Assembly (NCBI GenBank): GCA_029204225.1
Contig: CM055101.1
Coordinates: forward strand, 43,956,180 to 44,020,179
Direction of reading: 5' to 3'
From: Diphasiastrum complanatum
Taxonomy: Eukaryota; Streptophyta; Lycopodiopsida; Lycopodiales; Lycopodiaceae
Length of the DNA stretch: 64,000 nucleotides
Position numbers and translations under genes: made by a program. A model generated the notes under the pieces. That model was not told where the DNA came from and ran no database searches. It saw nothing but the letters and a program-made list of their open reading frames with translations. Within the stretch, counting starts at the first letter, position 1, and each line of letters opens with the position of its first letter. Below are positions 1-64,000 of the stretch, in pieces.

Positions 1-375
1 GAGCTTCTTCATGGGAAAACGCCTTTCAAGGGATCAGGAAACAGGGCAACGTTGTTTAATGTAGTTGGACAACCGTTAAAATTTCCTGAGACATCTGGTG
101 TAAGTTTTGCTGCTAGGGATCTCATAAGAGGCTTGCTGGTTAAAGATCCTCAGCATAGACTAGCATCAAAGCGTGGGGCAACAGAAATAAAGCAGCATCC
201 ATTCTTTGATGGTGTAAATTGGGCTTTGATCCGGTCTGCTATGCCGCCAGAGATACCCAAGTCTTTGGAGTCTGAAGTACCTACAACTAAAGCAGCTCTC
301 CCTTCAGCTGAAAAACAAGGTGCGAATGGGGACTCAAATTCCTCGGGATCTTACTTGGATTTTGATTTCTTTTAG
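1..375 (+). CDS. AGC VIII protein kinase (D6PK-like), C-terminal part
   Basis: The open frame enters from the window edge and ends at TAG 373-375. It reads the last part of a Ser/Thr kinase: [11 protein letters not shown], the typical [12 protein letters not shown] stretch, then [19 protein letters not shown] (kinase subdomain XI, with the conserved Arg) and [20 protein letters not shown]. The tail ends FDFF, resembling the hydrophobic PDK1-docking motif of AGC kinases. These stretches are characteristic of the plant AGC VIII group (D6 PROTEIN KINASE and PINOID relatives), which phosphorylate auxin efflux carriers at the plasma membrane; that role is family knowledge. Catalytic subdomains lie outside the window, so activity cannot be judged. 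No frameshift or stop is seen. Which AGC VIII subgroup it belongs to is less certain. Confidence 0.9.
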
Positions 376-701
376 TTGTTGGTGTACATCACCTTACATT
401 GATCAGCATGACGATGAAAGTCTGCTTGCAACTCTTGTAATATTATCAAACCTGGTGCAGATGCACTATTAAGGTAGAGACCGTTTCTCCTTGGGCTGAA
501 AAATTTCGCTTTCCTGCAGTTTTCTATCCATCGTGACCCTTTTGATGGGTGGTGTTTTTTTGGTAATATTCTGCACAAGACACATCAAGAAAGTTGTATT
601 ATATTTCCTTTGAGTGGGTAGAGCGGGTAAGTATACCTCATTGCCTTTGAGATACAAATGCTCTATTTTTATTAGCATGGACAGTTTCTTCAGTCAATAA
701 A
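376..701 (+). other. 3' UTR of the kinase gene with poly(A) signal
   Basis: Non-coding DNA directly follows the kinase stop codon. A canonical AATAAA lies at 696-701, preceded by T-rich DNA, about 320 bases after the stop; this is a plausible poly(A) signal. From 702 to about 1400 I see only AT-rich non-coding DNA with no convincing exon. Confidence 0.55.
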
Positions 702-1401
702 TTTCCATTCAGTTTCACATGGCAGCTCTGGAATAATTCAAATACTAAGATCAAGTTTTTTCATGCTCATCTTTCTTATGTAAATGTTCCCATTGTATTT
801 ATGTTTGTATGCTGCTTGTTACAAATACACAGTATTTTGATTTGTTGCCCTCTATTACATAATAATCATTTGATTGCAATCTTATGCGGTAGTCATTTGT
901 GTGAAATAATACGTAGTAGTCATGTATGTTATATTTGGCCCATGTTTCTTTGTTCTATCTCAACAATTGATAACTCATTATCCAGCATACTTCAAAGAAT
1001 CTTATTGTTGATGAATGGCGGTTTATGTAAATACTGCTCATTGTTGATGAAATGGTGGTTATTTACAGACTGCTCATTATTTGGAATCTTGTTACACTTT
1101 GGACATTCTATTGCACAAACACTGTGTAGTGGCCCGTGGATAGGTCATAGAGTATGCTTTTGACACACATCGCCAAAACCCTTCCAGTGAGTCATGTAAT
1201 GTGTTAATTGTAGTTGCATAATATGCTAATCATATGAGAACACTTTTCGCCAATTCTTTAGGTATAGTGCAACCTTTTACCTTTAATTACTGATTTTTAA
1301 AATTCTTGTCACAAAAAAATCATAATCACCTAAAAATACACTTCAATTTCATGGAAGAAAAGAAAAAAAATGACTGCTCGTTGCCATTACATTTGTCAAT
1401 G

Positions 1402-1823
1402 CTACTGGGTTAGCATTGCTTCCCTGCCAATGCATGTCAGTGGTGGGCCTCCTCTACACCCCTTGGTGTAGGACTGACTTGCTAAGAACATAATGTAAGC
1501 AGCCTCATGTAGCGAGGGAAAGGCACTATTGGATACATTGTCGCACAAGGCAATATGTTTACTTCTGTGATTCTGGACGGTACATTGGTCTGTGTGTTTT
1601 CTCAAGCTATCTTTGAAATGAAACATGCAAGATCTCTCACGTCCTTCCATAGGCATATCATCTCCAGCACCATAAAGTATCTCTACGCACTGCCGCCCAA
1701 TTGGCCTCAGCCTCATTTGCCATAAATCCTCGAAAGTGAACAGTTTCCAGGGCATTTTTTTTCATTTATAGCATTCAACATCTCCCAAAACTTGATTTGC
1801 GCCTTTGTATCTTCAACTTTCAT
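1402..1823 (-). pseudogene. Transposase-like coding remnant, frameshifted
   Basis: Reading leftward from an ATG at 1821-1823, the frame codes MKVEDTKAQIKFWEMLNA. It shifts by one base in an A-run near 1757 and continues into about 117 codons containing KLFTFEDLWQMRLRPIG, HFKDSLRKHTDQC and KHIALCDNVSNSAFPSLHEA. The residue pattern (Trp/Cys/His with helices) looks like coding DNA of a plant DNA transposon such as a MULE, but I do not recognise the family firmly. The frameshift and the lack of surrounding exons mark it as a remnant. It stops about 200 bases short of the left end of the duplicated unit and may be an older insertion or a truncated neighbour. Confidence 0.35.
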
Positions 1824-2212
1824 CTCACAAATTGCTAATGTTTGTAAGCTTTGAATGCTGCAGAATCACAGTGCCAATTGAAACCAAGCAAATATTCGGT
1901 TAGAGACAAGCAACACACAACTTATCAAAACAAAGCCCAAATTAGGTTAATTGACCTGGGATCGTAGACATGTGATGCCATTGTAGTCCAACCACGTATT
2001 CTTTTAACATGGTCAAAGCACACCCATGAGTGCTCTAGATCAGGCCTGGGAATAGTGATCCTTGAAAAAAATCATATTGGCACTTCTCCTTGAGACGTAA
2101 AATGGAGTCTACTGAATTTGCGTTCGATTGGTTGTTTGTTCGAAATTCATCTATCCACTTTCTCAACCTGCACTTTACCAAGTCAAACGATGAAGAAACA
2201 AGTTTTAGGCTA

Positions 2213-4489
2213 ATCATTATAGAAGAATAATGAATCATCACAGAAGAATAATGATTCATTACAAAAGATAGCGTTCGATATCAAATCAAAACTAGATCGA
2301 ATGCAATCAATCTTACAATCTATTCGTATGGAAAATTTGCAATCACTGAAGGATGTGGAAGAGGCTAAGAAGGAGGAGACTAGGAGTAAGAAGCGAAAGC
2401 GGAAAAGTTGCAAGGATATTCAGACCGTTTCAGAAGGAGATTATCGAAATAGAAGAATTCGAGCATTCAAGTAAGAATACTTTGATTTTTTTGTAATTTG
2501 ATTAGTGACATATGGTTTTATTTTCTCTACTATGTTGTTCTACTAACTATCTAATTTTTTTTTGCAGATCTGCATTAGTATCTCATCAGTATATAAAGGA
2601 CAATGCATCAATTGGAATGTCGTTGGGCTCAATATTAACAGGCAAATCCACTGAGTGTATCATGATGAACAATAGGAGTTCCAATGTAAAGTCCAAAATT
2701 GCAGTCTCTTTGATGTTAGACATTCAGAAATTTTTAGATAAAACTATAGTTCAGGGTGTCTGTGATTTTGCTGGTATTAGCAGAGAAGCATATTCAACAA
2801 TATTTCAACTTATTAGGGATGCCTTTAAGCAAGTTCGAACTAGAAAAGTCCCTATCCCTAGGTCATATCACTTGAAGATAGAGAAGAAACATTGAACTTA
2901 AGTATGCCTAAAATCATTGGTACCCCATTTTATATAGAGGAAGTGTATGAAACTAATGGAAGATCCATGTCATATAATTCATCAAACAACTTCTTTGTTG
3001 ATCTAAATCACTTATTAACATACATGGTCACATTTTATGATATAACCTTAGAAAAGGTGAATGGTAAAATAATCATAGTACTTAAGTTAGACGAGTCAGA
3101 GATTGTGAAAGGGCAGAAGATGGAGAGAGTTAGTATAACTCTCATAAATGGTGCACTATCACAAACAATGGACCAAAGAGACTTCAAATTTAGTGTCCAG
3201 TCCGAAAATGGTATATGGTGGTTGGCAGCTTTTCAGGTGATTATTATTTTTATTAACTAAGTTTAATTCCTTACCCTGGCTCATAATTCATATTTAACTA
3301 AATTGGTTTTATGCATTGGACATGTACTGAAGGAGAATCACGATATATTATCATGGATATTCTCTAGGACATCTTACCCTCGGATTATCAAGGACCATAT
3401 GGAAGGAGGATTTCTCAGAGTTCCAGGAGTTGGAGACTTCCAAGTTGAATGGCACTTAGCAGGTGATTTAAAAACACTGAAATACATGTATAATGTCTCT
3501 CACGGTGCTACATCTAAACATCCTTGTTTATATTGCATGAAAATGGCAAAAGATGTAACTAGAAGTACAAGAATTACGAGAGAAAATGCAGATCCAAAAT
3601 GGAAGCCAGTATTGCCTATTCCCTTGAAAAATGTCTCTTCATGCAGAAGTTAGGATAATAGAAAAGCTCGTTTATCTTCATATAGTTTTTGCATGGAATA
3701 GTAAGCCAACATCAGTTGCGAAGGAAGCTATTTGTCGATTAGAAGATGTTTTATCAAAAGCAGGACTGCATAAGGGACATGTCAAAATACAAAAAGATAA
3801 AAAGCTTTCTGAAAAGTTAGGAAATATGCCAACTAAACCAAGCATCGGAGGAGCAAAAGCACGTCGATTCCTATCAAACCATATTGATAAGGATTCAAAC
3901 ATTTAACACTCAGTCTGGAAAGAAATTGTTGCTGCCACTGAAGACTTAGGAGTGACCGGCAAATCAAGATTATTGAAAGTTGATGTATGGAGAAAGCTTG
4001 ACAGTATGATTAAGATATTAAGAAAAGACAAATTTTTTGATAATGATAAGAGAGCTCTACAAAAGACTTGCGTCGATTTTGTTGATGCAGTATCAAAAGC
4101 ATGGGGAGAAGATCACATCACTCATTACATGGTTAGTATGCATGCTCAGAGCAGCTATCAATTAGATTATATATTTTGATCCAAGCATAAGACTGACATT
4201 ACGATTTTGACATGTGCAGCACATACTAAGAGATCATACAACATTTTTTGAAAACACATATGGAAGCCTAAGTGTCTGGTCATCACAAGGGATGGAGAAG
4301 TCACATTGGCAAGCACGGACAACATTTCATCGAAATACACAGCATGGAGGAACCAATGAAAAACGAAACTATATTTGCCAATTATTTCAGTGGTTCTACC
4401 ATAGAGTTCAAATTCGACAGATCACAAAATCCTCAAATTACGACAAATTCAGAAAAGCTTGCAAATTTATTGAGCAACATAGAAGCTAA
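2213..4489 (+). pseudogene. DDE-like transposase, spliced, family not recognised (copy 1)
   Basis: Four exons can be drawn: about 2213-2470, 2568-3236, about 3333-4131 and 4220-4489. Donors GTAAGA, GTGATT and GTTAGT are visible, and the 2470/2568 junction joins in frame (RIRAF-K-SALVSHQ). Exon 1 is basic (KKRKRKS, a likely nuclear signal). Candidate catalytic acids are the Asp in VLKLDESEIVKGQ, the Asp in EWHLAGDLKTLKYMY and the Glu in SSQGMEKSHWQARTTFH. After the second Asp comes HPCLYCMKM, a likely zinc-binding pair. The acid order fits an RNase H-fold transposase; this is inference. Copy 1 carries a TAG near 2217 and frameshifts near 2890 and 3630, so it is dead. Close homology to 16477-18079 lets these lesions be seen. 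Confidence 0.6.
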
Positions 4490-4555
4490 AAATTCAGAGA
4501 TACAAAGTTGCTACAAATGTAAATTGTATTCACAATTTTCAATATATACAAATCA

Positions 4556-5326
4556 TCATTTAAAGGTATCTGATTCATCCTCTTGTCCAATTGTTGTGCT
4601 ATCATGCAATAATTCTCTACTTGCATATGCATCCAGAAGATGCGCATTGTCCTTGTTACCACTCAATTCTATATATGTTGCATACAATGAATAATGGGAA
4701 CCTCTTAATGCTACATTCCCATCTACAAATCCTAATATGTTTAAAACATAAGATCTCTTCACAAAAATTATTTTATTTGCTCTCGCAAATTTATGTCCAC
4801 CTAAATAATAAGATAAGGCTTTCACAGCCATTATCATTGTCTCTCCAACTAGACTGAATTTGGAATGAGCAATGCAGATTTCATTGATTTGAAAGTGCAT
4901 CAAGTAGTGGCCGAGGCCACTATCCCTGTGGAAAGATGATGAATGTTGTCTGAAGCGCCCTCGACGAGTAGCAAAGTCATCGATAAAAAGTGCATTCTGC
5001 AATTACAAAATTGGAGTTTTTAGCACAAATTGAATTTTGCAAAAAACATACATCAGATAAACAGACGTACAGTAAAACTTTTAAACGTACGCATTCATCA
5101 TCATCTGCTGCAACTAGATCATGATGATCTATATTGTGACCACCAATTGAAGAAGAGTCATCAGCAAATTTCATAACCAATGGACGAGGGAACCCCAGCT
5201 GGGCTTGGAATGTAATAAATTCCTCATCAGAAGGCAAACTTCATCCATGAGCACTAACGTTTGCCATAGCCCAGGACAAACATTCCTCACCAGTCAGAAT
5301 TCCCTCCTCACCATCATAGTCAATGT
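4556..5326 (-). pseudogene. ORF2 of the unit, 3' exons (cut by copia insertion)
   Basis: Reading leftward, an exon 5326-5091 and an exon 4996-4556 are joined by a GTACGT donor and a TTGCAG acceptor in phase 0 (DDDEC-NALFIDDF). The product is acidic in the middle and then reads GRFRQHSSSFHRDSGLGHYL and ALSYYLGGHKFARANKIIF before its stop. A TGA at 5241-5243 interrupts it. I do not recognise a domain. The first exon runs straight into the copia 5' LTR at 5327. Its 5' part appears to resume beyond the element at 10738-11379, so the two pieces are likely one gene. It converges with the transposase, whose stop is only 66 bases away. Confidence 0.5.
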
Positions 5327-6118
5327 TGTTGGATTTATCTCCTCTACTCTCCTAAATCCTATTTTAATCTGCCTCCATTCATGTTGCATTTTTACTCATG
5401 TTGTCGCACAGTCTGCATATTTACATGTAAAATAAGACAGGCAAAAAACTCGACTGTCTGCATAAATACAAGTAAATTTCCACAGACGAAAAAGACGAAA
5501 AACACGACATTGTGTTTTTATACGTGATTTCTGACAAGCAAAATAGGCGACACTACCTTACAAAATGTCGAAGGTGCCCTAGGAAAAGCGAATGCACCCT
5601 GTAAATCAAATCCTAAGGCATTTCGTTAGAGTGTCACATTTTTCGCATCTTCACCAACGTTCATTTCAACAAAGGCTGACGTCGCAGCCTTTTCACGCTC
5701 ATCCCACACAATTGTGCTAACATATTTGACAACGACAACAGCCACCCACGATCTTCTACACACAGCACATCCACTTTGTAATTTCTTCATCCGCACACTG
5801 TAAAATTGTGTATATATCGAATACCACTTGCGTAATCAAACAATGAGGTGAATGTGTGTGTAAAATAATAGCATCAGAAGCTTATTAGAGATAGACAAAG
5901 TAGATGCCTTGCACATTGATTCTTTTGTATTGTCAGTAATAGGTTCATCCCTTTTGCAGATTGAATTAGCTTTGTAGAGCACGCGGTTTCGTCCGCTATT
6001 GTCTTGTGCTCCACAACATTATTGACATATATATTCTACTATACTTAATCTGATAACAGCTCTGTTGTTTTGCGTTCATATTTGTGTTGATATTGCTATG
6101 CTTTTCTTCATTTTGTCT
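5327..6118 (+). repeat. Copia 5' LTR, 3'-truncated
   Basis: It matches 9520-10312 closely and diverges after TGTCT at 6114-6118, where mid-gag sequence begins. The missing part corresponds to about 10313-10737 of the right LTR. Confidence 0.8.
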
Positions 6119-9100
6119 GAGTTACGGATATCCAGATCGGCCATGTATCCGAGGCTTATACATCGAAAGAGGTCTAGGACATCTTGAGCACACTATACGA
6201 AGTGCGAGATATAGCTTCCAAGCTACATCTCAAGCAGAAATTTTACTCCCTCAAGATGGCGAATGGTGATTCCTTGTAGAATCACATCAATCAATTCAAG
6301 AACTTGCTAAGGCAAATAGTCGCTGTCGGATCTGTCATAGACGATCAAGACGCAGTGATGCAACTGCTGACAAGCTTGCCAAGCTCATACGACAGCTGGG
6401 TGATGATCATCACGACACATCCAGAACTGACTCTTTCGAGAGGCATTCCTATGTTGTTGCAGGAAGACACGCGGAGGAATGAAGCCTCAAGTTCCTCAGT
6501 TGATTCTCACGCTTTATACACCAACAAGAGCACGACTAAGTAGAAGAAGAAGAAGAAAGGCCCAAAGCAATCAAAGCCGGACCAGAAATCAGCACAGCAC
6601 AAAGAACATTCTAATCCGCAAACGAAGAAGAAGCTGTTTTGCAGGTACTGCAAGCGAAACAACCATGAAATTCAAGACTGCAGAATACTGCAAGCAAAGA
6701 ACAATAACAAGGGGTGGTCGAATCAAGTGGAAAATGCAGCTACGGAAGCTCCACATCCTATTCAAGAAGGGATCATGATGCCTTCATGACCAGCCATCAA
6801 AGAGCATCCGACGACAGTTCTTGGTTCCTGGATTTCGAAGCCACTCAGCACATGACCAGCCTCATTGGTTGTTTCAAGTCCTATGCACCTTATAGTACCA
6901 AGAAAAATGTTCACCTTGGTGACAATAGCACACAAGCTATTAAAGGTGAAGGTACTGTAAGTTAAGCTTCGCAAATGATCAGTCTAAGCTACTTTCTAAA
7001 GTCTTGTATGTACCAAATTTTTCTACGAATCTGCTCTCTGTAAGCAGAATCACAGATCTAAGACATAGAGTAGAATTCGAATGTGATCAATGCAAAGTAG
7101 TTGATAGGACAGGCAAGATCCTAGCACTCGAAAAGAGGCATGGATACTTGTATAAATTAACTCATTGCTTTTCTACCTCTAGTTAGGTGCTCAGTACTTC
7201 TATTCATGCAAATAAAAGTTTACTTTGGCATTATAGACTTGGTCACTTGAATCATGTTGTTGTACAACAAATGTCTAGACAATCTATTGTTCTTAATCTC
7301 GAATATCCTCGTGATAAAGTCGAGTTACCTGTCTGTCAAGACTGTCTAGTTGGTAAACAAACTAGAAAACCATTTAAATCAAGCCATCAGCACATTGCTA
7401 GAGGATTGTTAGACATTGTACATTCAGACATTTGTGGCCCGATGAAAAATCCTTCACTGAAGGACGCAAAGTATTTTATAACTTTTATTGATGAATTTTT
7501 TAGAAGGACTGTGGTGTAAAGAAGAAATCAGAAGCCTTCAATTGCTTGAGAATATTCAAGGAGCATGCAGAGAAGGAGACTGGAAGGACGATCAAGGCCC
7601 TAAGATCAGACAATGGTGAAAAATACATCTCTATCAAGTTTAAGGAGTACTGCCAAAGCCAAGGCATTGAGCAGCAATTCATCACTCACAGTCCTCAGTC
7701 TAATGTATGCTAGCGCATACATCGCTGCCCAAGAGATTCTGGGCCGAAGCTGTCTCCACTGCAGCTTATGTCTAGAACAGATGTTCGACCCAGGCCCTCT
7801 CAGGCAAGACACCCCACGAGGTGTGGACAGGCTCTAAGCCTTCTGTGAAGAACCTAAGATTGTTTGGATGCGTTGCCTACGCGCAGATCCCAAAAGACAC
7901 GAGGAAGAAATTGGACTTCCAAGGTCTCAAGACCATCGTGATTGGATATACTTCATCTGATATTACATACAAACTATATGATCCTGATACCCAGCAAATC
8001 CTGTATAGCCGGGATATAGTCTTTATCGAGGATTAGTTCGTCGACATCAAAGGCAAGGATATTGCTCCAGGAGGACCTTCAGCACCTGCCATTGACACGA
8101 CTGTCCGAGCTTCTGGCTCAGGCGTGTCTATTGTCGACCCACTTTTTGATAGCGAATCAGACGAAGACGTTGCTGCTACCCAGCAAAAAATCCCATGAGT
8201 GGTTCATCAGTCAAATCCTCCCAGAAGATCAAACTGATTGCACACACAGGCCACAAGGTATACTCTTGAGTCTGCATGTCTCTTGATACAAAAACCGACG
8301 ATAGTCCAAGAGGCACTCAGCCAACCAGACTCTGATCTATAGAGAGAAGCTATAGACAGAGAGTATTCCTCTCTGATCAGACGTGGTCACTAGTCGAAGC
8401 TCCTATTGGCTGCAATATCATTGATTGCAAATGGATCTTTAAGATCAAATACAATGCCAACGGAGCAATTGATCGTAGGAAGGCAAGACTGGTAGCACGA
8501 GGATTCACTCAGATTTCCAATGTCGACTACAACGAGACTTTCAGTCCAGTAGTCAAGCATTCGTCGATCCGAGCACTCCTGTCTTATGCTGAAGCTGCCG
8601 ACCTCACTGTTTTTAGAGTTCAACATGACTGATCTGGACGAAGCTCACTTCTATCTAGGCATTCAGATCCACAGAGACAGAGTGAGATGACTGATTTACA
8701 TCACTCCACAAAGGTATCTTCACAATGTTCTAAACATATACAATCTAATGAATTGTAAATTAGCTCACTCACCAAGGATCCAGGCTTTCATTTGTCAAAG
8801 GACCAATGTCCCTAGACTCAAACAAGAAGAGGAGCAGATGAGAGAGTATTTTTATCAATTGATACTTGGATCTCTCATGTACGCAATGGTCTATACAAGA
8901 CCAGATATCTCTATTCCAGTAAGCTCACTCAGCCAATATATGGCTAATCCTGGCATTACCCATTGGAACACTCTCATAAGAGTCATGAGGTATATTCGAG
9001 CTACCATGGACCAGTGCATCTGCTATGGAGAGGTCAGCAACAACAATCTTCATCAGCTCAGTGGATATTCTGATGCAAGCTGAGGAGGATATGTAGACAA

Positions 9101-9512
9101 TCGTAAGTCCACATCTGGATTTACATTCTTCTTCAACGGCGGTCCTGTCTCATGGAACAGTCGTAAGCAAACCTCTATCGCTCTTTCTTCTACGGAAGCA
9201 TAATACATTGCTGCTTCTCAATCTATTAAGGAAGCGTTTTGGTTGAGAAATTTACTGTCAGACATTAATCTGTATCAATATAGTGCTATTGCCTTATCGG
9301 CCAACCCTAGATTTCACTCTAGGAGTAAGCACATTGAGATCAGATATCACTACATAAGGGGAAAGGTTCTCAACAAGGAGGTGAGCTTAACGTACTGTAG
9401 AACGCAGGACATGGTTGCAGATATATTCACAAAGACATTAAGTGTTAATGCACACAACAAATTTTGTGCATTGCTTAGTCTGAAGATCAAGGCATTCACG
9501 AATCCAGATTAA
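6119..9512 (+). pseudogene. Copia gag-pol polyprotein remnant
   Basis: Fragments appear in copia order across several frames. The gag core (LYEVRDIASKLHLKQKFYSL, then LLTSLPSSYDSWVMII) is followed by a CCHC knuckle CRYCKRNNHEIQDC near 6642. The protease region reads WFLDFEATQHMT where DSGA is expected, so its active site looks lost. Next come the gag-pre-integrase HLNH and CQDC cluster, integrase HSDICGP and LRSDNGEKY, RT (KARLVARGFTQISNVDYNET), and RNase H with SGYSDAS and KHIEIRYHYIRGK. The RT palm with YVDD is deleted between about 8625 and 8640, where the sequence jumps to the C-terminal FYLGIQIHRD region. Multiple stops and frameshifts are present. Not functional. Confidence 0.85.
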
Positions 9513-9519
9513 GGGGGGG

Positions 9520-10737
9520 TGTTGGATTTATCTCCTCTACTCTCCTAAATCTTATTTTAATCTGCCTCCATTCGTGTTGCATTTTTACTCATGTTGTCGC
9601 ACAGTCTACATATTTACATGTAAAATGAGACAGGCGAAAAACTTGACTGTCTGCATAAATGCAAGTAAATTTCCACAGGCAAAAAAGGAGAAAAATGTGA
9701 CATTGTGTTTTTACACGTGACTTGTGACAGGCGAAAATGACGACACTGCCTTATAAAAAGTCGAAGGTGCCCTAGGAAAAGTGAAGGCACCCTGTAAATC
9801 AAATCCTAAGGCATTTCGTTAGAGTGTCTCATTTTTCGCATCTTCAACAACGTTCATTTCAGCAAAGGCTGACGTCACGGTGTTTTCACTCTCATCCCAC
9901 GCAACTGTGCTAACATATTTGACAACAACAACAGCCACCCACGATCTTCTACAGATAGCACATCCACTTTGTACTTTCTTCATCCGCACACCTGTAAAAT
10001 TGTGTATATATTGAATACCACTTGCGTATTCAAACAATGAGGTGAATGTGTGTGTAGAATAATAGCATCAAAAGCTTATCAGAGATAGACGAAGTAGATG
10101 CCTTGCACATTGATTCTTTTGTATTGTCAGTAATAGGTTCATCCCTTTTACAGATTGAATTAGCTTTGTAGAGCACGCGGTTTCGTCCACTATTGTCTTG
10201 TGCTCCACAACATTATTGACGTGTATATTTTGCTATACTTAATCTGATAACAGCTCTGTTGTTCTGCATTCAAATTTGTGTTGATATTGCTATGCTTTTT
10301 TTCATTCTGTCTAACTCTCTCTTGTTGCTCAATCTGGTAATCTATCCTTGGCGAATTATTATTAGTCTAGTTGTTGACGACTAATATTTAGTCTTGCCAT
10401 TCGCGACTGATTATCAGTCGAGCTCAGTCTAGCTCTTCGTGAATCATTTGCGACTAATAATTTGTCTAGTTGTTCGTGACAAATTATTTTTCTGATGTTT
10501 TGTTAATGTTTGGCTATGTAATCAGATCGACCGTGATTTCTATCACTAATGTTCTGTTCATTTCTGATAGGCATAGTCATGCTTAGGGAAAGAGTAATAT
10601 AGCTCATTCCGCTGCGCACGAACACTTTCTGTTCGAGTTCGTTTCTCGTTTGAGTTTCGAGTTCACTTCTTTTCGTGTTCGTTTTCTTTTTCGAGCTATT
10701 TTAGTTCCTCACACTCACACACACTCTTTCTCCAACA
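9520..10737 (+). repeat. Copia 3' LTR, full length (about 1.2 kb)
   Basis: It starts TGTTGGATTT after a purine tract and ends CCAACA at 10737. The same 3' end occurs inverted at 36000 in the second copy of the host unit, next to the same host bases, which fixes the LTR end. It contains a short run of interspersed GACTAATA/ATTAGTC motifs around 10360-10500. Confidence 0.8.
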
Positions 10738-11379
10738 ATTCCATCTTCATTTATATAATATTTTGGCAAATCAAAAAAGCATTTAGAATGTACACTAGCA
10801 ATATCTTCCTCAGTATTGGCATTAGAGCCAATGAAAGCATCCCTCAACATATCAGTATCTACACTCAAATATTCAGTCTCTTTATCAGGAGTATCAATCA
10901 AAAAATGACTGATGTCCTTTATGGAATGTTTAGTAGTGGAGGATGAAGGATCTCAGTATCAAGAATCAAAGTATCTGACTCTATTGGGATTTGTACCAAA
11001 AGGAAAAACACAAATCCGGTCTGATACTCTAGAAAATGACATTTTCGATTACAAACATTACATTCACTGGAATTTTTAATTGATCAAAAAGTTTAGTGTA
11101 CATCCTGTCTAGCCGCTGCTTATAATGGAAAAAAGTATGTACAAGATCAGTGAAATGCATAAACGACAAATTAGACGTAGAGATTGGAGGGATACTGACT
11201 ATATCCCTGAATCTGATATATTGGTCATAAAAAATATTAGAACTCTGTTGTGCCGTACTGAACACATTTAGAAAAGGCCGGAAGAGGGACTTGAAGTACT
11301 CTATGCGCTCAGTTATACCGAACTCAGAGAGAAAACTAGACAACAAACACTCACAACTAGGATCAGAGGAGGAAGCCAT
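10738..11379 (-). pseudogene. ORF2 of the unit, 5' part (unknown protein)
   Basis: It starts at ATG 11377-11379 (MASSSDPSCECLLSSFLSEF). The frame runs through YDQYIRFRDIVSIPPIS and LVHTFFHYKQRLDRMYTK, loses one base near 11080, and continues with a Cys cluster CNVCNRKC and then IDTPDKETEYLSVDTD. It ends at the copia 3' LTR. Compared with 35330-35999, this copy lacks about 125 bases just before the LTR and has at least two frameshifts. Together with 4556-5326 it probably formed one longer gene. I recognise no known family; the Cys cluster may bind zinc. It is divergent from the C48 gene across a repeat-rich spacer. Confidence 0.45.
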
Positions 11380-11429
11380 TGAATAGTATCGGATCTGTGC
11401 GAGAGGGGAGTAACCGAAGATGAAGGGAC

Positions 11430-12230
11430 AACACTACGCGCACACAAAAGCGATATGTACGAACGACTATCGCTCTTGTGCGCGTAAAGAAACATGATAC
11501 AATAAGGGAACAAACAAGGCGCGCACAGAAGCGATATGTGACGAAAATAGATATAAAATATGCGCGCAGAGAACCGAGCGGAACCCGAGAAAGTTAAAAA
11601 AAAAAAAAAAGGTTTTCAGAAATCGTGCCCTTTATAGTCATCTCACACGTGCGAGTCAACAGTCAACTGCCCACTTGTCGTACGATGATTCGCTGAAAAT
11701 CGTCCACACTTGTGAAGCCTTACAGAATGCATGTGTCACATTTTGATTCGTTGTCACTTGACGCATGTCGTAGGAAGATTCTGTAAAAAATATTCCACAC
11801 GTGTGAATCCGTATAAGAAGCATTTGTCACATTCTGATTGGTTGCCGCTTGACACGTGTCGTAGGACGATTCAAAAAAATATCTCACACGTGTGAAGCCA
11901 TGTGTCACATTTTGATTTGATGGAGTGTGACACATGTCGATGGCTTATTCGTTACTTTTCAGACACGTGCGGACGACATGTGCAACCACACACGTGCGAA
12001 AAAATCGTTTCCACATGTTCGCAAGCTCAGAGGCAGTTTCACTTGTTTTGTTCCGATTTTCATGTCATATCGCTTCTTTGTGCGCCCTCTTTCCTCCGTT
12101 ATCTTCGTCTCCTTCTGCGTGCGCACAAGAGCAATATTACCACCGTACATATCGCTTTTGTGCGCGGTTAGCTTTATGTCTCATTGTTTTTGTTTTCCAC
12201 ACTCGCACAAGAGCGATACATCCTATACTG
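11430..12230. promoter_or_regulatory. Divergent intergenic spacer with iterated short motif
   Basis: This spacer lies between ORF2 (-) and the C48 gene (+). A motif close to CGCACAANAGCGATATGT recurs in both orientations near 11435, 11468, 11519, 12065, 12121, 12146 and 12204. The inverted copy of the unit keeps the same motif near 34605, 34659, 34688, 34740 and 35279. Such clustered iterons between divergent genes could be binding sites for the element's own protein or shared promoter elements; this is inference. Confidence 0.45.
11640..11960. repeat. Tandem repeats of about 85 bp containing CACACGTGTG palindromes
   Basis: Three to four degenerate units contain, in order, a CACACGTGTGAAGCC-like palindrome, TGTCACATTTTGATT, and GACACGTGTCGTAGGA. 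They are kept in the inverted copy at about 34845-35185. CACGTG is the core of plant G-box and E-box sites. Confidence 0.6.
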
Positions 12231-12671
12231 CCCTCATGTCTAGGGTCAAACAAAACTGGAGGGATTTCTTCTCTCTTGGGGCTGTATCCACTAGTATTCT
12301 TATTGTTAATCCTCCATGGTAGACCAGGCATAACAGGAGCAGATGGCTCTCTGAGATTAAGAAATATCAGAGATCCACCTTGCTCTTAGTACCCAGAGCC
12401 CCCTTCTACATAATTGTCCATCTGATTACCTGAGATAATCTGTAGAGTGCTGTCAGCTTCACACCTGGAGCATTGTAGTGTTTGTAGGAGTCCACGGAGG
12501 ACTATTTGGCTCTCTTTTTTGAGGATTCTTTTTTGCTTTGCATCCATGCCAAGCAAGTGACCATAATGCCCAAAGATTTTCAAATCCTACATAGAATGAG
12601 GGAGAGATTTTCAAATCCAAATAGAAGAGATTGGTTTTACTCTTAATTTTAGAATTCCAGATTGTTTGCAG

Positions 12672-13519
12672 ATGAAGGGTAGAAGGGCCTCTATTAGCAA
12701 TCTAGTGATTGAGGTTGGTCTCCCCTTACTGCAATATGATATAGCAAGGTATTCCATGAAAGAAGTGTCGCTTCTCAGCAATTTTTTTCTGCAAGGCATC
12801 AAGGACAACAATGACACTTTGTCGCAATGTATCCTTGGTGCTTGCTCTCCTGTTGTGAAGTTTTTGTTGATGCCATATCATACCAAGTATGTCTATCTCT
12901 TTACATGTCAAATTCATTACTTGTCTACTTCTTTACTTGTAATTACTGTATCGTTTATCTAATGAAATTCTTCATGGTTTTTTGCAGTGATCATTGGAGC
13001 TTGATTGTAATTTCTGTAAAAATCACAGATAATAATATCGTAAATCTTTTTTGTGTAAAGATGAATTTTGCCAACAACACACACAAGGATATTGACTCGC
13101 TGCTATATTTTCCAATAGAGAATCCCACGGCAGGGAAATGTGAAATTGTGATCATTGAGGTTATCATTGAACATTTCTGGTGTATTTTTGTTTATCATCA
13201 TCGTTAAGCATCAGTACTCTCATCCCATTATTAATCAATTGAATGTATTGCAGACACCCCAACAAAATGACTCATTTAGCTGTGCATGGTGTACTCTATA
13301 CAATGCAAAGTTATTTTTCAAGTGGTACAATCTTCAGGAGGATGTTGATATTTCAAAGGTGAGTTATTAGCCCTTTCTATTTTATCTTCATGTAAACAAT
13401 TGTTTGTTATTAATATTTATCTAATACACTGTTTATTGCAGTTTGCCCTAGGCAATTATATTGTTGGCGAAGTGTACAAATTTCGACAGGAGATCATTTT
13501 TAGTCTATTTGCCAGGTGA
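12672..13519 (+). CDS. C48 (Ulp1/SENP-like) cysteine peptidase, spliced
   Basis: Exons 12672-12886, 12988-13159, 13254-13358 and 13442-13519 join in frame through GTATGT/TTGCAG, GTTATC/TTGCAG and GTGAGT/TTGCAG sites. The second exon carries DHWSLIVISVK, the catalytic His box of C48 peptidases. The third carries PQQNDSFSCAWC, matching the Gln (oxyanion) and catalytic Cys box. The last reads GNYIVGEVYKFRQEI before TGA. The usual Asp after the His box (HLDS) is not clear; the aligned stretch reads LFCVKMN. Family members remove SUMO-like proteins from targets, and such domains are carried by some plant transposons (Kaonashi-type MULEs). Upstream exons are likely but not identified. This piece is absent from the second copy of the unit. 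Confidence 0.65.
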
Positions 13520-13914
13520 ACTACTGGACCAAAGACTGATGTTGGGCCGCCTAAGCCAAACGATGTTCAGATTTTAAATGAGGCTGGGCAATTTGTAAAT
13601 ACCCAAGCTGAATAGATAGACACATAGAAATGGAATCATAGAGATTATAGACATACAGAAACAAAATAATTTGAACAGATGTACAAAATCCCCAAATTTG
13701 GGTGATTTTCTACTGAATACAGATACCAATTTGTAAAATTGATTGTATGGATTTTGATTGTTCTTCTACAATGTAAATATCTATTGGAAGATCCTTGCGG
13801 GGTGTTGTGTTTTCCTATCTATTTCATATCTGCATGAAAGATAAGCAGCTTGTTAATTTCTCTATTCTCTAAAAAAGTTACATATATGATTATTGACTGA
13901 TTTACAAATCAGAT
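13520..13914. other. Non-coding spacer between convergent genes
   Basis: It lies between the peptidase stop and the last ORF4 exon. It is AT-rich, with several T-runs and weak poly(A)-like words. No gene is seen. Confidence 0.5.
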
Positions 13915-14096
13915 TAAAATCTTACAAGCTTTCCATTGATAATGAATCTGAAGTGTTCTGGTAGAATTTCATTGTGCATTAAGCCCAGCTCTTGTTTGAT
14001 ATAGCTCAAGCTCCAATGATCCTCCACTATAATTGTCGTTAGCATATCTTCATTGTTGAAAATGTGGACTTCTTTTTTATCTGTGCGATCATCCAT
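13915..14096 (-). CDS. Ubiquitin-like-looking exon of ORF4
   Basis: Reading leftward from ATG 14094-14096, the frame gives MDDRTDKKEVHIFNNEDM, then WSLSYIKQELGLMHNEILPE, and ends HFRFIINGKLV. A possible donor (CTT/GTAAGA) follows directly, so it may be an exon rather than a complete ORF. The alternation of hydrophobic strands, a helix (SYIKQEL) and a final FRFIINGKL hairpin resembles a beta-grasp (ubiquitin-like) fold, but this is judged by eye and is only suggestive. It faces the C48 peptidase gene. Whether it belongs to the upstream ORF4 exons is inferred from strand and spacing. Confidence 0.35.
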
Positions 14097-14279
14097 TTAA
14101 AGGTCTTGATCGAGTGGCATTCATGTCCCACTTATTCGTTTCCATCTCTAGAAACTAAATGTAAGACTAAGCATTTGTCTTGCAATGCAATAACGAAATA
14201 TCATAGATGATTTTTTAATTCTACATTCAATATCTCCAACTACCTTGCATTCTTAACCCACATCCATCAGATCTTAATG

Positions 14280-15117
14280 AGTGTCATCTGGCATATCCTT
14301 ACAAACATATAATGTTGGGGTTCTACGAACATTTGCATTTGAAAAAAAAATCTCAAATACATATAAGGATAGGAACCAACTTAATCTATTGACTTTTGAT
14401 CCAGTGCTAGCTTTCATTGAGTTTTTCAAATCTAATAGTAATTTGCATCTAAAATATTCTGACACCATACTATCAGGTGCAAGCCATTCATCACTTCCAA
14501 AAATGTGGCAGTGGTATATTTTCAAGCTTTCAGAAACCTCCATGCATATCTGGAATGTACTTGGACTCATAGAAAAATATACCACTATCTACAAGCTCCT
14601 TAGAAGTTCTTCCTTTGTATTGTAATTTTCCAATATCCGAATGAATCACATCCAATATACTTGCTAGGGATTGTGTTGACTCCCATTCGCTTATGCTGGA
14701 TGGATATAAATCTGCAAGAATGCAATAATATATGATAACTGATATGATTTCAACAAGTTTCAAAAGCATGAATGTTATAATATAGATCCCAAAAATTTTA
14801 AACTTACAGTTACATTTTTGGCGATCATGAATATTGAAATCTTGTAGATAGAGCTCTGAATGCATGTAGACATGCTGAATCAAATATTCTGAGATTGATT
14901 GCCCTCCTAGAGAAGTCCTGAAATCAAGGATCTTTGCTTTCCAATATGATTTGAATGTTATCTTTGCTTTCTTTTTTGGTCTAAACGTGCCTTTTGAGGA
15001 TGGATGCAGTAGAACCCATGAGTTTTTGATATATCTTGTTGGTTTCCAAAATCCGGCATCATCCTTCTCATTGTGAAAAATCACTGATTCAATTTTAGAT
15101 CTTGGTCTTCTGGCCAT
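14280..15117 (-). pseudogene. ORF4 of the unit, unknown protein (spliced)
   Basis: The first in-frame ATG is at 15115-15117 (MARRPRSKIESVIFHNEKDD). Exon 1 continues with GFWKPTRYIKNSW, a basic PKKKAKITFKS stretch and YMHSELYLQDFNIHDRQKC, then a GTAAGT donor near 14815. A second exon (LYPSSISEWESTQSLA, SILDVIHSDIGKLQYKGRTS) begins after CTTGCAG near 14712. The frame then shifts after KYIPDMHGG and continues as HIFGSDEWLAPDSMVSE and NANVRRTPTLYVCK with a GT donor. The same frame switch occurs in the inverted copy, so it predates the duplication or hides a splice I cannot place. No family recognised. The basic segment suggests nucleic-acid contact or nuclear entry. Confidence 0.45.
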
Positions 15118-15593
15118 ACCGATTGCTTCCAAAGTTTAGCGCCAAATTCCCAAATCTATGAAATGCCAAATCGACTCAATGTTATATGATACTTATTCAA
15201 TGTGAAAGGATAACTAGACCACAGTAACAACATGTGGTAACTATGCTTACTGTCTAACTATGATGCATGTCACCGATTCCTATGCATGTGATGACTTGTT
15301 GTTGGCAAACATGTGTAGTTTGAAATCTATGAACATATTAACTAGTGTGGTTAAATAATTAACTAGAGACAATGTTGTCGGGCAGATTCACACGTTCCGG
15401 ACAGACACTATCCACCAATAGCATTTTCCCATCCTGCCTGGTGGCAAATTTAAAAGCTAATTTTTATAACATTATTATTTCTATCTACACTACATAGATT
15501 TCAAATATATGCAATTTCATTGGGCCACATGGCAGACGAAACTAAGAGAAAAAAAACATCTTTAGAAAGGGTCTTTTTTTATTTTGAAACTCC
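15118..15593. repeat. Right terminal non-coding segment of the unit
   Basis: About 475 bases without an ORF, closely matched in inverted orientation at 32874-33350. Similarity stops at GAAACTCCT 15585-15593, which marks the right edge of the duplicated unit. It probably contains the ORF4 promoter. Confidence 0.5.
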
Positions 15594-15644
15594 TCTAATG
15601 TGTTAACATTTTCATGAGAAGTAGTAGCTAAAGCTACACATTTA

Positions 15645-16460
15645 GTAAACTATTCGAGGAGCTGTGTTGGGTAGTGCCACTATCGAGGAACCAACTATCG
15701 TAATCCGCGTTGCTACTTGTGCCATTAAAAATTGTGATGGTTTGTCTTCATCATGTGTGCTCCTTAGATTCCGCCGCATTGGCAGAGTCCGGCTGTTTGT
15801 TGTTGTTGCTTCTTTGCCTCGTTGTAGATGCGGATATGACACTCCTTGACGTCGTGGTTAGCCCTCGTACAATATCTACAAAAGAGCTTCTTGCGTGGTC
15901 CACAACTCTCTGATTGAGGATGAGGCTTCTGCTACTGCTACTGTTGCACTTGATTCTTGCCCTTGGAATAGTCTTTCTTCTTGGTGTATAGGGCCCTGCA
16001 GGGACTTGTCTTCGATGTCTCCGCATTTCTTTTTAAAGAGGATCATACCGATGACCTTTTGAAGAGTCGGGTCAGGTTGAGTGGAGATCATCATGACAAA
16101 GTGCTCGTAGGACTTTGGCAAAGAAGAAAGCAAGGTCATAACATCATCATCATCTTGAATAGCACATCCTACATCTGACAAATTGATCTAATAAAGATTT
16201 GAAGCTGTTGATGTGAGAAGTGATGGTTGTAGAATAAGACATTCTAAGTGTAAAAAACTTCCTTCTAAGGTGAAATCGTGTGGTCACATCTTGAGTGTCA
16301 TAGAGATTTGAAAACAAATCCAATGCATCCTTAGAGGAATTGCATGTGGTAACGTGAGATATTTGGGAGTCGGCCAGATTCAGCGTGATCGATGCTAGGG
16401 CCTTCTGATATTTGATCTTCCATGCCTTTGATAATTAGAGTGAGTGAACATCTTTCATTG
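15645..16460 (-). pseudogene. Copia gag-protease remnant
   Basis: Reading leftward, a frame with one early stop gives NLADSQISHVTTCNSSKDAL, then LFSNLYDTQDVTTRFHLRRK and LLSSLPKSYEHFVMMISTQP, all typical copia gag. A CCHC knuckle CRYCTRANHDVKEC follows near 15860, and the protease motif WFLDSGTTQH lies near 15690 with an intact DSGT. Several frameshifts separate these pieces. The remnant fills the gap between the two copies of the multi-gene unit, so it may be what remains of an element that lay between them. Confidence 0.8.
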
Positions 16461-16476
16461 TCATTGTCTGAAACTT

Positions 16477-18079
16477 GGCCTGGAAATAGTGATCCTTGAA
16501 AAAAATCATATTGGCACATCATGATGTCCTTGAGACGTAAAATGGAGTCTACTGAAGCTGTGTTTGATTGGTTGTTTGTTCGAAATTCATCTATCCACTT
16601 TCTCAACCTACACTTTACCAGGTCAAACGATGAAAAAACAAGTTCTAGGCTAATCATTACAAAAGAATAATGAATCATCACAGAAGAATAATGATTCATT
16701 ACAAAAGGTAGCGTTCGATATCAAATCAAAACTAGATCGAATGCAATTAATCTTACAATCTATTCATATGGAAAATTTGAAATTACTGAAGGATGTGGAA
16801 GAGGCTAAGAAGAAGGAGGCTAGGAGTAAGAAGTGAAAGCGGGAAAGTTGCAAGGATATTCAAACCCTTTCAAAAGGAGGTTGTTGGAATAGAAGAATTC
16901 GAGCATTCAAGTAAGAATACTTTGATTTTTTTGTAACTTGATTAGTGACATATGGTTTTATTTTTGCTACTATGTTGTTCTGCTAATTATCTAATTTTTT
17001 GTTGCAGATCTACATTAGTATCTCATCAAAATATAAAGGACAATGCATCAATTGGAATGTCATTGGGCTCAATATTGACAGGCAAATCCACTGAGTGTAT
17101 CATGATGAACAATAGGAGTTCCAATGTAAAGTCCAAAATTGCAGAGTCTTTGATGGTAGACATTTAGAAATTTTTAGATAAAATTATAGTTCAAGGTGTC
17201 TGTGATTTTGCTGGTATTAGCAGAGAAGCATATTCAACAATATTTCAACTTATTAGGAATGCCTTTAAGCAAGTTCGAATTAGAAAAGTCCCTATCCCTA
17301 GGTCATATCACTTGAAGACAGAGAGGAATACATTGAACTTAAGTATGCATAAAATCATTGGTACCCCATTTCATATAGAGGAAGTGTATGAAACTGATGC
17401 AAGATCCATGTCATATAATTCATCAAACAACTTCTTTGTTGATCTAAATCACTTATTAACATACATGGTCACATTTTATGATATAACCTTAGAAAAGGTG
17501 AATGGTAAAATAATCATAGTACTTAAGTTAGATGAGTCAGAGATTGTGAAAGGGCAGAAGATGGAGAGAGTTAGTATAACTCTCATAAATGGTGCACTAT
17601 CACAAACAGTGGACCAAGGAGACTTCAAATTTAGTGTCCAATTCGAAAATGATATATGGTGGTTGGCAGCTTTTCAGGTAATTATATTATTTATTAACGA
17701 AGTTTAATTCCTTACCCTGGTTCATAATTCATATTTAACTAAATTGGTTCTATGGATTGGACAAGTACTAAAGGAGAATCATAATATATTATCATGGATA
17801 TTCTCTAGGACATCTTACCCTCGGATTATCAAGGACCATATGGAAGGAGGATTTCTTAGAGTTCCAGGAGTTGGAGACTTCCAAGTTGAATGGCACTTAG
17901 CAGGTGATTTAAAAACACTGAAATGCATGTACAATGTCTCTCACGGTGCTACATCTGAACATCCTTATTTATACTGCATGAAAATGGCAAAAGATGTAAC
18001 TAGAAGTAGAAGAATCACTAGAGAAAATGCAGATCCAAACTGGAAGCCAGTATTGCCTATTCCCTTGAAAAATGTGCAT
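16477..18079 (+). pseudogene. DDE-like transposase, copy 2, 3'-truncated
   Basis: It aligns base by base with 2043-3632, including the intron at 2471-2567 (here about 16912-17008). It keeps KLDESEIVKGQ, WHLAGDLKTLKCMY and HPYLYCMKM but lacks the second half with the candidate Glu. Lesions differ from copy 1: a TAG at 17164-17166 here, but no frameshift at the position of the copy 1 break near 2890. At 18074-18080 it switches without a stop into a gypsy reverse transcriptase. The missing right part of this unit lies inverted at 32874-36535. Confidence 0.7.
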
Positions 18080-20130
18080 GAGAAGGTACTACAAAAATGT
18101 CGTGAATACCAGATCTCTCTGAATCTAGAAAAATGTCAATTTTGGGTGACACATGGCTTGATACTCGGCCATATAGTGTCAAGACACGGGATCGCCACAG
18201 ATCTATCAAAGATCAGGATCATTGTTGATCTACCACCACCGAGGACGATCCGCGAGGTCTACATTTTCATGGGTCATGCTGACTATTATAGGATCTTCAT
18301 TCTTGATTTTGCGGAGTTAGCCAGACCAATTTACAAGCTCACAACGGATCCACATTGGAATGAGGAAGCTCTAAAGGCTTTTCAGAAGATTAAGGATGCA
18401 TTGGTCTCAGCACCAATCCTACGACCACCCAATTGGTCCATTGAGTTCCATGTCCATACGGATGCATCGAAGTATGCAGTTGGAGCAGTCTTAACCCAGC
18501 CAGGTGAACACAAAAAAGATTTTCCAATCCGATTTGCAAGCCGACAGCTCAGTGATACCGAAATGAATTATTCAACCATAGAGCGAGAAGCACTGGCAAT
18601 TATCTATGCGGTTAAGAAGTTTCGACACTATTTGATGGCCACACATTTTGCTTTTTATACGGACCATCAACCCTTGCTATATCTCGTTAATAAAACTTGC
18701 AACACTGGGAGAATCACTAGATGGCTCCTGTTGTTGTTGGAATTTGATTTTCGGTAGTAGTTCGCAAGGGAAAACAACACTACATGGAAGATCATGTGTC
18801 ACGAATCAAGGGAAAGGAGATTGCAACCCAACTTGACGATGAGATGGCAGATGTTGCCTTATTTTACGAAGATACGGTACCAGAATGGGCTGCCGACATT
18901 GTTGAATATCTAATGCGGGGCCAACTAGACAAATCATTACCAAAGGCGGAACAGAGAAAATTGATCTTGAAAGCTAGACCTTATCAGCTGATTGTCGGCC
19001 AGTTGTACCAAAGAGGTCCAGACGGAATTATTCGACGGTGTATTCTTCCTCATGAGATCACCCAGATCATTTCGCTTTCCCATGAAGGCATGGGTGGAGG
19101 TCATTTTGCATCTGACATTACAGTTCGCAAGATCCTACAATCAGGATGTTGGTGGCCAACGCTTCATAAAGACACAAAGGAATACTTGAAAAAGTGCGAT
19201 GTCTGCCAAAGGACAAAAAGACCAACGAGATTGAACTATGATCTACTGCACCCAGTCTTAGCCCAAGCATCGTTCGAAAAATGGGGATTGGGTTATATTG
19301 GTCCAATTCACCCTGCAGCAAGGAGTTCCCAGGCTCGATACATAATCGTAGCCACAGACTACCTCACCAAATGGGTCAAAGCCAAGGCAGTATGAGTAGC
19401 AGACGCTAGGACCACTGCCAAGTTCCTTTATGAAAATATCATTGTGCGCTTCGGATGCCCGATGGAACTAGTCAGTGATCGCGGAAGCCATTTCCATCAA
19501 CGAGACCATCAAGGTCCTGTTGGAGGAATTCTTCCTGATCCACAGAACCAATACGCCTTATTATTCTCATGGTAATGGGCAAGCAGAATCATCCAATAAG
19601 ATCCTGTGTAGCGTGCTCACGAAAACAGTTGAAGCTAGCAGATCAGATTGGGAACACAAGTTGCATGCTGCACTGCGGGCATTCAGGACAGCATATAAAG
19701 GGAGCACCGATCAAACACCCTTCCAATTGGTATATGGTCAGGATGCTGTGATGCCAGTAGAGTTTTTAGTTCCATCATTAAGGATTGCCACCGCACAACA
19801 TCTTAAGGAGTCCAAGCCTCTACAGCTACGTCACGAAGCTCTGCATAAACTCTGTGAAACACGTTTACTAGTGCACTGGCAGCGAAAAAGAAAAGACGCA
19901 AGGCTTGGCATGATCACAGATTACAAAAGAAGGATCTTCGTTCAGGAGATCTGGTCCTGATGTATAAAACCAAGGCGATCAAGGGGAAGTTAAAATTCAC
20001 GGGCGAAGGTCCTTATAGGATCAAGGAAATTCTTAATCATGGGGCCGTGAACTTAGAACAGCTTGATGGGACGCCCTTCGACACACCCATCAATGGTAGC
20101 CGGTTGCACAAGTATTGGCCACCACAGTAA
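18080..20130 (+). pseudogene. Ty3/gypsy pol C-terminal half: RT end, RNase H, integrase
   Basis: It begins at EKVLQKCREYQISLNLEKCQ, the stretch that follows the YxDD box in gypsy RT. RNase H follows (FHVHTDASKYAVGAVL, YSTIEREALAIIYAVKKF, YTDHQPLLYL). A stop at 18756 separates the integrase part, with its H2C2 zinc finger (HEGMGGGHFASD, CDVCQRTKRPT) and core (LGYIGPIHP where an Asp is usual, LVSDRGSHF, then HGNGQAESSNK with the Glu). The C-terminus, FTGEGPYRIKEIL to SRLHKYWPPQ, ends at TAA 20128-20130. A stop at 19393 and a frameshift near 19480 disable it. The N-terminal half of such a pol lies at 36536-37735 on the other strand. Confidence 0.85.
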
Positions 20131-21204
20131 GACAGATCCAGATTGGGGGTGGCACGTTACAAAAAGCTTATCTGCTCAGCCATTACCGCTAGATCTAAAG
20201 AGATCAAGCCAAATCAAGTTAAATCCATCAAGATTCAGCCAGATCTGGCAAGATCGGAAAAATCCATCAGAATCCGAGGAGGATCCAAATCCTGATAGGG
20301 TCAAAAAGGAGGCAGATCATCAGACTGACTGAGGAATCTACTACCAAGAATCCATTAGAACTTCCAGAGCACTACCAACAGTCAGATCAAGCTTGGATGA
20401 AGCTGATTACCAGTTTACAAAAGTTAAAAATCAGAAAATCTCAAGATCTCATCAAAAAACACTCTGAAGGAGCACTTTTTTCATGATTTTTTGAGATCCC
20501 CTGGGAGATAGCTCTTGAAAATTGGACAGCCACCAGATCTGACCTAGATGCATTCGTGAAAATCTCTGCGAGAGTTCCTGATGGAGGAATCATCATCTTT
20601 TAGTGTATGCGAGAGTTCCCAAAAGCAGGATTTTCAGAACCCTCGCGGAACATCAAAATCAACTTACCAACTCTCGCAAGGTGCCTAAATGAAATCAGAG
20701 CAGTAAAATTAGCATGCCTACATGGTCTGATCTTGAAATTTCAATCACAGGAACAAGTTGCGTGAGAGATCACTTTCTGTGAGAGTTGAACCCTCGCAGA
20801 ACCTTCGCATACCAGTCAAATCACCTTATGAACTCTCGCAGACTTCCCTGAGGTCTTAGAATTTTGTGAAGAAGGTGCCTACCAAAATTTGGGTGGAACT
20901 GAGCAAGGGAAAGTGAATTTCACCTAATACGCACTCTAAATTCCGCTATATAAGGGCTGAATTCGAGTCATTTGTCACCTTTCCTAGCGAAGCTCTGCCG
21001 AAATTTCCACTGAAAATACCAAGTTCTCTGTTTTCAACCAAACCTCCTACCAACTATCATCTGCTCATATCAAACACCGATCTGCGCTCTGAACTACAAT
21101 CATTGTCATCCAAAACTCACTATTCTCAGTTTTCTACTGTTTCCTTTCATTTTCCACCGTTTTCTACTTTTCTTTTTTTTTGACCATTAGTCATCATTGC
21201 TAAC
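20131..21204 (+). promoter_or_regulatory. Spacer with GCGAGAG/CTCTCGC motifs and a TATA box
   Basis: It follows the integrase. A purine tract (GATTGGGGGTGG) is at about 20137-20148. From 20570 to 20860 the words CTCTCGCA and TGCGAGAG recur in both orientations. A good TATA box (TATATAA, 20947-20953) lies 250 bases before the ATG at 21205. One reading is a private promoter for the next ORF; another is that this is an LTR whose edges I cannot fix. Confidence 0.45.
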
Positions 21205-24200
21205 ATGGCCTCCTCATCCTCTGAAGACTCTGGCACCAAACAGGTGATCCAGCGTGACATCTCCGAGGCCACGTAGATTTGGCCTCTACCCTCTGACACT
21301 TTGATCCAACCATGGCTGCAGACAATCGGGCCCCTCCTTGAAGCAATGGGTTTTTACTCGGCGCTATTCCATTCTGAGATTAACATGGGCCTCGCCCTTC
21401 ACGCTTACGCCACCTGGGACGAGGACAAAGCTCGTTTACACTTCCTGTACCAAGTTACCACGTACAAGGTCATGATTAATGCCGACTCGATGATCACCGT
21501 TGCCATTATGTCTGGTGATCGTCAACCCATCTCCCATCGCCACGCCAAAGATCTGATCAAACCCTTCGTTACCCAAACTACACCAGAAATTCCCATCCAG
21601 ATTAACAATGGTTACCTGATAGAAGCTATCACGGAACTCGTCATCTAGACAATTGCGCATCTGTTGAATAACTTTCTGGTTATTTCAGCATTTCGCAAGG
21701 ACAAAATCCAGTCTACGCTGCTGAGTCAGATAGTGGAGTCCTTTCTGGAATTTCCTAACCCCTCCGTTGTGCCATATGACTGGCATAGCTTCCTTATTCG
21801 AGAACTAACAAACTCCATCAAACCCAACAACCGTGAGCGAATCGCAGCAGGCCTTTTGTTGTGTAACTTTGCCTGTGCACTTCTCGAGACGAAAGTGCAC
21901 GGTTTCCAACACTCATCCCTCCTATTTACCCTTGTGCCACATACTAACCTTTACCCACCATCTCAAGCATCTACCTCCTCCCAACCTGCAGTCATTAACA
22001 CAACGGCCAGCAAACGAATGCGTGACACTACCTCTACTTTCACATCTCCACCTATTACCCGACGACGTATCTCCACTGCCGCACTAACCACTCCATCAAC
22101 CACCGCCACTTCGTCTTCCGGGCAACCCCCCACTCCAATTTCTATTGTCGCTACCTCTCTTCCTATTCCATCCACATCTGTTTATGTCTCCATCCTCGTT
22201 TCTTCTATTGATACCACTCCTACTTCTCTTCCAGTGTCCGCTACTCCATCTATCACCATCGCATCCTCCATTACTCCTGCCACCACTGTTGCTCCTCTCA
22301 CATTCAACCCTTCTGATTCGCAACTGTCCCCTGACACTCTGGCATGGATGCAAGTTATCATATTTTCACCTCCATGCCAGACACTTTCTGCTCCATCATC
22401 ACCTTCTTCCATACTCCACATCACCCTTCAGTTCCCCACTGTTCCTCCCATCCTCTCGTTCGGACAAACCGTCCTCGCCCCTGTTTCCACAGTTGTTTCT
22501 CACACCCCACCCGCTTCGCCAAAGGTTGCCGAGGGCAGCCAACCGCTGTCTGATGACGCATTTGTACAAACAATTTTTGTAGCATCACCAGATCGGGCTG
22601 ACCCTACCGTCCCAGATGGCATCAGGATAAATGAAAACCTAATCAAAAACAATGATGACGGAATTCCACAAGTCGTCAGGGTCGATACAACACAAGCCCC
22701 TACCAGTGCCAGTGTACCAGCTGCTCCCACGGATTTAACGACGGTGTACCAAACCCTAGAAAAATACATCTTGGATGCGGTAGCAGCCAAAGCTATTCTG
22801 AAAAGCAGGGTACTACAGTTGGCAACAAATAATACACAACTGCGAACTGACCTCACTAAGCTGCAGCAAGAGCTGAATTTAGCTCAGCAACACGAACAAG
22901 CAGGGCACCAGGAGATTGCCAAGTTGCAGCAGAAGGAGGAAGGCCTAAACAAATATATTCAAAGCCTCTCCAAAGCGCTGACGGAGGCCTCCACAAAGGT
23001 GTGGGAGCTTCAAACTGAAGCATCCCAACGACTTGCCCCCATTCAGGTGCAACTTACACTTTTAAAAGCAGAGAACACGCGCCTAGAGACGGAGGTTAAA
23101 GCCTTACAAGAAGAGAAGCTTGCTTGGTTAGCTCAAACTGCACCGGGCACAAGGCCGCTTTCCCAATCAGAGATGACTCTTCTACGACGTCAGGTGCAGA
23201 TTTATAGCCAAACCCTGAACAGTTACCAGGCAGAGTTCAATAAGTATCGGACAAGCGCAATGCAAGAGCTCGCCCAGGCCAAGCAAGCCCTCAAGGCATG
23301 CCAGAAATACATGGAAACGAAGGCCCAGCCCTCCCCCGTGGTAATTCCACTACCACCGAATTTTGACGCTGCACGGACTAGTACCAGTCAAGACCAGAGC
23401 CAGCAGGCAGCAGGGGGATTTCAACCAGATCAAGGGTTCGAAGGCCAGGACCAAGGGTAGACAGATGCGGCCGCTGAGACGCGCGACTAGAGCCAAGGCG
23501 CAACCACCAGCCAGGGCCCAACAACATCACCCAGAGGGTCACAAACGATATCTGCCAGTCGAGCCTTCCGAAGACCAAAATTCGTGGAGGAGAACATCAA
23601 TGAATTTTTATCCAAATATCTCCACGAGTCATCAAGAGGCGGCTGACAGTTATCCTTCTCAGCTCAGACCATCAAGAGAAAAGAACTGCAAGCCTTACCC
23701 GCCCTCCAACCACAACCGGAGTGGCGACAACAGTTATTTGAGAGAGACCCTGCGACCATCAGGGCTTACGTGACGAGTCCGCAACAGTTATGGGTGAACG
23801 TGCATTTTCTGCCATGTCCAAGAAGATCCAAATGGGTGGAATGCGGCACTCCTCTGGACTAGATCACACTCAACAATTTCAACTGGCCAATCATCAAATC
23901 CGAATATGGATGAACAATAGATGTAGATGCCAGAAGGGCTCTCTCCGCATTCGCCAACCACCACATCAAGTGCCCCGATCCCATAGTCCGCGCGGCAGCC
24001 ACTTACGCCCAGGACTTGGAATATTTAATGGGCATTGAAACAAAATGGGATGATTTCCTTCCCTCCATATTCTTTGATCCAAATAAGACGCTCGCTTCCG
24101 ACAAAGCCGAAGACCAGCTGCCAGTCGCTCGCGTATATTACCGAGCTGCATTCCTTGGTGATCCCTGGACAAAACGATTCCAAGCATGGGTGGATCAGGA

Positions 24201-24330
24201 ATGATTGACAAGAGTTCATAAGTCCTTCCACACGCCAAAGGACTCGAAGAAACTGGACCGTCTCAACTTCATGGAAGACGTTACGGGATATCTCATCCAC
24301 TAGAGGCGGTCCAAGAGAACGCTCTACTAA
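21205..24330 (+). pseudogene. Retrotransposon-associated long ORF with nonsense codons
   Basis: From ATG 21205 (AACATGGCC context) one frame stays open in register to a TAA at 24328, about 1040 codons. It is broken by TAG at 21274, 21646, 23458, 23488, 23860 and 24301 and TGA at 23644, 23911 and 24202, with no indel seen. The N-terminal part (LLEAMGFYSALFHSEINMGL, YDWHSFLIRELTNSI) recalls the helical N-domain of extra ORFs in gypsy elements, but I do not recognise it firmly. Residues about 250-450 are Ser/Thr/Pro rich. About 510-700 is a Gln/Leu-rich coiled coil. The C-terminus contains WRQQLFERDPATIRAYVTSP and ALSAFANHHIKCPDPIVRAA. It sits downstream of integrase, as extra ORFs do in Tat/Athila-type elements. 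Confidence 0.6.
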
Positions 24331-24376
24331 ACCGGCAGAGTGCCGAGGGACCGGCACTACTTCAGGCCATGGGTCC

Positions 24377-25151
24377 TGTTGGGGGTATTCCCAACAAAGA
24401 GTAAATAAATAAAATCCTCCAATAAAATGTGTTGCGAGGGCATGACATCCTGCGTGTATAAGCCCATGGCCCAATGAGCACGCAATTGAAGTTGTAAATA
24501 AAATAAACTTGACTTGGGCCTGGTAATTAAACTAGAGGCCCAATGTCATTTTCAAACTTAGAGATCACTTTTTAGAGTTGGGTCCAAATTGGGACCCACA
24601 TGAATCTTGTGATTTCTAATGTATTTTTTGTGGACCCTTGGATCAAGTTGGGTCCAAGATAAATGGTTAGGATCATTGTGAATATTAGCCAATAAGATTG
24701 AGGGGCAAGGGCCTTCCCCATTTTATAAAAAGGCACCATTTGTACACTATTTCCATGCTTAATGAGAAGGAGGAAACTCTACCATTTTTGGAAGAGAAGC
24801 ATCCTCATTTGCTATTCACTACTTGCTAATACTCTTGATTGTGTTTTCCATTGCTTTCTATTTCCATGATTATTGTTTGCCATAGTGAATGCTTTTCCAT
24901 TCACAAGCATAAGGAGCATTTGAGCTAACCTCCACCCTCACTCTCTATCTCTCTCTCTTCCTCTCTTCTCTTCTCAACCTCTTCTTTTCTATCCCTTCAC
25001 CCAAACTATGATGAATGTTAGTGTAGAGGAGTAGAGTTAAAAAGCAGTAGCATAGTGGTGAGTAGAGTTAAGGAAGAAAGTAGGAATTTAACTAAAAGTA
25101 GCTTCTATGCATAGTTAGGCACCTATCCAGTGATCTAACCTTTGTTGACAG
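24377..25151 (+). repeat. Gypsy LTR (probable)
   Basis: It begins TGTTGGGGGTATTCCC and shares long stretches, in opposite orientation, with the LTR at 28361-29053 (for example GTGTATAAGCCCA, CCAATGAGCAC, and the CT-rich stretch near 24940). It follows the extra ORF, as a 3' LTR should. The right end, GTTGACA at about 25151, is uncertain, and no target duplication or polypurine tract is clear. Confidence 0.5.
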
Positions 25152-25165
25152 GCAGAAGGGTTATA

Positions 25166-25573
25166 CTACGAAAGATCTTCGACCCCACATGGGTCTTCCG
25201 CTGCACTTGTTCTGCTTGACCTTGCTGCACTTTGTTGCCTTGCATGAGGTTCCATTCTTGTTGGATCATTGCTCGTTGTTGACCTTTGTTCCTCTGATTC
25301 CCCATCTAGATAGGGAAAATCCTTCTTCCCGAGTGAGATTTCCATCTTGGAAGCATCCTTATAGAGTTGTACAGGTGACGCATAGGATGCTAATTCTGCC
25401 ATACCAGATCTGATCCTTTTGGGCAGTCCAACATAGTATTTTGCCATGACGATCTGTTCAGAAATCAGTGGATTACAATCCTTCACTAGATGATAGATCC
25501 GATAGGTGTAGTCTCGGATTGTTTCAGCAGGGAACTTTTTGAATTTTGATAATCCTAGAAGGGCGGTCTCCAT
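25166..25573 (-). pseudogene. Gypsy gag fragment
   Basis: The ORF on the minus strand reads METALLGLSKFKKFPAETIR, DYTYRIYHLVKDCNPLISEQ and YYVGLPKRIRSGMAELA, then a charged Ser-rich tail. The pattern matches the retrotransposon gag domain, including the LxxxLPxxI-like turn. No zinc knuckle is reached before the stop, and the N-terminal half of the domain is missing, so it is partial. Confidence 0.6.
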
Positions 25574-26129
25574 AGTTCAGCACTACAATGTCGCAAAGTA
25601 GCTGGTTGGTGAATTGCTTCAAGATTTGCTCAATGACTCTGGTGTTCCAACTTTTTTTTTTTTTTGAAGTGGAAGAAGAAAAAGAAGAGGAGAAAGGAAT
25701 CAAGAAAAGAGAGATCCGTATGGATGTGAACAGAAATAGAAATGGATTTAACAGATAACCGCAATGAAAGTTATACTATCAAGAGAATATGGAGATGGAC
25801 AGAAGAGTGTGGACAGAAGAGTGATGGATGCTTGGTATGGATGGTGGTGGAAACTGATTTTTCTTGGTACTGATCAACTTGATCTACGGTTCATTCACTT
25901 GGATCAGTCCAGGGATGTTGGATCTTGATGGATATTGTGACTACAACCTAGATTTGACAAGATCAGATCAGTTTCAGTTGGCTAATAGTGTGATTTTAGC
26001 CCCTTTTCATGGTTCTTTGTGTTTTTTTTTTTTGGTTGAGATTTCTTCAGATTTGAGTGAATCTAACCTTCAACCTTCCTAAAATAGCTGTATCTACACC
26101 ATTTCTAAACAATGTGAGTTCTGAAAGAA

Positions 26130-27960
26130 TTCTTGATGGACAGATATGTCAGGAACTTGAAAAAACTCAGTTTTTTGGCACTTTTTGGCACTTTTTCTTG
26201 GATATTTTAAAATTTGACCATTGAATCTCTACAAAACTTTCACAGTAGCTATATCTAGCTTAGATCTACCTATAAAACTCTTTGAGAAGGTTACTTCCTA
26301 GAAGATCTCAAGAAATCATGGAAAAAGTGCATTTTTTTGGGGGTTTTTTTGCAAAATTTTAAGATTTTATGGGAAACAACTCTCGCAGACTGGTATGTGT
26401 TTGTATCTTAGTCAGATTCAGCTGCTCACCAATCTGCAAGAGTTACTTCCTAAGGAAACTCAAAACATCTTGAAAAAAGTGCATTTTTTGGGGGTTTTTT
26501 TGCAAAATTTTGAGCTTTTCTGGGAACAAACCCTCACAGACTGATATACACTTTTATCTCAGTCAGATTCACCTGATCATCAAGCTTCAAAAGTTAATTC
26601 CCAAGGAAACTTAAATTTTTTTGAAAAAAGTGCATTTTTTTGTGGTTTTCTTGCAAAATTTTAAGTTTTTCCTACAAAAAACCCTTGAAGACTGGTATTC
26701 ACTTGTATCTTAGTTAGATTCACCTGCTCACCTAGCTGCGAGAGTTACCTCTAAAGGGAACTCAAAAAATCTTGAAAAAAGTGCATTTTTTTGTGATTTT
26801 TTTGCAAAATTTTAAGATTTTCAAGGAAAAAACCCTTGCAGACTGGTATTACTTGTATATCAGTCATATTCACCTTCTCACCAAGCTTCAAGAGTTACTT
26901 TGAAAGGAAAGTCAAAAAATCTTGAAAAAAGTGCATTTTTTTGGGGTTTTTCTGCAAAATTTTAAGATTTTCTGAAGAAAACCCTTGCAAACTGGCATGA
27001 ACTTGTATCTCAGTCATATTCAACTGCTCACCAAGCTTCAAGAGTTACTTCTCAAGGAAACTTAAAAAATATTGAAAAAGGTGCATTTTTTTGTGATTTT
27101 TTTGTAAAATTTTAAGATTTTCTGGGTACAAACCTTTGCAGACTGGTATGCACTTGTATCTCAGTCAGATTCACCTGCTCACCATTTTGAGAGAGTCACT
27201 TCCCAAGGAAACTCAAAAAATCTTGTAAAAAGTGCATTTTTTGGGGGTTTTTTTGCAAAATTTTAAGATTTTCTGGGAACAAACCCTCGCAGACTGGTAT
27301 GTGCTTGTGTCTCAATTAGATTCAGCTGCTCACCAAGCTGCAAGAGTTACTTCCCTAGAGAAATAAAAAAATCTTGAAAAAACTGCATTTTTTTGTGGTT
27401 TTTTGGCCAAATTTTGAGATTTTCTGGGAACTAATCTTCGCAGGCTGGTATGTACTTGTATCTAAGTCAAATCCACTTGCTTACCAAGCTGCAAGAGCTA
27501 CTTCCCAGAGAAACTCAAAAATTTGCTGTCTGAGAAGGTTCTAGGCCACTTTTTGCTCTTGGAAACCTTCACAGGGGCACTTTTTTTGGGATCTAACTCT
27601 CGCAGACTTCTCTGTGTCCTTGTCTCAGTGAGATGGAACTTCAGAGAGCTCTGCGAAGGTTACTTCCCAAGGAAACTCAAAAATTTGTTGTTTGAGAAGG
27701 TTCTAGGCCATTTTTTGCTCTTGGGAACCTTCACAGAGGCACTTTTTTTGGGATCTAACTCTCGCAGACTTCTCTGTGTCCTTGTCTCAGTGAGATGGAA
27801 CTTCATAGAGCTCTGCCAAGGTTAGTTTTGAGTTTTGAAAAAAAAAATTATTTTTACAAAGGATTTTTGAATTTTTATGGGTTTTTCTCTGTTTTTTCAA
27901 AATCTATTGGGAAGTAACCTTCGCAGGCTTCTATGCAGGTCTAGAACAGTACCGTGGAGC
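26130..27960. repeat. Tandem repeats of about 150 bp, then about 162 bp
   Basis: Each unit holds CTCGCAGACTGGTATG, a TATCTCAGTCAGATTC word, CAAGAGTTACTTCC, a GAAAAAAGTGCATTTTTT stretch and GCAAAATTTTAAGATTTTC. Units start near 26387, 26536, 26684, 26832, 26981, 27132, 27284 and 27437. Two longer, more similar units follow from about 27530 and 27690. No gene lies here; ORFs at 27523-27825 are read-through of the repeats. Confidence 0.85.
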
Positions 27961-28340
27961 TGTTGCCAGTCATGCAAAGGTCCATGCCCACTGGTTTTTG
28001 AGAAATCAAAATCTGATGAGATTTTGCCTCTCTTTTTCCCTCCAAAAACAGATTTTGAGCTTTTTTTTTTTTTTTTTTTTTTTTCTGATTTTTATGGATT
28101 GTATGGATTAACGAAGGAATTGGGTGCTTGGATCTGATCCTCTCGTCCCACAATCTCTCCCTACAGTGCAAACAAACAAAAAAATCACGAAAAAAACGGC
28201 AAAAATTAACACTACTCACACTATTCTACCCTTAAAATTCGATTTTTTGATGAAAAAGAATGATGAGAGAGAAGAAAGAGAGAGATAAAGGAAATGAGAA
28301 AGTTAGTAAGAAAGCTATGCGGCGAAACGAGTGTGTGGCG

Positions 28341-28360
28341 CTCCCCGGCAATGGCGCCAC
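28341..28360 (-). other. Gypsy primer-binding site
   Basis: On the minus strand, immediately after the LTR end, lies G then TGGCGCCATTGCCGGGGAG. This is close to the TGGCGCCGTTGCCGGGGA primer site used by many plant gypsy elements (tRNA-Asp type). Confidence 0.75.
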
Positions 28361-29053
28361 TGTTGTGTCGTCGATGTAGCATAGGGGTCCATCGCTGGGA
28401 GCGGCAACCTCGCCTTCACCTGCATAGCAAGAAGAGAGAGGGAGAGGAGAAAGAGGAGAAAGAGAGTGGAGAGAGGGAGAGAGAGAACGCCTAGGTTGAG
28501 AAAGGCTCCGGGGGCTCGAGCGCCTACCCAAAGCTATTCTATCCCAACGTAGGGAGAGAGCGAGAAGAGAGAGGGAGAAGAGAGAGAGAGAGGAGAGAAA
28601 GAGAGGGAGATGGAGATGGAGATGGAGATGGAGAAACCAAGAGAGTTTTATTAGAATGAGAATGGAAGATGATACAATACAAAAGGAAATGACTCCCTCG
28701 TATAGATTTTAGAGGTGAGCCTCCTTTACTCTCATTGGCCACTTCATTGGGGCAAGGATTCTAATCCAAGCCTTTAAAATAAACACAACTTACTGGTGCT
28801 AAGAAAGCACAAGGGCACTCACATGATTCATGTGAGTTTTAAGTTGGGCCCTTTTAGCTTTTTTATTTGCAACTTGACTTAGGGTCTCTAATGTCATTTT
28901 AGAGTTTTAAGTCCCAAGTCTCTTATTCCTAGGAATTACAACTTGCTACTTGTGCTCATTGGTGGCTGGGCTTATACACACAGGATGCTAGAGCCTTGCA
29001 CTTATTATTCTACTGTACTGTGGCGGGGCCCACTAGGCAAGGCTTGGCCAACA
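28361..29053 (-). repeat. Gypsy 5' LTR
   Basis: On the minus strand it starts TGTTGGCCAAGCC at 29053 and ends GACACAACA at 28361, next to a primer site. The CT/GA-rich part (28430-28640) includes a short GGAGAT run. It is about 690 bp and related to the LTR at 24377. Confidence 0.75.
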
Positions 29054-29747
<694 letters not shown>

Positions 29748-29799
29748 GAGGTGTTTGAACATAGGAGGTGTTTGCGGCCCCTCCCTTCGGCCCTTCCGC

Positions 29800-30605
29800 A
29801 AATGGACCGCATTTTGACCGCAAAGGACCGCATTTCACCGCACAAGATCGCATTTCATCACAAACAACAAAGGATTTCATTTTGACCGCATTTCACCGCA
29901 TTTTGACTGCAAAGGACCACATTTGACCGCATAGGACAACATTTTGGCCGCAAAGGACCGCGTTGCACTGCATAGGACCGTATTTCACTGCAAAGGATCA
30001 CATAGCACTGCAAAGGATCACATAGCACTGCAAAGGACCGCATTTCACCGCAAAGAACCCCATTGCACTGCAAAGGCCCGCATTTGACAACATAGGCCAC
30101 AAAATACTGCAAAGGACCATTTAGGATAGTTTGGAACTGCAATGGACTGCATTAGGACATTTGAGACCATTTAGGACCACAATGGCCCACATTAGGACCG
30201 TTTAGGACCACAATGGACCGCATTAGGACCATTTGAGGCCGTTTAGGACCGCATTAAGACCGTTTAGGACTGCAATGGACCGTTTAGGACCGCATTAGGA
30301 CCGCTTAGGACCGTTTAGGACCGCAATGGACCGTTTAGAACCGTAATAGACCACATTAGGACTGCAATGGCCCACATTAGGATCGTTTAGGACTACAATG
30401 GCCCACGTTAGGACCGCAATGGACCGCATTAGGACCATTTGAAACCATTTGGGACCACATTAGGACCGCTTGAGACCGTTTGGGATCACATTACAACCGT
30501 TTGAGACCATTTAAGACCGCATTAGGACCGTTTAGGACCACAATGGACCACATTAGGACCGTTTGGGACCATTTAGGACTATTTAGGACTGCAATAGGAC
30601 CGTTT
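29800..30605 (+). repeat. 10-bp-period minisatellite (GGACCGCATT-like)
   Basis: About 800 bases of decamers such as CAAAGGACCG, CATTAGGACC, GTTTAGGACC and ACAATGGACC, with variants. The left part favours GCATTTCACC/GCAAAGGACC and the right part favours TTTAGGACCG/CAATGGACCG. It is bounded by TC microsatellites on both sides. Confidence 0.9.
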
Positions 30606-30607
30606 GA

Positions 30608-32873
<2,266 letters not shown>

Positions 32874-33352
32874 AGGAGTTTCAAAATAAAAAAAGACCCT
32901 TCCTAAAGATGTTTTTTATTTTTTTCTTAGTTTTGTCCGCCATGTGGCCCAATGAAATTGCATATATTTGAAATCTACGTAGCGTAGATAGAAATAATAA
33001 AGTTATAGAAATTAACTTTTAAATTTGCCACCGGGCAGGATGGGAAAATGCTATTGGTGGATAGTGTCTGCCTCGAACGTGTGAATCTGCCCGACAACAT
33101 TGTCTCTAGTTAATTATTTAACCACACTAAAATATGTTCATAGATTTCAAACTACACATGTTTGCCAACAACAAGTCATCACATGCATAGGAATCGGTGA
33201 CATGCATCACAGTTAGACAGTAAGCATAGCTACCACATGTTGTTATTGTGGTCCAGTTATCCATTCACATTGAATAAGTATCATATAACATTGAGTCGAT
33301 TTGGCATTTCATAGATTTGAGAATTTGGCGCTAAACTTTGGAAGCAATCGGT

Positions 33353-34130
33353 ATAGCCAGGAGACCAAGATCTAAAATTGAATCAGTGATTTTTCACAAT
33401 GAGAAGGATGATGCCGGATTTTGGAAACCAACAAGATATATCAAAAACTCATGGGTTCTACTGCATCCATCCTCAAAAGGCATGTTTAGACCAAAAAGAA
33501 AGCAAAGATGACATTCAAATCATATTGGAAAGCAAAGATCCTTGATTTTAGGACTTCTCTAGGAGGGCAATCAATCTTAGAAGATTTGATTCAGCATGTC
33601 TACATGCATTCAGAGCTGTATCTACAAGATTTCAATATTCATGATCGCCAAAAATGTAAATGTATCAGTTATCATATATGTATTGCATTCTTGCAGATTT
33701 ATATTCATCCAGCATAAGCGAATGGGAGCCAGCACAATCCCTAGCAGGTATATTGGATGTGATTCATTTGGATATTGGAAAATTACAATACAGAGGAAGA
33801 ACTTCCAAGGAGCTTGCAGATAGTGGTATATTTTTCTATGAGTCCAAGTACATTCCAGATATGCATGGAGGTTTCTGAAAGCTTGAAGATATACCACTGC
33901 CACATTTTTGGAAGTGATGATTGGCTTGCAGCTGATAGTATGGTGTCAGAATCTTTTAGATGCAAATTACTATTAGATTTGAAAAACTCAATGAAAGCTA
34001 GCACTTGATCAAAAGTCAATAGATTAAGTTGGTTCCTATCCTTATATGTATTTGTAGATTTTTTTTCAAATGCAAATGTTCGTAGAACCCCAACATTATT
34101 TGTTTGTAAGGATATGCCAGATGACAATAT
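33353..34130 (+). pseudogene. ORF4 copy 2 (unknown protein)
   Basis: It closely matches 14280-15117 in inverse. The start ATG is changed to ATA at about 33353. Segments GFWKPTRYIKNSW, FKSYWKAKILDFRTSLGGQS and YMHSELYLQDFNIHDRQKC are kept, then SISEWEPAQSLAGILDVIH and HIFGSDDWLAADSMVSE. A TGA follows NSMKAST. Homology ends at GCCAGATGAC near 34128. Same frame switch as in copy 1. Confidence 0.5.
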
Positions 34131-34235
34131 TGTAGCACTTGTGAGGCCTCTTGGTGGATAGGTTGCTTGTGAGGCCTCTTGGTGGGTAGGTTGGTCCTAT
34201 CAAGGGGTTTGTCCTGGGGAGCATCGGGTTCACCC
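34131..34235 (+). other. Filler DNA at an internal deletion
   Basis: It holds an imperfect direct repeat (CTTGTGAGGCCTCTTGGTGG, twice, about 30 bases apart) that has no match in copy 1. It sits exactly where about 1.7 kb of the unit is missing, as left by end-joining with templated insertion. Confidence 0.5.
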
Positions 34236-34599
34236 TTGTCAAGTCTACAAAATCTCTCCCTCATTCTATATAGGATTTGAAAATCTTTGGGCATTATGGT
34301 CACTCGCTTGGCATGGATGGAAAGCAAAAAAAAGCCAAATAGTCCTCCGCGGACTCCTACAAACACTACAATGCTCCAGGTGTGAACCTGACAGCACTCT
34401 ACAGATTATCTCGGGTAATCAGACGGACATTTCTATAGAAGGGAGCTCTGGGTATTATGAGCAAGGTGGATCTCTGATATTTCTTAATCTCAGAGAGCCA
34501 TCTGCTCTTGTTACGCAGGCCTAGTCTACCGTGGAGGATTAACAACAGGAGAGAAGAAATTCCTCCAGTTCTGTTTGACCCTAGACATGAGGGCAGTAT

Positions 34600-35310
34600 A
34601 GGACGTATCGCTCTTGTGCGAGTGTGGAAAACAAAAACAACGAGACAGAAAGCTAACCGCGCACAGAAGCGATATGTACGGTGGTAATATCGCTCTTGTG
34701 TGCACGCAGAAGGAGACGAAGATAATGGAGGAAAGAGGCCGCGCAGATAAGCGATGTGTCACGAAAATCGGAACAAAACAAGTGAAACTGCCTCCGAGCT
34801 CGCGAAGATGTGGAAACAATTTTTTCACACATGTGTGGTTGCACGTGCCGTCCGCACGTGTATGAAAAGTAACGAATCAGCCATTGACATGTGTCACACT
34901 CCATTGAATCAGAATGCGACACATGGCTTCACACGTGTGAAATATTTTTTGAATCATCCTACGACACGTGTCAAGCGACAACCAATCAGAATGTGACACA
35001 TGCTTCTTGTACGGATTCACACGTGTGGAATATTTTTTTTATCGAATCATCCTATGACATGTGTCAAGCGACAACGAATCAAAATGTCATGCATTCTGTA
35101 TGGCTTCACACGTGTGGACAATTTTCAGCGAATTATCGTATGACACGTGGGCAGTTGACCGTTGACTCGCACGTGTGAGATGACCATAAAGGGCACGATC
35201 TTCGAAAACCTTTTTTTTTTACTTTCTTGGGTTTCGCTCATATCGGTTCTCTACACGTATTTTATATCTATTTTCGTCACATATCGCTTCTGTGCGGGCC
35301 TTGTTTGTTC
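34600..35310. promoter_or_regulatory. Divergent spacer, copy 2, with iterons and CACACGTGTG repeats
   Basis: Counterpart of 11430-12230. The TATCGCTCTTGTGCGAG and GCGCACAGAAGCGATATGT motifs and the CACACGTGTG tandem block (34845-35185) are kept in order although the neighbouring genes are broken. Confidence 0.45.
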
Positions 35311-35329
35311 CCTTATTGTATCCTGTTTC

Positions 35330-35999
35330 TTTTTCTAAATGTGTTCAGTTTGGCACAACAGAGTCCTAATGTTCTTTATGACCAATATATCAGATTCAGG
35401 GATATAGTCAGTATCCCTCCAATATCTGCGTCTAATTTGTCGTTTATGCATCTCACTGATCTTGTACATACTTTTTCTCATTATAAGCAACGGCTAGACA
35501 AGATGTACACTAAAAATTTTTATCAATTTATAAATTCCAGTGAATGTAATGTTTGTAATCGAAAATGTCGTTTTCTAGAGTATCAGACCGGATTTGTGTT
35601 TTTCCTTTTGGTACAAATCCCAATAGAGTCAGATACTTTGATTCTTGATACTGAGATCCCTTCATCCTCCACTACTGAACATTTCATAAAGGATATCAGC
35701 CATTTCTTGATTGATACTCCTGATAAAGAGACTGAATATTTGAGTGTAGATACTGATATGTTGAGGGATGCTTTCATTGGCTCTAATGCCAATACTGAAG
35801 AAGATATTGCTAGTGTACATTCTAAATGCTTTTTTTATTTGCCAAAATATTATATAAATGAAGATGTGTATATTTCAATGGCAGATTTATGTGTTTTTTT
35901 TTATTATCGTGAGGAAGAGGTGCTTTGTTTATTGTCAAGCACCATTATTGAGTTCTCTGACATTGTTGATTTTGAAACCGAAGACTTAGTGCTAGGAAT
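35330..35999 (+). pseudogene. ORF2 copy 2 (unknown protein, Cys cluster)
   Basis: Counterpart of 10738-11379, but in one uninterrupted frame here: QYIRFRDIVSIPPISA, SSECNVCNRKC, IDTPDKETEYLSVDTDMLRD and a C-terminal part missing from copy 1 (ADLCVFFYYREEEVLCLL, EFSDIVDFETEDLVLG). About 185 bases that carry the ATG in copy 1 are deleted just upstream, joining at a T-rich run near 35330. The frame runs into the copia LTR at 36000 and stops at 36034. Function unknown. Confidence 0.5.
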
Positions 36000-36535
36000 T
36001 GTTGGAGAAAGAGGGTGTGTGAGTATGAGGAACTAAAACAGCTCGAAAAAAAAAACGAACATGAAAAGAAACGAACATGAAAAGAAGCGAACTCGAAACT
36101 CGAACTCGAAATGAACTCGAAAAGAAAGTGTTCGTGCGCAGCGGAATGAGCTATATTACTCTTTTCCTAAGCATGACTACGCCTATCAGAAACGAACAGA
36201 ACATTAGTGATAGAATTCACGATCGATCTGATTACGTAGCCAAACATTAACACAACATCAGAAGACTGATAATCAGTCTCGAATGGCAAGACTAAATATT
36301 AGTCATCAATAGCTAGACTAATAATAATTTGCTAAGGACAGATTACCAGATTGAGCAACAAGAGAGAGTCAGATAAAATGAAAAAATGCATAGCAATATC
36401 AACACAAATCTGGACGCAGAACAACAGAGTTGTTATCAGATTAAGTATAGCAAGATATACATGTCAATAATGATGTGGAGCACAAGACAATAGCGGACGA
36501 AACCGCGTGCTCTACAAAGCTAATTCAATCTGTAA
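36000..36535 (-). repeat. Copia LTR fragment (3' end)
   Basis: Inverse of about 10155-10737. The LTR tip TGTTGGAGAAAG touches ORF2 at the same base as in copy 1 (after GGAAT), so the copia insertion predates the duplication. It is cut at ATCTGTAA about 36535 by gypsy sequence. Confidence 0.75.
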
Positions 36536-37735
36536 TTGGACAAGTGTTCTGAATCTCGTCCATGCACGCACAGATCGTCCAAGAAAATTTTCAGAAATTT
36601 TTGCAAATAATCTTTGAATGCCGCCTGCATGACTCGTTGGAAAGTGCTTGGGGCATTGCAAAGTCCGAATCACATTACTTTATAGGCATAAGTTCCCCAT
36701 TCTGTGGCGAATGCTGTCTTGTGCTAGTCCTGGGGGGCTATTTTCACCTGGTTGTAGCCACTGAAGCCGTCCAGAAAATTGTATTCTATCAAGGACACTT
36801 TCCGTAAATGGTAAAAGCAAATGGTCCTTCTTGGTGACTGCATTAAGCGCCTTCAGATTCACACAGATATGCATTTTGTCATTCTTCTTGGGTACTATAA
36901 TTATCGGCGATACCCATTTCGTGTGCTCGATTTCGTAAATGAAATCTGCATGCATAAGTTTCTGCAACTCTTGCTTGATCAGTTCTGTATAATTCGGGTT
37001 GCAGTGGTAGTAACGGCTTACCTTGGGGACTGCTCCGTCCACCAAAGTTATGGTGTGCTGGACTACTGTTGGCGGAATGCCCTTTAGATCACTATAGCTC
37101 CAGGCAAAACAGTCTTTATATTCCACCAACAAGGACCATATTCTCTTGAACTGCGTTGGTGTTAACTGCTCTCCCACATGCACTATCCTTTCTTCTTCTC
37201 CTGGTTCCGCAAGATTCATCGGCTGTGTTCGCGCAGGTCCCTCGAAGACTTGTTCCGCTGGTGCCTGACTTTGATCAGGTTCTCGTTGGACTTGCGGCAT
37301 CATGATTACCACGTCGTCCAATGTATAATTCTTGAAAGTATCAGGCATCTCATGAACTGGAGCTCGTCGATATTCCTCTTTCAACATATTGATCTTGGCC
37401 CGACTGGTCATTTTTTTATTTTTTGTCACCTGTGTAGAAGATGATGTTGTATCTGAGTCCAACTTGATTGACTTCAAGGAATCCAACACCTTCTTATTGC
37501 CCTTTCTTGTCATTTTGATGGGTTCATCCTTGTTGTCTTTCTTTGGAATTGTTGTTGACATTCGCCTCATGGTTGCGAATATCAACGTCTACTGTAGCTA
37601 GTGCCTCTTCAGGTAGGTCACTCCATCGGATCACTTGGTTGTAGCATTGCTTCAACTGATTCTTCTTATTCGTAGGTGCCTTGGATGGTTCGATCCTTGA
37701 GACTTTCGCTATAGCAGACCTTTGTGGTGGTTGAT
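36536..37735 (-). pseudogene. Ty3/gypsy pol N-terminal half: protease tail and RT
   Basis: On the minus strand: WSLLVEYKDCFAWSYSDLKG, YTELIKQELQKLMHADFIYE and KWVSPIIIVPKKNDKMHICV, typical gypsy RT fingers. After a frameshift near 36760 come TAFATEWGTYAYKVM, then a TGA where Arg is expected (before FGLCNAPSTFQRVMQAAF), and the catalytic box FLDDLCVHG near 36575. It breaks off at about 36536, just where the half at 18080 begins its coverage. At the other end it runs in frame into copia RT. Confidence 0.8.
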
Positions 37736-38423
37736 CACCATTAGAGACTTTCACATTTTGTTCCATAGGAGTATCTACTCCTTTACAATCTTTCATTTCA
37801 AACTTTTCTAAGATAGAAGAAGCATATTTGGATTGACAAATAAAACTCAAATCTTTTCCTCTTGATACTTCTATTCCTAGTATGAAACGAAGAATGCCAA
37901 GATCCACCATCTTAAACTTTTTAGACAATGCTATTTTCACTTCTTGTATACCATTATAAACATTTTCACTAAGGATAATGTCATCTACATACAAAATAAA
38001 AATGATGACTTTACCATCATTAAATCTTAAGTACAAAGAAGGATCATAAGCACTTACAACAAAATTTATAGAGTTTAAGAAAGCATTCAACCTAGAGTAC
38101 CAAGCTCTAGGTGCTTGCTTAAGCCCATAAAGGCTTCTTAGCAACAAACATACTTTTCCTTCTTAATCTTCCTTGATGAAGCCCTTGGGCTGCCTCATAA
38201 AGATCTCCTCTTCCAAATAGCCATTTAGAAAGGCATTAGTCACATCAAGTTGAAATAGAGGCCAATTGAAAGTAGTTGCAAGAGAAATGATCAACCTTAT
38301 AGAAACTAGTTTAGCAACAAGAGCAAAAGTTTCATCAAAGTCTACTCTCTTGGTTTGCAAGAACCCCTTTGCCACTAGCCTTGTCTTATATTTGTTGATG
38401 CTTCTTAAACACGGATGGATCAA
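37736..38423 (-). pseudogene. Ty1/copia reverse transcriptase fragment
   Basis: On the minus strand: YKTRLVAKGFLQTKRVDFDE, FNWPLFQLDVTNAFLNGYLE, a frameshift near 38155, then LYGLKQAPRAWYSRLNAFLN, the catalytic FILYVDDIILS box and VDLGILRFILGIEVSRGKDL. It ends at about 37736 and continues in the same frame into gypsy sequence. The N-terminal gag/integrase and RNase H parts are missing. The palm motifs are intact but the ORF is split. Confidence 0.8.
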
Positions 38424-40120
38424 CTCCGTGGAATGGCATTCGAACTATTGGCTACACACATTAAACAAATTCAATAAATGACGTGTATAGATTGATGATT
38501 ATAATAATAAAAAACAATCATATAAAATTAACAAACCTCAACGTCTCGCAAATTCGATGGTTGTTATTCTGCGAGAAACAAAAATCAAGTATGTGTCACT
38601 GTAGCACAATATTTGAGGTCATGTTTAAGTTATAGCAACAAAGTCTTTATGAACAAAAAAACATGTATGTTTATTATTCACCTTGTTGACTTGAGTAGTG
38701 TCTACATTGCTACTTATTTGAATGTAATTCATCTCCTTGTAATAAACTACATGTATGCACAAGTACAAAACCCAAATAACATAAGCCTAATCAATTTAAA
38801 AATACGATATTTAGATAGCATGATTCCTATGTATAGTTGAGGCTTTTTCTGCTCATTTTTTAACTCCTTACACTCGGTATACGCCATCCAGAGGCAAGCT
38901 ACCTACTATAGCACCCCGAGTTGATGAAGCAGTGAGGATGGCTACATGGAGTAGATGGTGAATACCACAACAGTTGATTTAAGTTATATTGGAAACATTT
39001 TATGTGCCCTGGCTATGGCTCAGAATTCAAAAAGCATAAAGAACATCACACCTAAGACCCACTCTTTTCAATGACAATTATGTTTCATAATGGTCATTTG
39101 AAAAAAGCCCAACCATCAATTACGCAATGGAAGGAGCCCGGGCATATGACATTCTATCCAGTAAAGAGTCGTATGCATATGAGGCCTAGGCCTGGAGAGG
39201 GGAGAGATAGTTAATTAGCTAACATTACATGTTTCATATGTCTGCACTATGACAGACATTCTTCAATAAACTCGGCATCTTGCAATAAAACCGGCTCTTT
39301 AAAAAGCTTACAAGCATTTCTTCATGAGCGTTGGAATTACTACTTGCTCGTCGACCAGTGAACTATTCCCCTGGGCTCAAATAGGATCAGTTTGCAAAAG
39401 AAATGGACAAGGCTTTGACACGAATAAGCCAGAAGAAAAAGTAAGGGGGAAGGCCCCAGGGCGGGGGCCTTCCGCGTTGTGAGGTGCCCTTGGGCTGCCA
39501 CCCTCGGGTGCGACGCGGAAGGCTCCCCCGCCTATGGGCCTTCCCCTCCGTAAATGCCAGCAGAATTTTTTTTCTATTTTTAGAAAGTCAATTTCCAAAA
39601 ATAGCAAATTCAAATTTCATCTAACTTTCTAAAAATGGCAATTGAACATTACAAAAATGTAATGTGATTCTCAGACTTTCTAAAAATAGCAAAAGTTCCT
39701 TACAAATCTGTAACGTATTTATTGCTCATAATTTTCAAAAGAACAAAATTATGCCATTTAAGGCAACTTTTAAATACACTTGAAAAAAATCTGTAGGTAT
39801 TTAAGGCTACATAACAATCTAGTTCTCATATGCGAACTATAATTTTCCCACCCTTCCTTCGAGAGAAGAACGAATTACGTCTATATTTTCCAATTTACAT
39901 GCACCTTAAGTGCAGTTCTATATCCTTTCATCCCTGTCCTCGGCTATACATATTTGGACAACACCGGAGCTTATAAATACAGCATAAACTAATTTATGTT
40001 ACCAAAACTTACTGCTCCAGAATGTAGAACAGACCCCTTTTTCTACCCTTATATGTACACATTGGTAAAAACAAGACAACCACCACCTTTATCAAATGCA
40101 AAATTATGCTGACTATGATG
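38424..40120. other. Downstream flank of sucrose-phosphate synthase
   Basis: No gene found apart from the hairpin at 39444-39550. It is AT-rich, with many short A/T runs. On the minus strand an AATAAA lies at 39718-39723, about 400 bases after the SPS stop, and could be its poly(A) signal. Confidence 0.45.
39444..39550. repeat. GC-rich imperfect hairpin
   Basis: The arms read GGGGGAAGGCCCCAGGGC and GGGGGCCTTCCGCGT on the left and their near complement on the right (ACGCGGAAGGC, CCCCCGCC, GGGCCTTCCCC). Between them is a second small inverted pair, CCCTTGGG/CCCTCGGG. It stands out from AT-rich surroundings. Confidence 0.7.
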
Positions 40121-43100
40121 TCAATATCCTAATTTTCTCAATGCGCCAAGTATCGTTTCTGAGCTGTAATTGCCCTCTGTATGAACCAAATTGGGACTGT
40201 CTAAAGGCACCACATCCTCTCTCCCATAACTTCCACTCACTCGAAGGAGATCTTCAGAACCATTTTGGATGGCACTTTTGAGTACAATGGTCTTATGCAA
40301 ACCAGATAGCAGTTCCTCATGGTCGGTATCTCCTGTTTCTCCCACAAATACAAAGATATTTGCCACTTCAATTCCCCACCTTATGAACATGTACCTGCAT
40401 TTGAGGCATCATTTAGCGAGAAAACTAAAAAAATTTGTACCCATTGAGCATGAAACCCTTTGCAAGCAAATGACTGGCCGAGCGGCTTATTCAGAATAAA
40501 CTTCTCTAAGACCATTTTAGTTACAAGGATAATTTACATTAGTGCCTGAAGACTTTTCCTACCTCAGGGCCTGAGATCGAGATGCGAAGAGTGGTAATAT
40601 ATGCAGCTTGGTAGCATTCTTACAATATACAGCATGACACCTAACACCACGCATCCTCAGTTTCTGGCGTATTTGATCCGCTTTGGGAACCTGATGATAC
40701 AAAGCATCTGACATCAGTGAGGTTTAGATGGACAACTAAACATGGATTATGATCTGTGGCCTTATCACCGTTTCTCGCACCAATAATACAAACTATAAAT
40801 CAGGGATCACATTTCTGTAGGTTTATTGATTGTCACTATATGTTTTCATTGTGTGTTCATCCAAAGCATGTGTTAATAGCTTCTTTGATCAGCATAAATT
40901 CCCTATCATAGTAAACTCAATCTCTAAGCATGTGTTGATAGCTTTGCTTGATTACCATAATTTTCCTGTCATGATAAACTTAATCTCTAGACAGCTTTGA
41001 TGTACTGGAATGAAAATTTCACCCTTGATCTGAGATGCTTACAGCAGATGGATTGCGAACGTCATAGGTAAGGCAGCGGCAACTACTGCTCTCCTGATCT
41101 GCTCCAAAAATAAGCTCTGTTTTGAAAGGCTCCCGAGTTTCATCTTCATAGAATGTCAAGCGAGTTAAGGTTTTTCTTAGACCATCTCCATCCCAGCGAT
41201 AATCAGTGTGTTCTTCATAGTCAGAGTCTATAGATAACTGAAACTCAGATCCAGGTCCAGATTCTTCACTATACAGTGGAGATGGGTAGTAAATCTCGCT
41301 GCCACTATTGCAGATGAAAGCATCAAATTCATGGACTGCTATACCCCCAGTAGTCAGAATGGAGATGATCTCTGAAATTGTTAGTGCTGTTGATAAGACA
41401 AAACCTGGTGGGCGTCCAGCACTAGATCTTCCAACTTTAAATATCTCCCATATGATTGATAACAACCCTTCAGCGGAATCCTTCTTGGAGTTGTGGTAGT
41501 AATCCACAGCAATTACAAAGAGTCGTTTCCTCTTACGTAATACAGGAAGAGAATTGGTGTTGTTCCAGCTGTTGGAACTCTTGTATCCTTCACTCTCTTC
41601 CAGGGTATCCTGCAATTTCTGCTCTTGATTTTTATTCAAGGACTGCTTCAGGCTCTTCACATTTATATCTTTGCCATCAGCAACTTTTAAGTTTGACAGA
41701 AATTTTTGCAATGTGGCAGACCCATTAAGAGAAACGCGTTCTGGAGTTCGTTCGCCATCAACAGAGAGCCGTAGCGAAATATCATGAGCATCCCTCAAGG
41801 AATCACCTGGTGAATCTGCATCCACAGTGTCCTCGCCCCAGCCATTGCTTTTCCAGTGAGGATGCCTTGTCCTGCATTGAGCAACCTTTGCCAGGTAGAT
41901 TCTGCAATGCTCAGGCCAAGAGTACAAATGGATGTTCTTCAAGCCATTTCTTCTGCACTCACTCCAAAGATTTCTATCTGCTACAAGTTTCAATAGTGCA
42001 TCGGATATGGCCTTTTGGTCATGAGGATCCACCAACAAACCATTGTTCAAAGCCTGATACAGACAAGAAGGTTCTAAATATAATCAGACCAAAAGAACAG
42101 CCTTCTTTCTTACCATGAATTCACCAGTCAGTAAAGGAGATAGAATATGGTTGATTGCAGATGTACTAGCACATACTTGCTGAATGTCAACTGGCCCACC
42201 GTTCTTTGTTGCTACCATAGGCAAACCATGTGCAGCTGCCTGATTCACAACATCCATGCTGTGTTATGCAAGTTTTTCAATTATGCGCCACCTCATACAG
42301 AAAGTGGGCACAATGTGGAGGGAAGCTTCATGACACAAACTAACCAGAAATCTTGAGGTTTGAATACCTCTATCAGAGTCAGCCCAAATGGCTCAACCAA
42401 CGCAGGATTTATGAACACACCCTGCACAAAGGAGCATACAGACATAAGCAAAAACTGGGCTTTCCTATTCACGCTTAAATTAGAAGTCACCATAAAACAC
42501 AGCGCGAACTATGATTGGACATTAAACTTCTGTCAGTCGCAAACGTAATAAAACTAAGTCTTTGATCTGTCTCAAATTGACAGGCTCGTTGTGTCATTGA
42601 CATTTTGCAACAAATAATTCTCAGAATGTACATACATCGAACAGGCAACCATAAGTCAGAACCCACACGCCATCTTTGCTGATAAATTATATAGGGCAGA
42701 TTATAAGTGGTTATAAATGGCAAATTAATCAATTTCCAGAAGTCTCAGAGCCCAAAATTTTACCAATTAGTTTCATAATGAACATTTTTTTCATGCTAAT
42801 CTAGTTGGTGATTCCAAAATGGCCAACCTTCAGTCTAGGAATCAAACAAAAAGGAATTACGTGCTGCTAGACAAGGTCAAAATTCTCTCTATCAGTAAAA
42901 CAATAAACTACGTTCATGGAGGTTACAGACCTTGGTTTTTGCGGCGAGCCTGTAGATGTTCGGTACATCGGATTGTTTGTGGTGCTTAGGATATGCCACT
43001 TGCCCATATAGATCATACTTATCAATTAGCTTTAGCACTGTAGTCAAGACGCTTGAGTTGCCTCCAGACATTTCGTCTATGTCCTCACGGTTGCCCATAA

Positions 43101-46100
43101 TCAGCGTCTGTCATCATCACCAAAAGCAATTCAGCAGATCTATGTATTGATGCACATCTCGCTTAAAAGCCTAACGTGAAATTTGTGGTTTTGAGGTCCC
43201 ACTGAATAAAGTATTATCAAATTAGTCATATTCAAATGTAGACTTCAAGCATCTGTGACCATATAGGAAAACTTGAGAAAATTACACAAATCTTACCAAG
43301 TTTGCAAGTTCTCGCAATTGTCGGCATTCACCGAATGCCTTTAACAGGGTGGTGATATTCTTCTTAGGATCTGGTCGAGCTAAAGCTAGAATCATTGGTT
43401 TGTGTGGATTAGTGAAAAAACGCTTAATCTGTGTTCATAATCAACACAGCAACAGTTGTATGGTCAGACAATGAGCCAGCTGATATGTTACCACTGAGAA
43501 CCTATTCAACTTTGTATGATACATGTACTAGGGTAATGCCCTTAATTTTGACACAACTTTAAAAATGCATTCTCTATGTGTTTTCCTGAAACATGTCCTC
43601 ACATATTTCACTGCCAGTCAGCTGAACAAGGTAAAATTCCATCAATTATGTTTTAACCTTACGCAAGAAACGATGATGCTCAAGTAAAGCCAGCCACTTG
43701 TTTTGACATGCCAGATGCTTCTTGCTACTGAGACTAGTAACTACAATAAACTCTTGCTTGTAAGAATCGGTAACAGAAAGGTGCTTGTATTTACAAGGAT
43801 AGAAAGAACAGCATATCAGCAAGAAGGCTCATTTAATCAATAAGCACAATACATTTCCCATTGAAAAATACCGCAGGTCAAAGTCATGAGATTTGAAGAG
43901 TAAATTAGTTGCAATAGGCAACTTCTGCGTTAGTCATCACCTCTGGATATATTGGAGGATCAGCACGAGGGGACATGACACCATCTGCTGATGCATCACT
44001 GTCCCCTTCAAAAGAGTCACTTGTATCATGCACAACGCTACTGAAATCCATGCCAGGGGGTGTTACCTATGTATGGAAAGTGTCATTGAATTATCTCAAC
44101 AGAAAAGCATGAAAAAGCTATCTTAAAAGCACTGCAATGATCTTGAAAAAATTGTCAACCAACGTTTTGCTGCAAAAAACATCCTCCCACTTGTAGCAGC
44201 CAAAACATAATTTGCTCAAATGAGTAGTACATCAGTATGATCAAACATTTCATAGAAAGTTACATACCACCATACGAGGCATGAAGCGACCGTGACAGTT
44301 GACTCCTCTTCTTGAACGTGACCTGAGCCCCCTTTCAAGTGTCACATCAAATCCATCATATAAACCCCATTGTTGTTCAATTTCTTGCCTAGTGCTTGTA
44401 ACTACAAGTTCAGCTGCATCAAGGGACAATTCCTCTGCTTCAATCCGTCGCATGATTTTGTATGTAGCATTTATCTCTTCAGACGATGATCGGCCTTGTT
44501 TTAAGAGCTGGTCGAGTTTGTTACGCCCCAAGGAATGTCCAGTAAAAGCCATTGGAACATTAAGAGCACCTGAGAGCAAGGCAGCAATATCCCCAGCATC
44601 TGCATAGTGACCATGAATAACATGCGGCCACAAAGGTTCCCCTCCTAGAAATTGTTCTCCAAGAACTTTGGCCATGTTGAGAATATGGACAATTGCTCCA
44701 TCAACAAATTCTTGAATATGAGGCCAAAGCAATTCTTTTCGAATGTATTGATCCCTTGGGCCACAAGGGATGCGAACTATATAGGCCCCACTACTTTCTG
44801 CACCTTCCTGTACATCACTCTCATAACACCCTGGTGTCAACATTTCAGTAGGCTCACCATAGCTCCAGTCTACATCCGGTGAAGAAATCTGTCGTGTCAA
44901 GAGATCGACACGAAAAACCCCAGGCATCATTGCCAATGCTTTAGCAAACTCTACCACATACTTCACCTGAGGGTGGCAAAAAATGTGGCATTCAATACCT
45001 AGCAATGATTAGTGAACCTCACTGGAAGGCAAACGTGCACATTGTACAGCCTCTCACTCTAATCAACTGGTACTACATCTAGTAAAGTTAGTAAAATCAC
45101 AGCAAAATTCTTATTCTGGCATATATTTACTGCTGAGAAATTAGTGAGTCTTCTTGTAGTACAAAAGATACTTCTAGCATGGATTTTGAGATCTGATCAG
45201 ATCGTGTTTGGAAACATACCTGGCCACCAGTATCAGAATCTCGACCAAGCTCCATATTGTCACCACGCACAAGACCGTGGACACTGCAAAGAATTTTATT
45301 TTAATATGCATAGAAAACACTGGCAATAAAGGTCATTTTGATAAGAATGACACAAAAGACTGCAATTGTTCCAGAGATGTTTTGCTTCATACTCTTGTGC
45401 ATGCTATTTTGCCAGATATCAGATGGAATTAACATTGAGAATGAAAGACAGGTTGCACTTCGATAATGAACTAAGCAAAATGTGACCAAATATTAGTAGA
45501 ATGTACACAGTTCACAAAAATGACATGATTTTATTCTTCATTCATAGGTCTTAAATGTTGTAATAAACTCGCCCAGTTGAAAATATAATAGAGCATATGA
45601 CCTATTGAAAACTACGGCAGACAACAACTATGCATAGTAAAAAAATTTGAAACACATTCTTGCTTTAGGAAGCTTCTCCAGAAGATATACAGTTTAAATC
45701 TCTTTTGGAATGATCTTCTGCATACAAAGTGATTGTCTCTGAACTAATACATATTCATTGATTGTTCACCACTCACAAGAAGTTTCTTCGAGATAGAAAC
45801 TTCAAAGGATGATGTCATAGAAACATGTAAACGAATCATTTTTATACCCATTATAATTATAGCTATGCCTTTCGAACCAAGATTTTTATCTCTGAAAATC
45901 CAATACAGAAAAAATTATCCATTTCCCCAAAATCAATCAAGCACTGGATCTATAAATACTCTTTCAAGATAAAAGACTTCACAGATGAATGAAATGTTTC
46001 GTAAATGGCCAGTTGCATCCAAAAATATCTGTACTCGTGGTCAACATTTTCCTAGAACATTGTGGGATTCCTCTTTACAGTACTTTTCTGGAATCTAGAT

Positions 46101-48494
46101 ATTTGATTCCCTCGACACTATGCAAACTGGTTTATTTTAATCATATGTTCTTCTGCTAGGGCCACAGAATAGAATGAATCTAAATTTATATTTTTATCTA
46201 CAGTAGAAATTCTTTTCAGTGGTGTTCTCAAAGAGAATCCGAGAAAAGAAAGGATAGCAATTGAGACCAACAAAGGATTGAATTGAAAGGCCTTATACAG
46301 GATTCTCTGTACATGCCAACCTCTGAACGTTTTCATGAAAAGAATCCAAGGAGAAAATTAGAAGTTTATACAGGTCTCACCAACTTCAACTATTATGGAA
46401 GAGAGCATGCGCAGGGGCCAGGACTTACCTTATAAGAACAATATACAAGCGTTTCCCTTTCTGCTGATCCGGCCAAGATTCCACGAAGGAGCCGATTCGA
46501 GACATTTTCGCTCCGGTTCCTTCAACGGCATCAACTTTTTCCCCTTCAGAGAGGTCTTCAAGTATCTCTGCAGCATCTTTTCGGCCCTGCTCCCGTTCAC
46601 GTTGACGCCACACCAATCTTTCTCCATCTTCCAATTCAATCTGTAAAAGTGTAAACTCAACTTAAAGACTGATGTCACTGGCTGCCATGGTCAACCTGAA
46701 ACAGAATTTGCTTGTCACTGCTTGTCTTTCAGAGAATGCTCTTGTGTGTCCACTGGTAAATTTGGAGCTTGACAGTACAAAAATAATAGATTTATAGCAT
46801 GTCTATCTCATATCAGTAACTAAATAGAATATTGTTACTTTTTATCTCAAAGACGCGGCTACTTCCTACTACATGATTACAAACAAGTTTACATGTCATT
46901 TTTACATTGGTTACCAACGACAAATTTGGCACTCCATGCAGGGAGACCATTTCACAACCGGCATAGTGCCCAAGTTCTGGCCGAAGCTTACTTTCAATAG
47001 CAATCCAAGTACAAGCCCCAATTACTACTAAGCATAGCGCCCTACCCCAAGTTCTGCTATGCCCCAGGTTCCAGCTGAAGCCAAATTTGCACATTTGGGG
47101 AAGTTGCGTTGGCAAGCCCAAACACAAGCTCATATCCATTGTGCTACAGATCCTTCGATAAAAAAAAAACCTTGAATTCCCAGTTACAACCCCACTTACA
47201 AGTTAGCACTTTTCAGTTAGTGCTAACTGAGAAGTGTGCTGCCACAAGTACAGCTAACAGATTCAGTTAGCACTACCTTGGACTAGACCATTTTGTGCTC
47301 CTCACTAACTGATGTGAAACAGGTTCCTTAAGCTAACTTGTGCTTCAGTTAGTGTTGAATCCAACTCCCACAGTCGTCCAACTGCCACAGTCCGGTGTTC
47401 TGCATCTTTGACTCCTTGTGACCTCTCTTCTCCTCCATAGCTGCTCCTTAGTTACTAACTTGTAAATGGCTAGGAGTTACAACAAACGTAACAGAGGCAG
47501 ATAACTGTAGGTGGGGCAGCAAAAATACCAATTAGTTAACGATTACAAGTTAGCACTAACATAACTGGCAATTAGCTAGCTTGTAAGTGGGGCAGGCCCC
47601 GAAGCAACTAAGATGAAACAAACTTCTTAGTTCTCACTTCATGAAATATTATGCTTTAATTAGCTTTGATGTGTTCAGTTCAAAAACGACCTGCAAATTC
47701 TTCAGTGATTAGGATTATGCAAAGGAACACAAAACCCAACCTGTTTCTTCTTGCGAGCCAAGTTCCAGATCCTCCAGCATAAGTTTTCTAGGCGTCCGCT
47801 GCGTTCTTGGGCATTTCTAACAGCACTTGCCTGCAGAATAAGGCATGATTAGTCCTCAATTCTTCTATTTTGTGCACATACTAATAGTCTTTGTCCTGAA
47901 GCGAAAGCAGTTAGATAAATACACTAAAGGCAGGCGACAAACCAGCCTTTGCATCCAACTACTGTAAAGTCCTCTTCAACAACCAAACACCTTACGAAAA
48001 CTGAACACCGACTCGTTTGAAGCAAGAAAGCAAATTATTGCAATGCCACAATTGAGATTTTATAGGAATTGGGAAAGCATATGGTATGTTCTCTCCTCTC
48101 ATGGATGTCCCTCGAGCCTCGGATGAGCGCACCTGCCTTAAGCAGTCCAAAGTGAATGAATGGATTACAAAGATAGACACCTAATCTTTGCTTTTAAGAT
48201 TTTGTATAGACCTTTTACACCCAACCAAGTCTTTCACCAACCCTATCCTCCACGGCACTGTAATGAGTGTTGATACAGTAAAAACACACGGGCTTGATAT
48301 AAGCCAAAAAATCATTAATCCTTTCTTTGCATGTAGTTTCGTTCCTCTCTTGTGTATCGTCATTGTGCATCTAACTGAAGTTGAACTCGCGACCTCAAGG
48401 AGAGGAAATGAGACCTTCACTAACGCACGACATATTATTGGAGAAATTCATTTCTAACAGAAACTACGTATACGAGAGAGAGACGCGAGAGAGA

Positions 48495-48574
<80 letters not shown>

Positions 48575-49159
48575 ACATATCCAAGATGATGTGGGTTTTT
48601 TATTTTCTATATATCCCATTTATGAGGCTCACTAGATTCGAAGTCCTGACCTCGAGCTGAGGAAAGGAAACCTTCACCAACATGCCACTTATTGGGGGAC
48701 TAGAGGATGCAGTTTCCTAGCCTGGATTGACTGCCTGATTCATGCTGTTGATCCTGAAAGTGGAAGCGCTGAAGCAGAAATCGTTTTAGTGCAAAGCAAT
48801 GAACAGCAGTCAAATCCAAAAACCCCTATGAATAATAATATAATATAATCTGAACCCATTATGGATCATACAATAGTATTATCTGGATAGGACAAAAAAC
48901 ATGCGCACACAATATAATGAGAAATTTGTATTCTACTTGTTATTATTATTTCTACCTTCATCCATGTGCGATGGATGTCAGTTTCATCGAATGTGGCAAC
49001 CACTTCTTCCACGAAGTACTTGGTCACAGCAGAGCTGTTGGTTGCTGCTACCTCACGGGCAAGAGGGCTCTTGCTGGGCAGCCGGTGCTCATCAATTCCA
49101 GTTCCCACATCTAGAATCGCTTCCAAGTATCCGTTTATCCACTGGTTCCCCGTTGTCAT
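40121..49159 (-). CDS. SPS: Sucrose-phosphate synthase, full length, 13 exons
   Basis: Exons on the minus strand: 49159-48956, 47830-47741, 46640-46429, 45283-45220, 44966-44268, 44066-43941, 43428-43297, 43107-42931, 42421-42368, 42239-42177, 42053-41043, 40690-40563, 40394-40121. They sum to 3234 bases (1077 residues), all with GT-AG introns and matching phases. The enzyme makes sucrose-6-phosphate from UDP-glucose and fructose-6-phosphate in the cytosol. Visible: N-terminal [19 protein letters not shown]; Ser149 in [10 protein letters not shown], like the regulatory phosphoserine of spinach [35 protein letters not shown]; the donor-site LARPDPKKN; the E-x7-E pair EPFGLTLIE (residues 578 and 586); and a C-terminal phosphatase-like domain from about residue 775 ([10 protein letters not shown]). 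No lesion seen. The ATG fits the family N-terminus. Confidence 0.96.
48190..48460 (-). mobile_element. tRNA-derived SINE-like copy in SPS intron 1
   Basis: On the minus strand a stretch from about 48440 reads GTCGTGCGTTAGTGAAGG followed by GGTCGCGAGTTCAACTTC, resembling tRNA A and B boxes of a polymerase III SINE. It shares the order and several words with the copy at 48590-48712. The ends are not fixed. Confidence 0.5.
48481..48573 (+). repeat. (GA)n microsatellite in SPS intron 1
   Basis: A GA run of about 90 bases, interrupted early by ACGC and GGC. On the coding strand it is a CT-rich tract inside intron 1, between two SINE-like copies. Confidence 0.95.
48590..48712 (-). mobile_element. 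tRNA-derived SINE-like copy in SPS intron 1
   Basis: On the minus strand: AGTGGCATGTTGGTGAAGG (A-box-like), CCTTTCCTCAGCTCGAGGTC and GGACTTCGAATCTAGTGAG (B-box-like). Related to the neighbour at 48190-48460. Confidence 0.55.
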
Positions 49160-50160
49160 TCTTATATCTTTCTGTCTCGTCTTCTCAATTTCTTCTTCTA
49201 TCTTTCCTCAATAAAGACATCAGCTAGTTTTTGAATCCGTCATACCTTCCCTCAACGAACGCATCAACTACTTCACATCTAAGCTATGAGATAATATATA
49301 ATTGATTGATTGATTTCGGAAACCCGAAATTTGGACTACTTTCTTTCGAGTTGAAGATTGAGAAAAACAAAGATTGGTGCTACAGGGAAAACATTTTCTG
49401 AAGGCCTAGGAATGATAATCTACATAAATACATGATTTTTTGAAGTATTGTGTAGGGACAAGGAAAAAGCAGCAGCAGGCAAAGGAATCACCGCCATCCA
49501 TAAAAGGCTGCAGAAAAAATTGATTCTGAACTGTATTCAAATTTACTTTTGCAAGGGAAATCAATTCGGAACTATGATCAGATTTACTTCTGTAAGGGTC
49601 AAAATTGAGCAAAGGTGACGCTTAACCCACACAAAATTCGGCAAAGGCAACATCCTATCAGATAAAAAAAGCCACAGAATTGATGCATGAATCCACAAGG
49701 CAATCTCGGAAGCTGATGCAGAATCAACCCACCACGGGTTTGCCAAGTCTTTGGATTTGAGCAAGCATTACAAGAGTAAGACAACGCAAAACTGAGGTTC
49801 AGTAGGAGCAGGCGAGCGAAGCGAAACAGGAACAAAAAAAGAAGAATTGAATGTTGTTGTTGTTGTTATTGTTGAATCATAGAAATATAATCAAGAATAA
49901 GAAGCGGGGGACGATAAAACAGTGGCTGCTAGCCCAACAATTAAGAAGCATGGCTTGCCCAATTTATATATACAGATGTAGGAGAGGGGGGGGGGGGGGG
50001 GGGAGGAGGAGAGAAGCAGCAGAAGAAGAGCTTCTTCTTCTTCCACAGCGTGTGCCTTTCTTTATTCCAGGTCTCATCTTCCTTCACGTGTCAACTCCTG
50101 CTCTCTGCTCCCCTAACATTTAGGGTTACGCCCATTGACAAGACTTGAAATATCTCAATT
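49160..50160 (-). promoter_or_regulatory. SPS 5' region and probable promoter
   Basis: Upstream of the SPS ATG. A TATA-like TATATATAAA lies at 49972-49963 on the minus strand, next to an 18-base G run (49986-50003 on +; a C run on the gene strand). The distance to the ATG, about 800 bases, implies a long leader or a 5' UTR intron. An alternative start site nearer the ATG cannot be excluded. 50161-50959 shows no gene. Confidence 0.4.
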
Positions 50161-50954
50161 TTTGGAACTCTCTTACGTTCGGGAACCTGCCGGTTTTTTT
50201 GTGCTACTTACTAGGAGTAGGAGGGAGGGTGGACTCGCTAATATAAACAACCGAAACCTGCCGGTTAGGGCTTCTATAGCAGCAAGCCATATAAATCCGT
50301 ACTATCAATAATGACGTGGCTTCAGCAGTGCGCAGCAAGCAAGGGAGGGGTAGGAGGATGGATATATTTTTTTGGTTGTGAATTAACGAAACCTAGAAAA
50401 GAAAGCGCAATTATTTCCGTCGCCACCTTTTTTGGTGGGACATGACCATGCATGCTCTCATCATCGCCCTTTGCTGAACGAGTGGACGACCAACGACCGA
50501 CGTTTAAGCTTTAAGACGCTGCTTTCATATGACATATTATTGTTTGGCGGAGCCTAAATTGTAAATCTCCAAGTCCTCATTCCTCGGCTTTTTCACCTTG
50601 CTCCTCCTCATCATGGTTTAGACGCGTGTGAGTGAGTGCCTTGCCTTAGGATGAGAGGCAAGCATAAACACCTATATTGCTACTGCTTGGAGCATCATTT
50701 TTATGGGCATAACTTGGCCGAGCAAGCACATAAAGCAATATATTATAAAATATTCACAAATATAGATGTCAAATAGAAGGGGCACCAACCCATGAAGTAA
50801 AGGCACCCTTGTTATCTCTTACCATCAACAAAATTGTAAGCAAAATATGGGTGTGACACTAAGCAACTACAAGCACTTCTAGCATTGGGCAAAACAAGGT
50901 TCTTGCAATTGATAGTCAACCGATTTTCTTTTCCTTCATTCCATTTTCACTTGT

Positions 50955-51040
50955 TACCCAACGGGGTTGGCTCAACTGGTTAGCTTGGCATCCAAAGTTT
51001 CTTTGGTCCCAGGTTCGAACCTCCCCTTGGAAACCAAGAA
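50955..51040 (+). mobile_element. tRNA-derived SINE-like element
   Basis: It contains TGGCTCAACTGGTTAG (good A box) and, about 45 bases on, CAGGTTCGAACCTCC (good B box), the spacing of a polymerase III promoter. There is no cloverleaf acceptor stem, so it is not a tRNA gene. The 3' end is undefined. Confidence 0.55.
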
Positions 51041-54000
51041 GCATTTTCACTTGTTGCACAATATCTTTGACACAATGGCAAGATCAAAAGACAACCAATT
51101 GCCATTGAAATTGAATTTACAAGGAAGAGAAGAAAAAACGATATTTCAAAAAGATGACAATGGATTGTGCATGTTGCATTCTTCCACGTGCATGCTAGAA
51201 TAAATTGGTGGATCATGGGTGCTACATAGTCCTTGGTGCCAGTTTAGGATGCTAAGTGCATGTGCATAATGCATTCAATAAAGTCTTTGATGCCAAAATC
51301 ATTGCTTATAAGAAGAAACTAATCATTAGTCGCTTTGCCATTCTTGATGCAAGTCCTTCCAAACTATAATTTTTTAACAACTCTTGTACTTCCATGTCCA
51401 TTGTTTTGAGTAATTCCTTGAAGCCTACTAAGCAAGCTATATAGTTTTTTTGCATGTTGATCATTTGTATGAGAATTGGCTCAATCAATTGAAAGTTATA
51501 TTATTCAATTTTGAGATACTTTCTAAGCTTCTTTGCATGGATATCTTGTTTGTGATATAGTTCTTTGCAAACATTCTCTTCAACATAGATTTGATTTCAT
51601 TGAAACTAAAATAGTTGTTTTCTTGATAGGAGATTCAATTTTTCAAAGGACTACAATTTTTTTGTAATTTCAAATTTCTACCACTACCTCTTCTAGATGT
51701 GAACTCAAAGATTGTTCTCTCTAGCTCATCATTGGTATATACTAGTACTATGCGCATAGGTACTTCATTCTTGTGCGTGATTCCATGTCTTGTTCATGTA
51801 ACAGCTTCACATCATTTAGCTCACCAATTTTCTCATAAACATATTGCACCCCTTATATGATGCTAGTCGATGAGGATGTTCTTATATTTCACTTGAGGTT
51901 CACAATCATATTTTCAATAATAGTTGTTATGTTAGCACTATCCTCATGCCATGTTAGGTGCTTATCATTATTATGTAGAAGTTTGATTCATAAGTCTAAT
52001 TGTTTCTTTTACACTTGTTTTTTTGTAGCCTAAATTTACTTTTGGGGGGAAATTCCCATGTCATGTCGATGATTGAAATGATCTTAGATTAATGTTTTGT
52101 AAGGAGGTCAGTGGGACTATCTCAACCCATTAATTAATAAAGACTATGGGGGGTTGGGACCCTCATGGTATTAGAGTCATAATTAATGGTTTAAAGGCCT
52201 AAAACTCATGATGGTGGATTTGCATGGAACTAGTAGTGACTCATAGGGGAGTGATTGATGCGGTTATGAGGTGTCCTAAAACGTCTCCCAAGACTCCCAA
52301 TCTAGATAGAGCTATAAGAACACAATGGAGAAGTGCAATGGACGAAACCGACCCAACCAATCCTAGATTTCCTCTGATCTAGCCCCTGAGCACTAGGGAG
52401 TTTGGCAAATCACAATGATAGGAAGCGCTTACCAATCCGATAGCATAACGGCCGTAGACTCTCAATGATCCTCATGGACACGGGTGAGGGTATATATAGA
52501 GCGTAGAACCCACCCCATCTGCTCATGCACTGAATCCACATGAAAGCGTACTATCAATCCAAACTAAACTCCCATGCATGTCCACTGTGTTGAAATGTCA
52601 CTTCTAACTTGTCGATCAAACTTGTTAATCTTATGGTTAATGTTCATATTTTGATCCCACACATGTGGAACCTATTCACACATGTGAATGGAAGCCAAAA
52701 GATTACTTGTATATAGTTGGATTTAAGTTAGATCAATCTACACAAGTGTGAACTAGTTTTTTGACTAGAATATATGAAATTGCTATTTGGCACTATTTCC
52801 TTGTATGTAGCTAGCACTTCCATGTGAATGAGTAAATGCTCCCACATACTAAGATGTTGTTCACACGTGTGAAGCTCGTTGTACCTTATCACATGTACAT
52901 ATTCTCCTAGATCCTATTTTGTAGGGAAGATTCCTATTTTCAAGGAGACTAGTAGTTGGATTCTAGCTAGTAGCATAAGTTGACTTTGTGATATGGGAAT
53001 AACTTGCTCCCATTGGTGGATCTAAATGATGTGGCACTCTTCACACGTTCCAGACTTGCTGAATCAGCATACATGCCGTGCTTGTACTTGATCTATAAGT
53101 AGATCACCTTGATCAATGAGAAGTTGATGAGACATTGTGATTCTATGCATTTTGCTTGTGATTTCACCAATAGAATTGTGATTTATGTCTTGTAAGCTAT
53201 CATTAAGTTTAGTACTTTGCTCTTTGCTCAAAGTTCGTATAGGAACTATTTTCCACACATGTGAGGTCGCTCTTGATGTTTATTGAAATTTACATTGGTT
53301 GATCTTGCTAAATACTTGATGATCTACATCTAGATCTTGATCTAATCAATAGAACTTGTTAGATCACTTGATTTGGCAATCGACACCTCTTGAAGATTGA
53401 TTGTACTAATCAATCATTGTCCAAAAATCAGAAAATTTCACATCTTATCAGAGCTTGGTACAAGAGGAATGTGATCAATCATTGATCATATCAAAATTAT
53501 TGGAATTTTGTGTTTTTTGATCTAATCTTGAGTGGGCGAGCTTAAAGAGAGAGATAGCATCATTAGCTTTGGTTCAAATCGAGTTGTGGGCTGCAAGTAT
53601 ATTGTCCACGTGTGAGGCCGTACAGTACCTGTGTGAAGGATTTCCATATTTAAATTTGTCCAAAATCTTGCATACTATCCAAATTTCATGCTTTGTAGTG
53701 CATTGTCTAGATCTAGGTTCAATCTATCAAATGCTAATTATAAAATAGAGGTTTGAATCATTGATGCATTTATTTTGAAGCATTAGGTCAGATCATTAAG
53801 GCTGGTTTGTTCAGATCTTAAGTAGGTGAAGTTAATTCAATCAAGAGAGTGCTAAGATCAAACTTTGAGGGAGTGAAATTGTTAAAAAATTTGAGTGAAT
53901 CTATTATACCATCATCCAACCTTTGGCAAGGTTGATTGGGTCGAGACTAGAAGCTTCTTAATGAACTAGAAGTCTATCTTAGATCATTTATTTTCAAGAA

Positions 54001-54144
54001 ATCTTTGTGCATTTCATAAGCAACTCATTCATTATGTCATCCATGGGTGGATTCTTGTTAAAATCTTGTGAGAGACTAACATCCACAAATTATTCCACAT
54101 GGAATCACTAATGGTGATCTATGACCTCAATGCTCTGATACCAT
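51041..54144. other. 3.1 kb without recognised genes
   Basis: AT-rich DNA with no coding-like ORF on either strand. From 52660 to 53640 words such as CACACATGTG, CACACGTGTGAA and CCACGTGTGAGG recur at irregular spacing. Near 54132 a TGGTATCAGAG primer-like word (minus strand) abuts the LTR candidate. Confidence 0.45.
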
Positions 54145-54866
54145 TGTTGAGAAATTGATTAGATGTGAGTTCGATGTTGTCTGCCAGTCTACTGCCTGCT
54201 AGAACAGATCTACAATCCTCCAAAGCGTGGACAGACAATGTTGACCTATGTTGTAATTTGTTTTTGCATTTAACTAGATAAAACCAGTATGTGGAATGAA
54301 TAGTAAACAACTGATTATGAACATATATCAATCCGAAAATAAGGCTTTCAATAACATTCAAAATAAGAGAATCATTTGCATAACATCTATTGTATTAACA
54401 GTGAATTTCTTGTGACAAACCCACACGATGTGTCGGCGTGAGAGAATTTTTGTTTCTCACGACAAATTGATATTCAACATGTTTTCTCGTGTTCGATCTG
54501 TTTATATAGATAGAGAGAAGAAGGTTTAATCTGATCTGAGATTACAAGAACGGCTAAAAGCACATCCTGGCGGTATCCAGATTGTCCATGGAGGGTGACG
54601 TCCTCCTTGTACTTTACCGATCTCCTTTGTGCTTTGAAGCGTGAGATCCGCCACCTTTCGGTCTTCGTGTCTTCTTCGTCTTTCATCCTCGTCATTGAGA
54701 TTTTCTAGGTCCACGAACATTTCTTCTTCGTGTTCGGGTATCCTCCAGTCAACGAGTCATCTTCGGGTCGTTAGTCCTCAAAGCTTTGGTCTTCGTGTCC
54801 GGACAGCTCCCTTGCATTTTTGCAAACTTGAGCTCTAAAGCTAGCAAAGCTTTATGGCTCAAAACA
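54145..54866 (-). repeat. Copia LTR candidate with adjacent primer site
   Basis: On the minus strand a segment starts TGTTTTGAGCC at 54866 and ends CTCAACA at 54145, followed by A and TGGTATCAGAGC, the initiator-Met-tRNA primer site of copia elements. It lies downstream of the copia RNase H end. No second LTR is in the window to confirm it. Confidence 0.45.
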
Positions 54867-54899
54867 TATTATTTCTTCAGCTCCCTCTCACAGCATGGT

Positions 54900-55987
54900 A
54901 GTTTTATGACTTCTAGACTCCTCCTCTACCTCTCGAACAAACCTTTGTCGAAGGCCTTGGAGAAGATGTCTGCCACCATCTGCTTCATTCCAATGAAGCT
55001 GGTTTTCAACTCGTTTCTGGTGACTAGGTCCCTTATCAAATGGTACTTGATTGCAATGTGTTTCGTCCTTGAGTGAAACACGAGATCCTTCATCAAGTGT
55101 ATTGTAGAAGTGTTATCCATCTGCAAGATCAGGGTGTCGTCCTCTCATGGCATGATCTTTCTTCTTATACCATTGTCGTGTGGATTGTTTCAGACCATAG
55201 ATACTTCTGTGCATTCGGCATGCATAGGTAGGAAGTGAGTCAGAGATGTAACCTGGAGGTTGATCCATATAGACTTCTTCATCTAGCTCGCCATGTAAGA
55301 ACGATGTCTTCTCATCAATGATGTGAATCCTGAGGTCATATGCAGCTGCATTTGCAAATACTAGGCGTAAGGACGGATGTTTCACCACTGGAGAGATGGT
55401 CTTAGTGTAGTCGATGCCGTACTTTTGAGAGAATCCCTTCGCTACAAGTTTGGCCTTGTATCTTGAAACATATCCATTCGGTCCATACTTGAGCTTGTAA
55501 ACCCATTTACAAGCTCAAGTATGGACCGAATGGATATGGCACTGGTTGTAGTGTCCATACCTCATTCTTCTTCATGGATTCAATTTCTTCATTCATGGCA
55601 TGGATCCATTTGTCCTTGTCTAGACTGTGTATGGCTTTCTCGAATGTTTGTGGTTCGCCACTGAATCCACAAAACTCTTTGGATGTTGAAGGCGCTGCTT
55701 GGCAAAAATCTTGCTGGCGCTCTCCTTTCTCTGGTTGATATCCTAGGAAATTCTTCAGGTACTGCAATGCTCTTGCCTTTGTCTCTTTGGCTAGATCTGG
55801 AACCATCTCGGTTTACAAGAGTTGTAGCTACAGGTAGGCTTGCGGTTCTTTCTTCATCTCGTCGCTCAACTGATGTGGAGTTTGAACATCTTCGTCTTAG
55901 TGTTTGGGTTCTACTCCTTCTGTCATGGTTGACAGATTGTACTACTGCTTTCCTATGTGACAATCTTCACTAGATTCGTTTCTGGCA
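54900..55987 (-). pseudogene. Copia pol remnant: RT and RNase H
   Basis: On the minus strand: EKAIHSLDKDKWIHAMNEEI and SMKKNEVWTL (start of RT), a 33-bp inverted duplication at 55469-55538, then ATGGCE-like RT pieces including HPSLRLVFANAAAYDLRIHI and DEKTSFLHGELDEEVYMDQP with GLKQSTRQWY. The YVDD palm and most of the connection are deleted near 55130, where RNase H DNTSTIHLMKD and SRTKHIAIKYHLIRD begin. Its integrase lies at 60700-61225, beyond a nested LTR element. Confidence 0.8.
55469..55538. repeat. Perfect 33-bp inverted repeat with 4-base loop
   Basis: Arms 55469-55501 and 55506-55538 are exact complements by eye (CATATCCATTCGG... and ...CCGAATGGATATG), spacer CCCA. It interrupts a copia RT frame. 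Confidence 0.9.
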
Positions 55988-57245
55988 TGTAGATCATGTC
56001 CAAAGGGAGTCGGGAACCACGACTTAGCTTCCCAGCCTTCAACTCTTGCCATCCAAACCCACTTGACATACAAGCAGCCAACTCGCCAACAACGATCAGA
56101 CTTAACCAACTTGAAGTTCCGAAAACCAACATTGAGATCCAACCTGGCGCCATGCCAGATCGAGGGTCCCGATGTGGGTGACTTCCCTCCAAGCAAGCCG
56201 CCCGACATACATCAAACTTGACCAACTCAGCTTCGTTACAAACGAGAAACATCCATTCCAAGCAAGCGGTCTGACTTGCATCAGACTTAACCAATTGAAA
56301 GTTTCGTCACGAGCGCTGGAAGCCAACCTGGCGCCACGCCAGACTGGACAGCCATAAACAGGTAACTTCCACCCAAGCAAGCCATCCAACTCAGCCAACA
56401 GGTTAGAGCCCGTTCCCCAAGAGCTTAACCCATTCACGTTCATGCAAGGAGCACTCAGAACCACAAGCCGCGACAGATATGGAGACAACCAGTTCCTGGA
56501 CCAAATGGTCCCGACAGCATACCGCTGGTGCCACGGACCGAATGGTCTCGACGGCATACCGCTGGCGTCCCATGATACGACCCTCAGCTATGTGCCAACT
56601 TAAAAATTTTGAAAGCGGCCTTACAACTGGCGCTTTTATAGAACACTGAAACCCAGAAGGTAATCAGAGTCAGTGTGAAAAAAATTCCACTTTATTGATA
56701 AATCTGAGAAGGTTACATTTCAAGTGTGTGACCGACCCTAGTCTCCGGGGCGCTAGCATGCCAAGGCGAGAGCCCTGACAACATTCCACCAAGGGAGGCT
56801 GAGACTTGGTTGGAGCTCGCCCTGAGTCGCAACCCGCACTCCCCTATAGTATTGGTGTGATTCGGCACCCCCCCTCATACCAAGCACTCTACCCAAGCTG
56901 GTAAAGCACTTTTTCTCTCTCTAGGATTTTTCTCCTTCTAGAAAGTCATTTTCTCTCTCTAGATTTTATTGATCCTCAGGCTTCCTTTAATCATGCCTAG
57001 ATCGTGTGAGGTGATTGCACATCGATCTGAGCTCTCTAAACTTTGCTAGAACCGATCAAAGATTTTCAGCCATAGGAACTTGGCGCCGATTGGATTCTGG
57101 TCACAGTGGCCCCGAGAGCAGCACCGGCGCCATTGGCGCCGGGAGCAGTAGGGGCACTGTTGGTGCCGGGGACAACTGGGACGCTGCTGGTGCCAAGGAC
57201 AATGCTGGCGCCAGAAGTAAAGCTTATGAAGACAGCTTTACAACA
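55988..57245 (-). repeat. 3' LTR of the non-autonomous element
   Basis: It closely matches 59463-60689. It contains a run of spaced GGCGCC-type words (57100-57215) and a short duplicated TCTCTCTCTAG block (56930-56965). Confidence 0.85.
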
Positions 57246-59462
57246 TCCACCCCACCTTTATAAAATCTGATGTCCTCATCAGATGTCAAATTAAAGTAAA
57301 GGTGTCTCCCAGTTAAAATAACTATACATTTAAGCTACACAGTACTCAATTTACTGGCCACTTTTTATTAACATTGAAGCTGGCACACCACAAGTCGGAG
57401 GCTCAGCTCTTTGTACTGAAATTACATAACTTGAAAATATATCTTTGTCTGGGAAAAGCGTAGATTTGATATCGCTTTTGTAAAACCCAAGAACCTTATT
57501 AACTGGTGACAGAGGCCTTTCTTTGAAATGTTCGCCCCTGTCGCTTCTGACTTTCTACTTTAGAACTCCTTTGAGCTCCTGATTTGTCCTTGATGCACTT
57601 TGTGTTGAGCTCCCTGAGCTCCAGATTTGATCAGTTCCGCACAAGTATCAAGGCTCCTTGAGCCAAAGAATTTATCGTTTGATTGTCCACTTTATGGTCC
57701 ACTCCGTGCCTTGTTGCTTCTGCACCTTGATTTCTCTCCTTGTCTCAGCCTGATCTTGATACTTTTCCATCTTGGCTCTTTAAGGTAGGCAAAGATTGAG
57801 TACTCTGCAATGCACCTCTCACTTAGCTTGAAGTAGCTCTTTGAATTAGCCCAAATGTAGCCATTGACCTCGTGGAAAGCCAAAGGGTCGCACCAGTTTG
57901 ATCCGCATCCGAACTATCTCTTCGCGTTTGTTTGAAGCACAAACTTGACTTTCACAATTCCATCACTGGTCAGTTGCCTCACAGTCAAAACAAGAAGTGT
58001 ACATCGAGCTTGGCTTCAAGTAGCTCTCTTTGAATCATACACATGCACCCAGAGTTTGCACTAGTCCGATCTCAACGTGAACTGTCTTTTAGCGTCCGTT
58101 CGAAATACCAAGTCTCTCATGCAAGACTCAACTTTCATAGTTCCTTCATTGATCAGCTGCTTACACGTAACACAAGCCAGCGTACTCATATGTTTCCTCA
58201 TCATTGCTGGTCTAGAGATAGCCTATAACAAACTTTCCTTTCCACAACAAAAACTTGTCAACTTATTAGGTCCGAAGTTCGCCAGTCTCCTCATGTGAGT
58301 ATGGCTAGGTCACCTTGAATTTGCCCCCGTTTTGATCAACTTTTATTCAAAATTTGCCCCAAGAGAGAGGTGTGTGTGATAGTTCCCCTCCACTTATAAA
58401 ATCAGCTGATTGGACTTAGAGTAGAGTTCTTCGGACAAAAAGCCTTTCCAACACTTTGCTTCCCATCTGCTAGGATTATGGCTTGATCCAACTTGTTGCC
58501 AATCTCTGAAGAGGATCCTAGTCTTTCCCCTTTGAGGAAAAACCCAACTGATACTGGATATCACCCATGCTCAGTGAGCTTCAATTCCAAAGGTGGCCGT
58601 CCCAAAATGAAGACCAACTGCTCCATAGAAGATCTCCCCTGAAATTGCCCTTTCCAACTTTTGACTTCCTGCTTGCGCCTAGTGGGCATTGTCGCAAATG
58701 AAACTAACCCAAGAAACAGGCTAGCCATCCATCCTTTGCAATCATTGAGTCGTTTCGTTGTCGTTCACGTGCGAGTACTTGAACTGCAAATCCGCCCCAC
58801 AGATTCTGTAGTCCTCTTTGTTTGATGGTATCAGCCTTCAAAAGAAAAGGTTCCTTTTCGAGCCATCAGCTCCTTGTATCACAAGCAATCATGCAAACCA
58901 GGCAAAGCACGAGTACTAAGACTCACCACGAATACATACAAGTAAGACACTCAGGCAGGTTTACTAACAAGTAACAAAGACAAGGTCCCCCTTTGAGATG
59001 GTCCTGCCAACGGACCTTTGCCTGGCCGCGCCCATACAAATCGATCACAGAATCAGCCCACATAGGACACCCCTCTAACTATCCGTGCTTTCACCATTAA
59101 GCAGCACATTGCCTTAGTCACACCCCACCACTTTTTGGTCGATAGCCCTTATAGCTAAACGATTGGCAGCTATTCCGCACCGGCAGCGAACCACCCGTGC
59201 TTTACACCCGAATTCGAACAGCATCTCTGTCCTACATGCAGACGACGCCAGGCCCGAACCGCGAGAACTGACCGTGCTTACACCTCGAGGGCAGCACTTT
59301 GACTCATCAAGTCCCCCGTTCTGTCAACCACCCCGACCGTGGATGCACCCGTGCTTACACTTTGGGCAGCACTTTGCACAACAGTTGTCTTGATGAACCC
59401 CAAACCGTGGCCATTTCCGTGAGATCCGCATAGTTGACCGGCCAATCGACTCTGATACCACA
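57246..59462 (-). other. Non-coding interior of the non-autonomous element
   Basis: About 2.2 kb with only short ORFs without domain character. Near 59270-59400 a block with GGGCAGCACTTTG is partly duplicated. The primer site is at its right end (about 59450-59461). Confidence 0.7.
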
Positions 59463-60689
59463 TGTAGCGCAGGCATCCCAAAGGGAGCCGGGAACCATGA
59501 CTTAGCTTCCCAGCCTTCAACTCTTGCCATCCAAACCCACTTGACATACAAGCAGCCAACTCGCCAACAACGATCAGACTTAACCAACTTGAAGTTCCAA
59601 AAACCAACATTGAGATCCAACCTGGCACCATGCCAGATCGGGGGTCCCGATGTGGGTGACTTCCCTCTAACCAAGCCGCCCGACATACATCAAACTTGAC
59701 CAACTCGAAGCTTCGTTACAAACAAGTAACATCCATTCCAAGCAAGCGGTCTGACTTACATTAGAGTTAACCAACTGAAAGCTCCGTCACGAGCGTTGGA
59801 AGCCAACCTGGTGCCACGCCAAACTGGACAGCCATAAACAGGTAACTTCCACCCAAGCAAGCCATCCAACTCAGCCGACAAGTTAGAGCCCGTTCCCCAA
59901 GAGCTTAACCCATTCACGTTCATGCAAGGAACACTCATAACCACAAGCCGCGGCAGATATGGAGACAACCAGTTCATGGACCAAATGGTCCCGACAGCAT
60001 ACTGCTGGCGCCACGGACCGAATGGTCCCGACGGCATACCACTGGCGTCCCGGGATACGACCCTCAGCTATGTGCCAACTTAAAAATTTTGAAAGCGGCC
60101 TTACAACTGGCGCTTTTATAGAACACTGAAACCCAAAAGGTAATCAGAGTCAGTTTGAGGAAAATCCCACTTTATTGATAAATCTGAGGAGGTTACATTT
60201 CAAGTGTGTGACCGACCCTAGTCTCCGGGGCGCTAGCATGCCAAGGCGAGAGCCATGACAACATTACTTGGTTGGAGCTCACCCTGAGTCGCAACCCACA
60301 CTCCCCTATAGTATTGGTGTGATTCGGCACCCCCCCTCATACCAAGCACTCTACCCAAGCTAGTAAAGCACGTTTTTCTCTCTCTAGGATTTTCTCTTTC
60401 TAAAAAATCATTTTCTCTCTCTAGATTTTATTGATCCCCAGGCTTCCTTTAATCATGCCTAGATCGTGTGAGATGATTGCACATCGATCTGAGCTCTCTG
60501 GACTTCGCTAGAACCGATCAAAGATTTTCAACCATAGGAACTTGGCGCCAGCTGGATTATGGTCACAGTGGCGCCGAGAGCGGCGCTGGCGCCATTGGCG
60601 CTGGGAGCAGCAGGGGCGCTGCTGGCGCCGGAGACAATGCTGGTGCTAGTGGCGCCGAAAGTAAAGCTTATGAAGATAGCTTTACAACA
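59463..60689 (-). repeat. 5' LTR of the non-autonomous element
   Basis: Partner of 55988-57245. It carries the same GGCGCC-rich block (60560-60660), with different unit numbers between the two LTRs. Confidence 0.85.
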
Positions 60690-61225
60690 CTATCCCACCA
60701 TAGTTTGTGTGGTGTCATGTGAGGAACACCTGATTTGCCTATCCTATTCTGGATGTAGGCAGTAGTAGCTATTGCTTCATCCCATAGCACTCTTGGTGCC
60801 TGCTTCCATGAGTGTCATGTTCTTTCTCTCAGCCACACCGTTGTGTTGTGGTGTGTAGGATTCAGTCCTTCTGTGAAGGATTCGTCGATCATTGCAGAAG
60901 TCAGTGAAGCAGTTTGAGATGTATTTTCCACCATAATCAGTCCTGGTCTGCTTCACTCTGCTTCATGTGCATCTTTCCGCCCAATTCACATATTCTGTGA
61001 ACTTGTCGACTGCATCTGATTTGTTGTGTATGAAGTAGACTCTGGCGAACTTGTTGTAATCGTCAATGAAGTTGATGTAGTACTTCGAGCCTCCTACTGA
61101 GGTCACATCGAAAGGTCCACAGATGTTTGAATGTACCAACTCCAGAATCTTTGTTGTTCTATAGGAGTCTCTGGTGAAAGGAGTTCGGCGTGGCTTTCCA
61201 CGTGACAGCCTACGACAAGATTGGC
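60690..61225 (-). pseudogene. Copia integrase fragment
   Basis: On the minus strand, in pieces: CQSCRRLSRGKPRRTPF, VHSNICGPFDVTSVGGSKYY (the catalytic Asp of HSD is Asn here), INFIDDYNKFARVYFIHNKS, RTDYGGKYISNCF with the second Asp, and TPQHNGVAERKN with the Glu. At least two stops and a frameshift are present. The C-terminus is cut by the LTR at 60689. This is probably the upstream half of the copia pol at 54900-55987, although the linker does not fit exactly. Confidence 0.8.
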
Positions 61226-61936
61226 AGATAGTAGATGCCTATGTGGCTTGCTACACAAGCCTATGGTAGTCCTACACGTGGCTTACGACATGGGAAGTAT
61301 CAACCCTACATGGTATTCCATGTGGCAGGCCTACGTGGCTTGCACTGTATTTTATTTACTCCACGTTCTCACATTCATGATCGTAGCCGAGGAGTAGTTT
61401 GGCAGAGAGATGGAAAGGATAAGATTCCGCCAGGATCTTGAATGCGTAGAGAGTGTTTGCAATGAATAAATGCAGTAATCTTTAGGCTGCAAGTTCATGT
61501 AGGAAAGCACTCACTTGCGGAGTATGCTCTCGATGCTAGTATCTTGGGCGTACAAATCGTGAGTGGCCAGATTCCCGATGACAAAGTCGAGTTTCAAAGG
61601 CCCAAAGGGGCAAACTTGATTAAAACCATAAGATCGGAACAATCAGGTTCTAATGAGAACAAGTACAGTACAATTGGAAATTAAATTGCTAACTAACAAC
61701 CAAAGCATATGATCGATCATAAAATATCTCGAGCCTGAAGCTATCAGTACTACACATTCTTGGGCGCCAAACAAGACCATGTGCCGACATCCAATACCAT
61801 CAACACCCACTCTCTTTGAGACTACTTTTGGCTCTGGTAATTTATGAAACAAAGATATGCGTTGGCATGCCACATGCACACTTTCACTGCATCTGCTTCT
61901 GGAGAAGGGTATCTGGAGTCTTGTTGTGCACTTGCA
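61226..61936. other. Flank without gene
   Basis: It contains repeated words (CTACGTGGCTTGC, CCACGTGGC) at 61230-61350 and no supported ORF. Confidence 0.4.
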
Positions 61937-62940
61937 GCTCAATTTCAACGTCGTTTGACTGAAAATGCCCTTTCTGTTGGGGAGAATGCCACTAAATGGA
62001 CTACTTTCTAACATTCCCGAGAATTGGTCTCGTCTTGTCGAACAGAGTCCGTTTTTCAGACTGTCTATTCCGTCTTGTGCTGCATGCCGAGAAGAACCCA
62101 CAAGACTAAACCGAGATCGAAACGGTTTAGTACTCTCAGCAAAACGTGCATCCAAACTAGAAACCCTAAACGTAGTCCTGGGATTCTAGGCTCGTCGAAC
62201 CAAGAATCGGTCGGATTCAATAAAAAAACGGTCAAAACTTTGGACAGGAGATGTCCACAAGTTCGTGGGCTCAACATGAACCAACAAGATCATTTTAGCT
62301 CAATTCCGACGTTGTTTGTCCGGAAACTCCATTTTTCTTCAGGGAAATGCCACTAAATGGACTACTTTTCAACATTCTCGAGAAATGATCCAGTGTCCTT
62401 GAACGGAGTCCATTTTTTAGACCTTTTGTTCCGTCCTATTCTGCACGTTGAGACGAACCCATAGGCCTAAACCGGACTCCAAACAGTTCAATACTCATAG
62501 TGAAATGTGCATCCAAACCAGAAACCCTAAACGCAGTCTTGGGACTCTAGGCTCGTCGAGCCAAGAATTGGTCAAATTCAATAAAAAATGGTCAAAACTT
62601 TGGATGGGAGGTTTTCATAGGTTTTTGGGCTTGACACAAACTCATAGGACCAATTATTGCTCAATTCTGACGTCGTATGCTTGAAAACGCCCTTCGTGCC
62701 GGGAGGAATGCCACTAGGGCACAGTAAATGGACTATTTTTGGAGTTTTTGAGAAGTGGTCCAGTATTGTTGAATGGGCTCCGTCTTGCATGTCGTCTGTT
62801 CCTTTTAGTGCTGCACATCGAAATGAATCCGTGTCAACAAATCGGGCTCCAAGCAGTTCAGTATGCACAGAGAAACGTGCGTTCAAGCCAGGAACCCTAA
62901 AAGCAATCCAAGGAATTGTAAAGATATCGAATTTTTGAGA
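61937..62940 (+). repeat. Satellite-like tandem, three units of about 355 bp
   Basis: Units begin GCTCAATTTCAACGTCG at 61937, GCTCAATTCCGACGTTG at 62290 and GCTCAATTCTGACGTCG at 62651. Each keeps ATGCCACTA, GAACCC/GAATCC, TGCATCCAAAC-like and GAAACCCTAAA words in order. ORFs across them are frame accidents. Confidence 0.85.
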
Positions 62941-63125
62941 AATCACTGCATGCACATGCACACTCATACACACATAGACACAAATCATACACACAAACAC
63001 ACATCGGCGGGCACACTTCGGCCATGTACATACACACACATACATCGGCCACCCGTCAACGACCATTGGCTTTTCTCTTAAACCATAGTCGTTCGTTTGT
63101 CAATGACGGGCACACTTTACTAGTA

Positions 63126-64000
<875 letters not shown>

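Follow-up and report, generated by a model that had tools for sequence, protein, structure and literature searches.

The locus and its genes

Transposons can encode enzymes for editing chromatin marks, and Ulp1 domains occur in some plant elements. The locus described here, in a window of 64,000 nucleotides (the whole stretch of Diphasiastrum complanatum DNA that we analyzed), raises the question of what such a protease does for an element that keeps it. A preliminary description had placed at 2043..15593 a four-gene mobile unit of spliced ORFs on alternating strands: a DDE-like transposase, ORF2, a SUMO-protease-type C48 peptidase, and ORF4 with a possible ubiquitin-like partner. All four genes were located there in a unit designated copy A (2043-15600), with ORF2 running from 11379 to 4559 on the minus strand and the others as listed below. 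The earlier description had overlooked an ORF for histone H3 at 12236-12610.

2223..4489, plus strand: transposase-like gene; exons ~2223-2471, 2569-3233, 3335-4130, and 4209-4489 (splice sites inferred)
4559..5326, minus strand: ORF2, C-terminal part; recurs in other copies, no Pfam family
~5327..10742, no strand assigned: nested Ty1/copia element within ORF2, foreign to the transposon; LTR pair, junction common to fragment B
10743..11379, minus strand: ORF2, N-terminal part
12236..12610, plus strand: histone H3 portion of the H3-C48 gene (Pfam Histone, E 8.6e-17; PDB histone H3, E 4.4e-18)
12609..13519, plus strand: C48 (Ulp1-type) part; exons ~12609-12886, 12988-13159, 13254-13358, and 13442-13519 (splice sites inferred)
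13917..15117, minus strand: ORF4, with the C-terminal stretch earlier described as ubiquitin-like; one frame in copy L039
15566..15600, no strand assigned: right terminal inverted repeat, ending CTAATG (alignment to the 35-bp family repeat)
16477..18075, plus strand: fragment C, which covers about half the transposase and is 94.5% similar to copy A
32874..35994, minus strand: fragment B, oriented opposite to copy A, with ORF4, a piece of ORF2, and a broken H3

Copy A is heavily damaged. Its transposase has lost the N-terminal exon and has frame breaks near 2889 and 3640 and a stop near 3904. The H3 ORF contains five in-frame stops (four TAG, one TGA), four of them common to copy A and fragment B; the linker between H3 and C48 is gone, and the C48 part falls below the Pfam cut-off (E 0.019). 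The LTRs of the nested copia element (5327-6118 and 9520-10312) are 92.6% alike. What had been taken for a second damaged copy with the same gene order is really two fragments, B, in the opposite orientation, and C; C48 and transposase were sought in fragment B, and neither was found. The boundaries also required revision. Position 2043 is a breakpoint where A and C cease to match, C continuing into a copia gag, and the right end lies at 15600. Inverted-repeat and local-alignment searches inside copy A found no ends, and its left end is missing there.

A large transposon family with a recurring gene module

Copy A belongs, in decayed form, to a large family of cut-and-paste-type DNA transposons. 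The family terminal repeat matched the 1.74-Gb host genome 2417 times (1177 + 1240), whereas a control matched 0 times. Three copies of intact length (8.1-9.5 kb) each carry four genes in the order transposase(+), ORF2(-), H3-C48(+), ORF4(-), and all three are complete to perfect 35-bp inverted ends, CATTAG...CTAATG, with 5'-CA..TG-3' termini. Comparison of empty and filled sites, as proposed earlier, gave joined flanks that were gap-free across the junction, with a target-site duplication (TSD) of 0 bp, at all three testable insertions (L038, L040, and L042). Copy L041 is flanked by TCA on both sides.

The gene module recurs throughout the copies retrieved. C48 adjoins H3 in 29 of 30 fetched H3 loci (the exception is L027), and part of ORF2 occurs inside the ~1.5-kb flank of H3 in 23 of the 30; at least five pairs among these loci are at least 99.5% alike and may be duplicates or haplotigs. 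Nine longer copies (L034-L042) all carry the transposase, in part, together with ORF2 and H3-C48, and eight carry ORF4, which is absent from L034. Both gene order and fusion are kept in a diverged element, E4, whose H3 identity is 47%. The other copies bear out a mobile unit in which a transposase, a SUMO-protease-type C48, and two further genes keep a recurring order, and the co-occurrence elsewhere that had been put forward as a test holds across the 30 loci, L034-L042, and E4. In element E3, H3 is present and a search for C48 found none, so the fusion is not universal. The protein searches each scored 150 candidates, out of 6583, 5643, and 10569 at first look, and give no copy numbers.

The ubiquitin-like partner found no support in this comparison. 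In L039, ORF4 is a single frame of 283 aa that includes the exon in question, and its C terminus has no ubiquitin-like match by Pfam or PDB profile, which together speak against a separate ubiquitin-like gene.

Placement of the transposase

The transposase had been described as matching none of the familiar MULE, hAT, CACTA, PIF, or Mariner patterns. In keeping with this, no Pfam family matched, MULE included; there were also 0 PHROG families, and no relatives were confirmed in IMG/VR. However, a position outside all known groups is doubtful: an alignment of four rows (A7) has invariant D18, D111, C131, C134, H337, H342, and E362, giving the pattern D, D, C(2)C, H(4)H, E, in which we infer that the D and E residues would be catalytic and the C and H residues would form a zinc site. 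The CMCT clade (CACTA/EnSpm-Transib-RAG1) combines D, D, C(2)C, H(3-4)H, E with 5'-CA..TG-3' ends and a TSD of 2-5 bp (PMC12730594). The window family shares this residue pattern and these ends; it differs from the clade in its 0-bp TSD at three of three tested sites, the missing Pfam match, and its histone-protease fusion.

A gap-free 52-residue match to the catalytic end of RAG1, with 13-14 identities, is centered on H(4)H and E; none of 100000 shuffles was as good, for a segment that had been picked for matching. Together with the C(2)C that follows the second D and the CA..TG ends, this match suggests a putative RAG1/Transib/CACTA-type DDE enzyme with a C(2)C...H(4)H zinc site, a pointer to the clade short of statistical proof. 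It also weighs against a new superfamily unrelated to CACTA, Transib, and RAG1, whose RAG1-like motif would be convergent or due to chance. We consider such a superfamily rather unlikely, while noting that it would fit the lack of Pfam and PHROG families, the lack of a TSD at the three sites, and the pLDDT of 31 for a structure model of the transposase front half. The profile searches lean the same way, being insignificant throughout: with unaltered rows against the PDB, RAG1 ranked fourth of six (E 0.89), below three unrelated proteins (best E 0.03); its E across PDB profile searches was 0.64-1.5, with RAG1 absent from the list of the first profile, and Pfam RAG1 matched one of three rows only (E 0.056).

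A histone H3 fused to a SUMO-type protease

In intact copies, histone H3 is the predicted N-terminal part of the C48 protein. The stop-free protein of L037 matched both Pfam Histone (E 9.2e-28) and Peptidase_C48 (E 6.1e-11; 43.0 bits versus a cut-off of 20.7), each above cut-off. First exons of 331-367 aa are open in L034 and L036-L039; a single open frame in this exon runs from H3 (a tail-like start and the complete fold) through a basic linker into the beginning of a Ulp1/SENP-type protease. Counted by eye, 47 of the 150 H3 matches listed (of 6583 candidates) are stop-free. Reading TAG as Gln in H3 is unneeded because other copies are without stops.

On the protease side, all four PDB matches of a C48 profile built from unaltered rows are Ulp1/SENP proteins (E 0.077-0.98). 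Alignment A6 has invariant Gln and Cys, with His in five of six rows and Asn in place of the expected Asp (assignment by eye). The catalytic Cys is gone in copies L038 and L011 and the catalytic His in L028.

Between subfamilies, where dS is saturated or close to it, median omega is 0.07 for the H3 fold (49/49 pairs), 0.31 for the linker (42/49 pairs), and 0.04 for C48 (dS saturated). Judged from these codon ratios, the H3 and protease parts are shown to be under purifying selection between subfamilies, strong on the H3 fold. Within the window, omega for H3 between A and B is 1.09, from few changes and with scattered ORF-by-ORF values.

These ratios bear on one alternative account of the fusion, in which pieces of host H3 and ULP genes were passively captured (Pack-type transduplication) and are useless to the element. 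Plant transposons commonly capture pieces of host genes, and these usually end as pseudogenes (PMC13317346); the window H3 with its shared stops would fit this account. The H3 selection result nevertheless makes passive capture a strained reading, and the stop-free matches and the retention of the fusion in E4 also speak against it; we regard it as highly improbable.

A second alternative grants the histone a function of its own. As a decoy it would soak up H3/CENH3 chaperones, or as a targeting device it would steer integration to certain chromatin, and the protease would mainly mature or free H3. Tail and fold are indeed kept in the transposable element (TE) rows, as is H3 in E3. Residues R83, H113, K115, R116, V117, T118, and D123 are kept in five or six of six TE rows; R49, R63, and R72, the DNA-contacting arginines, have been replaced in most or all rows. 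Five of seven diagnostic plant-CENH3-type residues, for example in LIPxAPF, occur in five TE rows, the majority of those compared, a likeness to CENH3/CENP-A that would also suit a decoy. Yet C48 is constrained as strongly as H3 and adjoins it in nearly every locus, and we hold this alternative to be possible rather than probable.

Discussion

The best overall explanation, to which we assign a probability of about 0.5, is a decayed copy of a cut-and-paste family with a selected H3-protease fusion that would act on chromatin. Weighing against it are the Asn at the expected catalytic Asp, the copies that lack the catalytic Cys or His, the changes at R49, R63, and R72, the H3 of E3 for which no C48 was found, and the broken H3 of the window. 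That selection kept the H3-C48 protein suggests that the element would use its own histone to act on host chromatin. The H3 part would pair with host H4 and be loaded into chromatin, where it could tether the protease to nucleosomes; the tethered protease would strip chromatin proteins of SUMO or a similar modifier, and this removal might protect the element from silencing or flag chromatin for integration. The counter-silencing proposal is made by analogy with Vandal MULEs that bear Ulp1 and fungal transposons that bear TET, for which such a role has been proposed.

The fusion offers a handle on why plant transposons retain SUMO-type proteases, as the histone would show the protease's place of action. 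The Ulp1-bearing Vandal/MULE elements (Kaonashi, KIU) are likewise plant DNA transposons with a C48 domain, there an accessory gene that is possibly anti-silencing (PMC13317346, PMC6117577). They are non-TIR elements with Ulp1 in a VANC-type gene, whereas the window family has TIRs and a different transposase, and its C48 is joined to a histone. Fungal transposons bearing TET/JBP and SET-bearing HarbingerS/MuDR elements also carry their own chromatin or DNA-mark proteins (PMC12730594); those are mark-editing enzymes, whereas the window family carries a nucleosome component plus a protease. Searches of the open-licence PMC literature listed no transposon with a conserved histone under selection that is joined to a SUMO-type protease, and we agree with the preliminary description that the unit is unusual, the fusion being its most remarkable feature.

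If the histone derives from CENH3, the biology of the element would be tied to centromere identity. In humans, CENP-A chromatin is reported to be maintained by the SUMO protease SENP6 (PMC6981222). Conceivably, then, a CENH3-derived histone with a deSUMOylating protease would replace host H3 in chosen chromatin, whether that of the element's copies or that of its insertion targets, and strip SUMO there, its own chromatin state resisting silencing or directing integration. We put this version forward tentatively. The TE histone differs from CENH3/CENP-A in being protease-fused and present in many copies, its overall scores are mostly nearer canonical H3, and the tree does not place it with CENH3.

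Spy elements, which belong to the PIF/Harbinger-ISL2EU group, insert without a TSD. The window family shares this trait with them at its three tested sites, and no similarity of the window family to that group was found. TSD-less insertion by a possibly RAG1-like enzyme is a second oddity of the family.

A histone gene in the window copy

The window (C10:43956180-44020179 of the 1.74-Gb assembly searched, 5176 contigs) starts with the tail of a kinase-like gene, whose Pfam Pkinase match (E 2e-4) falls short of the cut-off, and carries numerous copia- and gypsy-like frames; tandem repeats of period ~151, then 162 bases, occupy 26252-27812. The decayed transposon near its start, copy A, has the spliced genes in alternating orientation that the preliminary description had reported. 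All four genes listed there are present, but a histone H3 ORF between ORF2 and the gene for the C48 (Peptidase_C48) domain had been overlooked.

Transposon-derived features of the window
2043-15600: copy A; transposase-like (+, spliced), ORF2 (-), C48-like (+), ORF4 (-)
5327-6118 and 9520-10312: LTR copies (92.6% alike) of a nested copia that splits ORF2 of copy A
12236-12610, +: histone H3 ORF of copy A, between ORF2 and C48; five in-frame stops
16477-18075, +: fragment C
32874-35994, -: fragment B

The H3 ORF matches Pfam Histone (E 8.6e-17) and, in the PDB, histone H3 (E 4.4e-18); the top 60 of 175 PDB sequences at E ≤0.001 are all named histone. Four TAG stops in H3 are common to A and B, three of them at Gln (CAG) of canonical H3 or intact copies, a pattern that methylated-cytosine decay would give. 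The copia LTR junction (...CCAACAATTCC) is also identical in A (10743) and B (35994), and past it copy A lacks ~128 bases of ORF2 present in B. These shared stops and the shared junction indicate that both descend from one already broken, interrupted copy. H3 omega between A and B is 1.09, a value typical of dead copies. A perfect 16-nt inverted repeat (12989-13004/14006-14021) pairs the C48 His-Trp motif with the ORF4 C-terminus, possibly by chance.

Intact copies fuse H3 to a SUMO-type protease domain

At L034 and L036-L039, loci fetched from the same genome, a single open frame of 331-367 aa joins H3, a basic linker, which is gone from the window copy, and the first part of C48. With downstream exons joined by eye, the L037 fusion is a stop-free protein of 449 aa in which Pfam Histone covers residues 27-123 (E 9.2e-28) and Peptidase_C48 residues 316-437 (E 6.1e-11), each scoring above cut-off. 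All four PDB matches of a C48 profile of six unmodified rows are Ulp1 or SENP (E 0.077-0.98). Across these rows the active-site Gln and Cys are invariant, His is kept in five, and an invariant Asn stands at the position assigned to the usual Asp; Tyr replaces the Cys in L038 and L011, both outside the six-row set. Protease activity of the predicted C48 domain is plausible, not assured.

Comparison of two seven-copy sets by Nei-Gojobori counting gave median omega values, rough because of saturation, of 0.07 for the H3 fold (range 0.02-0.17, 49/49 pairs, median dS ~3), 0.04 for C48 (49/49 pairs, dS saturated), 0.31 for the linker (42/49), 0.30 for the transposase core (21/49), 0.15 for ORF2 (35/49) and 0.20 for ORF4 (14/49). 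The lower omega of the H3 fold than of the linker stands within sets too: the fold has medians of 0.21 and 0.23, with individual pairs reaching 1.1, and the linker 0.57 and 0.78.

A multicopy family with one gene order

The H3 query found at least 150 genome matches spread over many contigs (E 1.8e-54 to 7.4e-41; 150 scored from 6583 first-look candidates), 47 of the 150 listed being free of stops by eye, and a transposase-exon query likewise at least 150 (10569 candidates). Thirty H3 loci were fetched, including at least five pairs alike at 99.5% or more; C48 is present in 29 (exception L027) and an ORF2 piece in 23. ORF2, H3-C48 and a transposase that is incomplete in some are present in all nine longer copies, and ORF4 in eight, always in one order and orientation, which bears out the recurrent four-gene unit proposed earlier. 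Adjoining the main element of L039 (reverse complement, 802-1834) is a second, more diverged H3-like gene starting MMARTKSIARA. The best C48 match of the genome, L001 (C5:76129325), has an open frame of 257 aa and resembles a host deneddylase/SENP8-type gene.

The diverged element E4 (C9:67126000-67137500) retains the order transposase (+), ORF2 (-), H3-C48 (+), ORF4 (-). Its identities are 47% for H3, 28-32% for C48, ~30% for ORF2 and 43% for ORF4; a good part of its transposase is missing. Another, E3 (C4157; L043 with L048), combines a related transposase with ORF2-like and ORF4-like genes, the former on the other strand, and with an H3 preceded by a long proline-rich N-terminus; no C48 was found in it. 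Further related elements at L044 and L045 likewise carry an ORF2-like gene on the other strand and an H3 with such a proline-rich extension at its N-terminus; no C48 was found there.

Termini and insertion sites

L040 (8091 bp), L041 (9451 bp) and L042 (9371 bp) are bounded by perfect 35-bp inverted repeats (CATTAGAGGAGTTCTCAATATCAAAAAGACCCTTT), closely matched by the right end of copy A at 15600. A 32-base part (≤3 mismatches) has 1177 + 1240 genome matches, and none when read backwards. Of 83 exact matches to the terminal repeat listed on C1, 27 by eye crowd above 95.0 Mb (95.0-101.6 Mb) and 14 lie at 65.1-66.7 Mb. Joined flanks align gap-free at the junction to L035 for L042 (131 columns, 71.8%), and entirely gap-free to the window's own copia for L038 (223 columns, 70%). 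Those of L040 align through the junction to other repeats, starting at base 111 or 114, which leaves only 7-10 informative bases on the left side. Target-site duplications (TSDs) were absent at all three of these sites; L041 has TCA on both sides.

Affinity of the transposase

The preliminary description had seen no fit of the transposase to MULE, hAT, CACTA, PIF or Mariner patterns. No Pfam or PHROG family matched it, but motifs and CA..TG ends of the CMCT clade (CACTA/EnSpm-Transib-RAG1) are present. RAG1 was absent from the PDB matches of a first profile, second (E 0.64) after a chitinase with a second profile, and fourth of six (E 0.89) with unmodified rows, behind U3 snoRNP protein 10 (E 0.03), chitinase and myosin; Pfam RAG1 reached E 0.056 for one of three rows and another family E 0.1 for two of three. 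Judged by database statistics, the putative RAG1 match amounts to nothing. At the catalytic end it is gap-free (ITnYlHktlaHvpeiverdGSigaWaSeGnE vs ITHYMHILRDHTTFFENTYGSLSVWSSQGME), 13 of 52 residues being identical in the window sequence and 14 in that of E3, and none of 100000 shuffles was as good, for a segment picked because it matched. C(2)C stands 20 residues after the second conserved D, and H(4)H 25 and 20 residues before E. Marks of the clade are C(2)C, H(3-4)H, CA..TG ends and TSDs of 2-5 bp (PMC12730594); this transposon shares both motifs and the ends, whereas the three sites above show no TSD. The transposase is best described as working like members of this clade and probably related to them, rather than as a member.

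Proposed mechanism

We infer that, probably, the transposase would cut and join at the CA..TG repeats, while the H3-C48 protein would enter chromatin by way of its histone part and strip SUMO or a like modifier from it. Precedents are Ulp1 domains retained, for reasons unknown, in anti-silencing Vandal MULEs (PMC13317346, PMC6117577) and SENP6 acting in CENP-A maintenance (PMC6981222). No transposon-encoded histone was listed in searches of open-licence PMC literature, a scope outside which Repbase Reports and most subscription journals fall.

Residues and origin of the element histone

A rice CENH3 query gave at least 13 genome matches at 67-69%, of which the one fetched (L047) is canonical H3, and at least 137 others at 48-57%, of which L043-L046 were read. 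Element H3 starts (MDRRKQTRRD, MSRVKQNRRD, MKQTARLTT) echo the H3 tail ARTKQTARK. R83, H113, K115, R116, V117, T118 and D123 are kept in five or six of six element rows; R63 is gone in six, R49 in five and R72 in four. At seven columns cleanly separating three canonical H3s from three plant CENH3s, CENH3-type residues number five in five element rows, four in E4, three in E3 and one in human CENP-A. L047 was the one reference taken from this genome; a CENH3 origin is a lead. Against it, overall scores of element rows mostly favour canonical H3, with E4 scoring best against rice CENH3, and in a tree all rows except E3 stand apart from both canonical H3 and CENH3 on long branches.
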